A stretch of DNA of 51,159 bases from Akkermansia muciniphila (GTDB lineage: Bacteria > Verrucomicrobiota > Verrucomicrobiia > Limisphaerales > UBA9464). The position numbers and the translations under genes were made by a program. Below the pieces are notes generated by a model. That model did no database searches, was not told the DNA's origin, and worked only from the letters and a program-made list of their open reading frames with translations. Position 1 is the stretch's first letter, and each line of letters begins with the position of its first letter. This document shows, in pieces, positions 1 to 51,159 of this stretch. Where the stretch lies: contig CAMDGV010000032.1 of the NCBI GenBank assembly GCA_945898055.1, forward strand, positions 1 through 51,159. The letters are read 5' to 3'.

Positions 1-402
1 AACCCTCGTTTCTAGTAAGGGTCGGAGTTTAGAAAATTGGCAGATCTTTGCATCCTCAATGCTTCAGTCACACCAGTCTTAAGTTAATCCATGATAGCTA
101 GGAAGGTGCCTCGATGGCGAAGTTCCGACTGGCGGGGGGGACGGTCAAATGATGGGAGGGAAGCGGTGGGAAGGGGTGGGTGTCATGGACCCGAGTCAGA
201 GGAGAGGGCCTTCGGCTAGGAAAAATTCCTATCGATCAACAGACGAGTTGCCGCTAGCAGGAGGCTGAACACTCTAAAAACTGGGGGGAGATCGACGTTC
301 CACGGTAAATGGGCGTCACACTGGTCAGTTCGGCTAAAAGGAGTTCAGCGAATCATTTGAGTACGGAGTTGAATTATTAGGGTTTAGCGGCAATCTTTCA
401 CC
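1..402. other. 5' non-coding stretch ahead of the first PSD1 gene
   Basis: No open reading frame of useful length or recognisable RNA is seen here. Bases 2-6 and 18-22 form a 5-bp inverted repeat (ACCCT/AGGGT) that could be the stem of a terminator for a gene to the left, but it lacks a T tract. The stretch just before the ATG at 403 is A/T-rich, and I could not find a convincing -35/-10 pair or a Shine-Dalgarno sequence. Confidence 0.4.
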
Positions 403-3400
403 ATGAGTCTGCAGTCATATTGTTTGACCACTACGGTTGCTTTTGTTCTTGGATTGGTTGGGTTGGGCCAGCCTCTGCAGGGAGTTGCTGGGGAGATTGG
501 GGGCACGATTCAATTTAATCGAGATATCCGGCCGATTCTCTCCGATCAGTGCTTTTCTTGTCATGGCCTCGACGCGAAAAAGCGGAAGGCTGGATTACGC
601 TTAGATTTGTCTGAGGGCGCGACTCAGCCCAATAAGGAAGGTCAAGTCGCCGTACGGGCTGGGAATCTAAAAGAAAGCCAACTGTGGCAGCGTATTTTGT
701 CTTCAGATCCTGAGGAAGTTATGCCGCCGCCTGAAACCCATAAATCGCTTAATACGGAGCAGAAAGAATTGATTCGAAGTTGGATTTTGCAGGGTGGTTC
801 TTATCAAAAACATTGGGCTTTTGAGCCAATTAGCTCGCCTAGTGTGCCCCAAGATCTTCACGAGTATGGACATCCGGTAGATGCTTTTTTGAGGGGGCGT
901 TTGGCGACAGTCGGGTTCGAGGCTTCAGGCGAGGCGGATCGATCAACTTTAATTCGACGGTTGAGTTTTGATCTCCGCGGTTTGCCACCCACGCCTGAGG
1001 AGTCTAAGGCCTATTTGAGCGATACGAAGCCGGGCGCCTATCTTCGTTTGGTGGATCGATTTTTAGCCGCACCTCAATATGGGGAACAAATGGCGCGGTA
1101 CTGGCTCGATGTGGCCCGGTATGCTGACACCCACGGCTTGCATTTGGATAATGAGCGGCAGATGTGGGCTTACCGAGATTGGGTCGTCTCGGCCTTTAAC
1201 AAGAATCTGAGTTTTGATCGTTTTACCATTGAACAACTTGCAGGAGATTTACTGCCAAATCCAACCCAAGATCAGCAGATTGCAACAGGCTTTAATCGAA
1301 ACAATATCACCACGGGTGAGGGTGGGGCGATTGATTCGGAGTTCATCTTTCGTTATGCGGTTGATCGGACGGCCACCACGGTGCAAGCGTGGATGGGTCT
1401 GACTGCCGGTTGTGCCGTCTGTCATGATCACAAGTTTGATCCCATTTCGCAGAAGGAGTTTTATTCACTCTACGCATTCTTCCACAGCGCGGCAGATCCG
1501 GCGATGGACGGCAATGCCTTGAGGACTCCGCCGTTGGTTCAAGTGAAACGGGTTGATGATGACGTCAACTTGGCTCAGATAGACTCGGCCATCCAGGCGG
1601 AGGAATCCAAGAGCGTGGCGGCTTTAAGGGGGGTAGTTTATGTCGATCCGGCCGATTTAATTCCGCGATCTGAGCCGAAAGAAATGGAAGCAATTTGGTT
1701 TGATGAGGGTGTGCCAATCGGGACCAAGGGGCAGCCAAAGCCCCTTCTGATTACCTCATCCGAAGGGCCGGTGAAAGTGGGTAAACTGGCTTTGAAGCTG
1801 AAGGGTACTGGGCTAATCCAAGAGGTTTTTGAGGGAGTAAATTTCGATGTTCCTCACTCCGCTCGAGTTTTTGCCCATGTTTATTTGGATCCAGCCAATG
1901 CACCGAAGTTAGTGATGTTACAGTTTTATCAAGGTACGTGGGAACATCGGGTGATTTGGGGTGATGCCGATGCGACCGTCTGGGGGCAGAAGGGGACTGT
2001 GAGTCGACAATATGCGGGAGCTCTACCCAAGGCTGGGGAGTGGGTTCGCTTGGAATTCGAAGCAGAAAAGCTGGGCTTAAAATCGGGTGAACCGTTGACC
2101 GGAATAGCCTACACGCAAGTGGACGGTACGGTGTATTGGGATAAGACGGGCATTTCCGGTCGGATCGATCGAGCCAATGACGCAGCGACTTCTTTGGCTG
2201 CGTGGGTTCGGCAGTATGAGGGGAAGGACGCGAAGGATTTAACCGAACCGGTTCGATCGATTTTCAAGGCGACAACCTTGGTCACGCGGACAGAAGTTCA
2301 GAAGAAGGTTTTGAAGGATTACTACCTGTCGAAAGTATGTCTTGAGACCCGCCCTATTTTTGAACCTTTGCAAGGTGCGATAGCCGAGTTAAAGAAGAAA
2401 CGAGAACAGTACGATGCAGGTATCCCGCAATCGTTTACTTGGCGCGATTTGGAGAAGCCTCGTGACAGTTTTGTGATGATCCGAGGCCAGTACGACAAGC
2501 CTGGCGATAAGGTGACACGATCAACACCGGCGGCCTTCCCTCAGTTGAAATCTTCGGGGGCATTACCCAACCGGCTTGACTTAGCTCGATGGTTGGTTTC
2601 TGACGAGCATCCTCTGACTGCGCGGGTCACTGTGAATCGATTTTGGCAGCAAATTTTCGGGTTTGGATTAGTGAAAACCTCTGATGATTTTGGGTCTCAA
2701 GGTGAGCCTCCGAGTCACCCCGAGTTGTTGGATTGGTTGGCTTCAGATTTCCGACGATCAGGATGGGACATTAAGGGATTGGTTCGGCTTTTGGTGACCT
2801 CAGCGGCCTATCGGCAGAGTGCGCGGGTTTCGCCAGAAGTTTTGCAGAAAGATCCCGAGAACCGACTTTTGGCTCGAGGCCCTCGGTTTCGGTTAGATGC
2901 GGAACAGTTACGGGACAACGCCCTGTATGTTGGTGGATTACTTGATTCAACTCTTGGAGGGAGGGGAGTTCGACCGTATCAACCGCCCAATATTTGGGAA
3001 CCCGTTGCTTACAGCGGATCCAACACTCGCAGGTACACTGAAGACACAGGGATCGGATTGTATCGACGGAGTTTGTATACCTTTTTTAAGCGCACGGCAC
3101 CCGCACCGGCGATGTCTACTTTTGACGTCCCCAATCGGGAGCAAAGTTGCCTACGCAGAGAACGGAGCAACACTCCTTTGCAGGCCCTTCAATTATTGAA
3201 TGATGTGCAACATTTTGAAGCGGCTCGAGGGTTGGCGGTGCGGATGATGCTGCGGGGTGGTGGAACGGCAGATCAACGGATCCGCTATGCCTATCAAGCG
3301 GTTCTGGCACGGGAACCCGACAAGGCGGAGGCGGAAGTCGTGCAAGCGGCGTTCAGTCGGTTTTTAGTCCGATATCAAGCAGATCCAGAAGGGGCGAAAA

Positions 3401-3519
3401 AGGCGACTACCTTTGGAGAATCCAAACCGCCCCTCGATCTTTCGGTTTCCGACCTAGCCGCTTACACCTTGGTGGCAAACTTAATTTTAAATCTCGACGA
3501 AACCGTGACCCGTAACTGA
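403..3519 (+). CDS. PSCyt1/PSCyt2/PSD1 multidomain cytochrome-type protein (DUF1549/DUF1553), pair 1
   Basis: Exported multidomain protein of the planctomycete/verrucomicrobial PSCyt1-PSCyt2-PSD1 family, 1038 residues, a usual length for the family. A Sec-type signal covers about residues 1-30. A PSCyt1 domain carries the heme motif C50-F-S-C53-H54. DUF1549 (PSCyt2) spans about residues 155-365 and carries C337-A-V-C340-H341 followed by DHKFDP. A beta-rich module of unknown fold lies at about 430-600. PSD1 (DUF1553) runs from about 720 to the end, with an NRFWQQ-like segment. Two c-type hemes are therefore expected. The natural substrate of the family is not established. The stop is 3 bases before the ATG of a DUF1501 gene, so the two are almost certainly one transcription unit. 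Its closest relative in the window, judged by the shared NRDIRPILSD and RPYQP segments, is the protein at 44794-47904. Confidence 0.93.
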   Translation: MSLQSYCLTTTVAFVLGLVGLGQPLQGVAGEIGGTIQFNRDIRPILSDQCFSCHGLDAKKRKAGLRLDLSEGATQPNKEGQVAVRAGNLKESQLWQRILSSDPEEVMPPPETHKSLNTEQKELIRSWILQGGSYQKHWAFEPISSPSVPQDLHEYGHPVDAFLRGRLATVGFEASGEADRSTLIRRLSFDLRGLPPTPEESKAYLSDTKPGAYLRLVDRFLAAPQYGEQMARYWLDVARYADTHGLHLDNERQMWAYRDWVVSAFNKNLSFDRFTIEQLAGDLLPNPTQDQQIATGFNRNNITTGEGGAIDSEFIFRYAVDRTATTVQAWMGLTAGCAVCHDHKFDPISQKEFYSLYAFFHSAADPAMDGNALRTPPLVQVKRVDDDVNLAQIDSAIQAEESKSVAALRGVVYVDPADLIPRSEPKEMEAIWFDEGVPIGTKGQPKPLLITSSEGPVKVGKLALKLKGTGLIQEVFEGVNFDVPHSARVFAHVYLDPANAPKLVMLQFYQGTWEHRVIWGDADATVWGQKGTVSRQYAGALPKAGEWVRLEFEAEKLGLKSGEPLTGIAYTQVDGTVYWDKTGISGRIDRANDAATSLAAWVRQYEGKDAKDLTEPVRSIFKATTLVTRTEVQKKVLKDYYLSKVCLETRPIFEPLQGAIAELKKKREQYDAGIPQSFTWRDLEKPRDSFVMIRGQYDKPGDKVTRSTPAAFPQLKSSGALPNRLDLARWLVSDEHPLTARVTVNRFWQQIFGFGLVKTSDDFGSQGEPPSHPELLDWLASDFRRSGWDIKGLVRLLVTSAAYRQSARVSPEVLQKDPENRLLARGPRFRLDAEQLRDNALYVGGLLDSTLGGRGVRPYQPPNIWEPVAYSGSNTRRYTEDTGIGLYRRSLYTFFKRTAPAPAMSTFDVPNREQSCLRRERSNTPLQALQLLNDVQHFEAARGLAVRMMLRGGGTADQRIRYAYQAVLAREPDKAEAEVVQAAFSRFLVRYQADPEGAKKATTFGESKPPLDLSVSDLAAYTLVANLILNLDETVTRN

Positions 3520-3522
3520 ATT

Positions 3523-4992
3523 ATGAATCCACTTTACGATTACAGCTTAACCCAGACTCGACGCCAATTTTTTGGCAACACCGGTATTCGGTTGGGCGGT
3601 TTGGCTTTGGCCACCCTCGGGACGGGGTCAGCCAGGCGGTTGCTGGCGGCGAATTCAGAGAGAGTCCACCCGCCCCTACCGGGATTGCCCCATTTTGCTG
3701 CCAAAGCGAAGCACGTCATTTATCTGCACATGAATGGAGCCCCATCTCAGTTGGATCTCTGGGATTATAAGCCAAGCTTGCGAGAGTATTTTGACAAGGA
3801 GTTGCCGGATTCAGTCAAGAATGGGCAGCGGATCACCACCATGACCTCAGGACAGACTCGTTTCCCGGTGGCTCCGTCGATGTTTAAATTTACCCAGCAC
3901 GGTCAAAGCCAACGCTGGATCAGCGAACTTCTTCCGCATACCGCTGGCATCGTGGATGACATTGCCTTAATCAAATCAGTCCAGACGAATGCCATTAACC
4001 ATGATCCCGCCTGCACCTTTGTCATGACCGGTGCTGAGGTTCCTGGAAAAGCCAGTTTAGGATCTTGGCTTGCTTACGGTTTAGGGAGTGAAAATAACGA
4101 TCTTCCCGCCTTTGTCGTGCTAACCCCGAATTGGTCGTCTAAATCGGATGCCCAAGCCCTTTTTACACGGATGTGGAGCAGCGGATTTCTAGCGACCAAA
4201 TATTCTGGGGTCGCACTTCGAGCCGTCGGTGATCCGGTTCTTTACATCGAGAACCCACCGGGCGTGGATCGATCCGATCGGCGCGTTTTATTGGACGCCT
4301 TGAATCGATTAAACCAGAGAACTCATGATCAGTTAGGTGATCCAGAGACCCTCACTCGGATTGCGCAATACGAGATGGCTTTCCGGATGCAATCGAGCGT
4401 CCCAGATCTGATTGATTTTAAAAAGGAGCCCAAGTCCACAACCGAACTTTATGGTGAAGAAGTGAACAAGCCTGGCTCTTATGCGGCGAGCGCTTTGTTA
4501 GCTCGAAGGTTGGTCGAACGAGGCGTTCGCTGTGTGCAAGTATTGCATCGAGGTTGGGATCAGCACGGAAGTTTACCGTCGGAAATCCGGGCCCAATGTA
4601 AGGACATCGATCAGGCGACAGCGGGCTTGGTGAAGGATCTTAAGTCGCGTGGCTTGTTCGAGAGTACCCTCATTGTCTGGGGCGGCGAGTTCGGTCGGAC
4701 GGTTTATTCACAGGGTAAATTATCGGCGACCGATTATGGTCGGGATCATCATCCGCGCAATTTCTGTATGTGGATGGCTGGCGGTGGAATTAAGCCGGGG
4801 ATTCAGTACGGAGAATCGGATGACTTTAGCTATAATGTCGCCGAGAACCCCGTCCACATTAACGAATTAAATGCCACCCTCTTGCAGTGCCTCGGTATTG
4901 ATCACCGTCGATTTAGTTTTAAGAGTCAGGGACTTGATCAACGCCTGACTGGAGTTGAGGAAGTGCACCCCGTGAAGGCTCTGATTGCCTGA
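3523..4992 (+). CDS. DUF1501 family exported protein, pair 1
   Basis: 489-residue DUF1501 protein. The family belongs to the alkaline phosphatase/sulfatase-like superfamily by fold, and its reaction is undefined. The N-terminus has a twin-arginine-like motif (TRRQFF, residues 12-17) followed by a Gly/Ala/Leu-rich stretch, so Tat export of a folded protein is likely. Family landmarks are visible: the [21 protein letters not shown]-like start of the core, WGGEFGRT near residue 385, and GRDHHP near 405 with the paired histidines that probably bind metal. It starts 3 bases after the PSD1 gene and is followed by a hairpin with a T tract at 5004-5037, so the two genes form a closed operon. Family assignment is sure and function is unknown. 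Confidence 0.93.
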
Positions 4993-5003
4993 TTTAGAAA
5001 ATG

Positions 5004-5037
5004 AAAGGACGAGGCTAGATATTGGAGGTCCTTTTTT
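5004..5037 (+). terminator. Rho-independent terminator after pair 1
   Basis: Arms AAAGGAC (5004-5010) and GTCCTTT (5028-5034) are perfectly complementary across a 17-base loop, and a run of six T follows (5032-5037). It begins 12 bases after the stop of the DUF1501 gene. The loop is long, so the strength is uncertain. Confidence 0.6.
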
Positions 5038-5252
5038 GGTGCTGGGTTTGGTTAGGAGGATGGAAACGAGACCGAGGCGAGTGACGTGGGAGCGGCGGCC
5101 GATTTCGTGGCTGACCCGCTCTCAACAATCGCCTCAGAGGATATCGTCAACTTAGCAATGAACTTGGTTGTATCTCAGGGCATTCTTACGGTTTAATCAG
5201 AAAAATAATTCCACCTCAATTGTTGCCCTTTGGATCTCGATTCTACTTTATC

Positions 5253-6284
5253 ATGAGCTTCGTCGCTTCCTCTCTTCGTGCGGTCTTAATTTCTCTGCTG
5301 GCTCTGTCTCCGCCGTGCGCTTTCGCAGAGAGTTTTCTTCATTTCCCGGCTAAGAGTGGAGCTGGGCATGGAAAGAAACTAGTGCTGATTGCCGGTGACG
5401 ATGAGTATCGCAGCGAGGAAGGTTTGCCGATGTTGGGTAAAATTCTAAGCCAACGGCACGGATTCGATTGCACGGTCCTTTTTCCAGCAGGATTGGACGA
5501 GGTTATTAAGCCTGCCAACCATGTACTCTTATCGAATCCAGAAGCTTTAGACAAGGCGGATGCGGTGATCCTTCTTCTGCGATTTCGGACTTGGACAAGC
5601 GAAGGATTAGAGAAGTTTGAAAAGGCCTATTTGCGCGGCGTACCGATCATTGCGCTGCGGACATCAACTCATGCGTTCGATATTCCTCAAGCCGAGTCAC
5701 CTTGGAAGAAGTGGAATTGGAATAATGGATCGGGGGACTGGAAAGGTGGCTTTGGTAAGCAGGTTTTGGGAGAGACTTGGGTGAATCATCATGGCTCCCA
5801 CAAGCACGAAGGTTGCCGAGGGGTGATTGTGGAATCGAACAAGAAACATGAGATTCTGCGCGGTGTACTCGATGTGTTCGCAGACAGCGACGTTTATACC
5901 GCGACCACACCGCCCGATGCCACCGTGCTGATGCTTGGGCAAGTCACCGATTCATTGAAACCGGATAGCAAAGCGGTTGAAGGCAAAAAGAACACTCCAA
6001 TGCAACCCATCGTTTGGTCGCGTGAGCGCAAGAATGAAAACGGGAAGGTAAATCGTATTGTCACCACTACGATGGGGGCGGCAACCGATTTGCAGAGTGA
6101 AGATCTCCGTCGTTTAATTGTGAATAGTGTTTTTTGGGGTTTGAAACTGAAAGTGCCCGCGAAAGCCGATGTCGCCTACGTGGATCCGTATTCTCCGAGC
6201 ATGTATGGATTTGGCAGTGAACGGAAAAATTTCAAGGTAAGCCAACTTGATTTAGGCAAACCCTTGCCCCCTCCGACTCCTTAG
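5253..6284 (+). CDS. Secreted ThuA-like domain protein
   Basis: 343-residue protein of the ThuA-like family, which has a class I glutamine amidotransferase-like flavodoxin-type fold. A signal peptide ends near AFA-ES (about residue 25). The core begins with KKLVLIAGDDEYRSEEGLP. The ADAVILLLRFRTW strand and the GVPIIALRTSTHAF segment follow, then WVNHHGSHKHEG, an HEILRG turn and MGAATDLQ near the end. The reading frame is open back to a TTG at 5220, but the ATG at 5253 gives a clean signal peptide with no extra residues, so I use it. ThuA proteins have been linked to sugar oxidation products such as keto-trehalose, and this cannot be tested from sequence. It lies behind a terminator, so it is probably transcribed separately from the PSD1 pair. 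Confidence 0.88.
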   Translation: MSFVASSLRAVLISLLALSPPCAFAESFLHFPAKSGAGHGKKLVLIAGDDEYRSEEGLPMLGKILSQRHGFDCTVLFPAGLDEVIKPANHVLLSNPEALDKADAVILLLRFRTWTSEGLEKFEKAYLRGVPIIALRTSTHAFDIPQAESPWKKWNWNNGSGDWKGGFGKQVLGETWVNHHGSHKHEGCRGVIVESNKKHEILRGVLDVFADSDVYTATTPPDATVLMLGQVTDSLKPDSKAVEGKKNTPMQPIVWSRERKNENGKVNRIVTTTMGAATDLQSEDLRRLIVNSVFWGLKLKVPAKADVAYVDPYSPSMYGFGSERKNFKVSQLDLGKPLPPPTP

Positions 6285-6618
6285 TCGTCAAGATGGGTAG
6301 AATTCTCCCTTTTTGTGGCTTCGCGTCGTGCCGGGGACACCTCGTCCCCGGTTTAGCCAACTCGGTATTTACCGTCTCTGCTTGGGTTCAGCGGCCGTCT
6401 GCTCTCCGTGTTTTGAGTGCCGAAGGGCGTCCGCTGCTGCTTGAACTCCGCGATCTGCATTGGCTTCAACTGAACGTTGAGAATTCAACCGAGGTTCCTG
6501 TCCAATTCTCCGAAAGACTTCTCCTGCGTCGCTAGATGTCGGTTTGTGAAGATGGGGCTAAATTAGTCGCTCTAAATGTTTAAATTTGGCCGCATTCTTG
6601 CTAGCTTTTTGGGTGCCT
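6285..6618. other. Intergenic region with a GC-rich palindrome and a doubtful 80-codon ORF
   Basis: The region between the ThuA-like gene and the giant protein gene holds a perfect 8-bp palindrome (6331-6351) and one open frame, 6293-6535 (80 codons, ATG). The predicted peptide (it contains SVFTVSAWVQRPSALRVLS) matches no family I know, has no signal peptide, and reads straight through the palindrome. I regard it as probably non-coding, or as a remnant of a longer gene. Confidence 0.4.
6331..6351. repeat. Perfect GC-rich inverted repeat
   Basis: CCGGGGAC (6331-6338) and GTCCCCGG (6344-6351) are exact reverse complements around a 5-base loop (ACCTC). The hairpin lies 47 bases downstream of the ThuA-like stop. 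There is no T tract after it, so it is not a classic intrinsic terminator. It may be a dispersed palindromic repeat of this genome or an mRNA 3'-end stabiliser. Confidence 0.6.
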
Positions 6619-9600
6619 ATGTTTAAACAAACCTCCCTTGAGAACTTATCTTGGCTTTCTGCATGGGTGAAACTTGGTCTGTTAAAGAGCGCGAAATATG
6701 GAACGGGGTTGGTCGTGCTCCTCTTAAACTTGGGGTTGGCGATGCCCGCAGCGGCGCAGCCAGCGCAAGGATTGTTGCGTGAAGTTTATAATGGAATTCC
6801 GGGAGTCTCAGTTAGCGACCTAATCGGTGCGGCAATTTTCCCTAATAAACCCACGGCGACAGGCTACGTCACCAATTTCTTCGAAGCGCCCACCGATATT
6901 ATGGAGGAGTACGGGCAACGATTACGCGGGTTTATAGTCCCACCGGTGACCGGCAACTATACCTTTTGGATCGCCTCGGATGATGGGAGTCAACTGTGGT
7001 TGAGTACCGACGACTCGGTGACTCAGAAGAAGTTAATTGCTTCGGTCAATTCCTGGACGCCCTCCCGGAGTTGGGATTTGGAGGCTAACCAGAAATCGGC
7101 CGCTATCCGCTTGGTCGCTGGGCAATCTTACTATGTCGAAGCTCTAATGAAGGAGGGGGGCGGTGGAGATAATCTGGCCGTTCGATGGCTTCGACCCGAT
7201 GGCGTCAATGAGGCCCCTATTCCGGGGACACGACTCATTCCTTGGGGTGTTTCGTTAAAACTCCCGACCCTTCTTCGGCAGCCTCGCAACACCAGTGCGG
7301 TGGAAGGATTAGTCGCTAAATTTGACCTGCAATTAGATCCGCTCGGACCGTCTTCTTATCAGTGGCGACGCAACGGCGTTGCGCTTCTTGGAGCGACTAA
7401 TTCCGTTCTGGAATACTTACCGGTGACCTTAGCCGATCAAGGCGCACGATTTTCGGTGGCCCTCACCAATAAGTATGGGGCCGCACTTTCCGAGGAAGCT
7501 GTCCTAACGGTTATACCTGATCTCACAATTCCCACTCTGGTAAAGGTTGAGAATCGTGCGAACCGCATTCTTAGGGTGACTTTTAGTGAGGCACTCTTGG
7601 CCTCGCGCGCGCAAATCGCTGCCAATTACCAAGTGTCGGGCAACGCCTCGGTGGAGGGGGCGGTGCTGGAGCCCGATGGCCAGACGGTGGTGCTGACGGT
7701 GTCCCCATTGATTTATGGGGAATCCTATACGCTGACTGTCTCAGGGGTGAGCGATCGAGCAGGGGCACCCAATTTCATTTTACCAAGAAGCCAGTCTTCC
7801 TTTGTCGTTTCTGAATACACGCCCCTGGGTGTCGGAGATTCTTCGCAGCCTGGAAATTTGGTTCGACTGGGGCCAGATCGCTTTGATTTGACAGGAGCAG
7901 GTTTGGTCATTGGAGGGAGCCAAGATCAGTTTCAATTTGCTTCAGAACTAAAGACCGGTGATTTCGATCTCCAGGCACGTCTGGAGGGTGTTACCGTCTC
8001 AGATGCTTTCTTGCATGCTGGGTTGATGGTTCGTGACTCCTTGGCAGCAAATGCACGATTCGCTGCCATTTTTGCGTCGTCTGTGCAATTAGGATGTTTC
8101 TTCGAGTCACGGAATACGGTCGGGACCGCTACCACCTCGCAATCTTTGCGGGCGGGTTTTCCGGTGAATTACCCGCAGACCTGGCTCCGCCTCCGGCGTG
8201 TTGGAAGTCAGTTCACTGGGTTTGCAAGTCTTGACGGCTTAGGTTGGACCCAATTGGGCACCACGACCTTAGCGTCGGCCCCGGCCACACTTTATTTCGG
8301 CTTAGCGATTTCAAGTCAAAATTCTGAGGTTCCTCTAACCGCCCGGTTTAGGGATATCGGTCCGGTCAAGAGGACAGTGGAGGTTCCTTGGACATGGAGT
8401 TCGGAGTCCATGGGCCCGTTTGTTCGTTCGACCGGAATCGTTTTGTCTGAGTTAATGTATCACCCGCGTGAGGACAGTTCCGGCCGCAATCTGGAATTTA
8501 TCGAACTTTATAATGCGGGATCTGTGGTTGAGGATATGTCGGGAGCAGAGTTGAGAGGGGAGATTCAATACACTTTTCCTGAAGGTTTTTTGCTGCAGGC
8601 CGGTGCTTTTGTCGTGATTGCAGCTCGCCCTGCCGATTTGGAGGCGGCCTATGGAGTAACTCAAGTGATGGGGCCGTACAGTCGTCAACTTTCCAATGAA
8701 GGAGGCGTGGTGACACTGCGCGCCAAACAAGGAGATACTCTCTTCAGCGTCGCCTATGAGACATCGCATCCGTGGCCCGTGGCGGCCGATGGTTCTGGGC
8801 ATTCGTTGACCTTAGTTCGACCGAGTTACGGACCTTCGGACCCTAGAGCTTGGGGGGCTAGTCAGATCATGGGAGGCACCCCAGGTGGGCCAGAGATTCT
8901 GGGAGCAAGGCCGGATGGGGGCGTGGTGATTAATGAGATCCTTGCCCATACCGACGATCCCATAGTCGACTTTGTTGAGCTTCTGAATACACGCATCACC
9001 GAGATGGATTTATCGGGCTATATCATCACTGATGATCTTCGCACCAATCGATTTCGCATCCCAGAGGGAACGATTCTTGGGGGACGCAGACACCTTGTGT
9101 TTGATCAGAATCAGTTAGGATTTCGCCTGAGTGCAGCGGGCGAAACTTTGTATTTAATCAACCCAAGAGGAACAGGAATCGTCGATGTCCTGCGATTCGG
9201 TCCTCAAGAAAACGGAGTTAGTCTTGGGCGTCAACCCGATGGTGCGGCTTCGTTTCGGCGATTGAGTAAAGTGACACCCGGCGCGGCGAATGCGACATGG
9301 CGGGCCGAGGAAATTGTGATGAGCGAGATTATGTATAACCCCATCAGCGGATTAGATGACGATGAGTATTTGGAATTATATAATCGCAGCAGTGCCCCAG
9401 TTGATTTGGGCGGATGGCGATTCACCCGAGGCCTTGATTATCGGATTCCAGTCGGAGTCACCCTGCCAGTCGGAGGTTTTCTGGTGGTGGCAAAAAATCC
9501 AGCCCAACTGCTGGCCACGCATCCGAGTCTAAATCCGGCAACACTTTTAGGCGGTTATAACGGAACGTTGGCTAATGGTGGCGAGCGGATTGTCCTTGCA

Positions 9601-12600
9601 CGCCCCGACGAATTGTTTTCCACCAACGCTGTTGGCGCGGTTTCGAGCAGTCGAATCTACATTGAGATCGCCGACGTTTTCTATGGTAGCGGCGGTAGTT
9701 GGGGGACTTGGGCAGATGGCGGCGGTTCTAGTCTTGAACTGAGGGATTTGAATGCCGATCCAATGCAAGGTGCCAACTGGGGAGATTCAGATGAAACAAC
9801 GAAGAGCGAGTGGACTTCAGTTTCGTTCACGGGCCGACTCGACAACGGCAACTCAGGATTTCCCCCGAACCAATTACAAATTACCCTGCAAGGAGGCGGC
9901 GAAGCCTTAGTGGATGACGTCGAGGTCGTGCGTCAGGGAACGACGGCTAATTTGGTCAACAATTCTGGGTTTGAGACTGGGACGGGTGCCGTGGCAACCG
10001 GATGGACACTGCAGGGGAATCATCTTGAATCCTTTATTCAAAATACCGATGCGGCTTCGGGGGCACGTTGTTTACATATTAAGACTCAGGCTCGCGGCGA
10101 CACTGGCATCAACCGCATCCGAACCCCTCTTACCTCAGGATTGACCGATGGATCTACGGCGACCTTACGTGCTCGAGTGCGTTGGATTCGTGGTTGGCCG
10201 GAAGTTTTGTTTCGTCTTCGGGGCAGTTGGCTCGAGATGCCGGTGGCACTCGCGGTCCCTAGAAATTTAGGAACACCTGGACAAGTCAATAGTCGACGTC
10301 TGGATAATGCTGGGCCGATCTTGTCTGAGGTGACCCATTCGCCTCCGCTGCCAACGACGGGTCAGGCGGTCACCGTCACTGCCCGAGTCGCCGATCCGGA
10401 GGGGATTAGCTCAGTACAATTGATTGGGCGAGTCGATGGAACAAGTACGACCGTGAGCGTAGTTTTGCGAGATGACGGCACCTTGGGTGATGCTTTTCCA
10501 GGTGACGGAATTTATAGTGGCATTATATCCGGACGCAGCGATGGGACTTTGGTGGCTTTCCGGTTAGAGGCTAAGGATGCATCGACAACGCCAGTGACTT
10601 CGCAATTCCCGATGGATTCACCGGTTCACCAGTGCCTCGTGCGTTGGGGGGATCCGATTCCCTTCGGAACCTTGGGGCATTATCATATGTGGAACACGGT
10701 GGCCGTCGAGTCGGCGCGTAATAATACGACCCCACTCAACAACACCTTCCGAGATTTAACCTTTGTCTATGGTAATTCGCGGGTCATTTATGCTGGCGGT
10801 TTTAAGGATAAAGGGAGTCCGTTTCATGGAGGTAGCGGTGACTGGTATGTGGCCTTCCCTTCGGATCAACCGATATTGGGGACAACTGAATTAGCCTTGG
10901 TTTCGACCGGTAATGGAGGCGGGGATTATACCAACCTACGTGAGCAGGTTTGTTTCTCCATTGCCCGAGACATTGGAGCAGGTTACTTGCAACGCCGTTA
11001 TATCAAGTTGTTCCGTAATGGCGGACAGTTCCGTGAGGTCATGGAGGACACCGAGGAACCGAATGGGCAATATGCGGAGCGTTTTGAGAACAAGGGGACA
11101 AGGCCTGATCTCTATAAGATTGAAGACTGGTTTGAGTTTCAGGATGACGGCACCAGTTTCAGTAATGTGGACGCCAGCCTTCAACGGTTCAGTTCACCGC
11201 CAGGAGTGGCTAATGCGCCGCTGAAAGCCGCACGTTACCGATGGAGTTTCCGGAAGCGAGCCGTCCAGGATTCTGCAAATAATTTTACGAACTTGTTTAA
11301 TCTCGTAGAGACGATGAACGCGACAGGTTCTGGTTATCCGTCGCGGGTTTTCTCCACCGTCGATGTCGACCAATGGATGCGTACTTTTGCTTTTGAACGA
11401 ATTGTTGGGAACTGGGATTCCTACGGGATGGGGCGTGGCAAAAATATGTACGCCTACAAACGGGACGGCACCACCTGGAAGCTCTTCCCTTGGGATGTGG
11501 ATTTCGCTCTCGACGGCGGAGGTAATGGTCCGACGGACGCCCTTTGGGGCGCAGGGGATCCGGTGATCAATCGGATGTTTGACGACTTCGCGATGCGCCG
11601 TCGCTTGTGGCAAGCTTATCGGGATGCAATTAACGGCCCCCTTTTGCCTGAGCGGGTGGCGAGGGAGGCAAATTCCCGTGCCTCGGTTTTAAAGAACAAC
11701 GGAGTTTCATCGGCTTCAAATGCGGGGGCTCAAAATTATCTTGCGACACGTCGTGAGACGATTCTGAAAGCTTACAAGGCCGCAGATGTGCCGTTATTGG
11801 AGATCACTAGCAATGGCGGCAATACTTTTACCACCGCCGCGACGACCGTGGTTCTGACCGGTAAAGCCCCTCTAGCGTTAGCTAACTTGACCGTGAATGA
11901 TGTGCCCTATCCGGTCACGTGGACTGGTTACACGACATGGAGCCTGACCGTACCTCTTTTACAGCGGACTACTGTATTGACAATCGCGGGTACCGATCGC
12001 TTCGGAGTACTTATTCCTGGAATTTCGGACTCCCAACAGATCATCACCACTGGAGTCCTGCCGCGGATTGAAGACTTCGTAGTCATCAACGAGATCCAGT
12101 ATAATTCAGCACTCCCCAGTTCCTCGTTTCTCGAGCTGTATAATAGCTCTCCTAACACTCCTTTTGATTTAAGTGGGCTTCGATTTGAAGGAGTTGGTTA
12201 TACCTTTCCTGTTGGTTCAATTATTCCGGCTGGCGGGTTCAAAGTCATTGCTGGGAATGCTGCTGGCTTCTCCGTCGCCTATGGTAGTTCCGTGCCTCTA
12301 TTGGGGGTGTTTCCCGGTACTTTAGATAATGACGGAGAACGGTTGGCGCTGGTGCGTCCTGATCCCACTGGAGGTACCAATGATCTCGTGATTGATGAGG
12401 TTCGTTACAGCAATCGTTTACCGTGGCCTACCAATGCCGCGGGCTTCGGTCCATCGTTGCAGTTACTAGATGCTCGCATCGATAATTGGCGTCCCGGTAA
12501 CTGGATCGCGACGGCTACGAATGCACTTAATCGAGCCACTCCAGGCGCTGCTAATGCTGAGCGTCTCACCTTGGACGCCTTTCCCTTGGTTTGGTTGAAC

Positions 12601-15600
12601 GAACTTCTACCGGTCAATACTACGGGGCCTCTCGATAACGTGGGTGAACACGAACCCTATATCGAGCTCTACAATAGTGGCAGCACTGACTTAGACCTTT
12701 CTGGATACTTCCTTACCGATAATTATACACTTCCGAACCGTTGGCCTTTCCCCTCTGGAACGGTGGTTGGAGCTAATAAGTTTCTGGTCGTCTGGGCTGA
12801 TGGCCAAACTTCTCAATCAACTCCTCTCGCCCCTCATACCAACTTTCGGCTATCGCCTTCCGGCGGTTCCGTGGCTCTGGTTCGTCAGCAAGGCTCGCCT
12901 GCTGTCTCTGCGGTGATGGACTTCATCGATTACGGTGCGGTTAATCCAAACCGGAGTTATGGATCCTATCCCGATGGGAAAGGGTTCGCACGTCGGGTTT
13001 TTGAGTTTGTTACACCGGGTACTTCTAATAATCCAGCCGTCACGGAAGCTCATATTACCATCAATGAGTTTATGGCGGCCAATGGGCTTTCGATCAAAGA
13101 TTCAGTCGATGGGAAATATGATGATTGGTTTGAGTTATATAATGGTGGTACGACCGCCGTCGATCTGACTGGGTTTTATCTAACCGATAATCTTACTAAT
13201 TCGACTCAGTTCCGTATTCCAGCCGGATATACGATACCCGCTGGAGGTTTCTTACAGGTTTGGGCCGATAATGAGACCGCGCAAAATACTATTTTAAATG
13301 GCGATTTGCACGTCAACTTCCGATTAGCCGCAGCGGTTGAGCAACTAGGGTTGTTTGATCCGAATGGCCGTTTGGTGGATGGGCTTAGCTATAGCAATCA
13401 GGTAGAGGACATTAGCAACGGGCGTTTCCCAGACGGCGCAACGGGGCCGCTCTTGGTCCTCGTTACGCCAACACCCAAGAAACCCAATGTCATCGCTGGC
13501 GGCAACTTACCTCCAGTATTTTTGCCTATCGGGAATCGAAGCGTGAATGAGGAGGCTCTGTTGCAATTTACTGTTCAAGCAACCGATGCCGATGCCAGTC
13601 AGGTTCTTTCCTATAGTTTAGGAGCGGATGCCGCTCTGGGGATGTCCTTAGATGCCGTGACCGGAGTCTTCACTTGGCGACCCACTGAAGCTCAAGGACC
13701 TGGGGTTTTTCTTGTGAGTCTTCGGGTAACCGACAACGGAACTCCCGCGCGGTCGACAGTCGAGCGGATCACCGTGACAGTCGATGAGGTCGATCGCTTG
13801 CCGATCCTCGGTTCGCTACCAGATCGCGTCGTGAATGAAGGGTCGTTGCTTACCTTTACTGCAGAAGCATCTGACCCTGATTTACCGGCTCAGAGCCTTC
13901 GATTTTCCCTCGTTAATCCCCCAATCGGAGCTGTTTTGGATGCGACAACCGGGGTGTTTGAGTGGGTGCCCAATGAGATTCAAGGTCCAGGGGTGTTCTC
14001 ACTGACAATCCGAGTTTCGCAGCTAGGCTCAATTGAGGCGGTTAGCGACCGGACTTTTTCGGTGACAGTGAACGAAGTAGATAGTCCCCCAGCGATTGTC
14101 CAGTTGGCTCCGGTCTCGGTGATTGAGGGTCAAACTTTGGTGGTAACTAATCGGGCCATCGATCCCGATGCAACGCCTGTGGTACTGAGTTACAGTTTGC
14201 CTGCGGGTGCACCGGAGGGTGTCCGTCTCGATTCAGTCACTGGGGTGCTGACTTGGGACACCAGCGAGAAGGATGGGCCTGGGAGTCATTTGATTCTGAT
14301 ACGTGTGACCCAAACTGGTACCCCGGCCTTGAGTGACCAATACGCCCTCGGTGTCACGGTGCTGGAAGATAATCAAGCCCCCCAATTGAATCCAGTAGCC
14401 GATCAATGGGTAAATGAGGGTGAGACAGTTTCATTCATGGCAGTCGCTACCGATTCGGATCGGCCGGCCCAGACTCTTACCTATTCGCTGGAACCAAATA
14501 CCCCAACTGGAGCTCGTCTTGATCCAGTCACTGGGGTCTTTGATTGGTTAGTGGATGCCGAAGCGGGTGCATCGACCAACCTAATTAGTCTCCGAGTCAC
14601 CGATAATGGGCCGGGGACGTTGTCCGCCTTACAGTCCTTTCGAGTGATCACCCGTCCCCGTTTTCGCGTGGTAATCAATGAGGTGATGCATCATCCATCG
14701 GTTACCAATGCTGCCTATGTGGAATTGGTTAATCCGTCGAAGAATGCCGCGTGGGTCTTAGATGGACTGCGCCTGACTGGGCTCGATCTGTCTTATACAT
14801 TTCCTGCGGGAACGACCCTCGCGCCGGGTGCGATGATTTGTATTGCCAGCCAGTTGGCGGCCTTTCGCAGTGCCTACGGATCTCAGCCCACCGTGAGTGG
14901 TGTGTGGACAGGTCGTTTGAGAGCGGATGGAGATGTGCTTCGTCTCGTTCAACCGAGCGAGGGAAACCAAGGAGAAATAATTTTGGATGAACTCCGATTT
15001 GAGTCGACTGACCCTTGGCCCGCAGCAGCTCGGGGTGCGGGGGCTTCATTGCAATTAGTAGATAATCAACGCGACAATACTCGGCTGGGGAATTGGTCGT
15101 CGACAGCCAGCTTCAACGGGCGTCGTGATCTGGTGGTGATGACCAATAAATGGTCTTATTTCCAGACCGGCCCTGCGGATTCCAAGTGGAATTCGGCTGA
15201 CTTTGTGGACAGTAAATGGCCGGTGGGACGGGGTCTTCTTTATGTCGAAAGTGCGGAGTTGCCTCAACCCAAGAATACCGCACTGACTTTAGGTCAGATT
15301 ACCTATTATTTTCGCACGAGCTTTGTACTGCCGACGGTGCCGACGGGTGCTCGATTGGTGTTGAAAACAGTCTTAGATGATGGAGCGATCTTTTACCTGA
15401 ATGGACAGGAGGTTTTTCGACAGGGAATGGATCCGACAGGGCTGATTGATTTCAATAGTTTAGCCACGTTGACTGTGACCGATGCGACCGTTGATGGGCC
15501 CTTCACCGTACCGGCAACTGCTCTCAAGGCGGGATTGAATGTCTTGGCTGTCGAAGTGCACCAAATCAGTGCGGGAAGTTCCGATATCGTCTTCGGTTGT

Positions 15601-16629
15601 TCATTGGATTTGGAGGGGGGAGATGTTCCCTCATTCACGCCGGGCCAACTCAATACGGTAGGGCTCGCCTTGCCTGAGTTTCCCTCCGTTTTTGTGACTG
15701 AAGTACTTGCGCGCAACAGCACAGGAATCTTGGATGGTAAAGGGGCCCGGGAACCCTGGATTGAAGTGGCTAACTCGGGTAATAACTCGGTCAATCTTGA
15801 GGGCTGGGCCTTAAGTGTAACCTCTGGGGATTTGGGAAGCTGGAGCTTTCCTGCGGGAGCTTTTCTACCGCCGCACAGTTTGACGGTGATTTTTGCGGAT
15901 GGCGAACCAGATCAAACTGTCGGCAGCGAATGGCACACTTCATTTCGCCTTAATCCGACGAGTGGAGTGGTCTTGCTAAGCCGTTTGCAACCGGGCGGAC
16001 GGGCGGTGGTTGATTACCTCCGATACGCTGGGCTGGAGTCCGACCAATCAGCCGGACCAGATCCCAACGCCATGGCGGGTGGAAGCCGTCCTGCCACACC
16101 GACCCCAGGGACTGAGATTCAGGGCAATCGACCTCCGAGATTTGCTTCCGTGCTGGACGGGAGTGTCGCGGTCGGTGAGTTTTTGACCTTACCAATCACA
16201 GCGACGGATCCGGACGTTGGTCAGATACTGACCTATAGTTTGGTCTTTGGACCGGCCAATCTTACCGTGAGTACGAAAGGGGAGATTCGTTGGAATCCTG
16301 AGGCTTTCCAAGCTGGTCCGCACCCTGTCCGGGTCCGAGTTCAAGATAACGGTAACCCAGTTCTGCTTGACGAGACCACCTTCACTTTGACTGCGACGGT
16401 TCCATTGGGGCCAGTGGTCTTAGGATACCGTTTGCAGGGGCAGATCTTCGAACTGTTACTACCGACGATTAGGGGACGGCAGTATCGTTTAGAAATCAGT
16501 GATCAACTCGACCAAGGTCGGTGGAGAGTTCTTCAAACACTCACAGGAACCGGAGCCTTAGAGGTTATTCCAGATCCAGCGCCCTTGGTTCCAGGTGGGC
16601 ATTTTTATCGAGTCACTGCGCTTCCCTAA
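6619..16629 (+). CDS. Giant exported multidomain protein: PA14, Ig-like, lamin-tail, CotH kinase and putative-Ig repeats
   Basis: Exported adhesin- or scaffold-like protein of about 3300 residues. Regions in order, by nucleotide position: signal peptide to about 6760; PA14 6770-7200; Ig-like 7260-7515; Big_5-like 7520-7810; concanavalin-like 7870-8350; three lamin-tail domains from about 8430, 8915 and 9310, each opening with SE-x-M or NEI and ELYN/ELLN; a CBM-like stretch 9790-10170; CotH kinase 10650-11780 with NWDSYG, KNMYAYK and PWDVDFAL; three lamin-tail domains from 12070, 12590 and 13055; four putative-Ig (He_PIG) repeats 13500-14650; another lamin-tail domain 14665-15110; a jelly-roll-like part 15110-15650; a last lamin-tail domain 15660-16100; a fifth putative-Ig repeat; and a short C-terminal domain. 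CotH-family proteins can be secretory protein kinases. The frame is open to a TTG at 6586. ATG 6619 is used, and GTG 6667 would give a shorter, more typical signal peptide. No membrane anchor is visible. Confidence 0.9.
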   Translation: MFKQTSLENLSWLSAWVKLGLLKSAKYGTGLVVLLLNLGLAMPAAAQPAQGLLREVYNGIPGVSVSDLIGAAIFPNKPTATGYVTNFFEAPTDIMEEYGQRLRGFIVPPVTGNYTFWIASDDGSQLWLSTDDSVTQKKLIASVNSWTPSRSWDLEANQKSAAIRLVAGQSYYVEALMKEGGGGDNLAVRWLRPDGVNEAPIPGTRLIPWGVSLKLPTLLRQPRNTSAVEGLVAKFDLQLDPLGPSSYQWRRNGVALLGATNSVLEYLPVTLADQGARFSVALTNKYGAALSEEAVLTVIPDLTIPTLVKVENRANRILRVTFSEALLASRAQIAANYQVSGNASVEGAVLEPDGQTVVLTVSPLIYGESYTLTVSGVSDRAGAPNFILPRSQSSFVVSEYTPLGVGDSSQPGNLVRLGPDRFDLTGAGLVIGGSQDQFQFASELKTGDFDLQARLEGVTVSDAFLHAGLMVRDSLAANARFAAIFASSVQLGCFFESRNTVGTATTSQSLRAGFPVNYPQTWLRLRRVGSQFTGFASLDGLGWTQLGTTTLASAPATLYFGLAISSQNSEVPLTARFRDIGPVKRTVEVPWTWSSESMGPFVRSTGIVLSELMYHPREDSSGRNLEFIELYNAGSVVEDMSGAELRGEIQYTFPEGFLLQAGAFVVIAARPADLEAAYGVTQVMGPYSRQLSNEGGVVTLRAKQGDTLFSVAYETSHPWPVAADGSGHSLTLVRPSYGPSDPRAWGASQIMGGTPGGPEILGARPDGGVVINEILAHTDDPIVDFVELLNTRITEMDLSGYIITDDLRTNRFRIPEGTILGGRRHLVFDQNQLGFRLSAAGETLYLINPRGTGIVDVLRFGPQENGVSLGRQPDGAASFRRLSKVTPGAANATWRAEEIVMSEIMYNPISGLDDDEYLELYNRSSAPVDLGGWRFTRGLDYRIPVGVTLPVGGFLVVAKNPAQLLATHPSLNPATLLGGYNGTLANGGERIVLARPDELFSTNAVGAVSSSRIYIEIADVFYGSGGSWGTWADGGGSSLELRDLNADPMQGANWGDSDETTKSEWTSVSFTGRLDNGNSGFPPNQLQITLQGGGEALVDDVEVVRQGTTANLVNNSGFETGTGAVATGWTLQGNHLESFIQNTDAASGARCLHIKTQARGDTGINRIRTPLTSGLTDGSTATLRARVRWIRGWPEVLFRLRGSWLEMPVALAVPRNLGTPGQVNSRRLDNAGPILSEVTHSPPLPTTGQAVTVTARVADPEGISSVQLIGRVDGTSTTVSVVLRDDGTLGDAFPGDGIYSGIISGRSDGTLVAFRLEAKDASTTPVTSQFPMDSPVHQCLVRWGDPIPFGTLGHYHMWNTVAVESARNNTTPLNNTFRDLTFVYGNSRVIYAGGFKDKGSPFHGGSGDWYVAFPSDQPILGTTELALVSTGNGGGDYTNLREQVCFSIARDIGAGYLQRRYIKLFRNGGQFREVMEDTEEPNGQYAERFENKGTRPDLYKIEDWFEFQDDGTSFSNVDASLQRFSSPPGVANAPLKAARYRWSFRKRAVQDSANNFTNLFNLVETMNATGSGYPSRVFSTVDVDQWMRTFAFERIVGNWDSYGMGRGKNMYAYKRDGTTWKLFPWDVDFALDGGGNGPTDALWGAGDPVINRMFDDFAMRRRLWQAYRDAINGPLLPERVAREANSRASVLKNNGVSSASNAGAQNYLATRRETILKAYKAADVPLLEITSNGGNTFTTAATTVVLTGKAPLALANLTVNDVPYPVTWTGYTTWSLTVPLLQRTTVLTIAGTDRFGVLIPGISDSQQIITTGVLPRIEDFVVINEIQYNSALPSSSFLELYNSSPNTPFDLSGLRFEGVGYTFPVGSIIPAGGFKVIAGNAAGFSVAYGSSVPLLGVFPGTLDNDGERLALVRPDPTGGTNDLVIDEVRYSNRLPWPTNAAGFGPSLQLLDARIDNWRPGNWIATATNALNRATPGAANAERLTLDAFPLVWLNELLPVNTTGPLDNVGEHEPYIELYNSGSTDLDLSGYFLTDNYTLPNRWPFPSGTVVGANKFLVVWADGQTSQSTPLAPHTNFRLSPSGGSVALVRQQGSPAVSAVMDFIDYGAVNPNRSYGSYPDGKGFARRVFEFVTPGTSNNPAVTEAHITINEFMAANGLSIKDSVDGKYDDWFELYNGGTTAVDLTGFYLTDNLTNSTQFRIPAGYTIPAGGFLQVWADNETAQNTILNGDLHVNFRLAAAVEQLGLFDPNGRLVDGLSYSNQVEDISNGRFPDGATGPLLVLVTPTPKKPNVIAGGNLPPVFLPIGNRSVNEEALLQFTVQATDADASQVLSYSLGADAALGMSLDAVTGVFTWRPTEAQGPGVFLVSLRVTDNGTPARSTVERITVTVDEVDRLPILGSLPDRVVNEGSLLTFTAEASDPDLPAQSLRFSLVNPPIGAVLDATTGVFEWVPNEIQGPGVFSLTIRVSQLGSIEAVSDRTFSVTVNEVDSPPAIVQLAPVSVIEGQTLVVTNRAIDPDATPVVLSYSLPAGAPEGVRLDSVTGVLTWDTSEKDGPGSHLILIRVTQTGTPALSDQYALGVTVLEDNQAPQLNPVADQWVNEGETVSFMAVATDSDRPAQTLTYSLEPNTPTGARLDPVTGVFDWLVDAEAGASTNLISLRVTDNGPGTLSALQSFRVITRPRFRVVINEVMHHPSVTNAAYVELVNPSKNAAWVLDGLRLTGLDLSYTFPAGTTLAPGAMICIASQLAAFRSAYGSQPTVSGVWTGRLRADGDVLRLVQPSEGNQGEIILDELRFESTDPWPAAARGAGASLQLVDNQRDNTRLGNWSSTASFNGRRDLVVMTNKWSYFQTGPADSKWNSADFVDSKWPVGRGLLYVESAELPQPKNTALTLGQITYYFRTSFVLPTVPTGARLVLKTVLDDGAIFYLNGQEVFRQGMDPTGLIDFNSLATLTVTDATVDGPFTVPATALKAGLNVLAVEVHQISAGSSDIVFGCSLDLEGGDVPSFTPGQLNTVGLALPEFPSVFVTEVLARNSTGILDGKGAREPWIEVANSGNNSVNLEGWALSVTSGDLGSWSFPAGAFLPPHSLTVIFADGEPDQTVGSEWHTSFRLNPTSGVVLLSRLQPGGRAVVDYLRYAGLESDQSAGPDPNAMAGGSRPATPTPGTEIQGNRPPRFASVLDGSVAVGEFLTLPITATDPDVGQILTYSLVFGPANLTVSTKGEIRWNPEAFQAGPHPVRVRVQDNGNPVLLDETTFTLTATVPLGPVVLGYRLQGQIFELLLPTIRGRQYRLEISDQLDQGRWRVLQTLTGTGALEVIPDPAPLVPGGHFYRVTALP

Positions 16630-16899
16630 ATAAGAGTGGGTATGAAAAGGAAGCGGCCGCTGGAAACAAAGTTCGAGGTCGGCCTCTCCCGGTTCAAAAA
16701 CACCGTGAGTATCCGAGTCAGGTGAAAGGGTGTTTAAAATCCGGCGGGAGACTGCTGCGCCGCGAACTTCCGCTCACAAAATCGAGTTGTTATCTTTGGC
16801 TTTGAAATCCGCAACGCCCTAGTGGAATCGATGAGCCCAAAGGGGGGGTCTTGACGCCTTGGTTGCCTCAGCATAAGCTATTTCTCGGGTTCGAAAACT
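16630..16899. other. Intergenic region ahead of clpP
   Basis: No supported gene is present. The open frame running from inside the giant gene to 16805 is a frame shadow with low-complexity composition. The last 50 bases contain a good sigma-70-type promoter for clpP, listed separately. Confidence 0.5.
16851..16879 (+). promoter_or_regulatory. Sigma-70-type promoter of clpP
   Basis: TTGACG (16851-16856) is separated by exactly 17 bases from TAAGCT (16874-16879). Transcription would begin near 16886 and leave a leader of only about 14 bases before the clpP ATG at 16900. The -35 box matches 5 of 6 consensus bases, and the -10 box is weaker but keeps its first, second and last bases. No Shine-Dalgarno sequence is seen in the short leader. 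Confidence 0.5.
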
Positions 16900-17529
16900 A
16901 TGCGCAACTTTGTTAATATTCCCTACGTCATCGAGCAGACTGGTCGTGGTGAAAAAGGCTATGATCTTTACAGTCGGCTGCTGGTCGACCGCATCATTTT
17001 TCTAGGCACGCCAGTAGATGACATGGTGGCTAACGTGATCGTCGCTCAATTTCTGTTTTTACAGATGACCGATCCTAAAAAGGACATCCATTTTTACATT
17101 AACTCGCCCGGCGGTAGTGTCACTGCTGGGTTGGCCATTTACGATACGATGCAGTGGTTGAGTTGCGATGTGAACACCTACTGCGTCGGGCAAGCTGCCA
17201 GCATGGGCGCGGTCCTTTTGGCCGGAGGAACTAAGGGGAAGCGGTTTGCCCTACCGAACGCCAATATTATGATTCATCAGGTTTTGGGTGGAGCCGAAGG
17301 GCAGGCGAGTGATGTAGAAATCCGAGTGAAGTACATGATTCGTTTGAAGGAGCGGTTGAACAACATTCTATCTAAACATACCGGTCAGCCTTATGAAGTG
17401 GTTGAGAAGGCATGTGATCGAGACAACTTTATGACCTCGGACGACGCTAAGCTTTTTGGATTGGTTGATGAAGTTGTGAGCAGTCGAAAGGACCTTCCGA
17501 AACCCGTCGATGCTGATTCCAAGGCCTAA
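16900..17529 (+). CDS. clpP: ATP-dependent Clp protease proteolytic subunit ClpP
   Basis: Cytoplasmic serine protease subunit, 209 residues, a normal length. The catalytic triad can be placed by family alignment: S101 in GQAASMGA, H126 in MIHQVLGG, and D175 in the DRDNFM segment. It forms a double heptameric chamber fed by a AAA+ unfoldase. That partner, clpX, lies 71 bases downstream in the same orientation, the usual clpP-clpX order. No trigger factor gene (tig) precedes it here, unlike the common tig-clpP-clpX arrangement. The glycine-rich [11 protein letters not shown] segment (about residues 68-78) is intact. Nothing suggests a degenerate paralogue. Confidence 0.98.
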
Positions 17530-17557
17530 GTCTTTTACGCCGGTTGCTAGTTAAAAA

Positions 17558-17575
17558 AGACAGAGTTCTCTGTCT
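17558..17575. promoter_or_regulatory. 18-bp palindrome in the clpP-clpX gap
   Basis: AGACAGAG (17558-17565) and CTCTGTCT (17568-17575) are exact reverse complements with only TT between them. The element sits 25 bases upstream of the clpX ATG and is preceded by an A run (17553-17558), with no T run after it. It could be an operator, an mRNA processing or attenuation hairpin, or, read on the other strand, a hairpin followed by a T run. A full terminator for the plus strand is not supported. Confidence 0.55.
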
Positions 17576-17600
17576 GGAGAGTCCAAATTAGATAGTTTTT

Positions 17601-18869
17601 ATGGCACGAGCCTCTCAGATTACCATGTGCAGTTTCTGTGGGAAGTCGAAGGCGGAAGTGAAGCGCTTGATCGCCGGTCCTGGCGTTTACATTTGTGACG
17701 CCTGCGTTGGGGTTTGTCGGGAGGTTTTAGAAAAAGAGACTCAGACCGAGGGAGAAAGCCCAGTGCGGGTTCTTAAGGTGCCGAAGCCTGCAGAAATCAA
17801 GCGGCATTTGGATAACCATGTGATCGGGCAGGACGATGCTAAACGCACCCTGAGTGTTGCTGTCTATAATCACTACAAGCGGATTTTGTCCAAAAAAGAG
17901 GGAGCTAAAGGAGCAGCGGATGACGTTGAGATTGAGAAGAGCAATATTCTAATGCTGGGCCCTACTGGGTGTGGCAAGACCCTTTTGGCTCGCACTCTCG
18001 CCAAACTTCTCGACGTTCCGTTCGCCATTGCTGACGCGACAGTTATTACTGAGGCGGGATATGTTGGTGAAGATGTTGAAAACATTGTTCTACGGTTGCT
18101 TCACGCCGCTGATTTCGACGTGAAACGAGCGCAAATAGGAATTGTTTACATCGATGAAATTGATAAAATTGCTCGTAAAACCGACAATGTTTCTATCACT
18201 CGAGATGTGTCAGGTGAGGGGGTTCAGCAGGGATTATTGAAGATTCTAGAGGGAACAGTCTGTAATGTTCCACCTCAAGGGGGGCGAAAGCATCCTCAGC
18301 AGGAATATATTAAAGTAGATACCACGCATATTCTGTTTATCTGCGGCGGTGCCTTTGTGGGCTTGGATCCGATTATTCAGCGTCGTTTGGGCAGACGCTC
18401 GATGGGCTTTGGCACTGGGACTTCAGTTGAGCAACGGACAGGAGAATTCGGTGAACAGTCGGTGGCGCGGAAGATCGAACCGGAGGATCTTCTTTCTTTT
18501 GGTTTCATCCCGGAATTCATTGGCCGACTTCCCGTGATCGCTATTCTAGATGAATTGAATCAATCGGAACTTTGCGCCGTTTTGACCCAACCGAAGAACG
18601 CTCTTATTCATCAGCTATCAAAGCTATTTGCCCTCGATGGAAATGAACTCATTTTTACTGGGGACGCAGTGCAAGAATTAGCGGTGCAGGCGGTCCGGAA
18701 AAAAACTGGGGCACGGGCCTTGAGAGCACTCGTAGAAAAACTATTGCGCGATGTGATGTTCGAATTGCCGAGTTCGGATGTGACCTCAGTAGTGGTGGTT
18801 AATGGTGCGGTGGTGCGGGGGGAGGCTCTTCCCCTCATTAGCAAACGACCCGACCAAGCTGCGGCTTAA
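17601..18869 (+). CDS. clpX: ATP-dependent Clp protease ATP-binding subunit ClpX
   Basis: AAA+ unfoldase that selects substrates and feeds them to ClpP, 422 residues. The N-terminal zinc-binding domain has C10, C13, C32 and C35. Walker A is GPTGCGKT (120-127), Walker B with IDEID is at 184-188, and the pore loop GYVG is at 153-156. The tripeptide that docks on ClpP is MGF (268-270), where IGF or LGF is usual, a conservative change. The C-terminal small AAA+ domain with the [13 protein letters not shown] segment is complete. The start ATG has no Shine-Dalgarno sequence, and a palindrome lies in the gap before it. The role is firm because of neighbouring clpP and the zinc finger, which separates ClpX from HslU and Lon. 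Confidence 0.98.
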
Positions 18870-19129
18870 TCCAATTTCGATTCGCAGTGAGATGTCCTCG
18901 GCTTTTGGGTCAGTGCTTCTTTTATTACCCCCTCATTTCCCACCTTCATTCTTGTTGGGCTTTCTCCGTCTGGACCGCCGAATCAACCAATCAAGTCGGA
19001 TCTCCCATTTACGATAACTCTCGGTTTCGAGTAGCCGAAAATAGGACAAAAAGTAGGCGCCCAATTCCAAAAGACTCCCAAAACAACCTCCACCATTGAG
19101 TCCTCCCCCATAATCTTTAACCTCTTTAA

Positions 19130-19471
19130 GTGAGTCGTCCTACCTGTTCAATGTGCAGTATGCCTGATCTTCTCCAACATCCCAACCGCTGGGAATGCCT
19201 CACCTGCGGTCATGAGTGGGAATCCATCGTTGAGATCGCTCCCGACATCGTCGAAGGCCCTCGGATCATCAAAGACGCTCATGGAACGGTGCTATCGGAC
19301 GGTGATGTTGTTGTTCTAATTAAGGACCTGCCGCTTCGAGGTTCATCCCAGATCCTCAAAGGCGGCACGAAGTCTAAACCGATTCGCCTCGTCGAGGGTG
19401 ATCACGAAATCTCCTGCAGAATCGACGGAGTAGCCATCGGGCTAAAAGCATGTTTCGTGCGAAAGGGGTAA
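19130..19471 (+). CDS. yjdM: YjdM/PhnA-family zinc-ribbon protein
   Basis: 113-residue protein, the usual size of the YjdM (formerly PhnA) family. An N-terminal zinc ribbon with two Cys-x2-Cys pairs (C6, C9 and C24, C27, the second followed by GHEW) precedes the PhnA domain. That domain has the family's IKDAHGTVLSDGD, LKGGTKSKPIRLV and EGDHEISCRIDG segments. The start is a GTG at 19130, the only one that keeps the zinc ribbon whole. Despite the old name, the family is not a proven phosphonate hydrolase and its function is open. It stands alone, 260 bases after clpX, and no phosphonate genes are nearby. Confidence 0.9.
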   Translation: MSRPTCSMCSMPDLLQHPNRWECLTCGHEWESIVEIAPDIVEGPRIIKDAHGTVLSDGDVVVLIKDLPLRGSSQILKGGTKSKPIRLVEGDHEISCRIDGVAIGLKACFVRKG

Positions 19472-19830
19472 TCGATCTGAGGGCCTCGTTCCTCGTCGTC
19501 GTTTTATGACGTTAGCGCTAGGATCAGACCTTAAATCATGGCGGTCAGGGGCGGATTGAAGTTCGGCTAATTCTCTCGGCTTAAGAACCGGTGGGCGCCC
19601 AAGCTCTTTTACGGACTCTCCAGCGTCCTGTCTGAGGTTTTCAGTTCGACTTCGGGTCGGACTTGCACCCTGCTCTTCGTCCGACATCCTCGGACTAAAT
19701 ACCATTTGGTGATCGCTTGATCGAATGTGCGCAATTCCATTTTAGATTCTTTCTGCGGACTGCCATTTCTTTAAATTTTTAGTGGGTTTGACTCGCGAAT
19801 AGTGAGTCAATCTCTATTCTCACCCGTCGA
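19472..19830. other. Intergenic region ahead of the TerC gene
   Basis: No supported gene. A minus-strand open frame (19442-19705, 87 codons) has the composition of a shadow and overlaps the 3' end of the yjdM-type gene. TerC-family genes often carry a yybP-ykoY manganese riboswitch. I looked for its conserved GGGGAGUA and CGUCAACAU segments and did not find them. The only clear structure is the inverted repeat at 19788-19810. Confidence 0.5.
19788..19810. promoter_or_regulatory. Inverted repeat overlapping a possible -35 box of the terC-type gene
   Basis: TTGACTC (19788-19794) and GAGTCAA (19804-19810) are perfect reverse complements around 9 bases, ending 20 bases before the ATG at 19831. 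The left arm doubles as a good -35 box, but the nearest -10-like sequence (TATTCT, 19815-19820) is 21 bases away, which is too far. An operator site is as likely as a promoter. Confidence 0.35.
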
Positions 19831-20571
19831 ATGAATTGGTTTGAATGGCTTCAATCTCCCCAAGCTTGGATTGGTTTGGCGACACTCTCCGTGTTGGAGA
19901 TCGTGCTTGGTATCGATAATCTGATTTTTATTTCCATTCTGGCTGGAAAACTTCCCAAGGAACAGCAGTCCAAGGCGCGTCGCACCGGGCTTGCTCTAGC
20001 ACTTTTTACTCGGATTCTGCTCCTTTTTTCTCTGAGTTGGGTGATGAGCCTGAGTAATAATTTGTGGACCTTTTCTCCCTATGGACTCGAATTTCCTAAT
20101 ACCGGGAAGGACTTGGTTTTGGCAGTAGGAGGGCTCTTTTTAATTTGGAAGTCAGTGAAAGAAATCCATGAGAAAGTAGGTGGGGGCGAGGAGACTTTAT
20201 TAACGAAAAAGTCGATGCCGTCGTTTGCGGCTATTGTCGTGCAAATTCTCCTACTCGACATCGTGTTCTCCCTAGATTCGGTGATTACCGCTGTGGGGAT
20301 GTCTAATCAGATCCCGATTATGGTCGCCGCGGTGGTGATTGCCATGATTGTGATGTTAATTTTTGTCGATCAGATCGGTCGATTTGTTGAGAAGAATCCG
20401 ACCATTAAGATTCTCGCTCTCGCTTTTCTGATTCTAATTGGGACGATGTTGTTGGCGGATGGTTTTCATCAACATATCAGCAAGGGCTACATTTACTTCG
20501 CCATGACCTTCGCTATTGGCGTTGAGATGATCAATATGCGCGTCCGACCTGCCGCGGCCCAAAAGTCATAA
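19831..20571 (+). CDS. TerC-family integral membrane protein
   Basis: 246-residue polytopic membrane protein with about seven hydrophobic segments. The two TerC signatures are present: EIVLGIDN (E23 to N30) in the first segment and DIVFSLDSVITAVG in the middle. Their acidic residues lie in the membrane and are linked to metal transport in this family. TerC/Alx/YkoY proteins have been tied to manganese export and metal loading of secreted proteins, so manganese efflux is the best guess. It is not a tellurium resistance locus, because no other ter genes are present. The next gene starts 17 bases after the stop, so the two are probably cotranscribed. Confidence 0.92.
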   Translation: MNWFEWLQSPQAWIGLATLSVLEIVLGIDNLIFISILAGKLPKEQQSKARRTGLALALFTRILLLFSLSWVMSLSNNLWTFSPYGLEFPNTGKDLVLAVGGLFLIWKSVKEIHEKVGGGEETLLTKKSMPSFAAIVVQILLLDIVFSLDSVITAVGMSNQIPIMVAAVVIAMIVMLIFVDQIGRFVEKNPTIKILALAFLILIGTMLLADGFHQHISKGYIYFAMTFAIGVEMINMRVRPAAAQKS

Positions 20572-20588
20572 GGGCATCCGAGTGAGCC

Positions 20589-21791
20589 ATGACTGGTCAT
20601 CGACCGGTCGTTTCGGATACATTGAGCTTCGTGACGATTTCAGAAGTGTTAGCAAACGAGGAATTACGGCGCCGCGAATTTCCGGTGGTGACCCAGTCCG
20701 TCTATCTTGCTCATGCGGGCGTTTGCCCTTTGCCTCGGCGGGTTGCCGATGCCATTGGGGGATATGCCCGGCGGTGCACGGTGGATGATCAAGAAGAAGC
20801 AATTTCTTTGGGAACGGTATCTCGGATTCGTAAACTGGCGGCCCATTTGATTGGGGCGCAAGCGAGTGAAATTGCCCTCGTCGGTCCTACTTCATTGGCA
20901 TTGAGCCAGGTGGCGGCAGGGCTCCAAGTAAAACGAGGTCAGAATATTCTGATCTACCACGATTGTTATCCCTCCAATGTCTATCCGTGGATGGCTTTGG
21001 CCGATCGCGGTATCGAAGTAAGATTCATGAACATCCGTGAATTGGGTCGGATCCGATTGGTGGATGTGCAAGGGCAGATTGATGAGGCCACCCGTTTGGT
21101 GGCCATTGCTAGTGCCCATTATTTAACCGGCTTTCGGATTAACATTGAAGCCATCGGAAAGATGCTACGGAGTCGAGGGATCCTTTTTTGTTTGGATGGT
21201 ATTCAGACTTTGGGCGCGTTTCCGACCTTAGCCACCCATGTTGATATTCTAGCGGCGGACGCTCACAAGTGGCTTTTGGGGCCCTGTGCCGCTGGCATTC
21301 TGTACGTTCGCAAAGAAGCGCAACCTTATATCCAACCGGTGGTTCATGGTTGGCATAATGTAAAGTGCCCAGACTATCTGACCCAAGATGAGATGGAGTT
21401 TCATGAAGGCGCGCGACGTTATGAAGCAGGTTCGGCCAATTTTATGGGGCTTTTTGGCCTTGAGGCGGCCTTAGATTTAGTGGCCGAGGTTGGCGTCGAA
21501 GCCATTGGTGCTGAATTGCTGCGCAAACGAGCTTGGCTGGTTCCCCAGATTCAAGCGGCAGGATTTGAGGTCGTTCGAGGGGATGTTCAACCGGAGAATG
21601 CCGGCGCAATCACTAGTTTTTTCCGACTAGGCGAGCCTATGTCGGATCTCCACAGGCGATTGACCGAAGCGAAGGTGATCACCTCCTTACGAAAACAGCC
21701 GGATGGCCAATGGGTGATTCGTGTGTCGCCCCATTACTATAATACCGAGGCTGAATTGGGCCGGTTCCTTGAGGTTATAAGTGCGGATTGA
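20589..21791 (+). CDS. Class V aminotransferase-fold PLP enzyme (cysteine desulfurase/epimerase-like)
   Basis: 400-residue cytoplasmic fold-type I PLP enzyme. The Schiff-base lysine is K227 in ADAHKWLLGP, D203 in CLDGIQ should bind the pyridine nitrogen, and the family's N-terminal YLAHAGVCPLP segment is visible at residues 39-49. The spacing fits the branch that includes isopenicillin-N epimerase-like and cysteine-desulfurase-like proteins. There is no visible active-site cysteine loop of the SufS/IscS type near residue 350, so iron-sulphur assembly is unlikely to be its role. The substrate is unknown. It follows the TerC gene by 17 bases and is convergent with kup, whose stop is only 34 bases away. 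Confidence 0.88.
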   Translation: MTGHRPVVSDTLSFVTISEVLANEELRRREFPVVTQSVYLAHAGVCPLPRRVADAIGGYARRCTVDDQEEAISLGTVSRIRKLAAHLIGAQASEIALVGPTSLALSQVAAGLQVKRGQNILIYHDCYPSNVYPWMALADRGIEVRFMNIRELGRIRLVDVQGQIDEATRLVAIASAHYLTGFRINIEAIGKMLRSRGILFCLDGIQTLGAFPTLATHVDILAADAHKWLLGPCAAGILYVRKEAQPYIQPVVHGWHNVKCPDYLTQDEMEFHEGARRYEAGSANFMGLFGLEAALDLVAEVGVEAIGAELLRKRAWLVPQIQAAGFEVVRGDVQPENAGAITSFFRLGEPMSDLHRRLTEAKVITSLRKQPDGQWVIRVSPHYYNTEAELGRFLEVISAD

Positions 21792-21825
21792 CCTCAGAAA
21801 GCAGTTGAGAGTCGAGGTTCGGAAT

Positions 21826-23730
21826 TTAGATTTCGACCTGCATACCGAGTTCGACAACTCGGTTGGCAGGTAGGCGGAAAAAGGCAGTGGCACTGGTTGC
21901 ATTGCGGGACATGATGGCAAACAAATGTTCTCGCCAGATGGCCATCCCAGCTCGGCTGCGCGTCGGGAGAACGGTTTCGCGACTCAGAAAGAAAGTGGTT
22001 TCCATTTCCTTAAACTCGAGTCCATGGGCGCTACAGAGGTCAAGGATGTTGAGAATGTTCGGCTGTTCCATGAACCCATAGCGGGCGCGGACCCTCCAAA
22101 ACCCGACCTCGAGACGTTCAACCGTGAGACGTTCACTCGTTTCTACTTGGGAATCTTCCTCGATGATAACCGTCAGGAAAACAATCCGTTTATGAAGTAC
22201 TTTGTTATGTTTGAGATTGTGGAGTAAGGCGATCGGTGTGCCTTCGGAACTACCGGCCAGATAGACGGCCGTACCGGCCACTCGGGAAGGATCTCGGCGC
22301 TTGATATCGTCGATAAATTTCAGTGCGGGCATAGCGTTGGCACGGACCCGTTCCCAAACCAGTTGACGCCCTCGTTTCCAGGTGCTCATCAAAACAAAAA
22401 TAGCTGAGGCGACAGCGAGGGGAAACCATCCGCCGTTCTCAATTTTAAGTAGATTAGCCACGGCGAAGGGGAGTTCGACGATCAGCGCGGCACCACTAAT
22501 GAGAGTCGCCAGAGTGCGTGACCAACCAAACAGCCTTTGGCAGGCGAAGAAAAAAAGGAAGGTGGTAGTGATCATAGTGAAGGTGACCGCCACCCCGTAG
22601 GCCATCGCCAGATTGCTGGAAGATCTAAACTGAACAATGATCCAAATACAGGCAATCATCAGCACCCAATTTACTTGCGGCATATAGATTTGCCCGCGTT
22701 CCTTTTGAGAGGTGTGTTCGATGACCAATCGAGGCATGTAACCGAGTTGGATGGCATGCATGGTCAGCGAGTAAGCCCCCGAAATAAGAGCTTGGGACGC
22801 AATGATAGCGGCAGCGGTAGCCAATCCAATCATCGGATACAGTCCCCAACGAGGACAGAGTTGGTAGAAAGGATTGAAGGACGCACTATCCGCAAGGCTT
22901 GGCTGGCTCAAAAGTAGGGCCCCTTGACCTAGATAATTGAGGGTCAATGCGGGCATAACGATACTGAACCAAGCCACTCGGATCGGGCGCGGACCGAAGT
23001 GTCCCATATCGGCGTAGAGAGCTTCCCCGCCGGTTACAACTAGAACGACCGAACCGAGAACCACCAGTCCGTGGGATTTTTGGTCGAGAAGAAAATTAAG
23101 TGCGTGGATCGGGTTGAGGGACTTGAGGACGTCGGGATTTAGAAGAATGCCTCGAACTCCAAGGATCCCAATCGTGATAAACCAAACCAGAGTAATTGGA
23201 CCAAAAATGCGTCCGACCTTCGCAGTGCCAGCTTGTTGGGCAACAAACAGCAGAATAATAATAAGGACGGCTAGAGGAACGATATAGTGATCCAGCTTAT
23301 GAGTGGCGACAGTGAGTCCTTCGAGGGCACCGAGGACAGAAACCGCGGGCGTAATAATCCCATCTCCGTAGAGCAGACAGGCCCCGGCAACGCCTAAAGA
23401 GGCCATAAAACTGACGAATTTATTGCGATGGCCCCGTTTACGTTCAGGGAAAGCGAGGGAGAGTAGGGCTAGAATGCCGCCTTCGCCCTTATTGTCAGCT
23501 CGGAGGACAAACACGAGATATTTAATCGCAACGATAAGAACCAGCGCCCAAAGAATGAGGGACATCACCCCCAGTATATTGGCTGGGGTAGCCGCCGCTC
23601 CATGTCCTTTCGCGAAGCATTCCTTGACTGCGTAAAGAGGGCTGGTGCCGATATCACCGTAGACAATACCGAGTGCCCCAAGAGTTAATCCGGCAAGGCG
23701 TCGACCGGTGCAGGGGATGGGAGTGCTCAT
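21826..23730 (-). CDS. kup: Kup-type potassium uptake transporter
   Basis: KUP/HAK/KT family K+ transporter, 634 residues from the chosen ATG, near the usual 620-630. The N-terminal signature GIVYGDIGTSPLYAVKE is intact and is followed by a membrane portion of about twelve helices to roughly residue 460. A C-terminal cytoplasmic domain of about 170 residues follows. A GTG three codons upstream (23739) is an alternative start. It probably acts as a proton-coupled K+ importer. Its leader contains a ydaO-like riboswitch candidate (23910-24101), so expression should respond to cyclic di-AMP, the second messenger that controls potassium uptake in many bacteria. Confidence 0.96.
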   Translation of the reverse strand: MSTPIPCTGRRLAGLTLGALGIVYGDIGTSPLYAVKECFAKGHGAAATPANILGVMSLILWALVLIVAIKYLVFVLRADNKGEGGILALLSLAFPERKRGHRNKFVSFMASLGVAGACLLYGDGIITPAVSVLGALEGLTVATHKLDHYIVPLAVLIIILLFVAQQAGTAKVGRIFGPITLVWFITIGILGVRGILLNPDVLKSLNPIHALNFLLDQKSHGLVVLGSVVLVVTGGEALYADMGHFGPRPIRVAWFSIVMPALTLNYLGQGALLLSQPSLADSASFNPFYQLCPRWGLYPMIGLATAAAIIASQALISGAYSLTMHAIQLGYMPRLVIEHTSQKERGQIYMPQVNWVLMIACIWIIVQFRSSSNLAMAYGVAVTFTMITTTFLFFFACQRLFGWSRTLATLISGAALIVELPFAVANLLKIENGGWFPLAVASAIFVLMSTWKRGRQLVWERVRANAMPALKFIDDIKRRDPSRVAGTAVYLAGSSEGTPIALLHNLKHNKVLHKRIVFLTVIIEEDSQVETSERLTVERLEVGFWRVRARYGFMEQPNILNILDLCSAHGLEFKEMETTFFLSRETVLPTRSRAGMAIWREHLFAIMSRNATSATAFFRLPANRVVELGMQVEI

Positions 23731-24179
23731 GCGAGGCACATGAGATCAATTAAGGCGTCCGGGATGATCCGGCCGGTGGAATTTCGAGTCTGATTGGGTG
23801 GGGGTGGCAAGGAGGGGCGAAGGCGTTTCGAATTCATAGATAGTGCGATAAACCGACGACCTGAGGCCGCCTTTTTCGCAAATCCGCCCGACGGATTCTG
23901 CGCTTAGGGACTGCCTTTCCAACTGCCTACGAGGTTAGCTGACGGGCTAGGACTCGGAAATGTCCCGCTGGGTTTACCCCTGCTGCGCCCCATGCCGAAG
24001 TTTCGACTGTGGTTCCCCCGTGCCCAACGTTCTGGTCGACGCTGGACTTCGACTGCGGTGTCGAGTTAAACAAGTTTGCCTTCCCTGTCAATGCAAGGCA
24101 GAGAATGCGTAAATCAATTTACCGACTCAGCTCTTGGCAAAGTGGCCTCAATTGTAAGTACTTGAGGTTCTAGAATAAA
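23731..24179. other. Kup leader and 3' region of the DedA gene
   Basis: This gap between kup and the DedA gene carries no protein gene. On the minus strand it holds the ydaO-like aptamer (23910-24101). Just downstream is an extra hairpin whose arms are 23877-23886 and 23892-23902, the second with one bulged base. It is followed by A residues in the RNA, so it is not an ordinary terminator. Next to the DedA stop, CCTCAA (24146-24151) and TTGAGG (24162-24167) form a weak hairpin that might end the DedA transcript. Confidence 0.6.
23910..24101 (-). ncRNA. Candidate ydaO/yuaA-type c-di-AMP riboswitch in the kup leader
   Basis: Read on the minus strand, bases 23946 to 23923 give CCCGTCAGCTAACCTCGTAG followed by GCAG, the hallmark 3' core of the ydaO/yuaA leader family (RF00379). 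A second hallmark, the GGGGGAACC segment, occurs upstream at 24011-24020. A GGGGTAAACC stretch and a GGGAC/GTCC hairpin lie between the two, in the family order. CUGCCU (24101-24096) can pair with AGGCAG (23928-23923) to close the aptamer. The element precedes a K+ transporter gene, a known target class of this riboswitch. The 5' and 3' limits are approximate, and the expression platform is unclear because no T tract follows. This is recognition by eye and was not scored with a covariance model. Confidence 0.8.
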
Positions 24180-24830
24180 TTAGGGCTTAGGGGTCGCTCG
24201 ACGTGTTTTCCACGCCTCAAAAAGCACCGGTAAAAGAGAAATAAAGATAATGCCAATGACGATGATCTCGAACCGTTTTTTGACAAACTCGAACTGACCG
24301 AGAAACCAACCGGCTGGAAGAATAAGAACCACCCAAGCAATTGCTCCACCGATGTTGAAGGCCATGAATCTTCGGTAGTGCATGGCACCCATACCTGCTA
24401 CGAAGGGAGTGAAGGTGCGGACGATCGGGATAAATCGGGCGATAACGACTGTCTTCGGGCCGTAAACATCAAAGAACGATCGCGTGCGATTCAAGTATTC
24501 CGGTTTGATAATTTTGGGAAACCGCTCGGTAAGAAAACGTCCCGCAAGACTTCCGACGGAATAATTGAGTGTGTCACCGAAGATAGCTGCAACGATCATA
24601 GTCAATCCGGCGATCCAAACATTGAGACCCGATTCTGGATTAGCTGCCACCGCGCCCACGGCGAAAAGAAGGGAATCACCCGGAAGAAATGGGGTAACCA
24701 CGAGTCCAGTTTCTGCAAAGATGATCGCGAACAGCACGGCATAAATCCAGGGGCCATTGTCGCGGGTGAGGTTAAAAAGATGATCCTGCAGATGCAAAAG
24801 GATATCGAGCAGATGCCGGAGGAGGTCCAT
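24180..24830 (-). CDS. DedA-family (VTT/SNARE-associated) membrane protein
   Basis: 216-residue integral membrane protein of the DedA family, thought to act in undecaprenyl phosphate or phospholipid translocation and proton-dependent membrane homeostasis. The key acidic pair is present: E40 (FAETGLV) and D52 (FLPGDSLLF). The conserved arginines are R132 and R138 (ARFIPIVRTFTPF), followed by the typical VAGMGAMHYRRF segment. Four to five hydrophobic spans are visible, with a basic C-terminal tail. It lies 24 bases downstream of a small DUF485-like gene in the same orientation, so they may be cotranscribed. Confidence 0.94.
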   Translation of the reverse strand: MDLLRHLLDILLHLQDHLFNLTRDNGPWIYAVLFAIIFAETGLVVTPFLPGDSLLFAVGAVAANPESGLNVWIAGLTMIVAAIFGDTLNYSVGSLAGRFLTERFPKIIKPEYLNRTRSFFDVYGPKTVVIARFIPIVRTFTPFVAGMGAMHYRRFMAFNIGGAIAWVVLILPAGWFLGQFEFVKKRFEIIVIGIIFISLLPVLFEAWKTRRATPKP

Positions 24831-24854
24831 GGGATCAGTTAAGTAAGGAAATGG

Positions 24855-25163
24855 TTAGACTTTTGGCGGACGAACCGAACGAGCTTCTTCCTCTTCCATT
24901 CGAATGGAACGTTGGATAAAAATCCACGCGATAGCCCAGACGAAAGGGAAGAAGAGGACTCCGAGGATCAGCCAAGTAAGAGGGAAACCTCCGATTCGAT
25001 GGGCCATGAGCACTGGCGCAAACAGATTAACCAGAGGTAAAGCCATCAGAGCGACTAGGAAAGTCCCAGCACAAAGGCTCGAAAGAATCAACTGACGGCG
25101 CATGAGTCGGCGAAGAAAAGCTTCGGACTGGATATCAACGGGTACCGATTCGGGCTCAAGCAT
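24855..25163 (-). CDS. Small DUF485-like membrane protein
   Basis: About 102 residues with two hydrophobic spans (roughly 30-52 and 62-85) and a charged C-terminal tail rich in Glu and Arg. The RRQL...LVNLFAPVLM...GGFPLTWLILGVLFF layout matches DUF485, a family of small membrane proteins often encoded next to sodium/solute symporters. No symporter gene is adjacent here. The frame is open to 25415, which would run into the divergent DUF1080 gene, so the ATG at 25163 is preferred. The 121-base gap to that gene probably holds two divergent promoters. The family call is moderately sure and the function unknown. Confidence 0.7.
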   Translation of the reverse strand: MLEPESVPVDIQSEAFLRRLMRRQLILSSLCAGTFLVALMALPLVNLFAPVLMAHRIGGFPLTWLILGVLFFPFVWAIAWIFIQRSIRMEEEEARSVRPPKV

Positions 25164-25284
25164 AGGGAAAGGATGCCGTGGAGGGTGGGAAGGTCCAAGA
25201 GTCAATTTGCTCAAATATGTTACGGAGGATTGACCTAGAAGGCGGTAACGATTAGCACCTCTTGTCACCAACTCTTTGTCGCCA

Positions 25285-26667
25285 ATGAAAACTCTTTTTC
25301 CACTCACACGTCGACGGTTTGTCGCCACCTCCGCCACCCTCGTCGCCGTCGTCGCCCTCGGTTTTGGAGGGGGCGCCAGCTTGGCTGCATTAAACGAGCC
25401 TCCCCCAGAATTCACTCAAGTTTTTAACGGGAAGGATTTAACAGGGTTTCGAGGTGGAGACACCTATGACCATCGGAAGTTGATGTCCCTGTCGGAAAGC
25501 GACCGATCTGCACAGATTGCCAAATGGAGTCAGACATTGACCCAAGTGGATCCCAAGACAGGCAAGCCTAATTGGCATGTGGAGAACGGGGAATTAGTGA
25601 ACGGCGGCAACGGGGCTTATGCCACCACCGAGAAGGACTATGGCGATTTTGAGTTGCTCCTTGAATACCGGACAGTTCCATTGGCGGATTCGGGTATTTA
25701 TTTGCGAGGTGTACCTCAGGTGCAGATCTGGGATTATACCGAGAAATCTAAGTTTACTATTGGCGCTGACAAAGGCTCGGGAGGGCTTTGGAACAACTCG
25801 CCAGGGGCTCCCGGTAAAGATCCTGCCGTCTTGGCCGATAAGCCGTTCGGGCAGTGGAATGCCTTTCGGATTCTAATGGTGGGTTCGCGAGTGAGTGTAT
25901 GGCTCAACGGGGAAAAAGTAGTCGATCACGCGATTATGGAGAATTACTACGATCGCAAGGTACCTGTGCCCGCGCGAGGGCCGATTCAATTGCAGACCCA
26001 TGGTGGCGAGATTCGTTGGCGCAATGTATTTATTCGCGAAGTCGGAACTGCGGAAGCCAATAAGGTCTTAGCCCGTTTTAATAATGAGGGGTTTAAGTCG
26101 ATGTGGAATGGGAAGGATCTGACGGGGTGGTCAGGTGCGATCGCCGATCACGAAGTGGCAGAGGGTAGCATTCGTTGCAAGGCGGGGCGTGGGGGACATT
26201 TATACACCACAGAGGAATTTGCTGACTTTGTTGCTCGAGTGGAAATTTTGATTCCTTCGGGCTGTAATAACGGCTTGGCGATCCGTTATCCAGGCAAGGG
26301 GGATCCGGCTTATGCGGGAATGGCCGAATTGCAAGTATTGGCCGCTGATTATGAGACCAAGCACCACGCCAAATTAGATCCGCGCCAGGTGCATGGGTCG
26401 GCCTATGGAATGACTGCCGCCCACCCAGGTTATCTGCGTGCTTCGAACGAGTGGAATTTTCAGGAAGTACGGGTTGAAGGTTCGAAGATCCGGGTTGAAC
26501 TCAATGGGTTCGTCATTCTCGACACCGATTTGTCCAAGGTTAGTTCGTACATGGCTAACAGTGCCCATCCGGGCAAAGAATTAAAACAGGGGCATTTCGG
26601 ATTCGCAGGGCACAGTGATCCAGTAGCCTTCCGGAATATTGCGATTCGCCGGCTTGAAGAGCGGTAA
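25285..26667 (+). CDS. Tat-exported protein with two DUF1080 (3-keto-disaccharide hydrolase-like) domains
   Basis: 460-residue exported protein. The N-terminus has a twin-arginine-like motif (TRRRFVA, about residues 8-14) followed by an Ala/Val/Gly-rich core. Two DUF1080 domains follow in tandem. The first (about residues 40-255) opens with FNGKDLTGFRGG and has the YLRGVPQVQIWDY segment. The second (about 270-455) opens with WNGKDLTGWSGA and has the GNGLAIRYPG-like part. DUF1080 is a concanavalin-like fold, and some members hydrolyse 3-keto-glycosides. Two copies in one chain imply internal duplication. The frame extends to a TTG at 25276, and the ATG at 25285 is preferred. The gene ends at a strong shared terminator with the convergent NIPSNAP gene. 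Confidence 0.88.
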   Translation: MKTLFPLTRRRFVATSATLVAVVALGFGGGASLAALNEPPPEFTQVFNGKDLTGFRGGDTYDHRKLMSLSESDRSAQIAKWSQTLTQVDPKTGKPNWHVENGELVNGGNGAYATTEKDYGDFELLLEYRTVPLADSGIYLRGVPQVQIWDYTEKSKFTIGADKGSGGLWNNSPGAPGKDPAVLADKPFGQWNAFRILMVGSRVSVWLNGEKVVDHAIMENYYDRKVPVPARGPIQLQTHGGEIRWRNVFIREVGTAEANKVLARFNNEGFKSMWNGKDLTGWSGAIADHEVAEGSIRCKAGRGGHLYTTEEFADFVARVEILIPSGCNNGLAIRYPGKGDPAYAGMAELQVLAADYETKHHAKLDPRQVHGSAYGMTAAHPGYLRASNEWNFQEVRVEGSKIRVELNGFVILDTDLSKVSSYMANSAHPGKELKQGHFGFAGHSDPVAFRNIAIRRLEER

Positions 26668-26700
26668 TTGGCGAGGTCTTTTCACGGTCTTGTCAGAAAA

Positions 26701-26734
26701 AAACACCCAGCGAAAGTGATTTCGCTGGGTGTTT
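26701..26734. terminator. Bidirectional intrinsic terminator
   Basis: A perfect 15-bp stem (26701-26715 pairs with 26720-26734) encloses the 4-base loop GTGA. It is flanked by an A run on the left and a T-rich stretch on the right. It lies between the convergent DUF1080 gene (stop at 26667) and NIPSNAP gene (stop at 26764), and can terminate transcripts from both strands. Confidence 0.9.
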
Positions 26735-26763
26735 CTTTATTTAGCTTAAATATATTTTGAGCC

Positions 26764-27555
26764 TCAGGTTGTTGGGGAATAATCGGTTGGTTTGAGGAAA
26801 ACCGAATTTACGCCCTTATCGACCGTGAGAGAGCCTCCAGCGGCCTTTTCGCTCGCTTCACGGGCTGCCTTCCAAGCGGGATCTTTTCCGAACGCCCCAA
26901 AGCTGAGCTTAGCAGCGTCTTGTGATTGGTGGGTTAGGAAATAAAGGAGTGTGGCATCGGCTCCAGCTTGGTCGGGCATTTTGTGGAAGTAGCCTTGATT
27001 GCCCATTCCGTATTTTGCGAATAGACCCAGCGTATGGTCGCGAAAACGAGCGTCGAGGTGAGTTAATCGGGTTGGATGGGTGATGTAAGTCCTCATTTCC
27101 CAGACCCCCCCTTTGGAGACGTTGCCGGTATGAACAGCAGGCGAGTACTCTGTCTGAATTAAAAACGGATTTTCTACTTTCGAGACCAAGCCGCCGTTGG
27201 CCTCGCTGGCTTTGTAGGCCGCTTTCCATTCGGGATCTGCCATGAAGGCTTTCCAAGCTGTTTCGCGCGCCTGTCGATTGGGATAGCGGAGTAGGAAATG
27301 AAGGCGCTCGTCGGCGGCGTTGACTGGCATCCAATAACCGATGCTTTCGATGCCATGGGTGCGGAAAAGTTTCAGCGTGTGGTTCCGGAAACGATCATGG
27401 AGAGCAGAGGCCTTTCCTGGATTGATTGAATAAACTCGGAGTTCATAAACGGAATTCGCTCCGTTCGCTACAGTCGATTCAGCGAGGGATTGGCCCGAGG
27501 TGATGATGGCGGCGGAGGCCAAACTGGTGGTGGTTAAAAATTCGCGACGATTCAT
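26764..27555 (-). CDS. Exported protein with two NIPSNAP domains
   Basis: 263-residue protein with a short Tat-like N-terminus (NRREFL at residues 2-7 followed by an Ala/Ser-rich core and a SLA cleavage-like site). Two NIPSNAP domains follow in tandem. The first starts with YELRVYSINPGKASALHDRF, and the second (about residues 150-255) with the related WEMRTYITHP and HLDARFRDHT segments. NIPSNAP is a ferredoxin-like dimeric alpha-beta barrel fold of unknown catalytic role. Duplicated NIPSNAP proteins with Tat signals are common in planctomycetes and Verrucomicrobia. It is convergent with the DUF1080 gene and shares its terminator. Confidence 0.9.
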   Translation of the reverse strand: MNRREFLTTTSLASAAIITSGQSLAESTVANGANSVYELRVYSINPGKASALHDRFRNHTLKLFRTHGIESIGYWMPVNAADERLHFLLRYPNRQARETAWKAFMADPEWKAAYKASEANGGLVSKVENPFLIQTEYSPAVHTGNVSKGGVWEMRTYITHPTRLTHLDARFRDHTLGLFAKYGMGNQGYFHKMPDQAGADATLLYFLTHQSQDAAKLSFGAFGKDPAWKAAREASEKAAGGSLTVDKGVNSVFLKPTDYSPTT

Positions 27556-27642
27556 TGGAAGTAGTTACCTTCGGGTGAGAATAGCATCCGTCAAACAAAA
27601 AACTTGTTGCGATGGAGTTCACCAGTTACCGATAAGTCGCAA

Positions 27643-28305
27643 ATGTTGAAACGTCAGGCTCAGATTGATCGAGTTACTAGTGAGACCCGAATTCACTTGC
27701 AGTTGAGTGTCGACGGTCGAGGTAAAGCGAGTGTGAAAACAGGAATCGGATTCTTCGATCACATGTTAACTGCGTTCACCAAACATTCCGTTTGCGATCT
27801 TCGATTGCGCTGTAAGGGAGATCTACAAGTGGATGCGCATCATACCGTGGAAGATTGTGGCATCGCCTTGGGACAAGCATTTTTGCAGGCACTTGGAGAC
27901 AAACGAGGCCTTCGTCGTTATGGGACGGGATTTGATCCTCGCAATCCATTTACGGGCGAAGCCTATGTGCCGATGGACGAAGTGTTAGCGCGATGTGTGA
28001 TCGATTTCAGCGGTCGCCCCCATCTGGTCTGGCGCGGGATGGACAGTTTGGCTCAGCGCCGTATTTCTTTGGAAGATCGAGAGCAGGATGACTCTTCGCG
28101 CTTTCGATTTGGTTTAGCCAAAGAATTTTTCCAAGGATTCACTAATGAAGCTCGTTGTAATTTGCATCTCGAACTTTTGACTGGTGGTGAACCTCATCAT
28201 GTAGTTGAGGCCCTTTTTAAGGCGTTTGCTCGCGCGGTCGACTGTGCTTGCCAGAAGGACCCACGGATTGAGGGACAAATCCCAAGCAGTAAAGGTAAGC
28301 TGTGA
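27643..28305 (+). CDS. hisB: Imidazoleglycerol-phosphate dehydratase HisB
   Basis: Dehydrates imidazole glycerol phosphate to imidazole acetol phosphate, the sixth step of histidine synthesis. It is monofunctional at 220 residues, slightly longer than the usual 195-200, with no N-terminal phosphatase domain. The metal-binding motifs GFFDHML, DAHHTVED and the later PHHVVEALFKAFARA are intact, as is DFSGRP. The frame is open to a TTG at 27604, but the ATG at 27643 leads directly into the usual RQAQIDRVTSETRI start. No other his gene is adjacent, so the pathway appears dispersed in this genome. Confidence 0.95.
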   Translation: MLKRQAQIDRVTSETRIHLQLSVDGRGKASVKTGIGFFDHMLTAFTKHSVCDLRLRCKGDLQVDAHHTVEDCGIALGQAFLQALGDKRGLRRYGTGFDPRNPFTGEAYVPMDEVLARCVIDFSGRPHLVWRGMDSLAQRRISLEDREQDDSSRFRFGLAKEFFQGFTNEARCNLHLELLTGGEPHHVVEALFKAFARAVDCACQKDPRIEGQIPSSKGKL

Positions 28306-28396
28306 AACCGACGTTTTCGCAGGTCATTCGAAGGGACTAGAAGGTTTCTTTCGATAACTTGAATCTACACTGAATACGGTCCACTCCTTCGCGTCC

Positions 28397-29005
28397 ATGC
28401 CCGCGCCGTTGAAATATGATTATCCGTCTGCTTCGGACGAAGAGTTGGTCAAGTGGTCTCAATGCGGAGATACCGAGGCGTTTGAACAGTTAATTTTTCG
28501 TCACCGAGATAAAATTTTTGCCCGCGCCATGATTATGATGCGTAACGAGGATCAAGCTTTGGAATTATCCCAAGAAGCATGGGTCAAGGCGTGGCAACGG
28601 TTGGTGCAGTTTCAGGGCGATTCTAGTTATACAACTTGGATGACGCGGATTGTTATCAACCTTTGCTTGGACCAATTAAGGCGTCAAAAGAGGGTCAGAG
28701 TTGAATCAATTGACGAATTGGAAGAAGAGTCAGGCGGGGTAGAGCGATTGATGCCAATTATTGATTCGAATCCCACGGCTGGAATGGAACAGGTTGAGTT
28801 GCGTCGCCGCATTGATGAGGCTTTGGGCCAACTGTCAGAAGCGCATAGGACCGTGGTGGTCCTGCACGAGTTTGAAGGGTTGGAATACCGAGAGATTGCC
28901 AAACGCGTTGGTATTTCGATGGGGACAGTGATGTCCCGACTTTTTTATGCGCGTCGCCGTTTGGCGACTTTGCTGAGTGGTATCAAACGGGAACGATCTG
29001 AATGA
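28397..29005 (+). CDS. ECF-type RNA polymerase sigma factor
   Basis: 202-residue extracytoplasmic-function sigma-70 factor. Region 2 (about residues 14-90) has the QLIFRHRDKIFARA helix and the DQALELSQEAWVKAW core-binding segment. Region 4 (about 135-190) has the AHRTVVVLHEFEGLEYREIAK helix followed by the recognition helix GISMGTVMSRLFYARRRL. There is no region 3, as expected for ECF members. The stop overlaps the start of a membrane anti-sigma-like protein in an ATGA junction, so translation is coupled. That layout indicates a membrane-held sigma factor released by an envelope signal. The exact ECF group cannot be fixed from sequence alone. Confidence 0.95.
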   Translation: MPAPLKYDYPSASDEELVKWSQCGDTEAFEQLIFRHRDKIFARAMIMMRNEDQALELSQEAWVKAWQRLVQFQGDSSYTTWMTRIVINLCLDQLRRQKRVRVESIDELEEESGGVERLMPIIDSNPTAGMEQVELRRRIDEALGQLSEAHRTVVVLHEFEGLEYREIAKRVGISMGTVMSRLFYARRRLATLLSGIKRERSE

Positions 29006-29451
29006 AAACGAGTGACTTGAAGTTGGAATTGCAGGCCTACGTTGATGGTGAGTTATCACCGGACCGTCATCATAGGGTGGAGTCATTGCTGGCCAGCGAT
29101 TCTCAGGCTCGCGAATGGGTTGAAGGCTTGCGACAGATTAGTCTGTTGGTGCGAACCAATGAGCCCGATTTAAAGGTGCCCACTAGTCGTGAATTCTATT
29201 GGAGCCAGATTAAACGGCAGATGGACCAAGCGCGGGCTTCGAATGAAATCAGGCCAGTATCGACGGCCTTGAATTGGTTTCGATGGTTAGTGCCGGCCGT
29301 GGGGGTTGCAGCGGTGATGGTGGTGGTTTCAATCCGCTCCGATCGGGACGAGGCGCTGTTAGCCTCTACTTTTGACTCGATGCAAACCGACTCGTCGGCG
29401 GTTGTTTTTCGTTCGGAAAGTGATGGCGTTACCATACATTGGATTGATTAG
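29002..29451 (+). CDS. Probable membrane anti-sigma factor
   Basis: 149-residue protein with one membrane span (about residues 92-111), a cytoplasmic N-terminus of about 90 residues and a short external C-terminus. The first 45 residues (LQAYVDGELSPDRHHRVESL) resemble the helical anti-sigma domain start. The zinc-finger motif H-x3-C-x2-C of the ZAS family is absent, since the protein has no cysteine at all. It overlaps the sigma gene by four bases, which strongly suggests it is the partner regulator. The call rests on position and topology more than on sequence similarity. Confidence 0.75.
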   Translation: MKTSDLKLELQAYVDGELSPDRHHRVESLLASDSQAREWVEGLRQISLLVRTNEPDLKVPTSREFYWSQIKRQMDQARASNEIRPVSTALNWFRWLVPAVGVAAVMVVVSIRSDRDEALLASTFDSMQTDSSAVVFRSESDGVTIHWID

Positions 29452-29482
29452 ATTTGTTCATTGCTAGGCCTCTCTTGATTTA

Positions 29483-29956
29483 ATGACTCTCCCTCGTTTT
29501 TTTCTGATCGTCGTGGCACTCTTTTCGAGTGGCTTTTTCTCAATGTGGGCAGCGGACTCGAAGTTGAGAGTTGAGTTAGCTTGGGGCACGGATGGAGTTC
29601 GACCCGAGAGTAAAGAAGGAAAGGAAATGGCGGAGTTGGACACGAAAGCGCGTGAGAAACTGCGTCATTTGCGTTGGAAAAATTACTGGGTGGTCAAGGC
29701 TAAGACATTGGTCGTAGACTCAAAGGAATCCCAGCGAGTGACCCTCGATCGGTGCTTAGTTGATCTGAAGGCGGCCGCGGGGGGGCAGATCGAGGTGCGC
29801 TTGAATAGTGCTGTCGGAGGCAAAGAACCGAAATTAATCAAGACAGTGCTTCATTCTATGGAGGCTTTGAAGCGGGGAGAATTTTTAATTTTAGCAGGAG
29901 ACGACAAGGAGAAGTGGGATGATGCTTGGTTTGTGATCATTCGGAGTGAGCCTTAG
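29483..29956 (+). CDS. Small exported protein of unknown function in the sigma/anti-sigma unit
   Basis: 157-residue protein with a clear Sec signal (hydrophobic core at about residues 5-20, then WAADSK). The mature part is charged and soluble, with alternating Lys/Glu and a KNYWVVKAKTLVVD beta-like segment, and ends with KWDDAWFVIIRSEP. I recognise no family. It lies 31 bases after the anti-sigma gene in the same orientation, so it may be the third member of the unit, for example an envelope-stress output or sensor. That role is inference only. Confidence 0.7.
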   Translation: MTLPRFFLIVVALFSSGFFSMWAADSKLRVELAWGTDGVRPESKEGKEMAELDTKAREKLRHLRWKNYWVVKAKTLVVDSKESQRVTLDRCLVDLKAAAGGQIEVRLNSAVGGKEPKLIKTVLHSMEALKRGEFLILAGDDKEKWDDAWFVIIRSEP

Positions 29957-30052
29957 ACGTCGGGTCCGCAACGGCAACGATCTGTCTCCGACCTGTCGTT
30001 TCGCGCGTTAGAATGCCCCCAATCGGTTGGAGTCAAAGTCCCTTGAATTCCA

Positions 30053-32617
<2,565 letters not shown>

Positions 32618-32702
32618 TTTTTATTTGAACCGTCCAATTGGGCTTGGATCCTCGGATGATCCAAACCAGAAACGGTCACCCACTTTTAACTTTTTTTAGA
32701 CT

Positions 32703-35339
32703 ATGGCTGATGAAAAGACTCCCGTGCCACCCAGTGGTGGTGCCTATTCGGTTGGCGAGAAGATCAACAAGATCAACGTGGCTGAGGAGATCAAGGCTTC
32801 GTTCCTTGATTATTCCATGTCGGTGATCATTTCGCGCGCTTTACCTGACGTGCGCGATGGTCTAAAGCCGTCCCAGCGACGGATTTTGTATGCCATGTAT
32901 GAGCTGTCGCTTTTCCCGGGTCGCAAACCCTACAAATGCGCCAAAATATGCGGTGACACCTCCGGTAATTATCATCCGCACGGTGAGGCGGTCATCTATC
33001 CGACCTTGGTCCACATGGCTCAACCTTGGGCGATGCGTGAGAAACTAATTGAGGGCAAAGGAAACTTCGGATCGGTTGAAAATGATCCGCCGGCGGCGAT
33101 GCGGTATACTGAAGCGCGATTGACCCATTTGGGGGCTGCATTAATGCAGGATATGGAGCGGGACACGGTTGATTTTGTCCCGAACTACGACGAACGGATG
33201 ACCGAACCCACGGTGTTTCCCGCGGCGTTTCCTAACCTGATTGTCAATGGGGGGACTGGCATTGCGGTGGGTATGGCTACCAATCTTGCACCGCATAATC
33301 TCGGCGAAGTAATCGAGGGCATCTGTGCTCAGATTGATGATCCCAACATCACCAATGCTCAGCTTCAGAAGCTGATCAAGGGGCCTGATTTTCCGACGGG
33401 CGGCATCATTTGCGGTCTGGAGGGGATTAAAACCTATTTTGAAACGGGCCGAGGTAGCATCAAGGTGCGGGGAACTATCGGCATCGAGCAACTAAAGGGG
33501 GGGCGCGAACAGTTGGTGATCACTGAGATTCCTTATAATGTCAATCGAGCCGCTCTTGAGACGCAAATTGCAGAGTTGGTGACCGAGAAAATCATCACGG
33601 AGATTTCGGCGATTCGGAATGAGTCGGATGAGAATTGTCGGTTGGTGATCGAGTTGAAGAGGGATGCGATTGCGAAGGTGGTAATCAACAATCTCTATAA
33701 ACACACCCAACTTGAGGTTAGCTTTAGCGTTAACGCACTCGCCATTGATCGAGGTCGCCCCAAGATGCTCACCGTTCGGGCGATGATTGCTGCGTATATT
33801 GATCATCGGCGCGAAGTAGTCTTGCGACGGACCCGCTTTGAGTTGCGAAAAGCGGAGGAACGGGCCGAGACGCTTGAGGGGTATATTTGTGCTCTTTCTA
33901 ATCTCGACGAGTTTATCCGCATCATTCGGGCTTCTAAAAATCGAGAGGAAGCGAAGGTTAAACTGTTGGCCTTTGAATGGACTCAAGCCCAAGTGGAACG
34001 GTGGGGCATTTTGATCCGCAACGAGACACGCCTCGTTCGCGGTCGCTACGGGCTTTCTGAACGTCAGGTGGATTCCACTTTGGATCTTCGACTCTACCAG
34101 TTAACTGGGTTGGAAATTGACAAGGTTCTTAAGGAGTACGGGGAATTAGTTGAGAAAATAAAGGACCTGATGGATATCTTAGCACGTGAATCGCGTGTGA
34201 TGGAGATCATCAAAAAGGAACTCCGTGAGATTAAGGATCGACATAGTAATCCGCGTCGCTCGCTGATTGTGCCTGATGAAGGAGAGATCGCCATTGAGGA
34301 TCTCATAGCTAATGAGGGAGTGATTGTGACGATGACCCATAATGGGTTGATTAAACGGACCAATGTCTCGAGTTATCGCCCACAGAAAAGAGGTGGCAAA
34401 GGGGTGATTGGCATGTCCACTCGTGAATCAGAGAAGCCCGAAGATATGGACTTCATCGAGAAGTTATTCACCTGCAGCACCCATGATTATCTGATGTTCT
34501 TCACGAATTTGGGGCGCGTTTTTGTGGAGCGAGTTCATGAGATTCCCGACGCAGGTCGAGCTTCTAAGGGGCGTAATATTGTTAACATCCTCGAACTGCG
34601 TGAGGGCGAACGGGTACAAACGATGGTGCGAGTCCTTTCGAAGTATGGTGCAAATCGTGAAGACCAGACTTGGCAGCAAAGTCATGAGCTGTTCTTCGTA
34701 ACTCGGATGGGAACGGTCAAGAGGACTTCACTCAGTGATTTTCAAAATGTCCGAAAAGGTGGCATTATTGCCATAAGCCTCGATGAAGGGGATGATCTGA
34801 TCGAGGTCTGTCTGACAACGGGTGAGAATGAGGTGGTTTTGATTACTCGAGACGGCATGAGCATCCGGTTTGGCGAAGGTGACGTCCGCTCGATGGGGAG
34901 AAACGCGGGTGGAGTCCGAGGTATTGCCTTAGAGAAGGGGGATTGTGTGGTGGCTCTTGCACTGGTCTCACCTGACTCCGCTTTACTGGTTGCTGGCGGC
35001 AATGGCATTGGTAAACGGACATCCTTCGACGAATACCGACCCCAAGGCCGAGGTGGAAAAGGAATCATCACCATGAAGACTGGAGATAAAACAGGTCGAG
35101 TGGTGGGAGCATTGACGGTGGTGGATTCGGACGAGTTAATGTTAATCACCGTCAAGGGCCAGATGGTTCGCATCCCAGTCAAAGGAATTCGTGACGTGGG
35201 TCGAAACACCATGGGGGTCAAACTCATTAATCTGGCTGGGGGCGATCTTCTTCAAGCTATTGCGCCAGTTATTAGTGAATTTCAGGAGGACGCAGCGACA
35301 ACCGACGGCGAGGATGGTCTGGTGCCTCCGGTGGAGTGA
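32703..35339 (+). CDS. gyrA: DNA gyrase subunit A
   Basis: Breakage-reunion subunit of gyrase, 878 residues. The catalytic tyrosine is Y135 (AAMRYTEARL). The C-terminal beta-pinwheel carries a GyrA-box-like RPQKRGGKG plus a second RPQGRGGKG, which marks it as gyrase rather than ParC. The quinolone-determining loop reads HPHGEAVIYPT, with A96 at the position of E. coli S83 and P100 at that of D87. Both residues that anchor the water-metal bridge for quinolones are therefore replaced. An intrinsic terminator follows at 35355-35394, so gyrB-gyrA form the whole unit. Confidence 0.97.
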   Translation: MADEKTPVPPSGGAYSVGEKINKINVAEEIKASFLDYSMSVIISRALPDVRDGLKPSQRRILYAMYELSLFPGRKPYKCAKICGDTSGNYHPHGEAVIYPTLVHMAQPWAMREKLIEGKGNFGSVENDPPAAMRYTEARLTHLGAALMQDMERDTVDFVPNYDERMTEPTVFPAAFPNLIVNGGTGIAVGMATNLAPHNLGEVIEGICAQIDDPNITNAQLQKLIKGPDFPTGGIICGLEGIKTYFETGRGSIKVRGTIGIEQLKGGREQLVITEIPYNVNRAALETQIAELVTEKIITEISAIRNESDENCRLVIELKRDAIAKVVINNLYKHTQLEVSFSVNALAIDRGRPKMLTVRAMIAAYIDHRREVVLRRTRFELRKAEERAETLEGYICALSNLDEFIRIIRASKNREEAKVKLLAFEWTQAQVERWGILIRNETRLVRGRYGLSERQVDSTLDLRLYQLTGLEIDKVLKEYGELVEKIKDLMDILARESRVMEIIKKELREIKDRHSNPRRSLIVPDEGEIAIEDLIANEGVIVTMTHNGLIKRTNVSSYRPQKRGGKGVIGMSTRESEKPEDMDFIEKLFTCSTHDYLMFFTNLGRVFVERVHEIPDAGRASKGRNIVNILELREGERVQTMVRVLSKYGANREDQTWQQSHELFFVTRMGTVKRTSLSDFQNVRKGGIIAISLDEGDDLIEVCLTTGENEVVLITRDGMSIRFGEGDVRSMGRNAGGVRGIALEKGDCVVALALVSPDSALLVAGGNGIGKRTSFDEYRPQGRGGKGIITMKTGDKTGRVVGALTVVDSDELMLITVKGQMVRIPVKGIRDVGRNTMGVKLINLAGGDLLQAIAPVISEFQEDAATTDGEDGLVPPVE

Positions 35340-35354
35340 CATGAAATGAGTACC

Positions 35355-35394
35355 AAGGGGCGTGCTACTGAAGGAGGTAGTACGTCCCTTTTTT
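35355..35394 (+). terminator. Intrinsic terminator after gyrA
   Basis: A 15-pair stem with a few G-T pairs (35355-35369 with 35376-35390) closes a 6-base loop and leads into a run of six T (35389-35394). It starts 16 bases after the gyrA stop and separates gyrBA from the downstream coiled-coil gene. Confidence 0.88.
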
Positions 35395-35461
35395 GTTTAG
35401 CCTTTGATCAATTTAGTGGATGATTTTCCTCTGACTTCCGCGTCCTCTTCTTAATTAATCA

Positions 35462-37225
35462 ATGACCCTCGACCGCTCCAAGTGTAATGAAGTTCCAGAG
35501 TGGCTGAGGCCCTCTTTGAAAGAGGCGTTTAAGACCCTGCCGGAGTCTTGGATTTCTAACATTAGCCAGCATTTACCGGGAGGATTTCGAAAGAAGGCTC
35601 AGATTCTGGAACAGATCCGAGTTCGTTTATTGGATTATGCGCTAGTGCCTAAGGATTGGGCCTCTGAAATTCGAAGGGTTTTACCCTATTCTAAGCTCAT
35701 CCAAATACTTTCTCCCGAGGGCATCGAACCAGCTTTGTCGACGTTGGTTGCTTTAGGTGGAGTTGAACCTATTGCACTGACCCTGTGGATGGATTCTCGC
35801 CAAGAAGTCGTCGTTTTGGCGGAAAAAGTTCGCTTGTTAACTCCCTCGTCCATTGTTGCATTGGCGGAGGCTCAAAAGCACTGGAACCATCTGATCGAGC
35901 TCCATTTTTTTGCACCCTTCGGGATTTTGCCACTCACCTCGACTCTTCTGCCTCAGTCGCTGAAGTCGGCTTCGGTCATTAGTTTGCCGTCGCTCGCGGT
36001 AACCCAGGCGGCCAAGGGGAAAGAGGAATCTGAGGCCGTCCACCTGCAGAAACGGGTGAAAGAGCTGCAACGAAAGTTCACTGCGGCAGAGGTTGAACAG
36101 GGCAAAGTTTTGTCGGTGAAGGAGGAGGAAATTGTCAATCTGAAGGGCCGGCTTGCTGAATCGATGGAGGCAAGACGACTCCTCGAGTGGGACTTCCACC
36201 AAAAGATTCGAGATGAAGTCGCAAAGAGTTTGACCGCTCAAGCCCGCCCTTGGTTGGCTCGGGCAATCGCTGTGGAGGAATCGACGACGGAGGCAAGTCT
36301 TTCAGACAACACCTTGAAGCGTCTTTTAACCGATGCGGAGCGAGCGTTGGACCGGCAGCTTCAGTCAGACCGTCATTGCGGGAATAACGCTCAGATTCGG
36401 GGGGAAATTCATCAACTGGAAGAGATACGGTCGAGGATGCAAACGACGGTTGAAGAATCCTTAAATCCATTGAGCGATTGGCCCCGATTGAGGGAAAGAT
36501 TGGACGCGGGCATTCGTGAGCGGCGTCAAGTGTTGAGAGAAGTTCCTTCTGGAAAGCCTTGGGCCAAGGATTTGGCGGTGGAGATTGCGCTGGCACGGAG
36601 TGGTGAAGAGTTGAACGCGATGACAGAAAGGATGACCGCCATGGTCGCGACTCGATTGCTGGATGAGGAAGGGCGCGCTTGGTTATTGCAACGGGCGATT
36701 GAGCGTCGGTCGGCATTGCAAGATCCTCTGCGCCCAACTGTGGCGCCTGTGTTAGTGAAGCTCAGTGCTGTGCTTCAGGGAAAGTCGGCCGGTTTTATTT
36801 TGGTCGACACCTACAACTGGATTGGCAAAGCCTTTGCGGAGTTGGGAGTGTCTGGGGACAGTGCTAGTTTCCCTCAGACTTTTCAAAGTTTGCGACCGTT
36901 GCTGGAGCAATTAGGCCGCCAAGCTACCTTAGCCCGCATCCGATTTGTTACCGATAGCCCTCGGTCTGACCGCGACTTGGTGTTAGGAACTGTTGAGATT
37001 GAGTGGTCGGGCGGAACGGGAGAACATCGGGCGGACACCGTGATTGGAGAGCATCTGAGATATTGGAAGTCCGAGGCGGTCCGCGTGCCTCTTTGGGTCG
37101 TCAGCGCCGATCGAGCGGTGTGCCGAGATGCGCGTGCAAATGGGGCTACCGTAGAGGATCCCGTTGATTTTAGCCGTCGCCTGAGTCACACCTTAAATTC
37201 ATTGAAGGTTCGCTCGAATAAGTAG
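35462..37225 (+). CDS. Coiled-coil protein with a C-terminal YacP-like NYN/PIN ribonuclease domain
   Basis: 587-residue cytoplasmic protein, no signal peptide or membrane span. Residues 1-170 are helical and unassigned. Residues 185-260 are rich in Glu, Lys and Gln with heptad-like spacing and look like a coiled coil, followed by more charged helices to about 425. The last 150 residues resemble the YacP/NYN fold of PIN-like nucleases: GFILVDTYNW with D449 and N452, then GEHRADTVIGEH with D525, then WVVSADRAVCRDARANGA with D550. These match the acidic residues placed on the three strand ends of that fold, and YacP (Rae1) is a ribosome-associated mRNA endonuclease. The function here is inference. 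The gene stands alone after the gyrA terminator and 117 bases before the next gene. Confidence 0.75.
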   Translation: MTLDRSKCNEVPEWLRPSLKEAFKTLPESWISNISQHLPGGFRKKAQILEQIRVRLLDYALVPKDWASEIRRVLPYSKLIQILSPEGIEPALSTLVALGGVEPIALTLWMDSRQEVVVLAEKVRLLTPSSIVALAEAQKHWNHLIELHFFAPFGILPLTSTLLPQSLKSASVISLPSLAVTQAAKGKEESEAVHLQKRVKELQRKFTAAEVEQGKVLSVKEEEIVNLKGRLAESMEARRLLEWDFHQKIRDEVAKSLTAQARPWLARAIAVEESTTEASLSDNTLKRLLTDAERALDRQLQSDRHCGNNAQIRGEIHQLEEIRSRMQTTVEESLNPLSDWPRLRERLDAGIRERRQVLREVPSGKPWAKDLAVEIALARSGEELNAMTERMTAMVATRLLDEEGRAWLLQRAIERRSALQDPLRPTVAPVLVKLSAVLQGKSAGFILVDTYNWIGKAFAELGVSGDSASFPQTFQSLRPLLEQLGRQATLARIRFVTDSPRSDRDLVLGTVEIEWSGGTGEHRADTVIGEHLRYWKSEAVRVPLWVVSADRAVCRDARANGATVEDPVDFSRRLSHTLNSLKVRSNK

Positions 37226-37342
37226 GTAAATTAGCAGGTTAGATGTGGCTTGAGTAAGCAGGAGAACGCCAGAAATTTGAGAGTAGGTGTCTCGAGGCAA
37301 CCTGAATCAATCGAAGTACAATCCAATTAGAAAATTGACGCG

Positions 37343-40300
37343 ATGCAGATGCCTTACCCTACCCTCCGAAACGTTTCCTTTTGGCTGAGGATGCTGGGCG
37401 TTGGGTGGTGCGGTAGTGTACTGACCGCGGCGGATCATCGAATCGATTTTTTCGAGCAAAAAATCCGACCCGTGCTCGTTGAGCACTGTTATGAGTGCCA
37501 CAGTCAACTCGGAACTCGACGGAAAGGTGGACTCCTCTTGGATTCAGCGGCGGGAGTTTTGAAGGGCGGCGACTCCGGTCCGGTGTTGCGGCCAGGAAAG
37601 GCGCACGAGAGTCCTTTAATTCGCGCCATTAGGTATGGAGACAGAGAACTTCAGATGCCGCCTAAAGGTCGACTACCGGAATCGGTGATTGCGGATTTGG
37701 TTCGATGGATTGACGACGGTGCATTCGACCCAAGGGAGGGGCAAATGGGGGTGGCTAAAGTGATTGCCTCCCGGACCAACACAGAGCACTGGGCCTTTCA
37801 ACCCATTCAAGCGAAAGGAATTCCAGCGGGCAAATCAGCCCATCCGATTGACCGTTTCATTGAGGAACGATTGGCTCGGATAGGGTTGTCGATTGGGGCC
37901 GAAGCAGAGCGTCGTACCTTGATCCGGAGGGTGAGTTTTGATCTCACCGGTTTGCCACCTGAGATGAGTGCCATCCATGCCTTTTTGCAGGATACCGAAC
38001 CCGGTGCCTATGAGCGATTGTTGGACCGATATTTAGCCTCGCCCCAGTACGGTGAACGCTGGGGGCGTTGGTGGTTGGACGTGGCCCGTTATGCGGATAC
38101 CAATGGCCAGGATGAAAATAAGGTGATGGCCAATGCTTGGCGTTATCGGGACTGGGTGATTCGATCCTTTAACCGAAACCAACCCTTTGACTCATTTATT
38201 ATTGATCAACTTGCGGGGGATCTAGTGTCCACCAATGGCGTGGATGAGAAGTCGATTTTTGATCGGTGGACGGCGACCGGTTTTCTGGTGCTAGGCCCAA
38301 AAATGTTAGCTGAGCAGGATAAGCCAAAACTATTGATGGATTTGGTCGATGAACAAATCGAGGTAACAACTCGGGCTTTCCTAGGACTAACGGTCGGTTG
38401 TGCTCGATGTCATGATCACAAATTTGATCCTGTTTCTGCCCGAGACTATTACGCCTTAGCCGGTATTTTTCGGAGTACGAAAACGATGGATAACCTGAAC
38501 TTTGTTTCAAAATTTAACGAGCGCCAGATCACCGACCGTCTGGCATTGGACGCTCGAGAGTTCTATTTTCGGCAGGTCGAAGCGGTCAAATCATCCCTAG
38601 CTTTCGCACTGAGACAGGCTAATCAGTCACTGCTTGATCGCTGGCGGGCGCTGCTTCCTCAGGTGGTTGATCGTAGTCTTGCTGGTCACTCTGTTGAGGA
38701 TCTGTCTTTGCCAAATCCAGTCGCGCTGGAGCGTTTAAAGTCTGTGCTTTTGTCCGAGTCTTCATCTAATCAAATCGGTCGAACTTTACGTCGTTTGGCG
38801 AATGATCCAGGGGCCTTAGCAGCGGCATTTTCCGAGGCTGAAGTTACCGGGCAAAACCAAAACGAGAGGGTGGCAGTAGGCAAGGTGGGCGCTGGCTTTC
38901 GCGCAACTGGGAGCACTTTTATTGAGCGCGATTCCTCTTCAGTTCTTGAACCCAATCAACTCACCGTTGAAACGTGGTTTCAGACCCCTTCATTTTCAAC
39001 TCAGGGAGATGCGCGTCGCTGGTTGGTTAGCAAAAATAGTAACGAAGAATCGGAGGGGCACTACGCCCTAGTGCTCGATGGTGCTCGAGCCGGGGCTTAT
39101 TTAAATGTGGGCGGCGGGCCTAAGAATATTTTTACGGTTTGGAGCTCAGAGGGACTGCTAAAACCAGGGCAGTGGCATCATCTCGCTTTGACTTACGACG
39201 GTTCGACTTTTCGTCTCTTTGTCGATGGCAAGCCGGCCGGAAAAACCGTCGTTGGGCGAACTCGAGTTCCTGGAAAAGGTCCTCTGGTATTGGGGCGCCG
39301 CGGGGACGGCTATGGGGGCTTTAAAGGGGTGCTCGATGACGTTTGGATATTTTCTCGAGCCTTGAACAAAGCGGAGATTGAGGCTCGCTTTCGGAACCTA
39401 GGTTCGGGGTCATTGGAGGGCAGTGTGGCGCATTGGGATTTTAATAGCTTAACCGAATCCGAGGCGCGTTTTTATGCTCTTATTGAACTGCGCGATTTTT
39501 TAATAGGCTCCGGAGGGGTTTTTGCTCTTCCCTCTGATCCGCGACCTTATTATCCAGCGTCGGTTCGTGATCGGATCCGAGCATTGGAAGACGAGAAGGA
39601 GAGGATGACGGCCAACGCGCCTCCTCCTTTGGCCATGGTACTCGCGGTAGAAGAAGGTAAACCTGTTTCATTACCTATACACGTTCGAGGGAGTCACCTA
39701 AATCTCGCCCGAGATCCGGTGCCGCGAGGATTTATTCGCGGGGTGGGTCAAACTAGAGCCGGCGCTATTTCGGAAAATCGCAGCGGGCGACTCGAACTCG
39801 CCAGTTGGCTGATCGATGAAACTAATCCGCTGACGGCGCGCGTCTTGGTCAACAGAATTTGGCAAGGGCACTTTGGGGAAGGATTAGTGCGAAGCTCGGA
39901 TAATTTTGGCGTGCGCGGTGAAGTTCCATCGCACCCAGAGTTGCTCGATTGGTTGGCGCAGGAGTTTATTCGTTCGGGTTGGGACGTTAAGTACCTGCAC
40001 CGTCTAATTTTGAAGAGCGCCGCTTGGAGGCAAACGGGATTAGTCGTCCCCCTCGGAGCAACCGCCGTCGCCTTGGATCCAGACAACCGACTGCTCGGGC
40101 GTTTTCCTCGGCAGAGACTGGAAGCTGAGATGATACGAGACGCACTCATAAGCGTCTCCGGTCAGTTGGATTTGGCGATTGAGGGATCATTGGTGAATTG
40201 GAAAAACGATGAATACACACCCGAAGACACCGTGAGTGCGGAAACCCTCAGGCGATCGGTATATTTACCAGTGGTAAGGGATCGAGTTTACGACGTCTTT

Positions 40301-40642
40301 ACCCTTTTTGATTTTGCCAATCCTAGTGTGGGAACATCTCGAAGGACACCGACGGTGGTCTCTCATCAAGCCTTGTTCTTCTTGAACAGCCCACTGGTTA
40401 AATCTGCCGCAGATAAGCTGGCCCGTTTGGTGATCGTTTCGAGTCCATCGGATCGAACAGATCGGATTAAATTGGCTGTAGAACGAGTTTGGGGACGTCT
40501 CCCCACGCTGACCGAACAGCGAATGGCAGAGTCTTTTCTAAAGACGCTAGAGCCTTTAGGGAGTGATGAAATATCTCTTCAATCTTGGGCCGCTTGGTGT
40601 CAGGTTCTTTTTGCTTCGAATGAATTTGTTTACCGAGAGTAG
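37343..40642 (+). CDS. PSCyt1/PSCyt2/PSD1 protein with a LamG-like insert, pair 2
   Basis: Exported protein of the PSCyt1-PSCyt2-PSD1 family, 1099 residues, with a Sec-type signal (about residues 1-30). Heme motifs are C49-Y-E-C52-H53 in PSCyt1 and C353-A-R-C356-H357-DHKFDP in DUF1549. The feature that sets it apart is a LamG/concanavalin-like domain at about residues 533-684 (LTVETWFQ, GQWHHLALTYDG, FRLFVDGKPAG, GVLDDVWIFSRAL). This should bind a glycan or another extracellular ligand. PSD1 (DUF1553) follows from about 800, with LTARVLVNRIWQGHFGEGLV. It is followed by a DUF1501 gene 159 bases downstream, a wider gap than in the other two pairs. The function of the family is not established. 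Confidence 0.92.
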   Translation: MQMPYPTLRNVSFWLRMLGVGWCGSVLTAADHRIDFFEQKIRPVLVEHCYECHSQLGTRRKGGLLLDSAAGVLKGGDSGPVLRPGKAHESPLIRAIRYGDRELQMPPKGRLPESVIADLVRWIDDGAFDPREGQMGVAKVIASRTNTEHWAFQPIQAKGIPAGKSAHPIDRFIEERLARIGLSIGAEAERRTLIRRVSFDLTGLPPEMSAIHAFLQDTEPGAYERLLDRYLASPQYGERWGRWWLDVARYADTNGQDENKVMANAWRYRDWVIRSFNRNQPFDSFIIDQLAGDLVSTNGVDEKSIFDRWTATGFLVLGPKMLAEQDKPKLLMDLVDEQIEVTTRAFLGLTVGCARCHDHKFDPVSARDYYALAGIFRSTKTMDNLNFVSKFNERQITDRLALDAREFYFRQVEAVKSSLAFALRQANQSLLDRWRALLPQVVDRSLAGHSVEDLSLPNPVALERLKSVLLSESSSNQIGRTLRRLANDPGALAAAFSEAEVTGQNQNERVAVGKVGAGFRATGSTFIERDSSSVLEPNQLTVETWFQTPSFSTQGDARRWLVSKNSNEESEGHYALVLDGARAGAYLNVGGGPKNIFTVWSSEGLLKPGQWHHLALTYDGSTFRLFVDGKPAGKTVVGRTRVPGKGPLVLGRRGDGYGGFKGVLDDVWIFSRALNKAEIEARFRNLGSGSLEGSVAHWDFNSLTESEARFYALIELRDFLIGSGGVFALPSDPRPYYPASVRDRIRALEDEKERMTANAPPPLAMVLAVEEGKPVSLPIHVRGSHLNLARDPVPRGFIRGVGQTRAGAISENRSGRLELASWLIDETNPLTARVLVNRIWQGHFGEGLVRSSDNFGVRGEVPSHPELLDWLAQEFIRSGWDVKYLHRLILKSAAWRQTGLVVPLGATAVALDPDNRLLGRFPRQRLEAEMIRDALISVSGQLDLAIEGSLVNWKNDEYTPEDTVSAETLRRSVYLPVVRDRVYDVFTLFDFANPSVGTSRRTPTVVSHQALFFLNSPLVKSAADKLARLVIVSSPSDRTDRIKLAVERVWGRLPTLTEQRMAESFLKTLEPLGSDEISLQSWAAWCQVLFASNEFVYRE

Positions 40643-40801
40643 CCGAGCTTATGGTGAAACTATTGGGCCGCTTGCTTTCAGGTTCTCAGTTTTTTGCTTT
40701 TAATGATTTTTATTGAAGTATCTTGGCCGGTCGTCGCAAAGTTAGAAGTCAATCACTGAAAGAACAATTCAGTTACTGGGGTTGGTCATTTTAACCTACG
40801 T

Positions 40802-42211
40802 GTGAGTGCATTTTTTACATCGCCACGATCCCGCCGTCAGTTACTGCGGGAATGTAGCGGTGGATTTGGCAGTTTAGCCTTGCTGGGGTTGCTGTCGTCC
40901 TTGGAGTCGAAGGCCACTCCCGGACTGGGCCGTCCGTTAGCAGTGCGCCCGCCGCTTTTCCCGGCACGCGCCAAACGGGTTATTTTTCTCTTTATGCACG
41001 GAGGTCCCTCGCACGTGGATACCTTTGATTATAAGCCGCTGCTGATTCGGGATTCCGGTAAACCGTTACCCTTTGACAAGCCTCGAATTCAGTTTGCAAA
41101 AACTTCCAATTTGAGGAAGTCGCCTTGGGAATTTCGCCCCTATGGTCAGAGTGGCACCATGGTGAGTGATTTGTTTCCATCAGTGGGGGCGTGTGCTGAT
41201 GACTTGTGTTTGCTGAGATCCGTTCACGGAACAAATGAAGCGCATGGGGGGGCGCTTTTGAAGCTACATACGGGTTCCGACACCGCAGTGAGGCCGAGCC
41301 TTGGGTCGTGGGTTTCCTACGGATTAGGGTCAGAAAACCAGAACCTGCCCAGTTTCCTGACCATTAACCCCACCCTTGGTCATGGCGGAGTGGGTAATTG
41401 GTCGAGTGCGTTTTTACCGGCGGTGAACCAAGGAACTCCAATTGGAGGTGGGATGCCTGTCGCTCAAGCGTCCATCAAGTATTTACACCATCCAGAAACC
41501 GATCAGCGGATCCAACGAGCGCAACTCGATTTGCTCGGTGAAATCAACCGAGATCATTTGGATCGAGTGGGTGGTGATGCAGCGATGGAGGCTCGGATTG
41601 AATCTTTTGAACTGGCCTTTCGCATGCAACGAGAGGCCCCAGAGGCCATGGATTTGGGGAAGGAAACCGAGGCGACTCGAAAGCTGTACGGCCTCGATAA
41701 TCCAGGGACAGCCTCGTTTGCGCGTCAGTGCTTGTTAGCTCGACGATTCAGCGAGCGAGGGGTTCGATTTGTACAAGTCACCCACGGGTATTGGGATCAG
41801 CACGAAGACTTAACCAAAGACCACGGGCGCTTGGCTGCCGAGGTAGATCGCCCTATCGCCGGGTTGCTCCGGGATTTAAAATCAAGGGGGTTACTCGACG
41901 AAACGCTGGTGATTTGGGGAGGAGAGTTTGGGCGCACGCCGACCCTCCAAGGAAAAGATGGGAGAGATCATCATCCGCATGCTTTTACCCAATGGATGGC
42001 TGGCGGCGGTGTAAAGGGTGGGTTTAGTTATGGGGTTACCGACGATTACGGGTTTTATTGTGTCGATCAGAAAGTTCACGTACACGATTTGCATGCCACT
42101 ATTTTGGGATTGATGGGACTGGATCATGAGGCCTTGACTTATCGTTACGCGGGGCGTGATTTTCGATTAACCGATGTTTCTGGTCGAATCGTTCGAGAGA
42201 TATTTGCTTGA
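40802..42211 (+). CDS. DUF1501 family exported protein, pair 2
   Basis: 469-residue DUF1501 protein with a GTG start at 40802. The N-terminus SRRQLLREC (residues 10-18) is a twin-arginine-like motif, followed by a Leu/Gly-rich core, so Tat export is likely. Family landmarks are [37 protein letters not shown] and GRDHHPHAF, with His pairs that probably bind metal. Its last bases (TTGA) overlap the start of a hybrid histidine kinase gene, suggesting translational coupling to a regulator. It differs from the DUF1501 proteins of pairs 1 and 3, which share RIAQYEMAF-x-MQSSVP, by having [16 protein letters not shown] at that place. Confidence 0.92.
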
Positions 42212-44694
42212 ACAAAAAACACTTCACTTCACCGCGGGGAATGGGCCTCTTTTTAAGTCGATTGGGTTTATCAACTGCTCTTGAAGATCCGAATCTCAAT
42301 CACGATTGGCCAGCGTCTGACCGCTCTTTTTCGTGGAAAATCTACTCGGGCCATGGTTCCCACCACCGTCCAGAGGATGGCCTTTCTCCCTTAAAGTTGA
42401 CTGATCACTTTTTGCCCCTTCGCTCTTGGATTGGAAGGGGTTGGATTTTCTTAGTTCTGCGACTCTGCAGGGCCGAAGCCCAGAGTGAAGCATCAAGGGG
42501 TGGAGACTATAAATCCTCCCTGCAATTGACGGAGGTACTGTGTTTTTGTTTTGCGCTACTGTCTTTGACTGGACTGATCTGGATTTGGAGCTTCTACAAA
42601 AAGCGAGATGAGCAACGGAGGAAGGAGGGTGTACTAGTACTGCGATGCCGTGAATTGGAGCAACGGTTGGAGTCGAGTCAACTCGAGTTGCAACAGAAAC
42701 AGCTAATGATCCAAAGTATCGTGGATTTGATTCCAGGTTTGGTTTGTGCGAAAGACTCTGACGGTCGGTTTTTGCTAGTGAATCAAGGATTAGCGGACCA
42801 TCACGGATTGCCGGTAGCGACCCTTCAAGGTCGGACGGACCGAGAGTTGATGTTGAGCCTGAATGAATTCGTGTTGGGCGGATTAGCTAATCAAGAAACC
42901 TTGGTTTTGGATAAAGAGAGTTTAGTTTCGACCGACTTAGTTGTTGATTGTGTCGGCGGTCAACGATGGATGGAGACCCGGAGACGCTCTTTTCGCTCTT
43001 TGGATGGAAGGTTAGGATGGGTGGGATTCGCCCTCGATATTACCGACCGAAAGAAGGAAAGAGAGCAACTCGTTTTGGCGAGGGATGCGGCCGAGGCGAG
43101 TGGTCAAGCTAAGGCTCTTTTTTTAGCAAATATGAGTCATGAAATCCGGACGCCAATGAATGGGGTCATCGGCATGATTAGTCTTCTCTGTGAGACGCCT
43201 TTAACTGATAAGCAACTGGAGTTTGCATCGGCGGTCCGCGACTGCGCTGATTCTCTACTCGATATCGTCAACGACATTCTTGATTTTTCAAAAATCGAAG
43301 CCGGTAGATTGTTGTTTGAGGTCGTTGAATTTGATTTGGTAGAGACCGTGGAACAGTGTGCGACTTTGCTGGCGGAATCAGCGCAATTGCGAGGGTTGGA
43401 GTTGGTGTTAATTATTCGACGCGAGGTACCGAGATTTCTGCACGGTGATGCGGGTCGAATCCGGCAAATCCTCCTAAATTTGCTAGGTAACAGCATCAAG
43501 TTCACGCTTGCTGGAGAAATTCTGATCGAGATAACTCTTAAGTCTCAGGCGGGTAACCAGTCGGAGATTTTAGTGTCTGTTCAGGACACTGGAATTGGAA
43601 TGAGTGCGGAAATGGCGGAGCAGATCTTTGAGTCATTCACTCAGGCTGATATTTCAACCACCCGCCGGTTTGGGGGGACTGGGTTGGGATTAGCGATTAG
43701 TCGGCGTCTGGTGGAAATGATGGGGGGCACTATCGGGGTCGAGAGTTCGCCCGGAAAAGGATCACGCTTCTGGTTTACCTTGGCACTAGAGCACTCCGGA
43801 TTAGTGCCAGTGCCGTCAACGCCGCTTTCGTTAGCCCCACTGAGGGTGTTGGTAGTGGAAAACAATCGAACGAATCGAGGGGTTCTTCAGTATCAGATGG
43901 CTGACTGGAAGCTTGGTTCAATTCTTTTTGTTGAGTCCGGGGAACTTGCCTTAGAGGAGTTGAAGGCTGCTGTGGCCCGATCCACTCCCTTTGACGTCGT
44001 CATTTTGAACCTTGTGATGGCAGAAATGGATGGAGCGCAACTAGCGAGTTTGATCCAGTCTGATCCTACGATTTCGAGCACGCGTCGGGTGATGCTTTCC
44101 CCTGTGTGCAACAGCGTTCAAGCGCTGGAATTGAATCAACTGGTTTTTGAAGCGTGGTTAACCAAGCCGGTTCGACCCGAAATCCTCTATCAGACCCTGG
44201 CTCGGATAAATTCAAGGAGTCTCTTGGACGGCGAGGTCAGTGCAACGATCCTGAAGAAAAGTGAAGTTTTAAAGGCAGTAGAAGATCTTGGAAGTCTGAT
44301 AAAAACCTCAGAAGAGGCCCCAATCCGAATCTTGGTTGCGGAAGATAATTTGGTGAATCAGAAAGTAGTGCTCAAGCATCTAGAAAAAATGGGGTTCCAT
44401 GGCGACATCGCGACCAATGGAGTCAGAACTCTCGAGGCATTGCGACAGATGCCCTATAGTTTGATCCTTATGGATTGCCAGATGCCGGAGATGGATGGCT
44501 ATGAGGCAACCCGTCGAGTCCGAAAGGGGGAAGCGGGGAGTGCGACCATTCCGATTATTGCCATGACCGCAAACGCTATGCAGGGCGATAGAGAACGCTG
44601 TTTGGAATGCGGGATGGATGATTATATTGCCAAGCCATTTCGGCAAAAGGAGTTGGATGATAAAGTTGCTTATTGGCTCGTATCAAAAAAATAA
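42208..44694 (+). CDS. Membrane hybrid histidine kinase: PAS, HisKA, HATPase_c, two receiver domains
   Basis: 828-residue hybrid sensor kinase if the TTG at 42208 is used. ATG 42241 is an alternative eleven codons downstream. One membrane span lies near residues 106-127 ([15 protein letters not shown]). A PAS domain with [20 protein letters not shown] occupies about 170-285. The phospho-accepting histidine is H311 in [11 protein letters not shown]. The ATPase has N, G1 and G2 boxes ([27 protein letters not shown]). Receiver 1 (about 545-655) has N601 in place of the phosphorylatable aspartate and ENN for the acidic pocket, so it is probably not phosphorylated. Receiver 2 (about 705-825) is intact with D756 ([13 protein letters not shown]). 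It has no adjacent response regulator, so its output is unknown. The start overlaps the preceding DUF1501 gene. Confidence 0.9.
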
Positions 44695-44793
44695 GCCGTG
44701 GCCGACCTCCGGTCTTCGTGTCGATTAAAGTGAGTACCTAGAGCACTTCAGAGTTGGAATTAGAACCTTCTTTGTCAGAGTTTGGCTTCAGCA

Positions 44794-47700
44794 ATGAGAC
44801 CTTTAGCTTTCCCCTTTTTCTCCCTGTCGTTTTTTGGTGTCTTTTTAGGAACAGGTCTCCTTTTTGGCGAGTCGTCGAAGGCGCCTCTTACTTTCAACCG
44901 AGATATCCGCCCGATTCTTTCTGATGCGTGTTTTTCGTGTCATGGCCCGGATGCACAGAAGGTGAAGGGAGGGTTGCGATTAGATCAGCGTGAGGCGGCA
45001 CTGCAACCGGCCAAATCAGGCAAGACAGCACTGGTCCCGAATCATCCGGAAAGCAGTGAAATTATGCGTCGTCTCTTGACATCGGATCCCGACGAACAGA
45101 TGCCCCCGCCGGAATCGCACAAGGTCTTGACTGCGGACCAGAAGTCCCTCCTTCAGCGTTGGATTGCTGAAGGGGCAGTCTATCAGGGGCATTGGGCCTA
45201 TACTCCCCCCGTGCGACCCAAGGTGCCGGCCGGGGTGGGTGCGGTCGATGCCTTAATCCTTCAACCACTGAAGGCCCGTGGATTGCGGCCGTCGCCCGAG
45301 GCTGACCGGCGGATATTGGCTCGGCGTTTATACTGGGATTTGATCGGTGTGCCGCCGTCGCCCGAGATGGTAAGTCGCTTTGAATCTGACCGCGAACCGG
45401 GGGCTTACGAGCGTTTGGTGGATCGTTTAATGGCTTCCCCACAGTATGGTGAACGCATGGCCATTGGATGGTTGGATCTCGTGCGCTTTGCTGACACCAT
45501 CGGGTATCATTCAGATGTGCCTCGCAATATCTGGCCTTATCGTGACTATGTGATTCGAGCTTTCAATGCGAACTTTCCCTTTGATCGCTTCACGGTGGAG
45601 CAACTTGCGGGTGATCTTTTACCTCATCCAACTCAGGATCAATTAGTGGCCTCTGGATTCAACCGACTTTTGCTCACAACCGAGGAAGGGGGGGCTCAGG
45701 AAAAGGACTATGAATCGCGGTATTTGACCGATCGAGTGCGGGCGGTGGGCACGGTGTGGTTGGGGCAGACTTTAGGTTGCGCCCAGTGCCATGATCACAA
45801 GTTTGATCCGATTCGTGCGCGTGATTTTTACTCGATGGGTGCTTTTTTTGCGGACGTAAAGGAGGGGATCATTGCGGCACGTGAACCGGGCATGCTGGTG
45901 CCGGATGAGATTCAAGGGAAGGCATTGAAACAGTTGACCGATGAAGCGGGGCGGGCGGGATCTGCCTTTGAGGCACCGCACCCAGAATTCGATGCGGCTT
46001 TTGAAAAATGGCAGCGGGAAAATTTAAGTGCGTTGGAATCGGAGGCACTTTGGATCGCCAGAGTTCCCGAGTCCGTTCGTGCTTTGAATGGGACCCAGTG
46101 GACGGTGCGCGAAGATCGGTCGATTTTGGCGAGTGGGCCCAAGCCGGATACGGAGACTGTGGTCTTGGTTCTTGCTGGTCTTGCAGAAGGTATAAAAGGG
46201 CTACGGTTGGAGGTGTTACCTGATAAATCATTGCCCTCCAAGGGACCGGGGCGCTCCGGTAACGGAAATTTTGTTTTGACCGAAGTTCTTGCACGAGTCG
46301 TTAAGGAGGGCAAAGAAGTGCGACGTTTGCCTTTTGCTACGGCTTGGGCCAACCACGAGCAGAGTACTTTAGTGGAACAAAATCCCTATAGGCTTTGGTC
46401 TGCGGCTTCGGTGATTGATGGCGACGTGAAAGGGGTTTTTGCCGGTTGGGCTATCCTGCCCAATGCGGGGCAGGCGGCTGAGTTGCGACTGGGTTTTCGC
46501 GATGGAGTGGCACTGGAGGTTGGGGAGAGTTTGGAAATCGAACTTCAGCAGAATCACGGACACGGAGCCCATACATTAGGTTGTTTCCGTCTGAGTACCT
46601 CGACCGATTCGAGAGGATTAAAGCCCATGCTATGGCCACTTTTACCAAAAGAAATCGCTGAAAAGCTTCAGGTGCCGGCCGCCAAACGGACTCCAGCACA
46701 ACAGACAGCGTTGAGGGATAAATTTAAGCTGGAAGCTCCCGAATTTGCCGCCCTACGAAAGCAAAAAGCGGATGCTGAGAAAGCGGTAGCCGATTTTGAG
46801 AAGTCGCTTCCCCGAACCCTCATCACCCAACGAACAGATAAACCTCGAACGGTACGTATTCTGCCTCGAGGCAATTGGATGATTGAGACTGGGGAGGTGA
46901 TAGAACCCGCTCTTCCAGGGTATTTAAAAACGGCGGGGCGGACTGAGGGCGGACGGCGTTTAAATCGATTAGATTTAGCCCAATGGGTGGTTTCTCCCGA
47001 GAATCCGTTGACTGCGAGGGTCGTTGTGAATCGGTTTTGGAAACAGTTCTTCGGTATCGGATTGTCAAAAGTCTTGGATGACTTTGGTGCGCAAGGGGAA
47101 CCCCCCAGAAACCCGGAACTGTTGGACTGGTTGGCGGTTGAGTTCCGTGAAAGCGGGTGGGATGTTAAGCACCTCGTTCGGACGTTGGTGCTGAGTCAAG
47201 CTTACCGACAGGTATCGACGGCTTCACGCGAGGAGGTGGCGCGTGATCCAGAGAATCGAGATCTGGGGCGCCAGAATCGCTGGCGAATTGATGCTGAACT
47301 AGTCAGGGACACCGCCTTATCATTCTCAGGCCTCTTGGTTACTCAAATTGGGGGGCCGAGTGCGCGTCCTTATCAGCCGGATGGCTACTGGGAAAATCTA
47401 AACTTTCCTCAACGAGCCTATCAAGCGAGTGCGGGATCAGATCAGTACCGTCGAGGAGTCTACACTTGGTGGCAACGTTCGTTTATGCATCCCAGTATGT
47501 TAGCCTTTGATGCGGCAACCCGTGAGGAGTGCGCCGCAGAAAGGAATCGTTCGAATATTCCTCAGCAAGCTTTGGTATTATTGAATGATCCTAGTTACGT
47601 CGAGGCCGCTCGGATGTTCGCCCTTCGTATCCTGACTGAAGGCGGCGGGGACGATCGCTCTCGCTTAATTTGGGCTTGGCGCCGCGCCTTAGCTCGAGAT

Positions 47701-47904
47701 CCCTCGAGGGAGGAACTAGCCACGCTGGGGCAGTTATTGCAGACTCAGCAGACAAGCTTTGCGAAAGATCCAGCGGCGGCGACTCGGTATGCTGGATTCG
47801 GAGGCGCCGCAATTCCTGCCGGTATCGATGCAGCACGATTGGCCGCTTGGACCGATATTGCACGTACAGTGTTAAATCTACACGAAACTATCACCCGCTC
47901 TTGA
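44794..47904 (+). CDS. PSCyt1/PSCyt2/PSD1 multidomain cytochrome-type protein, pair 3
   Basis: 1036 residues from the ATG at 44794. The frame also opens at a TTG at 44782, but the ATG leads into a clean Sec signal peptide. Heme motifs are C46-F-S-C49-H50 (PSCyt1) and C329-A-Q-C332-H333-DHKFDP (DUF1549). Between DUF1549 and PSD1 lies a module with GIKGLRLEVLPDKSLP, unlike the central modules of the other two. PSD1 (DUF1553) begins near residue 720 with NRLDLAQWVVSPENPLTARV. The protein closely resembles the pair 1 protein in both ends (NRDIRPILSDACFSCHGPD, RPYQPDGYWE) and so is probably its paralogue. The stop is 3 bases before the ATG of the next DUF1501 gene. Confidence 0.93.
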   Translation: MRPLAFPFFSLSFFGVFLGTGLLFGESSKAPLTFNRDIRPILSDACFSCHGPDAQKVKGGLRLDQREAALQPAKSGKTALVPNHPESSEIMRRLLTSDPDEQMPPPESHKVLTADQKSLLQRWIAEGAVYQGHWAYTPPVRPKVPAGVGAVDALILQPLKARGLRPSPEADRRILARRLYWDLIGVPPSPEMVSRFESDREPGAYERLVDRLMASPQYGERMAIGWLDLVRFADTIGYHSDVPRNIWPYRDYVIRAFNANFPFDRFTVEQLAGDLLPHPTQDQLVASGFNRLLLTTEEGGAQEKDYESRYLTDRVRAVGTVWLGQTLGCAQCHDHKFDPIRARDFYSMGAFFADVKEGIIAAREPGMLVPDEIQGKALKQLTDEAGRAGSAFEAPHPEFDAAFEKWQRENLSALESEALWIARVPESVRALNGTQWTVREDRSILASGPKPDTETVVLVLAGLAEGIKGLRLEVLPDKSLPSKGPGRSGNGNFVLTEVLARVVKEGKEVRRLPFATAWANHEQSTLVEQNPYRLWSAASVIDGDVKGVFAGWAILPNAGQAAELRLGFRDGVALEVGESLEIELQQNHGHGAHTLGCFRLSTSTDSRGLKPMLWPLLPKEIAEKLQVPAAKRTPAQQTALRDKFKLEAPEFAALRKQKADAEKAVADFEKSLPRTLITQRTDKPRTVRILPRGNWMIETGEVIEPALPGYLKTAGRTEGGRRLNRLDLAQWVVSPENPLTARVVVNRFWKQFFGIGLSKVLDDFGAQGEPPRNPELLDWLAVEFRESGWDVKHLVRTLVLSQAYRQVSTASREEVARDPENRDLGRQNRWRIDAELVRDTALSFSGLLVTQIGGPSARPYQPDGYWENLNFPQRAYQASAGSDQYRRGVYTWWQRSFMHPSMLAFDAATREECAAERNRSNIPQQALVLLNDPSYVEAARMFALRILTEGGGDDRSRLIWAWRRALARDPSREELATLGQLLQTQQTSFAKDPAAATRYAGFGGAAIPAGIDAARLAAWTDIARTVLNLHETITRS

Positions 47905-47907
47905 CCT

Positions 47908-49356
47908 ATGAATGAACTCTCTTTTCAACGTCTCTTTCTCGATCAACAACGGACCCGTCGTGTTTTCTTAGGCCGAGCCTCTCAAGGATTAGGCCTGTTC
48001 GCCTTGAGTTCTTTGTTGCGTCCGCAGTCCCTTCAAGCGGCCGGTCTTGGTGGGACGCCGAAGTTGGCTGGTTCGGTGATTCCCCGACACTTTCAACCAC
48101 GAGCCAAACGGGTTATTTGGCTGAGCATGGCGGGCGGTCCGTCGCATTTGGAAACCTTTGATCCAAAGCCAAAGCTCGCTGAAATGCATGGGAAACCCAT
48201 GCCAGATTCTTTTACAAAAGGTAAGCAAATCGCTCAGTTACAGGGTCAAAAACTAGTCTGTTATGGACCTCAGCACCCCTTTAAACGCTTTGGAAAAGCA
48301 GGGGTAGAATTATGCGAACTCTTTAAGCACATCGGGTCGGTCTCCGACGAGATTTGCTGGGTCCGATCGATGACCACCGAGGCGATTAACCATGATCCCG
48401 CCCACATGTTTATGAATACGGGATCACAGATTGCAGGACGCCCCAGTATGGGATCTTGGACGGTCTATGGTTTGGGATCTGAAGCGGAGAATCTCCCTGG
48501 GTTTGTGGTGTTGACTTCGCTCGGTCGTGGCGGACAGAACCAACCCATTGCCGCGCGTCAATGGGCGGCAGGTTTATTGCCAAGTCGGTTTCAAGGTGTG
48601 CATTTGCGTGGGAAGGGTGATCCGGTCATGTACCTCAGTGAACCCCCGGGTGTGACTCGTCAGGCCCAGCAACAGGTCGTGCAGACGGTAAATAAACTCA
48701 ATGCACAGCATGATGCCGTTGTCGATGATCCAGAAATTAGCACGCGGATTGCCCAGTACGAGATGGCTTTTCAGATGCAATCCAGTGTTCCTGAGCTAAT
48801 GAATGCCGCTTCTGAACCTGCGACCATTCAAGAATTGTACGGATGTAAACCAGGCGATGGATCTTTTGCCTCGAACTGTCTTTTAGCACGTCGCTTGGCG
48901 GAACGCGGCGTGCGATTTATTCAATTGTACCATAAGGATTGGGATCATCACGACAGTGTGAAGCAGGGTGTTGCGTATAAGGCAGAAGAGGTGGACCGCG
49001 CCTGTATGGCATTGATCACGGATTTGAAGCAGCGGGATATGTTGAAGGACACGGTGATTGTTTGGGCGGGTGAATTCGGGCGAACTCCCATGAGCCAAGG
49101 AGGCAGTGGTCGCGATCATCACAATGCAGGGTTTACCTTGTGGATGTGTGGTGGCGGCATCCGACCTGGAATAATTTATGGCGGCACCGATGAGTTGGGA
49201 TATGCCGCAGTGGATAGGCCGGTGGATGTGCACGACATCCATGCCACAGTGTTGAGGCAATTAGGGATTGAACACACTCGTTTGTCCTTAAAGTTTCAAG
49301 GGTTAGATGTCCGCTTAACTGGGATTGCAGGTAAGGTGATTGACTCGATTATCTGA
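47908..49356 (+). CDS. DUF1501 family exported protein, pair 3
   Basis: 482-residue DUF1501 protein. A twin-arginine-like motif (TRRVFLGRA, residues 14-22) precedes a Gly/Leu/Ser core, so Tat export is likely. Landmarks include RAKRVIWLSMAGGPSHLETFDPKP, WAGEFGRTPMSQGG and GRDHHNAGF. The second histidine of HH is followed by N rather than P, unlike pairs 1 and 2. It resembles the DUF1501 of pair 1 in INHDPA and [18 protein letters not shown], which supports duplication of the whole pair. It begins 3 bases after the PSD1 stop. No terminator is recognised immediately after it. Confidence 0.93.
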   Translation: MNELSFQRLFLDQQRTRRVFLGRASQGLGLFALSSLLRPQSLQAAGLGGTPKLAGSVIPRHFQPRAKRVIWLSMAGGPSHLETFDPKPKLAEMHGKPMPDSFTKGKQIAQLQGQKLVCYGPQHPFKRFGKAGVELCELFKHIGSVSDEICWVRSMTTEAINHDPAHMFMNTGSQIAGRPSMGSWTVYGLGSEAENLPGFVVLTSLGRGGQNQPIAARQWAAGLLPSRFQGVHLRGKGDPVMYLSEPPGVTRQAQQQVVQTVNKLNAQHDAVVDDPEISTRIAQYEMAFQMQSSVPELMNAASEPATIQELYGCKPGDGSFASNCLLARRLAERGVRFIQLYHKDWDHHDSVKQGVAYKAEEVDRACMALITDLKQRDMLKDTVIVWAGEFGRTPMSQGGSGRDHHNAGFTLWMCGGGIRPGIIYGGTDELGYAAVDRPVDVHDIHATVLRQLGIEHTRLSLKFQGLDVRLTGIAGKVIDSII

Positions 49357-49915
49357 GAATCCGTAGAGGGAGAGGATAAGCAGAGAGATCACTTGATCGG
49401 CAAGTCCTTGAGCAATTATTAGATCCTTTATTATCAGCTTCTTTCTGCGAGGGTAGATGAGACGGCAACTGGAGGGTAGAAGTGGGACTGGCTGGTCTCA
49501 GTTTAAGACTGAAATTTTAGATTGGGGTAGGGGAGTATCGCCTTTCTTGAGTGGTTGGGTAGCCTTGTGGGCGCAGGAACCGACTTCTTGGGTCGCTAGA
49601 GATACCTGCTTGGGAAGGAGCAAGTTCGTGTTTCGGAAGCGTTCGTGCAACATTCGTGAGATGCAGTCAAGGTCCTTGAATGGCTTCCCAAAAACCACGC
49701 TTCCTTAGTGCCCCCTATTGAGTCGATGCCATCGCTCACCAGTACGCGAGGATTCCCGGAATTGATTAGATTTTGCTTTTTGAGGCGGAGTTCAAGACGC
49801 AGCCAGTGGTCCGATGGAACCTCGGGCAACCGAGCTGGGGCTGTCTTCCAGCGTCGCTGAACCTGCCGGGATTGGTAGATCCGGAAGCGGGCGGTTGGTT
49901 TGGGATCGGATGGAT
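49357..49915. other. Gene-poor stretch between pair 3 and the SUMF1 remnant
   Basis: No supported gene. Open frames on both strands (for example 49457-49708 plus and 49498-49698 minus, each below 85 codons) lack recognisable motifs and conflict with one another. The sequence may be decayed coding DNA left by the same event that truncated the SUMF1-type gene next to it. Confidence 0.4.
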
Positions 49916-50260
49916 TCACCGAACTGCGCTGAGGACGGGGCGGAAGGCCAGAACGTAGTACCGATCGCCCGGGATGAACGAGCCCCGAAAGGCAGAGCGA
50001 ACGAACCCGGCGTCTTCGCCCGAACTGCCCCCGCGGATCACGCGGATGGAGGCCGATCCCAGACCTGTCGGGTCTGTCACACTCCCGGTCGGATATTCGC
50101 CGTGCCAGTCCGAACACCACTCCCACACATTTCCCAGCATGTCGTAAAGCCCCCACGCATTGGCCGCCTTTTGCTTCACAGCATGCATCTGGTTTCCAGA
50201 GTTCCATCTATGCCACGCGATCGCATCCAGTTCCCCATATCGGGCCAAATGGGGACATTC
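49916..50260 (-). pseudogene. Truncated SUMF1/formylglycine-generating-enzyme-family remnant
   Basis: The minus strand encodes the C-terminal third of a SUMF1-type domain: NAWGLYDMLGNVWEWCSDWHGEYP, VTDPTG, IRVIRGGSSGEDAGFVRSAFRG and a final LAFRP. The N-terminal two-thirds are missing. The frame meets a TAA at 50261-50263, five codons upstream of a TTG (50248), with nothing similar further on. The two C-terminal cysteines of true sulfatase-activating FGE (around the RGGS...R.A.R part) are absent, so even the ancestral protein was probably one of the many bacterial SUMF1 proteins with another role. I infer a dead gene. A short expressed peptide cannot be ruled out. Confidence 0.75.
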
Positions 50261-50263
50261 TTA

Positions 50264-50523
50264 AAGAGCTAAGACGTAAGCCAACAGACACCTTGACAGC
50301 TTATTTTGGAGGAGAATAGGGGGTAAATCAGCATTCAAAAACCAAATCTCCTTACCCTCCGCGTCAAAAAGCAAATTCCTATTAATTCGGGTCGATCGAG
50401 GGCGTTCTTTGATCGAATAAAACTGATTTGGCCCTGCGCATCGGAAGGGTCGGAGGGTGCCGTGCCTTGAAGTTGAGTGAAGTCATTGCTTCCAATTTCA
50501 AATTCTCAATTTAACCTCTTTGC
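50264..50523. other. Upstream region of the sulfatase gene
   Basis: No gene is seen. TTGACA at 50293-50298 is a perfect -35 hexamer, but the bases 17 on (ATAGGG at 50316) are a poor -10, and the start codon is more than 200 bases away, so I do not call a promoter. The stretch is otherwise AT-rich with no hairpin worth noting. Confidence 0.35.
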
Positions 50524-51159
50524 ATGTCTCCAAGTTCAATCGACTCAGTTCTTGGTTTGGGTCGGTTCCTTCAATTGGCCCTTCGGTCGAGATCGATTTG
50601 TGCGCTGCGTGTCGGTTTGTTTTTGTTCTCGATGGGGGCCCTCTCGGTGGCGGGTGCTGAACGGCCCAATATTCTCTTCATCATGACGGATGATCACTCG
50701 GCTCAAGCCATCAGTGCTTATGGGAGTCGGGTTAATAAGACCCCTTATCTGGATCGGCTTGGAGCTCAAGGAGTGCGGTTAGAGCGTTGTTTTGCGGTTA
50801 ATTCAATCTGTACGCCGAGTCGGGCTTCGATTTTGACGGGGCAGTATAGCCATCGTAACGGGGTACCCACATTTAATAGTCTAGATTCTCAGACGGTGAC
50901 CGTAGCACATCGCCTTCAGACGGCCGGTTACTACACTGCCATGTTGGGGAAATGGCATTTGGGATCGGAACCGCAAGGTTTTGACGACTGGAATATTTTG
51001 CCCGGACAGGGCCGTTATGTCGACCCGGTTTTGTATGATCGAACGGGGCACCGGATTTATAAGGGCTATGTCACCGACATCATTACCGACCAAGCCATTC
51101 GTTTGTTGGAGCAACGCCCCAAAGATCGGCCCTTTTTCTTAATGTGCCATCATAAAGCA
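50524..51159 (+). CDS. Secreted type I sulfatase, 5' part (runs off the window)
   Basis: The first 212 codons of an arylsulfatase-family enzyme; the gene continues past the window end. A signal peptide covers about residues 1-43, ending near VAGA-ER. The core starts with RPNILFIMTDDHS, whose aspartates bind calcium. The active-site C96 is in CTPSR, the motif in which Cys is converted to formylglycine. GKWHLG follows at about residue 145. The catalytic residues downstream and the exact substrate group cannot be seen. Sulfatases of this type commonly cut sulfated polysaccharides, which fits the PSD1/DUF1501 neighbourhood. Maturation needs an FGE or anSME encoded elsewhere, because the adjacent SUMF1 remnant cannot supply it. 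The start is the first ATG that gives a signal peptide. Confidence 0.9.
   Translation, partial: MSPSSIDSVLGLGRFLQLALRSRSICALRVGLFLFSMGALSVAGAERPNILFIMTDDHSAQAISAYGSRVNKTPYLDRLGAQGVRLERCFAVNSICTPSRASILTGQYSHRNGVPTFNSLDSQTVTVAHRLQTAGYYTAMLGKWHLGSEPQGFDDWNILPGQGRYVDPVLYDRTGHRIYKGYVTDIITDQAIRLLEQRPKDRPFFLMCHHKA

Follow-up and report, generated by a model that had tools for sequence, protein, structure and literature searches.

A c-di-AMP riboswitch aptamer upstream of kup in Verrucomicrobiota and a candidate output through a coupled leader ORF

Introduction

Members of the RF00379 (ydaO/yuaA) class of c-di-AMP riboswitches are defined by a pseudoknot in which the loop of the 3′ hairpin pairs with the 3′ tail of the aptamer. 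According to a 2019 report, c-di-AMP riboswitches had already been predicted to precede ktr, trk, kdp, and kup, and Verrucomicrobia are among the phyla concerned (PMC6488665). Riboswitches of K+ importers from other organisms are described in two papers as being OFF when ligand is bound (PMC6488665, PMC7288161), and two reports attribute ligand-induced transcription termination to the riboswitches of Bacillus thuringiensis kdp (PMC6488665) and Streptomyces rpfA (PMC10117811). A review describes riboswitches that join translation to Rho-dependent termination and lists ydaO among those whose bound state occludes the ribosome-binding site (PMC10907184). A tandem Na+-I/c-di-AMP architecture is also known, in which the Na+ aptamer lies upstream and a terminator stem follows each aptamer (PMC9337991).

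Here we analyze an RF00379 aptamer ahead of kup in the window, which denotes the whole 51,159-nucleotide stretch of DNA under study. This locus shares with its class a full-length covariance match, a conserved core, the pseudoknot, and a downstream K+ importer gene. It differs from a typical member in that a terminator-like site is lacking, extra stems follow the aptamer, and a leader ORF ends at the start of the gene. The aptamer by itself is expected; what is newer concerns the output of the switch. We found no report of this arrangement in the literature searched, which was mostly without subscription papers and included the accessible parts of PMC6488665, PMC9337991, PMC10907184, PMC10117811, and PMC7288161. 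For a phylum that has few model organisms, the arrangement suggests a possible working mode of a common second-messenger riboswitch, and it offers a testable alternative to intrinsic termination that involves a leader ORF, translational coupling, and Rho.

Results

A c-di-AMP aptamer precedes kup

The aptamer and its surroundings comprise the following features.

24063–24091, minus strand: putative promoter-like element, with TTGACA at 24091–24086, a 17-nt spacer, and a weak −10-like TAACTC at 24068–24063
23910–24064, minus strand: c-di-AMP (ydaO/yuaA) riboswitch aptamer, RF00379, from a covariance match
23916–23960, minus strand: aptamer pseudoknot, UUUCCGA (23960–23954) with UUGGAAA (23922–23916), from helix scores with own versus shuffled partners
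21826–23730, minus strand: kup, K+ transporter gene with a probable ATG at 23730–23728, from PF02705 and PF22776 matches

An initial annotation of this DNA had proposed a ydaO-like c-di-AMP riboswitch in the kup leader and had called for a covariance search, which bears the proposal out. When the window was examined with cmscan, RF00379 scored 55.2 bits at 24064–23910 on the minus strand, compared to a gathering threshold of 38 (E = 3.6e-10). The match covers the full length of the model (positions 1–134) with neither end cut off, and it is the sole gathering-level Rfam match in the window. With laxer filters applied to 23400–24600, the only other match was to a lncRNA family at 15.5 bits (E = 2.7), as expected by chance. 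The assembly, which is 95% complete, carries one RF00379 copy, and this copy lies upstream of kup.

The pseudoknot covaries among relatives. In an alignment (A3) of 85 of the 127 distinct aptamers, the mean best-helix score was 6.48 when strands were matched with their own partners, versus 4.82 (SD 0.11, maximum 5.11) in 200 partner shuffles. We consider the aptamer call secure because of the RF00379 score and this covariation. The downstream ORF, 637 amino acids long when read from a GTG at 23739, matches PF02705 (E = 4.9e-180) and PF22776 (E = 1.6e-54), and kup thus provides the K+/osmolyte transport context of RF00379. Score, covariation, and gene context together support the assignment of a ydaO/yuaA-type c-di-AMP aptamer ahead of kup.

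Synthesis of c-di-AMP and spread of the aptamer

The assembly contains one diadenylate cyclase (DAC) gene, a 277-amino-acid ORF on another contig (E = 5.6e-41), whose presence suggests that c-di-AMP could be synthesized. Its translation includes DGA and RHR, which we take to be DAC motifs, and the ORF is flanked by what are presumably a folP-like ORF and a 130-amino-acid CdaR-like ORF. A profile search of the assembly for PF07698, presumably the PgpH-type domain and the sole phosphodiesterase family sought, returned no match.

RF00379 matches are present in at least 85 of 384 genomes of the class, a lower bound because eight candidates per genome were scored under strict filters. Within the family of the window, the aptamer is found in 45 of 50 genomes and in all nine genera, and DAC family matches occur in 360 of the 384 class genomes. 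Because of these class-wide counts, and because Verrucomicrobia and kup already figure in the 2019 report (PMC6488665), finding this aptamer in front of kup is expected, and the aptamer belongs to a known kind. The cyclase gene that the initial annotation had asked to be sought is present, and c-di-AMP signaling in this lineage, which the riboswitch was said to imply, would carry little surprise.

A promoter-like element at the 5′ edge of the aptamer

When the region 38–75 nt before the aptamer core was searched, TTGAC was found 38–61 nt upstream of the core at 108 of 141 loci, compared to 95 of 2820 random 43-nt windows. For the genome, genus, and family of the window, the box is present at 56 of 59 loci. 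A promoter consensus scan of the window did not include the TTGACA box among its calls, and for this reason we speak of a putative promoter. If it is active, the RNA would begin near the first paired base of the aptamer, at its 5′ edge.

This element bears on a helix previously thought to close the aptamer, formed by 24096–24101 and 23923–23928. The segments CTGCCT (24101–24096) and AGGCAG (23928–23923) are complementary, yet we reject the helix as part of the aptamer. The 5′ arm lies upstream of the conserved −35-like TTGACA and therefore would not be transcribed, and the 3′ arm shares bases with pairs that the Rfam model places within the aptamer. Moreover, a full six-of-six complement is the best match in that region at only two of 19 loci of the genus, the window and its near-twin L112. 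The earlier description of the locus therefore holds for the aptamer and for the A residues that follow the next hairpin (see below), and fails for the closing helix.

Two alternative stems follow the aptamer

The minimum-energy fold and comparisons within the genus point to two potential stems between the aptamer and the leader ORF.

23864–23916, minus strand: stem A, AGGC (23916–23913) with GCCU (23867–23864), enclosing an apical hairpin at 23902–23877, from the minimum-energy fold
23855–23871, minus strand: stem B, GGCGGCC (23871–23865), loop UCA, GGUCGUC (23861–23855), from folds and genus comparison

Stem A begins on the pseudoknot strand, and 17 nt separate the end of stem B from the first leader AUG. 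Because some bases of stem B also belong to the 3′ strand of stem A, the two are predicted to be mutually exclusive. We compared 13 of the genus's 15 kup loci, among them that of the window (alignment A4). A search found a counterpart of stem A at all 13 of these loci, where a 4- to 5-bp helix occurs with UA/GC-type exchanges (AGGGU/ACCCU, AGGGU/GCCCU, AGGGC/GCCCU, and GGGC/GCCC, with AGGC/GCCU in the window). Stem B retains six to eight of its eight pairs at the same 13 loci, mostly with one-sided wobble changes.

The predicted energies of the window platform are −25.3 kcal/mol for the form with stem A and −23.3 kcal/mol for the form with stem B, the latter with the first 6 nt held unpaired. 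Platforms of the family fold mildly better than their shuffled versions (mean z −1.5, with 19 of 36 below −1; −0.89 for the window), and RNAalifold found no consensus for alignment A2, which comprises 36 of the family's 41 kup loci. The ligand-free fold of the whole window leader (z −1.36) contains stem B. Since stem B is present without ligand, this fold gives no sign that ligand moves it.

A class-wide 3′ extension is associated with the aptamer

In many relatives, with differing genes behind, the pseudoknot strand is followed by GGGCGAUCCUCU, a hairpin, and then CCAYGGUCnCCCC. We aligned 54 such sequences (A1) in which the motif had been recognized by eye, a choice that favors stem A in its test. 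In the resulting class stem (GGG/CCC plus GAUC/GGUC), 90.5% of the cells are paired and four pairs changed on both sides. Its covariation score is 0.223, which none of 500 shuffles reached, versus 0.161, and slid versions of the stem pair at 36–69%. The 54 platforms also fold somewhat better than shuffled sequences (mean z −1.6, with 39 below −1). RNAalifold yielded no useful consensus for A1, its best result being a local helix of 3 bp that involves the GGG strand and competes with stem A, and a cmscan of 10 relatives revealed no Rfam family that covers the 3′ stems.

A covariance model of the extension (R1) was then searched against 97 genomes of the order, with 55 candidates scored per genome, such that weak matches may be lost. 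This search produced 60 matches at E ≤ 0.01 in 46 of the genomes. All 35 matches at E ≤ 1e-6 coincide with an RF00379 aptamer: 20 are loci of the class RF00379 search (three of them below its RF00379 cut-off, and most of them rows of R1 itself), and the 15 others all have RF00379 just upstream. Aptamer status was established for seven of the 25 weaker matches: one of five that were scanned lies on an aptamer, and two more (G308:C18 and G365:C87) are known aptamer loci. Of the 99 loci given, R1 matches 50, many of which are rows of the model.

Because all 35 strong matches sit on an RF00379 aptamer, these comparisons identify the extension as an aptamer-bound platform. A free-standing second aptamer is unsupported by the same distribution. 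We also considered, and rejected, a Na+-I tandem as the identity of the conserved extension. Like the tandem riboswitch described in PMC9337991, these loci have another structured element close to the c-di-AMP aptamer; here, however, that element lies downstream, and cmscan found no Na+ riboswitch family in the window, in 10 relatives (E ≤ 1), or in 20 further loci (E ≤ 0.05).

R1 has no match at the window locus (a single 9.5-bit match falls elsewhere), and the window platform is therefore a divergent relative of the class motif, to which it is linked by position and by its GG(G)C-type stem only.

A leader ORF ends at the start of kup and is rich in C

Two features occupy the interval between stem B and kup.

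23727–23837, minus strand: leader ORF of 36 codons (MNSKRLRPSLPPPPNQTRNSTGRIIPDALIDLMCLA), whose stop overlaps the kup ATG as ATGA, from ORF geometry
23748–23825, minus strand: C-rich, G-poor stretch within the leader ORF that resembles a Rho-loading region, from composition only

We defined a leader ORF by the first ATG in the interval 44–82 nt after the aptamer, with L096 and L137 set by hand. Such an ORF, starting 46–79 nt after the aptamer, is present at 36 of the family's 41 kup loci, and at 34 of these 36 its stop lies within 20 nt of the kup ATG, compared to 18.8 expected from dinucleotide shuffles of each leader. The expectation is that high, about half of the loci, because a C-rich leader has few stops; the chance value for the window's own ORF reaching the kup start is 0.62. 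The exact ATGA overlap of the window recurs, for a total of 15 loci, and the two ORFs that do not stop near kup are those of L142 (−39) and L146 (−31). The excess is also seen for 23 hand-chosen representatives (21 observed versus 10.6 expected, P = 5e-12) and for the 18 short ones among them (18 versus 10.5, P = 1e-7), with P values that assume an independence violated by relatives. The sequences of the short leader peptides are unconserved.

At the remaining five of the 41 loci (L119, L122, L131, L145, and L148), the ATG of kup itself lies 58–70 nt after the aptamer; L119 has a further short ORF that starts at 27 nt and overlaps kup. At five others (L088, L097, L137, L146, and L147), the slot is occupied by an ORF of 143–147 codons. 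Relatives in which kup or a longer ORF replaces the leader ORF serve as natural controls.

The small protein encoded in this slot at L088 (1897–2337, minus strand) carries an HTQR motif and has no Pfam match. A small protein with this motif, likewise lacking a Pfam match, also lies between the aptamer and a KimA-like ORF at L013 (927–1394, minus strand), and such proteins may have an accessory role in K+ import.

Within 78 nt of the leader ORF, C exceeds G by 24, an excess above that of 99.87% of all stretches of this length when both strands of the window are considered. The C skew of the ORF is 0.41; upstream of 17 other genes in the window, it averages −0.03 and reaches at most 0.20. For 30 of the 36 loci with leader ORFs, the mean skew is 0.22, versus 0.03 in the first 300 nt of kup; in three loci of one genus (L029, L111, and L143), it is negative. 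The assembly encodes Rho (two PF07497 matches). Judged by composition, the region after the aptamer resembles the C-rich, G-poor RNA of Rho-dependent riboswitches.

Discussion

The explanation that we favor, at a probability of roughly 0.5, is that the RNA functions as a c-di-AMP riboswitch and reduces expression of kup when the second messenger is abundant, a state that we take to mean high K+ as well, through ligand-gated translation of a leader ORF coupled to kup and probably backed by Rho. Ligand binding would fix the pseudoknot and thereby shift the balance between stems A and B, which in turn would set how easily ribosomes initiate at the leader AUG. Translation of kup would follow by coupling through the ATGA overlap, and an untranslated leader would leave C-rich RNA on which Rho could end transcription before kup is reached. 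The OFF response to ligand is borrowed from K+ importers elsewhere, as given in PMC6488665 and PMC7288161, and either stem could represent the OFF state. The proposed logic, wherein a lack of translation exposes C-rich RNA and Rho stops transcription, would be that of the Rho-linked translational riboswitches treated in PMC10907184; the ligand in our case is c-di-AMP, and the putative gate is a leader ORF coupled to the gene.

A lineage-wide version of this scheme, in which the aptamer would make no terminator, is a more tentative proposal. The short leader ORF, with a peptide of no relevance in itself, would act as a relay gated by the aptamer: when translated, it would provide ATGA coupling and shield Rho sites, and when silent, it would permit a Rho stop, with the class-wide 3′ stem as a conserved part of the relay.

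The same elements might operate without Rho, such that the platform masks or exposes the region where translation of the leader ORF begins, with the leader ORF coupled to kup. Such purely translational control would fit the 17-nt distance from stem B to the leader AUG, the five of 41 loci in which kup's own start takes the same slot, and L003 and L006 from another family of the class, where only 5–7 nt lie between the purine-rich pseudoknot strand GAGAGG and the first start codon. It also agrees with the ribosome-binding-site occlusion by bound ydaO listed in the review (PMC10907184). It leaves the C-rich leader unexplained, however, and no Shine–Dalgarno sequence was seen at the start of either the leader ORF or kup in the window. 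We therefore view control by translation alone as possible but rather doubtful.

More improbable is an ordinary Bacillus-type switch in which ligand lets an intrinsic terminator form, even though ligand-induced termination is what has been reported for kdp (PMC6488665) and rpfA (PMC10117811). In the window, the hairpin at 23902–23877 after the aptamer is followed by AAAAA (23876–23872) rather than a T run, and stem B is followed by GGUUUAUCG. A dedicated scan of the leader detected no terminator-like site, nor did a second tool applied between the aptamer and kup. The earlier proposal of a route other than intrinsic termination, which was based on those A residues, is thus supported at this locus by the lack of a terminator-like site. 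Across the class, terminator-like sites follow the aptamer at 22 of 139 loci, compared to 13.2 (range 8–18) in 10 rounds of shuffling, and some loci may therefore use termination. Ten of the 22 belong to the family of the window, six of them among its 41 kup aptamers (L111, L114, L138, L142, L143, and L146), with L114 in the genus of the window.

Finally, two pairs flagged as non-standard by the Rfam alignment (including the outermost, which adjoins a U-G pair) and the lack of an R1 match at this locus could be signs of a decayed relic that leaves kup unregulated, but a score of 55.2 bits, an intact pseudoknot, the presence of the aptamer ahead of kup at 41 family loci, and RF00379 matches in 45 of 50 family genomes make this very hard to believe.

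Other genes associated with the aptamer

In one family of the class (f36; L003, L004, L005, L006, and L010), a gene that we take to be KimA-like has its first start codon close behind the purine-rich pseudoknot strand. Because this start lies 5–7 nt after the strand at L003 and L006, the Shine–Dalgarno sequence of these genes may be located inside the aptamer pseudoknot.

At three loci, L080 (1171–2946), L048 (889–2784), and L050 (914–2269), the aptamer precedes SPFH/Band_7 proteins, with PF01145 E values of 8.9e-27, 2.3e-26, and a weaker 1.6e-6, respectively. These proteins are a possible further group of c-di-AMP targets. Our literature searches, mostly without subscription papers, found no paper that pairs a c-di-AMP riboswitch with flotillin, and none that mentions RF00379 together with Verrucomicrobia.

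The aptamer-linked protein of L083 (827–2653) ends in a universal stress domain (PF00582, E = 7.3e-11) and also matches a permease family, although below the cut-off of that family. Its GDWGTSKAY start recurs in ORFs at other loci, and proteins of this type possibly constitute a K+ importer family.

Elsewhere in the window, at 403–4992, 37343–42211, and 44782–49356, there are three pairs of ORFs that look alike by eye, in which an ORF of 1038–1099 amino acids is followed by one of 469–489 amino acids. These resemble what we presume to be paired planctomycete-type cytochrome and DUF1501-like genes.
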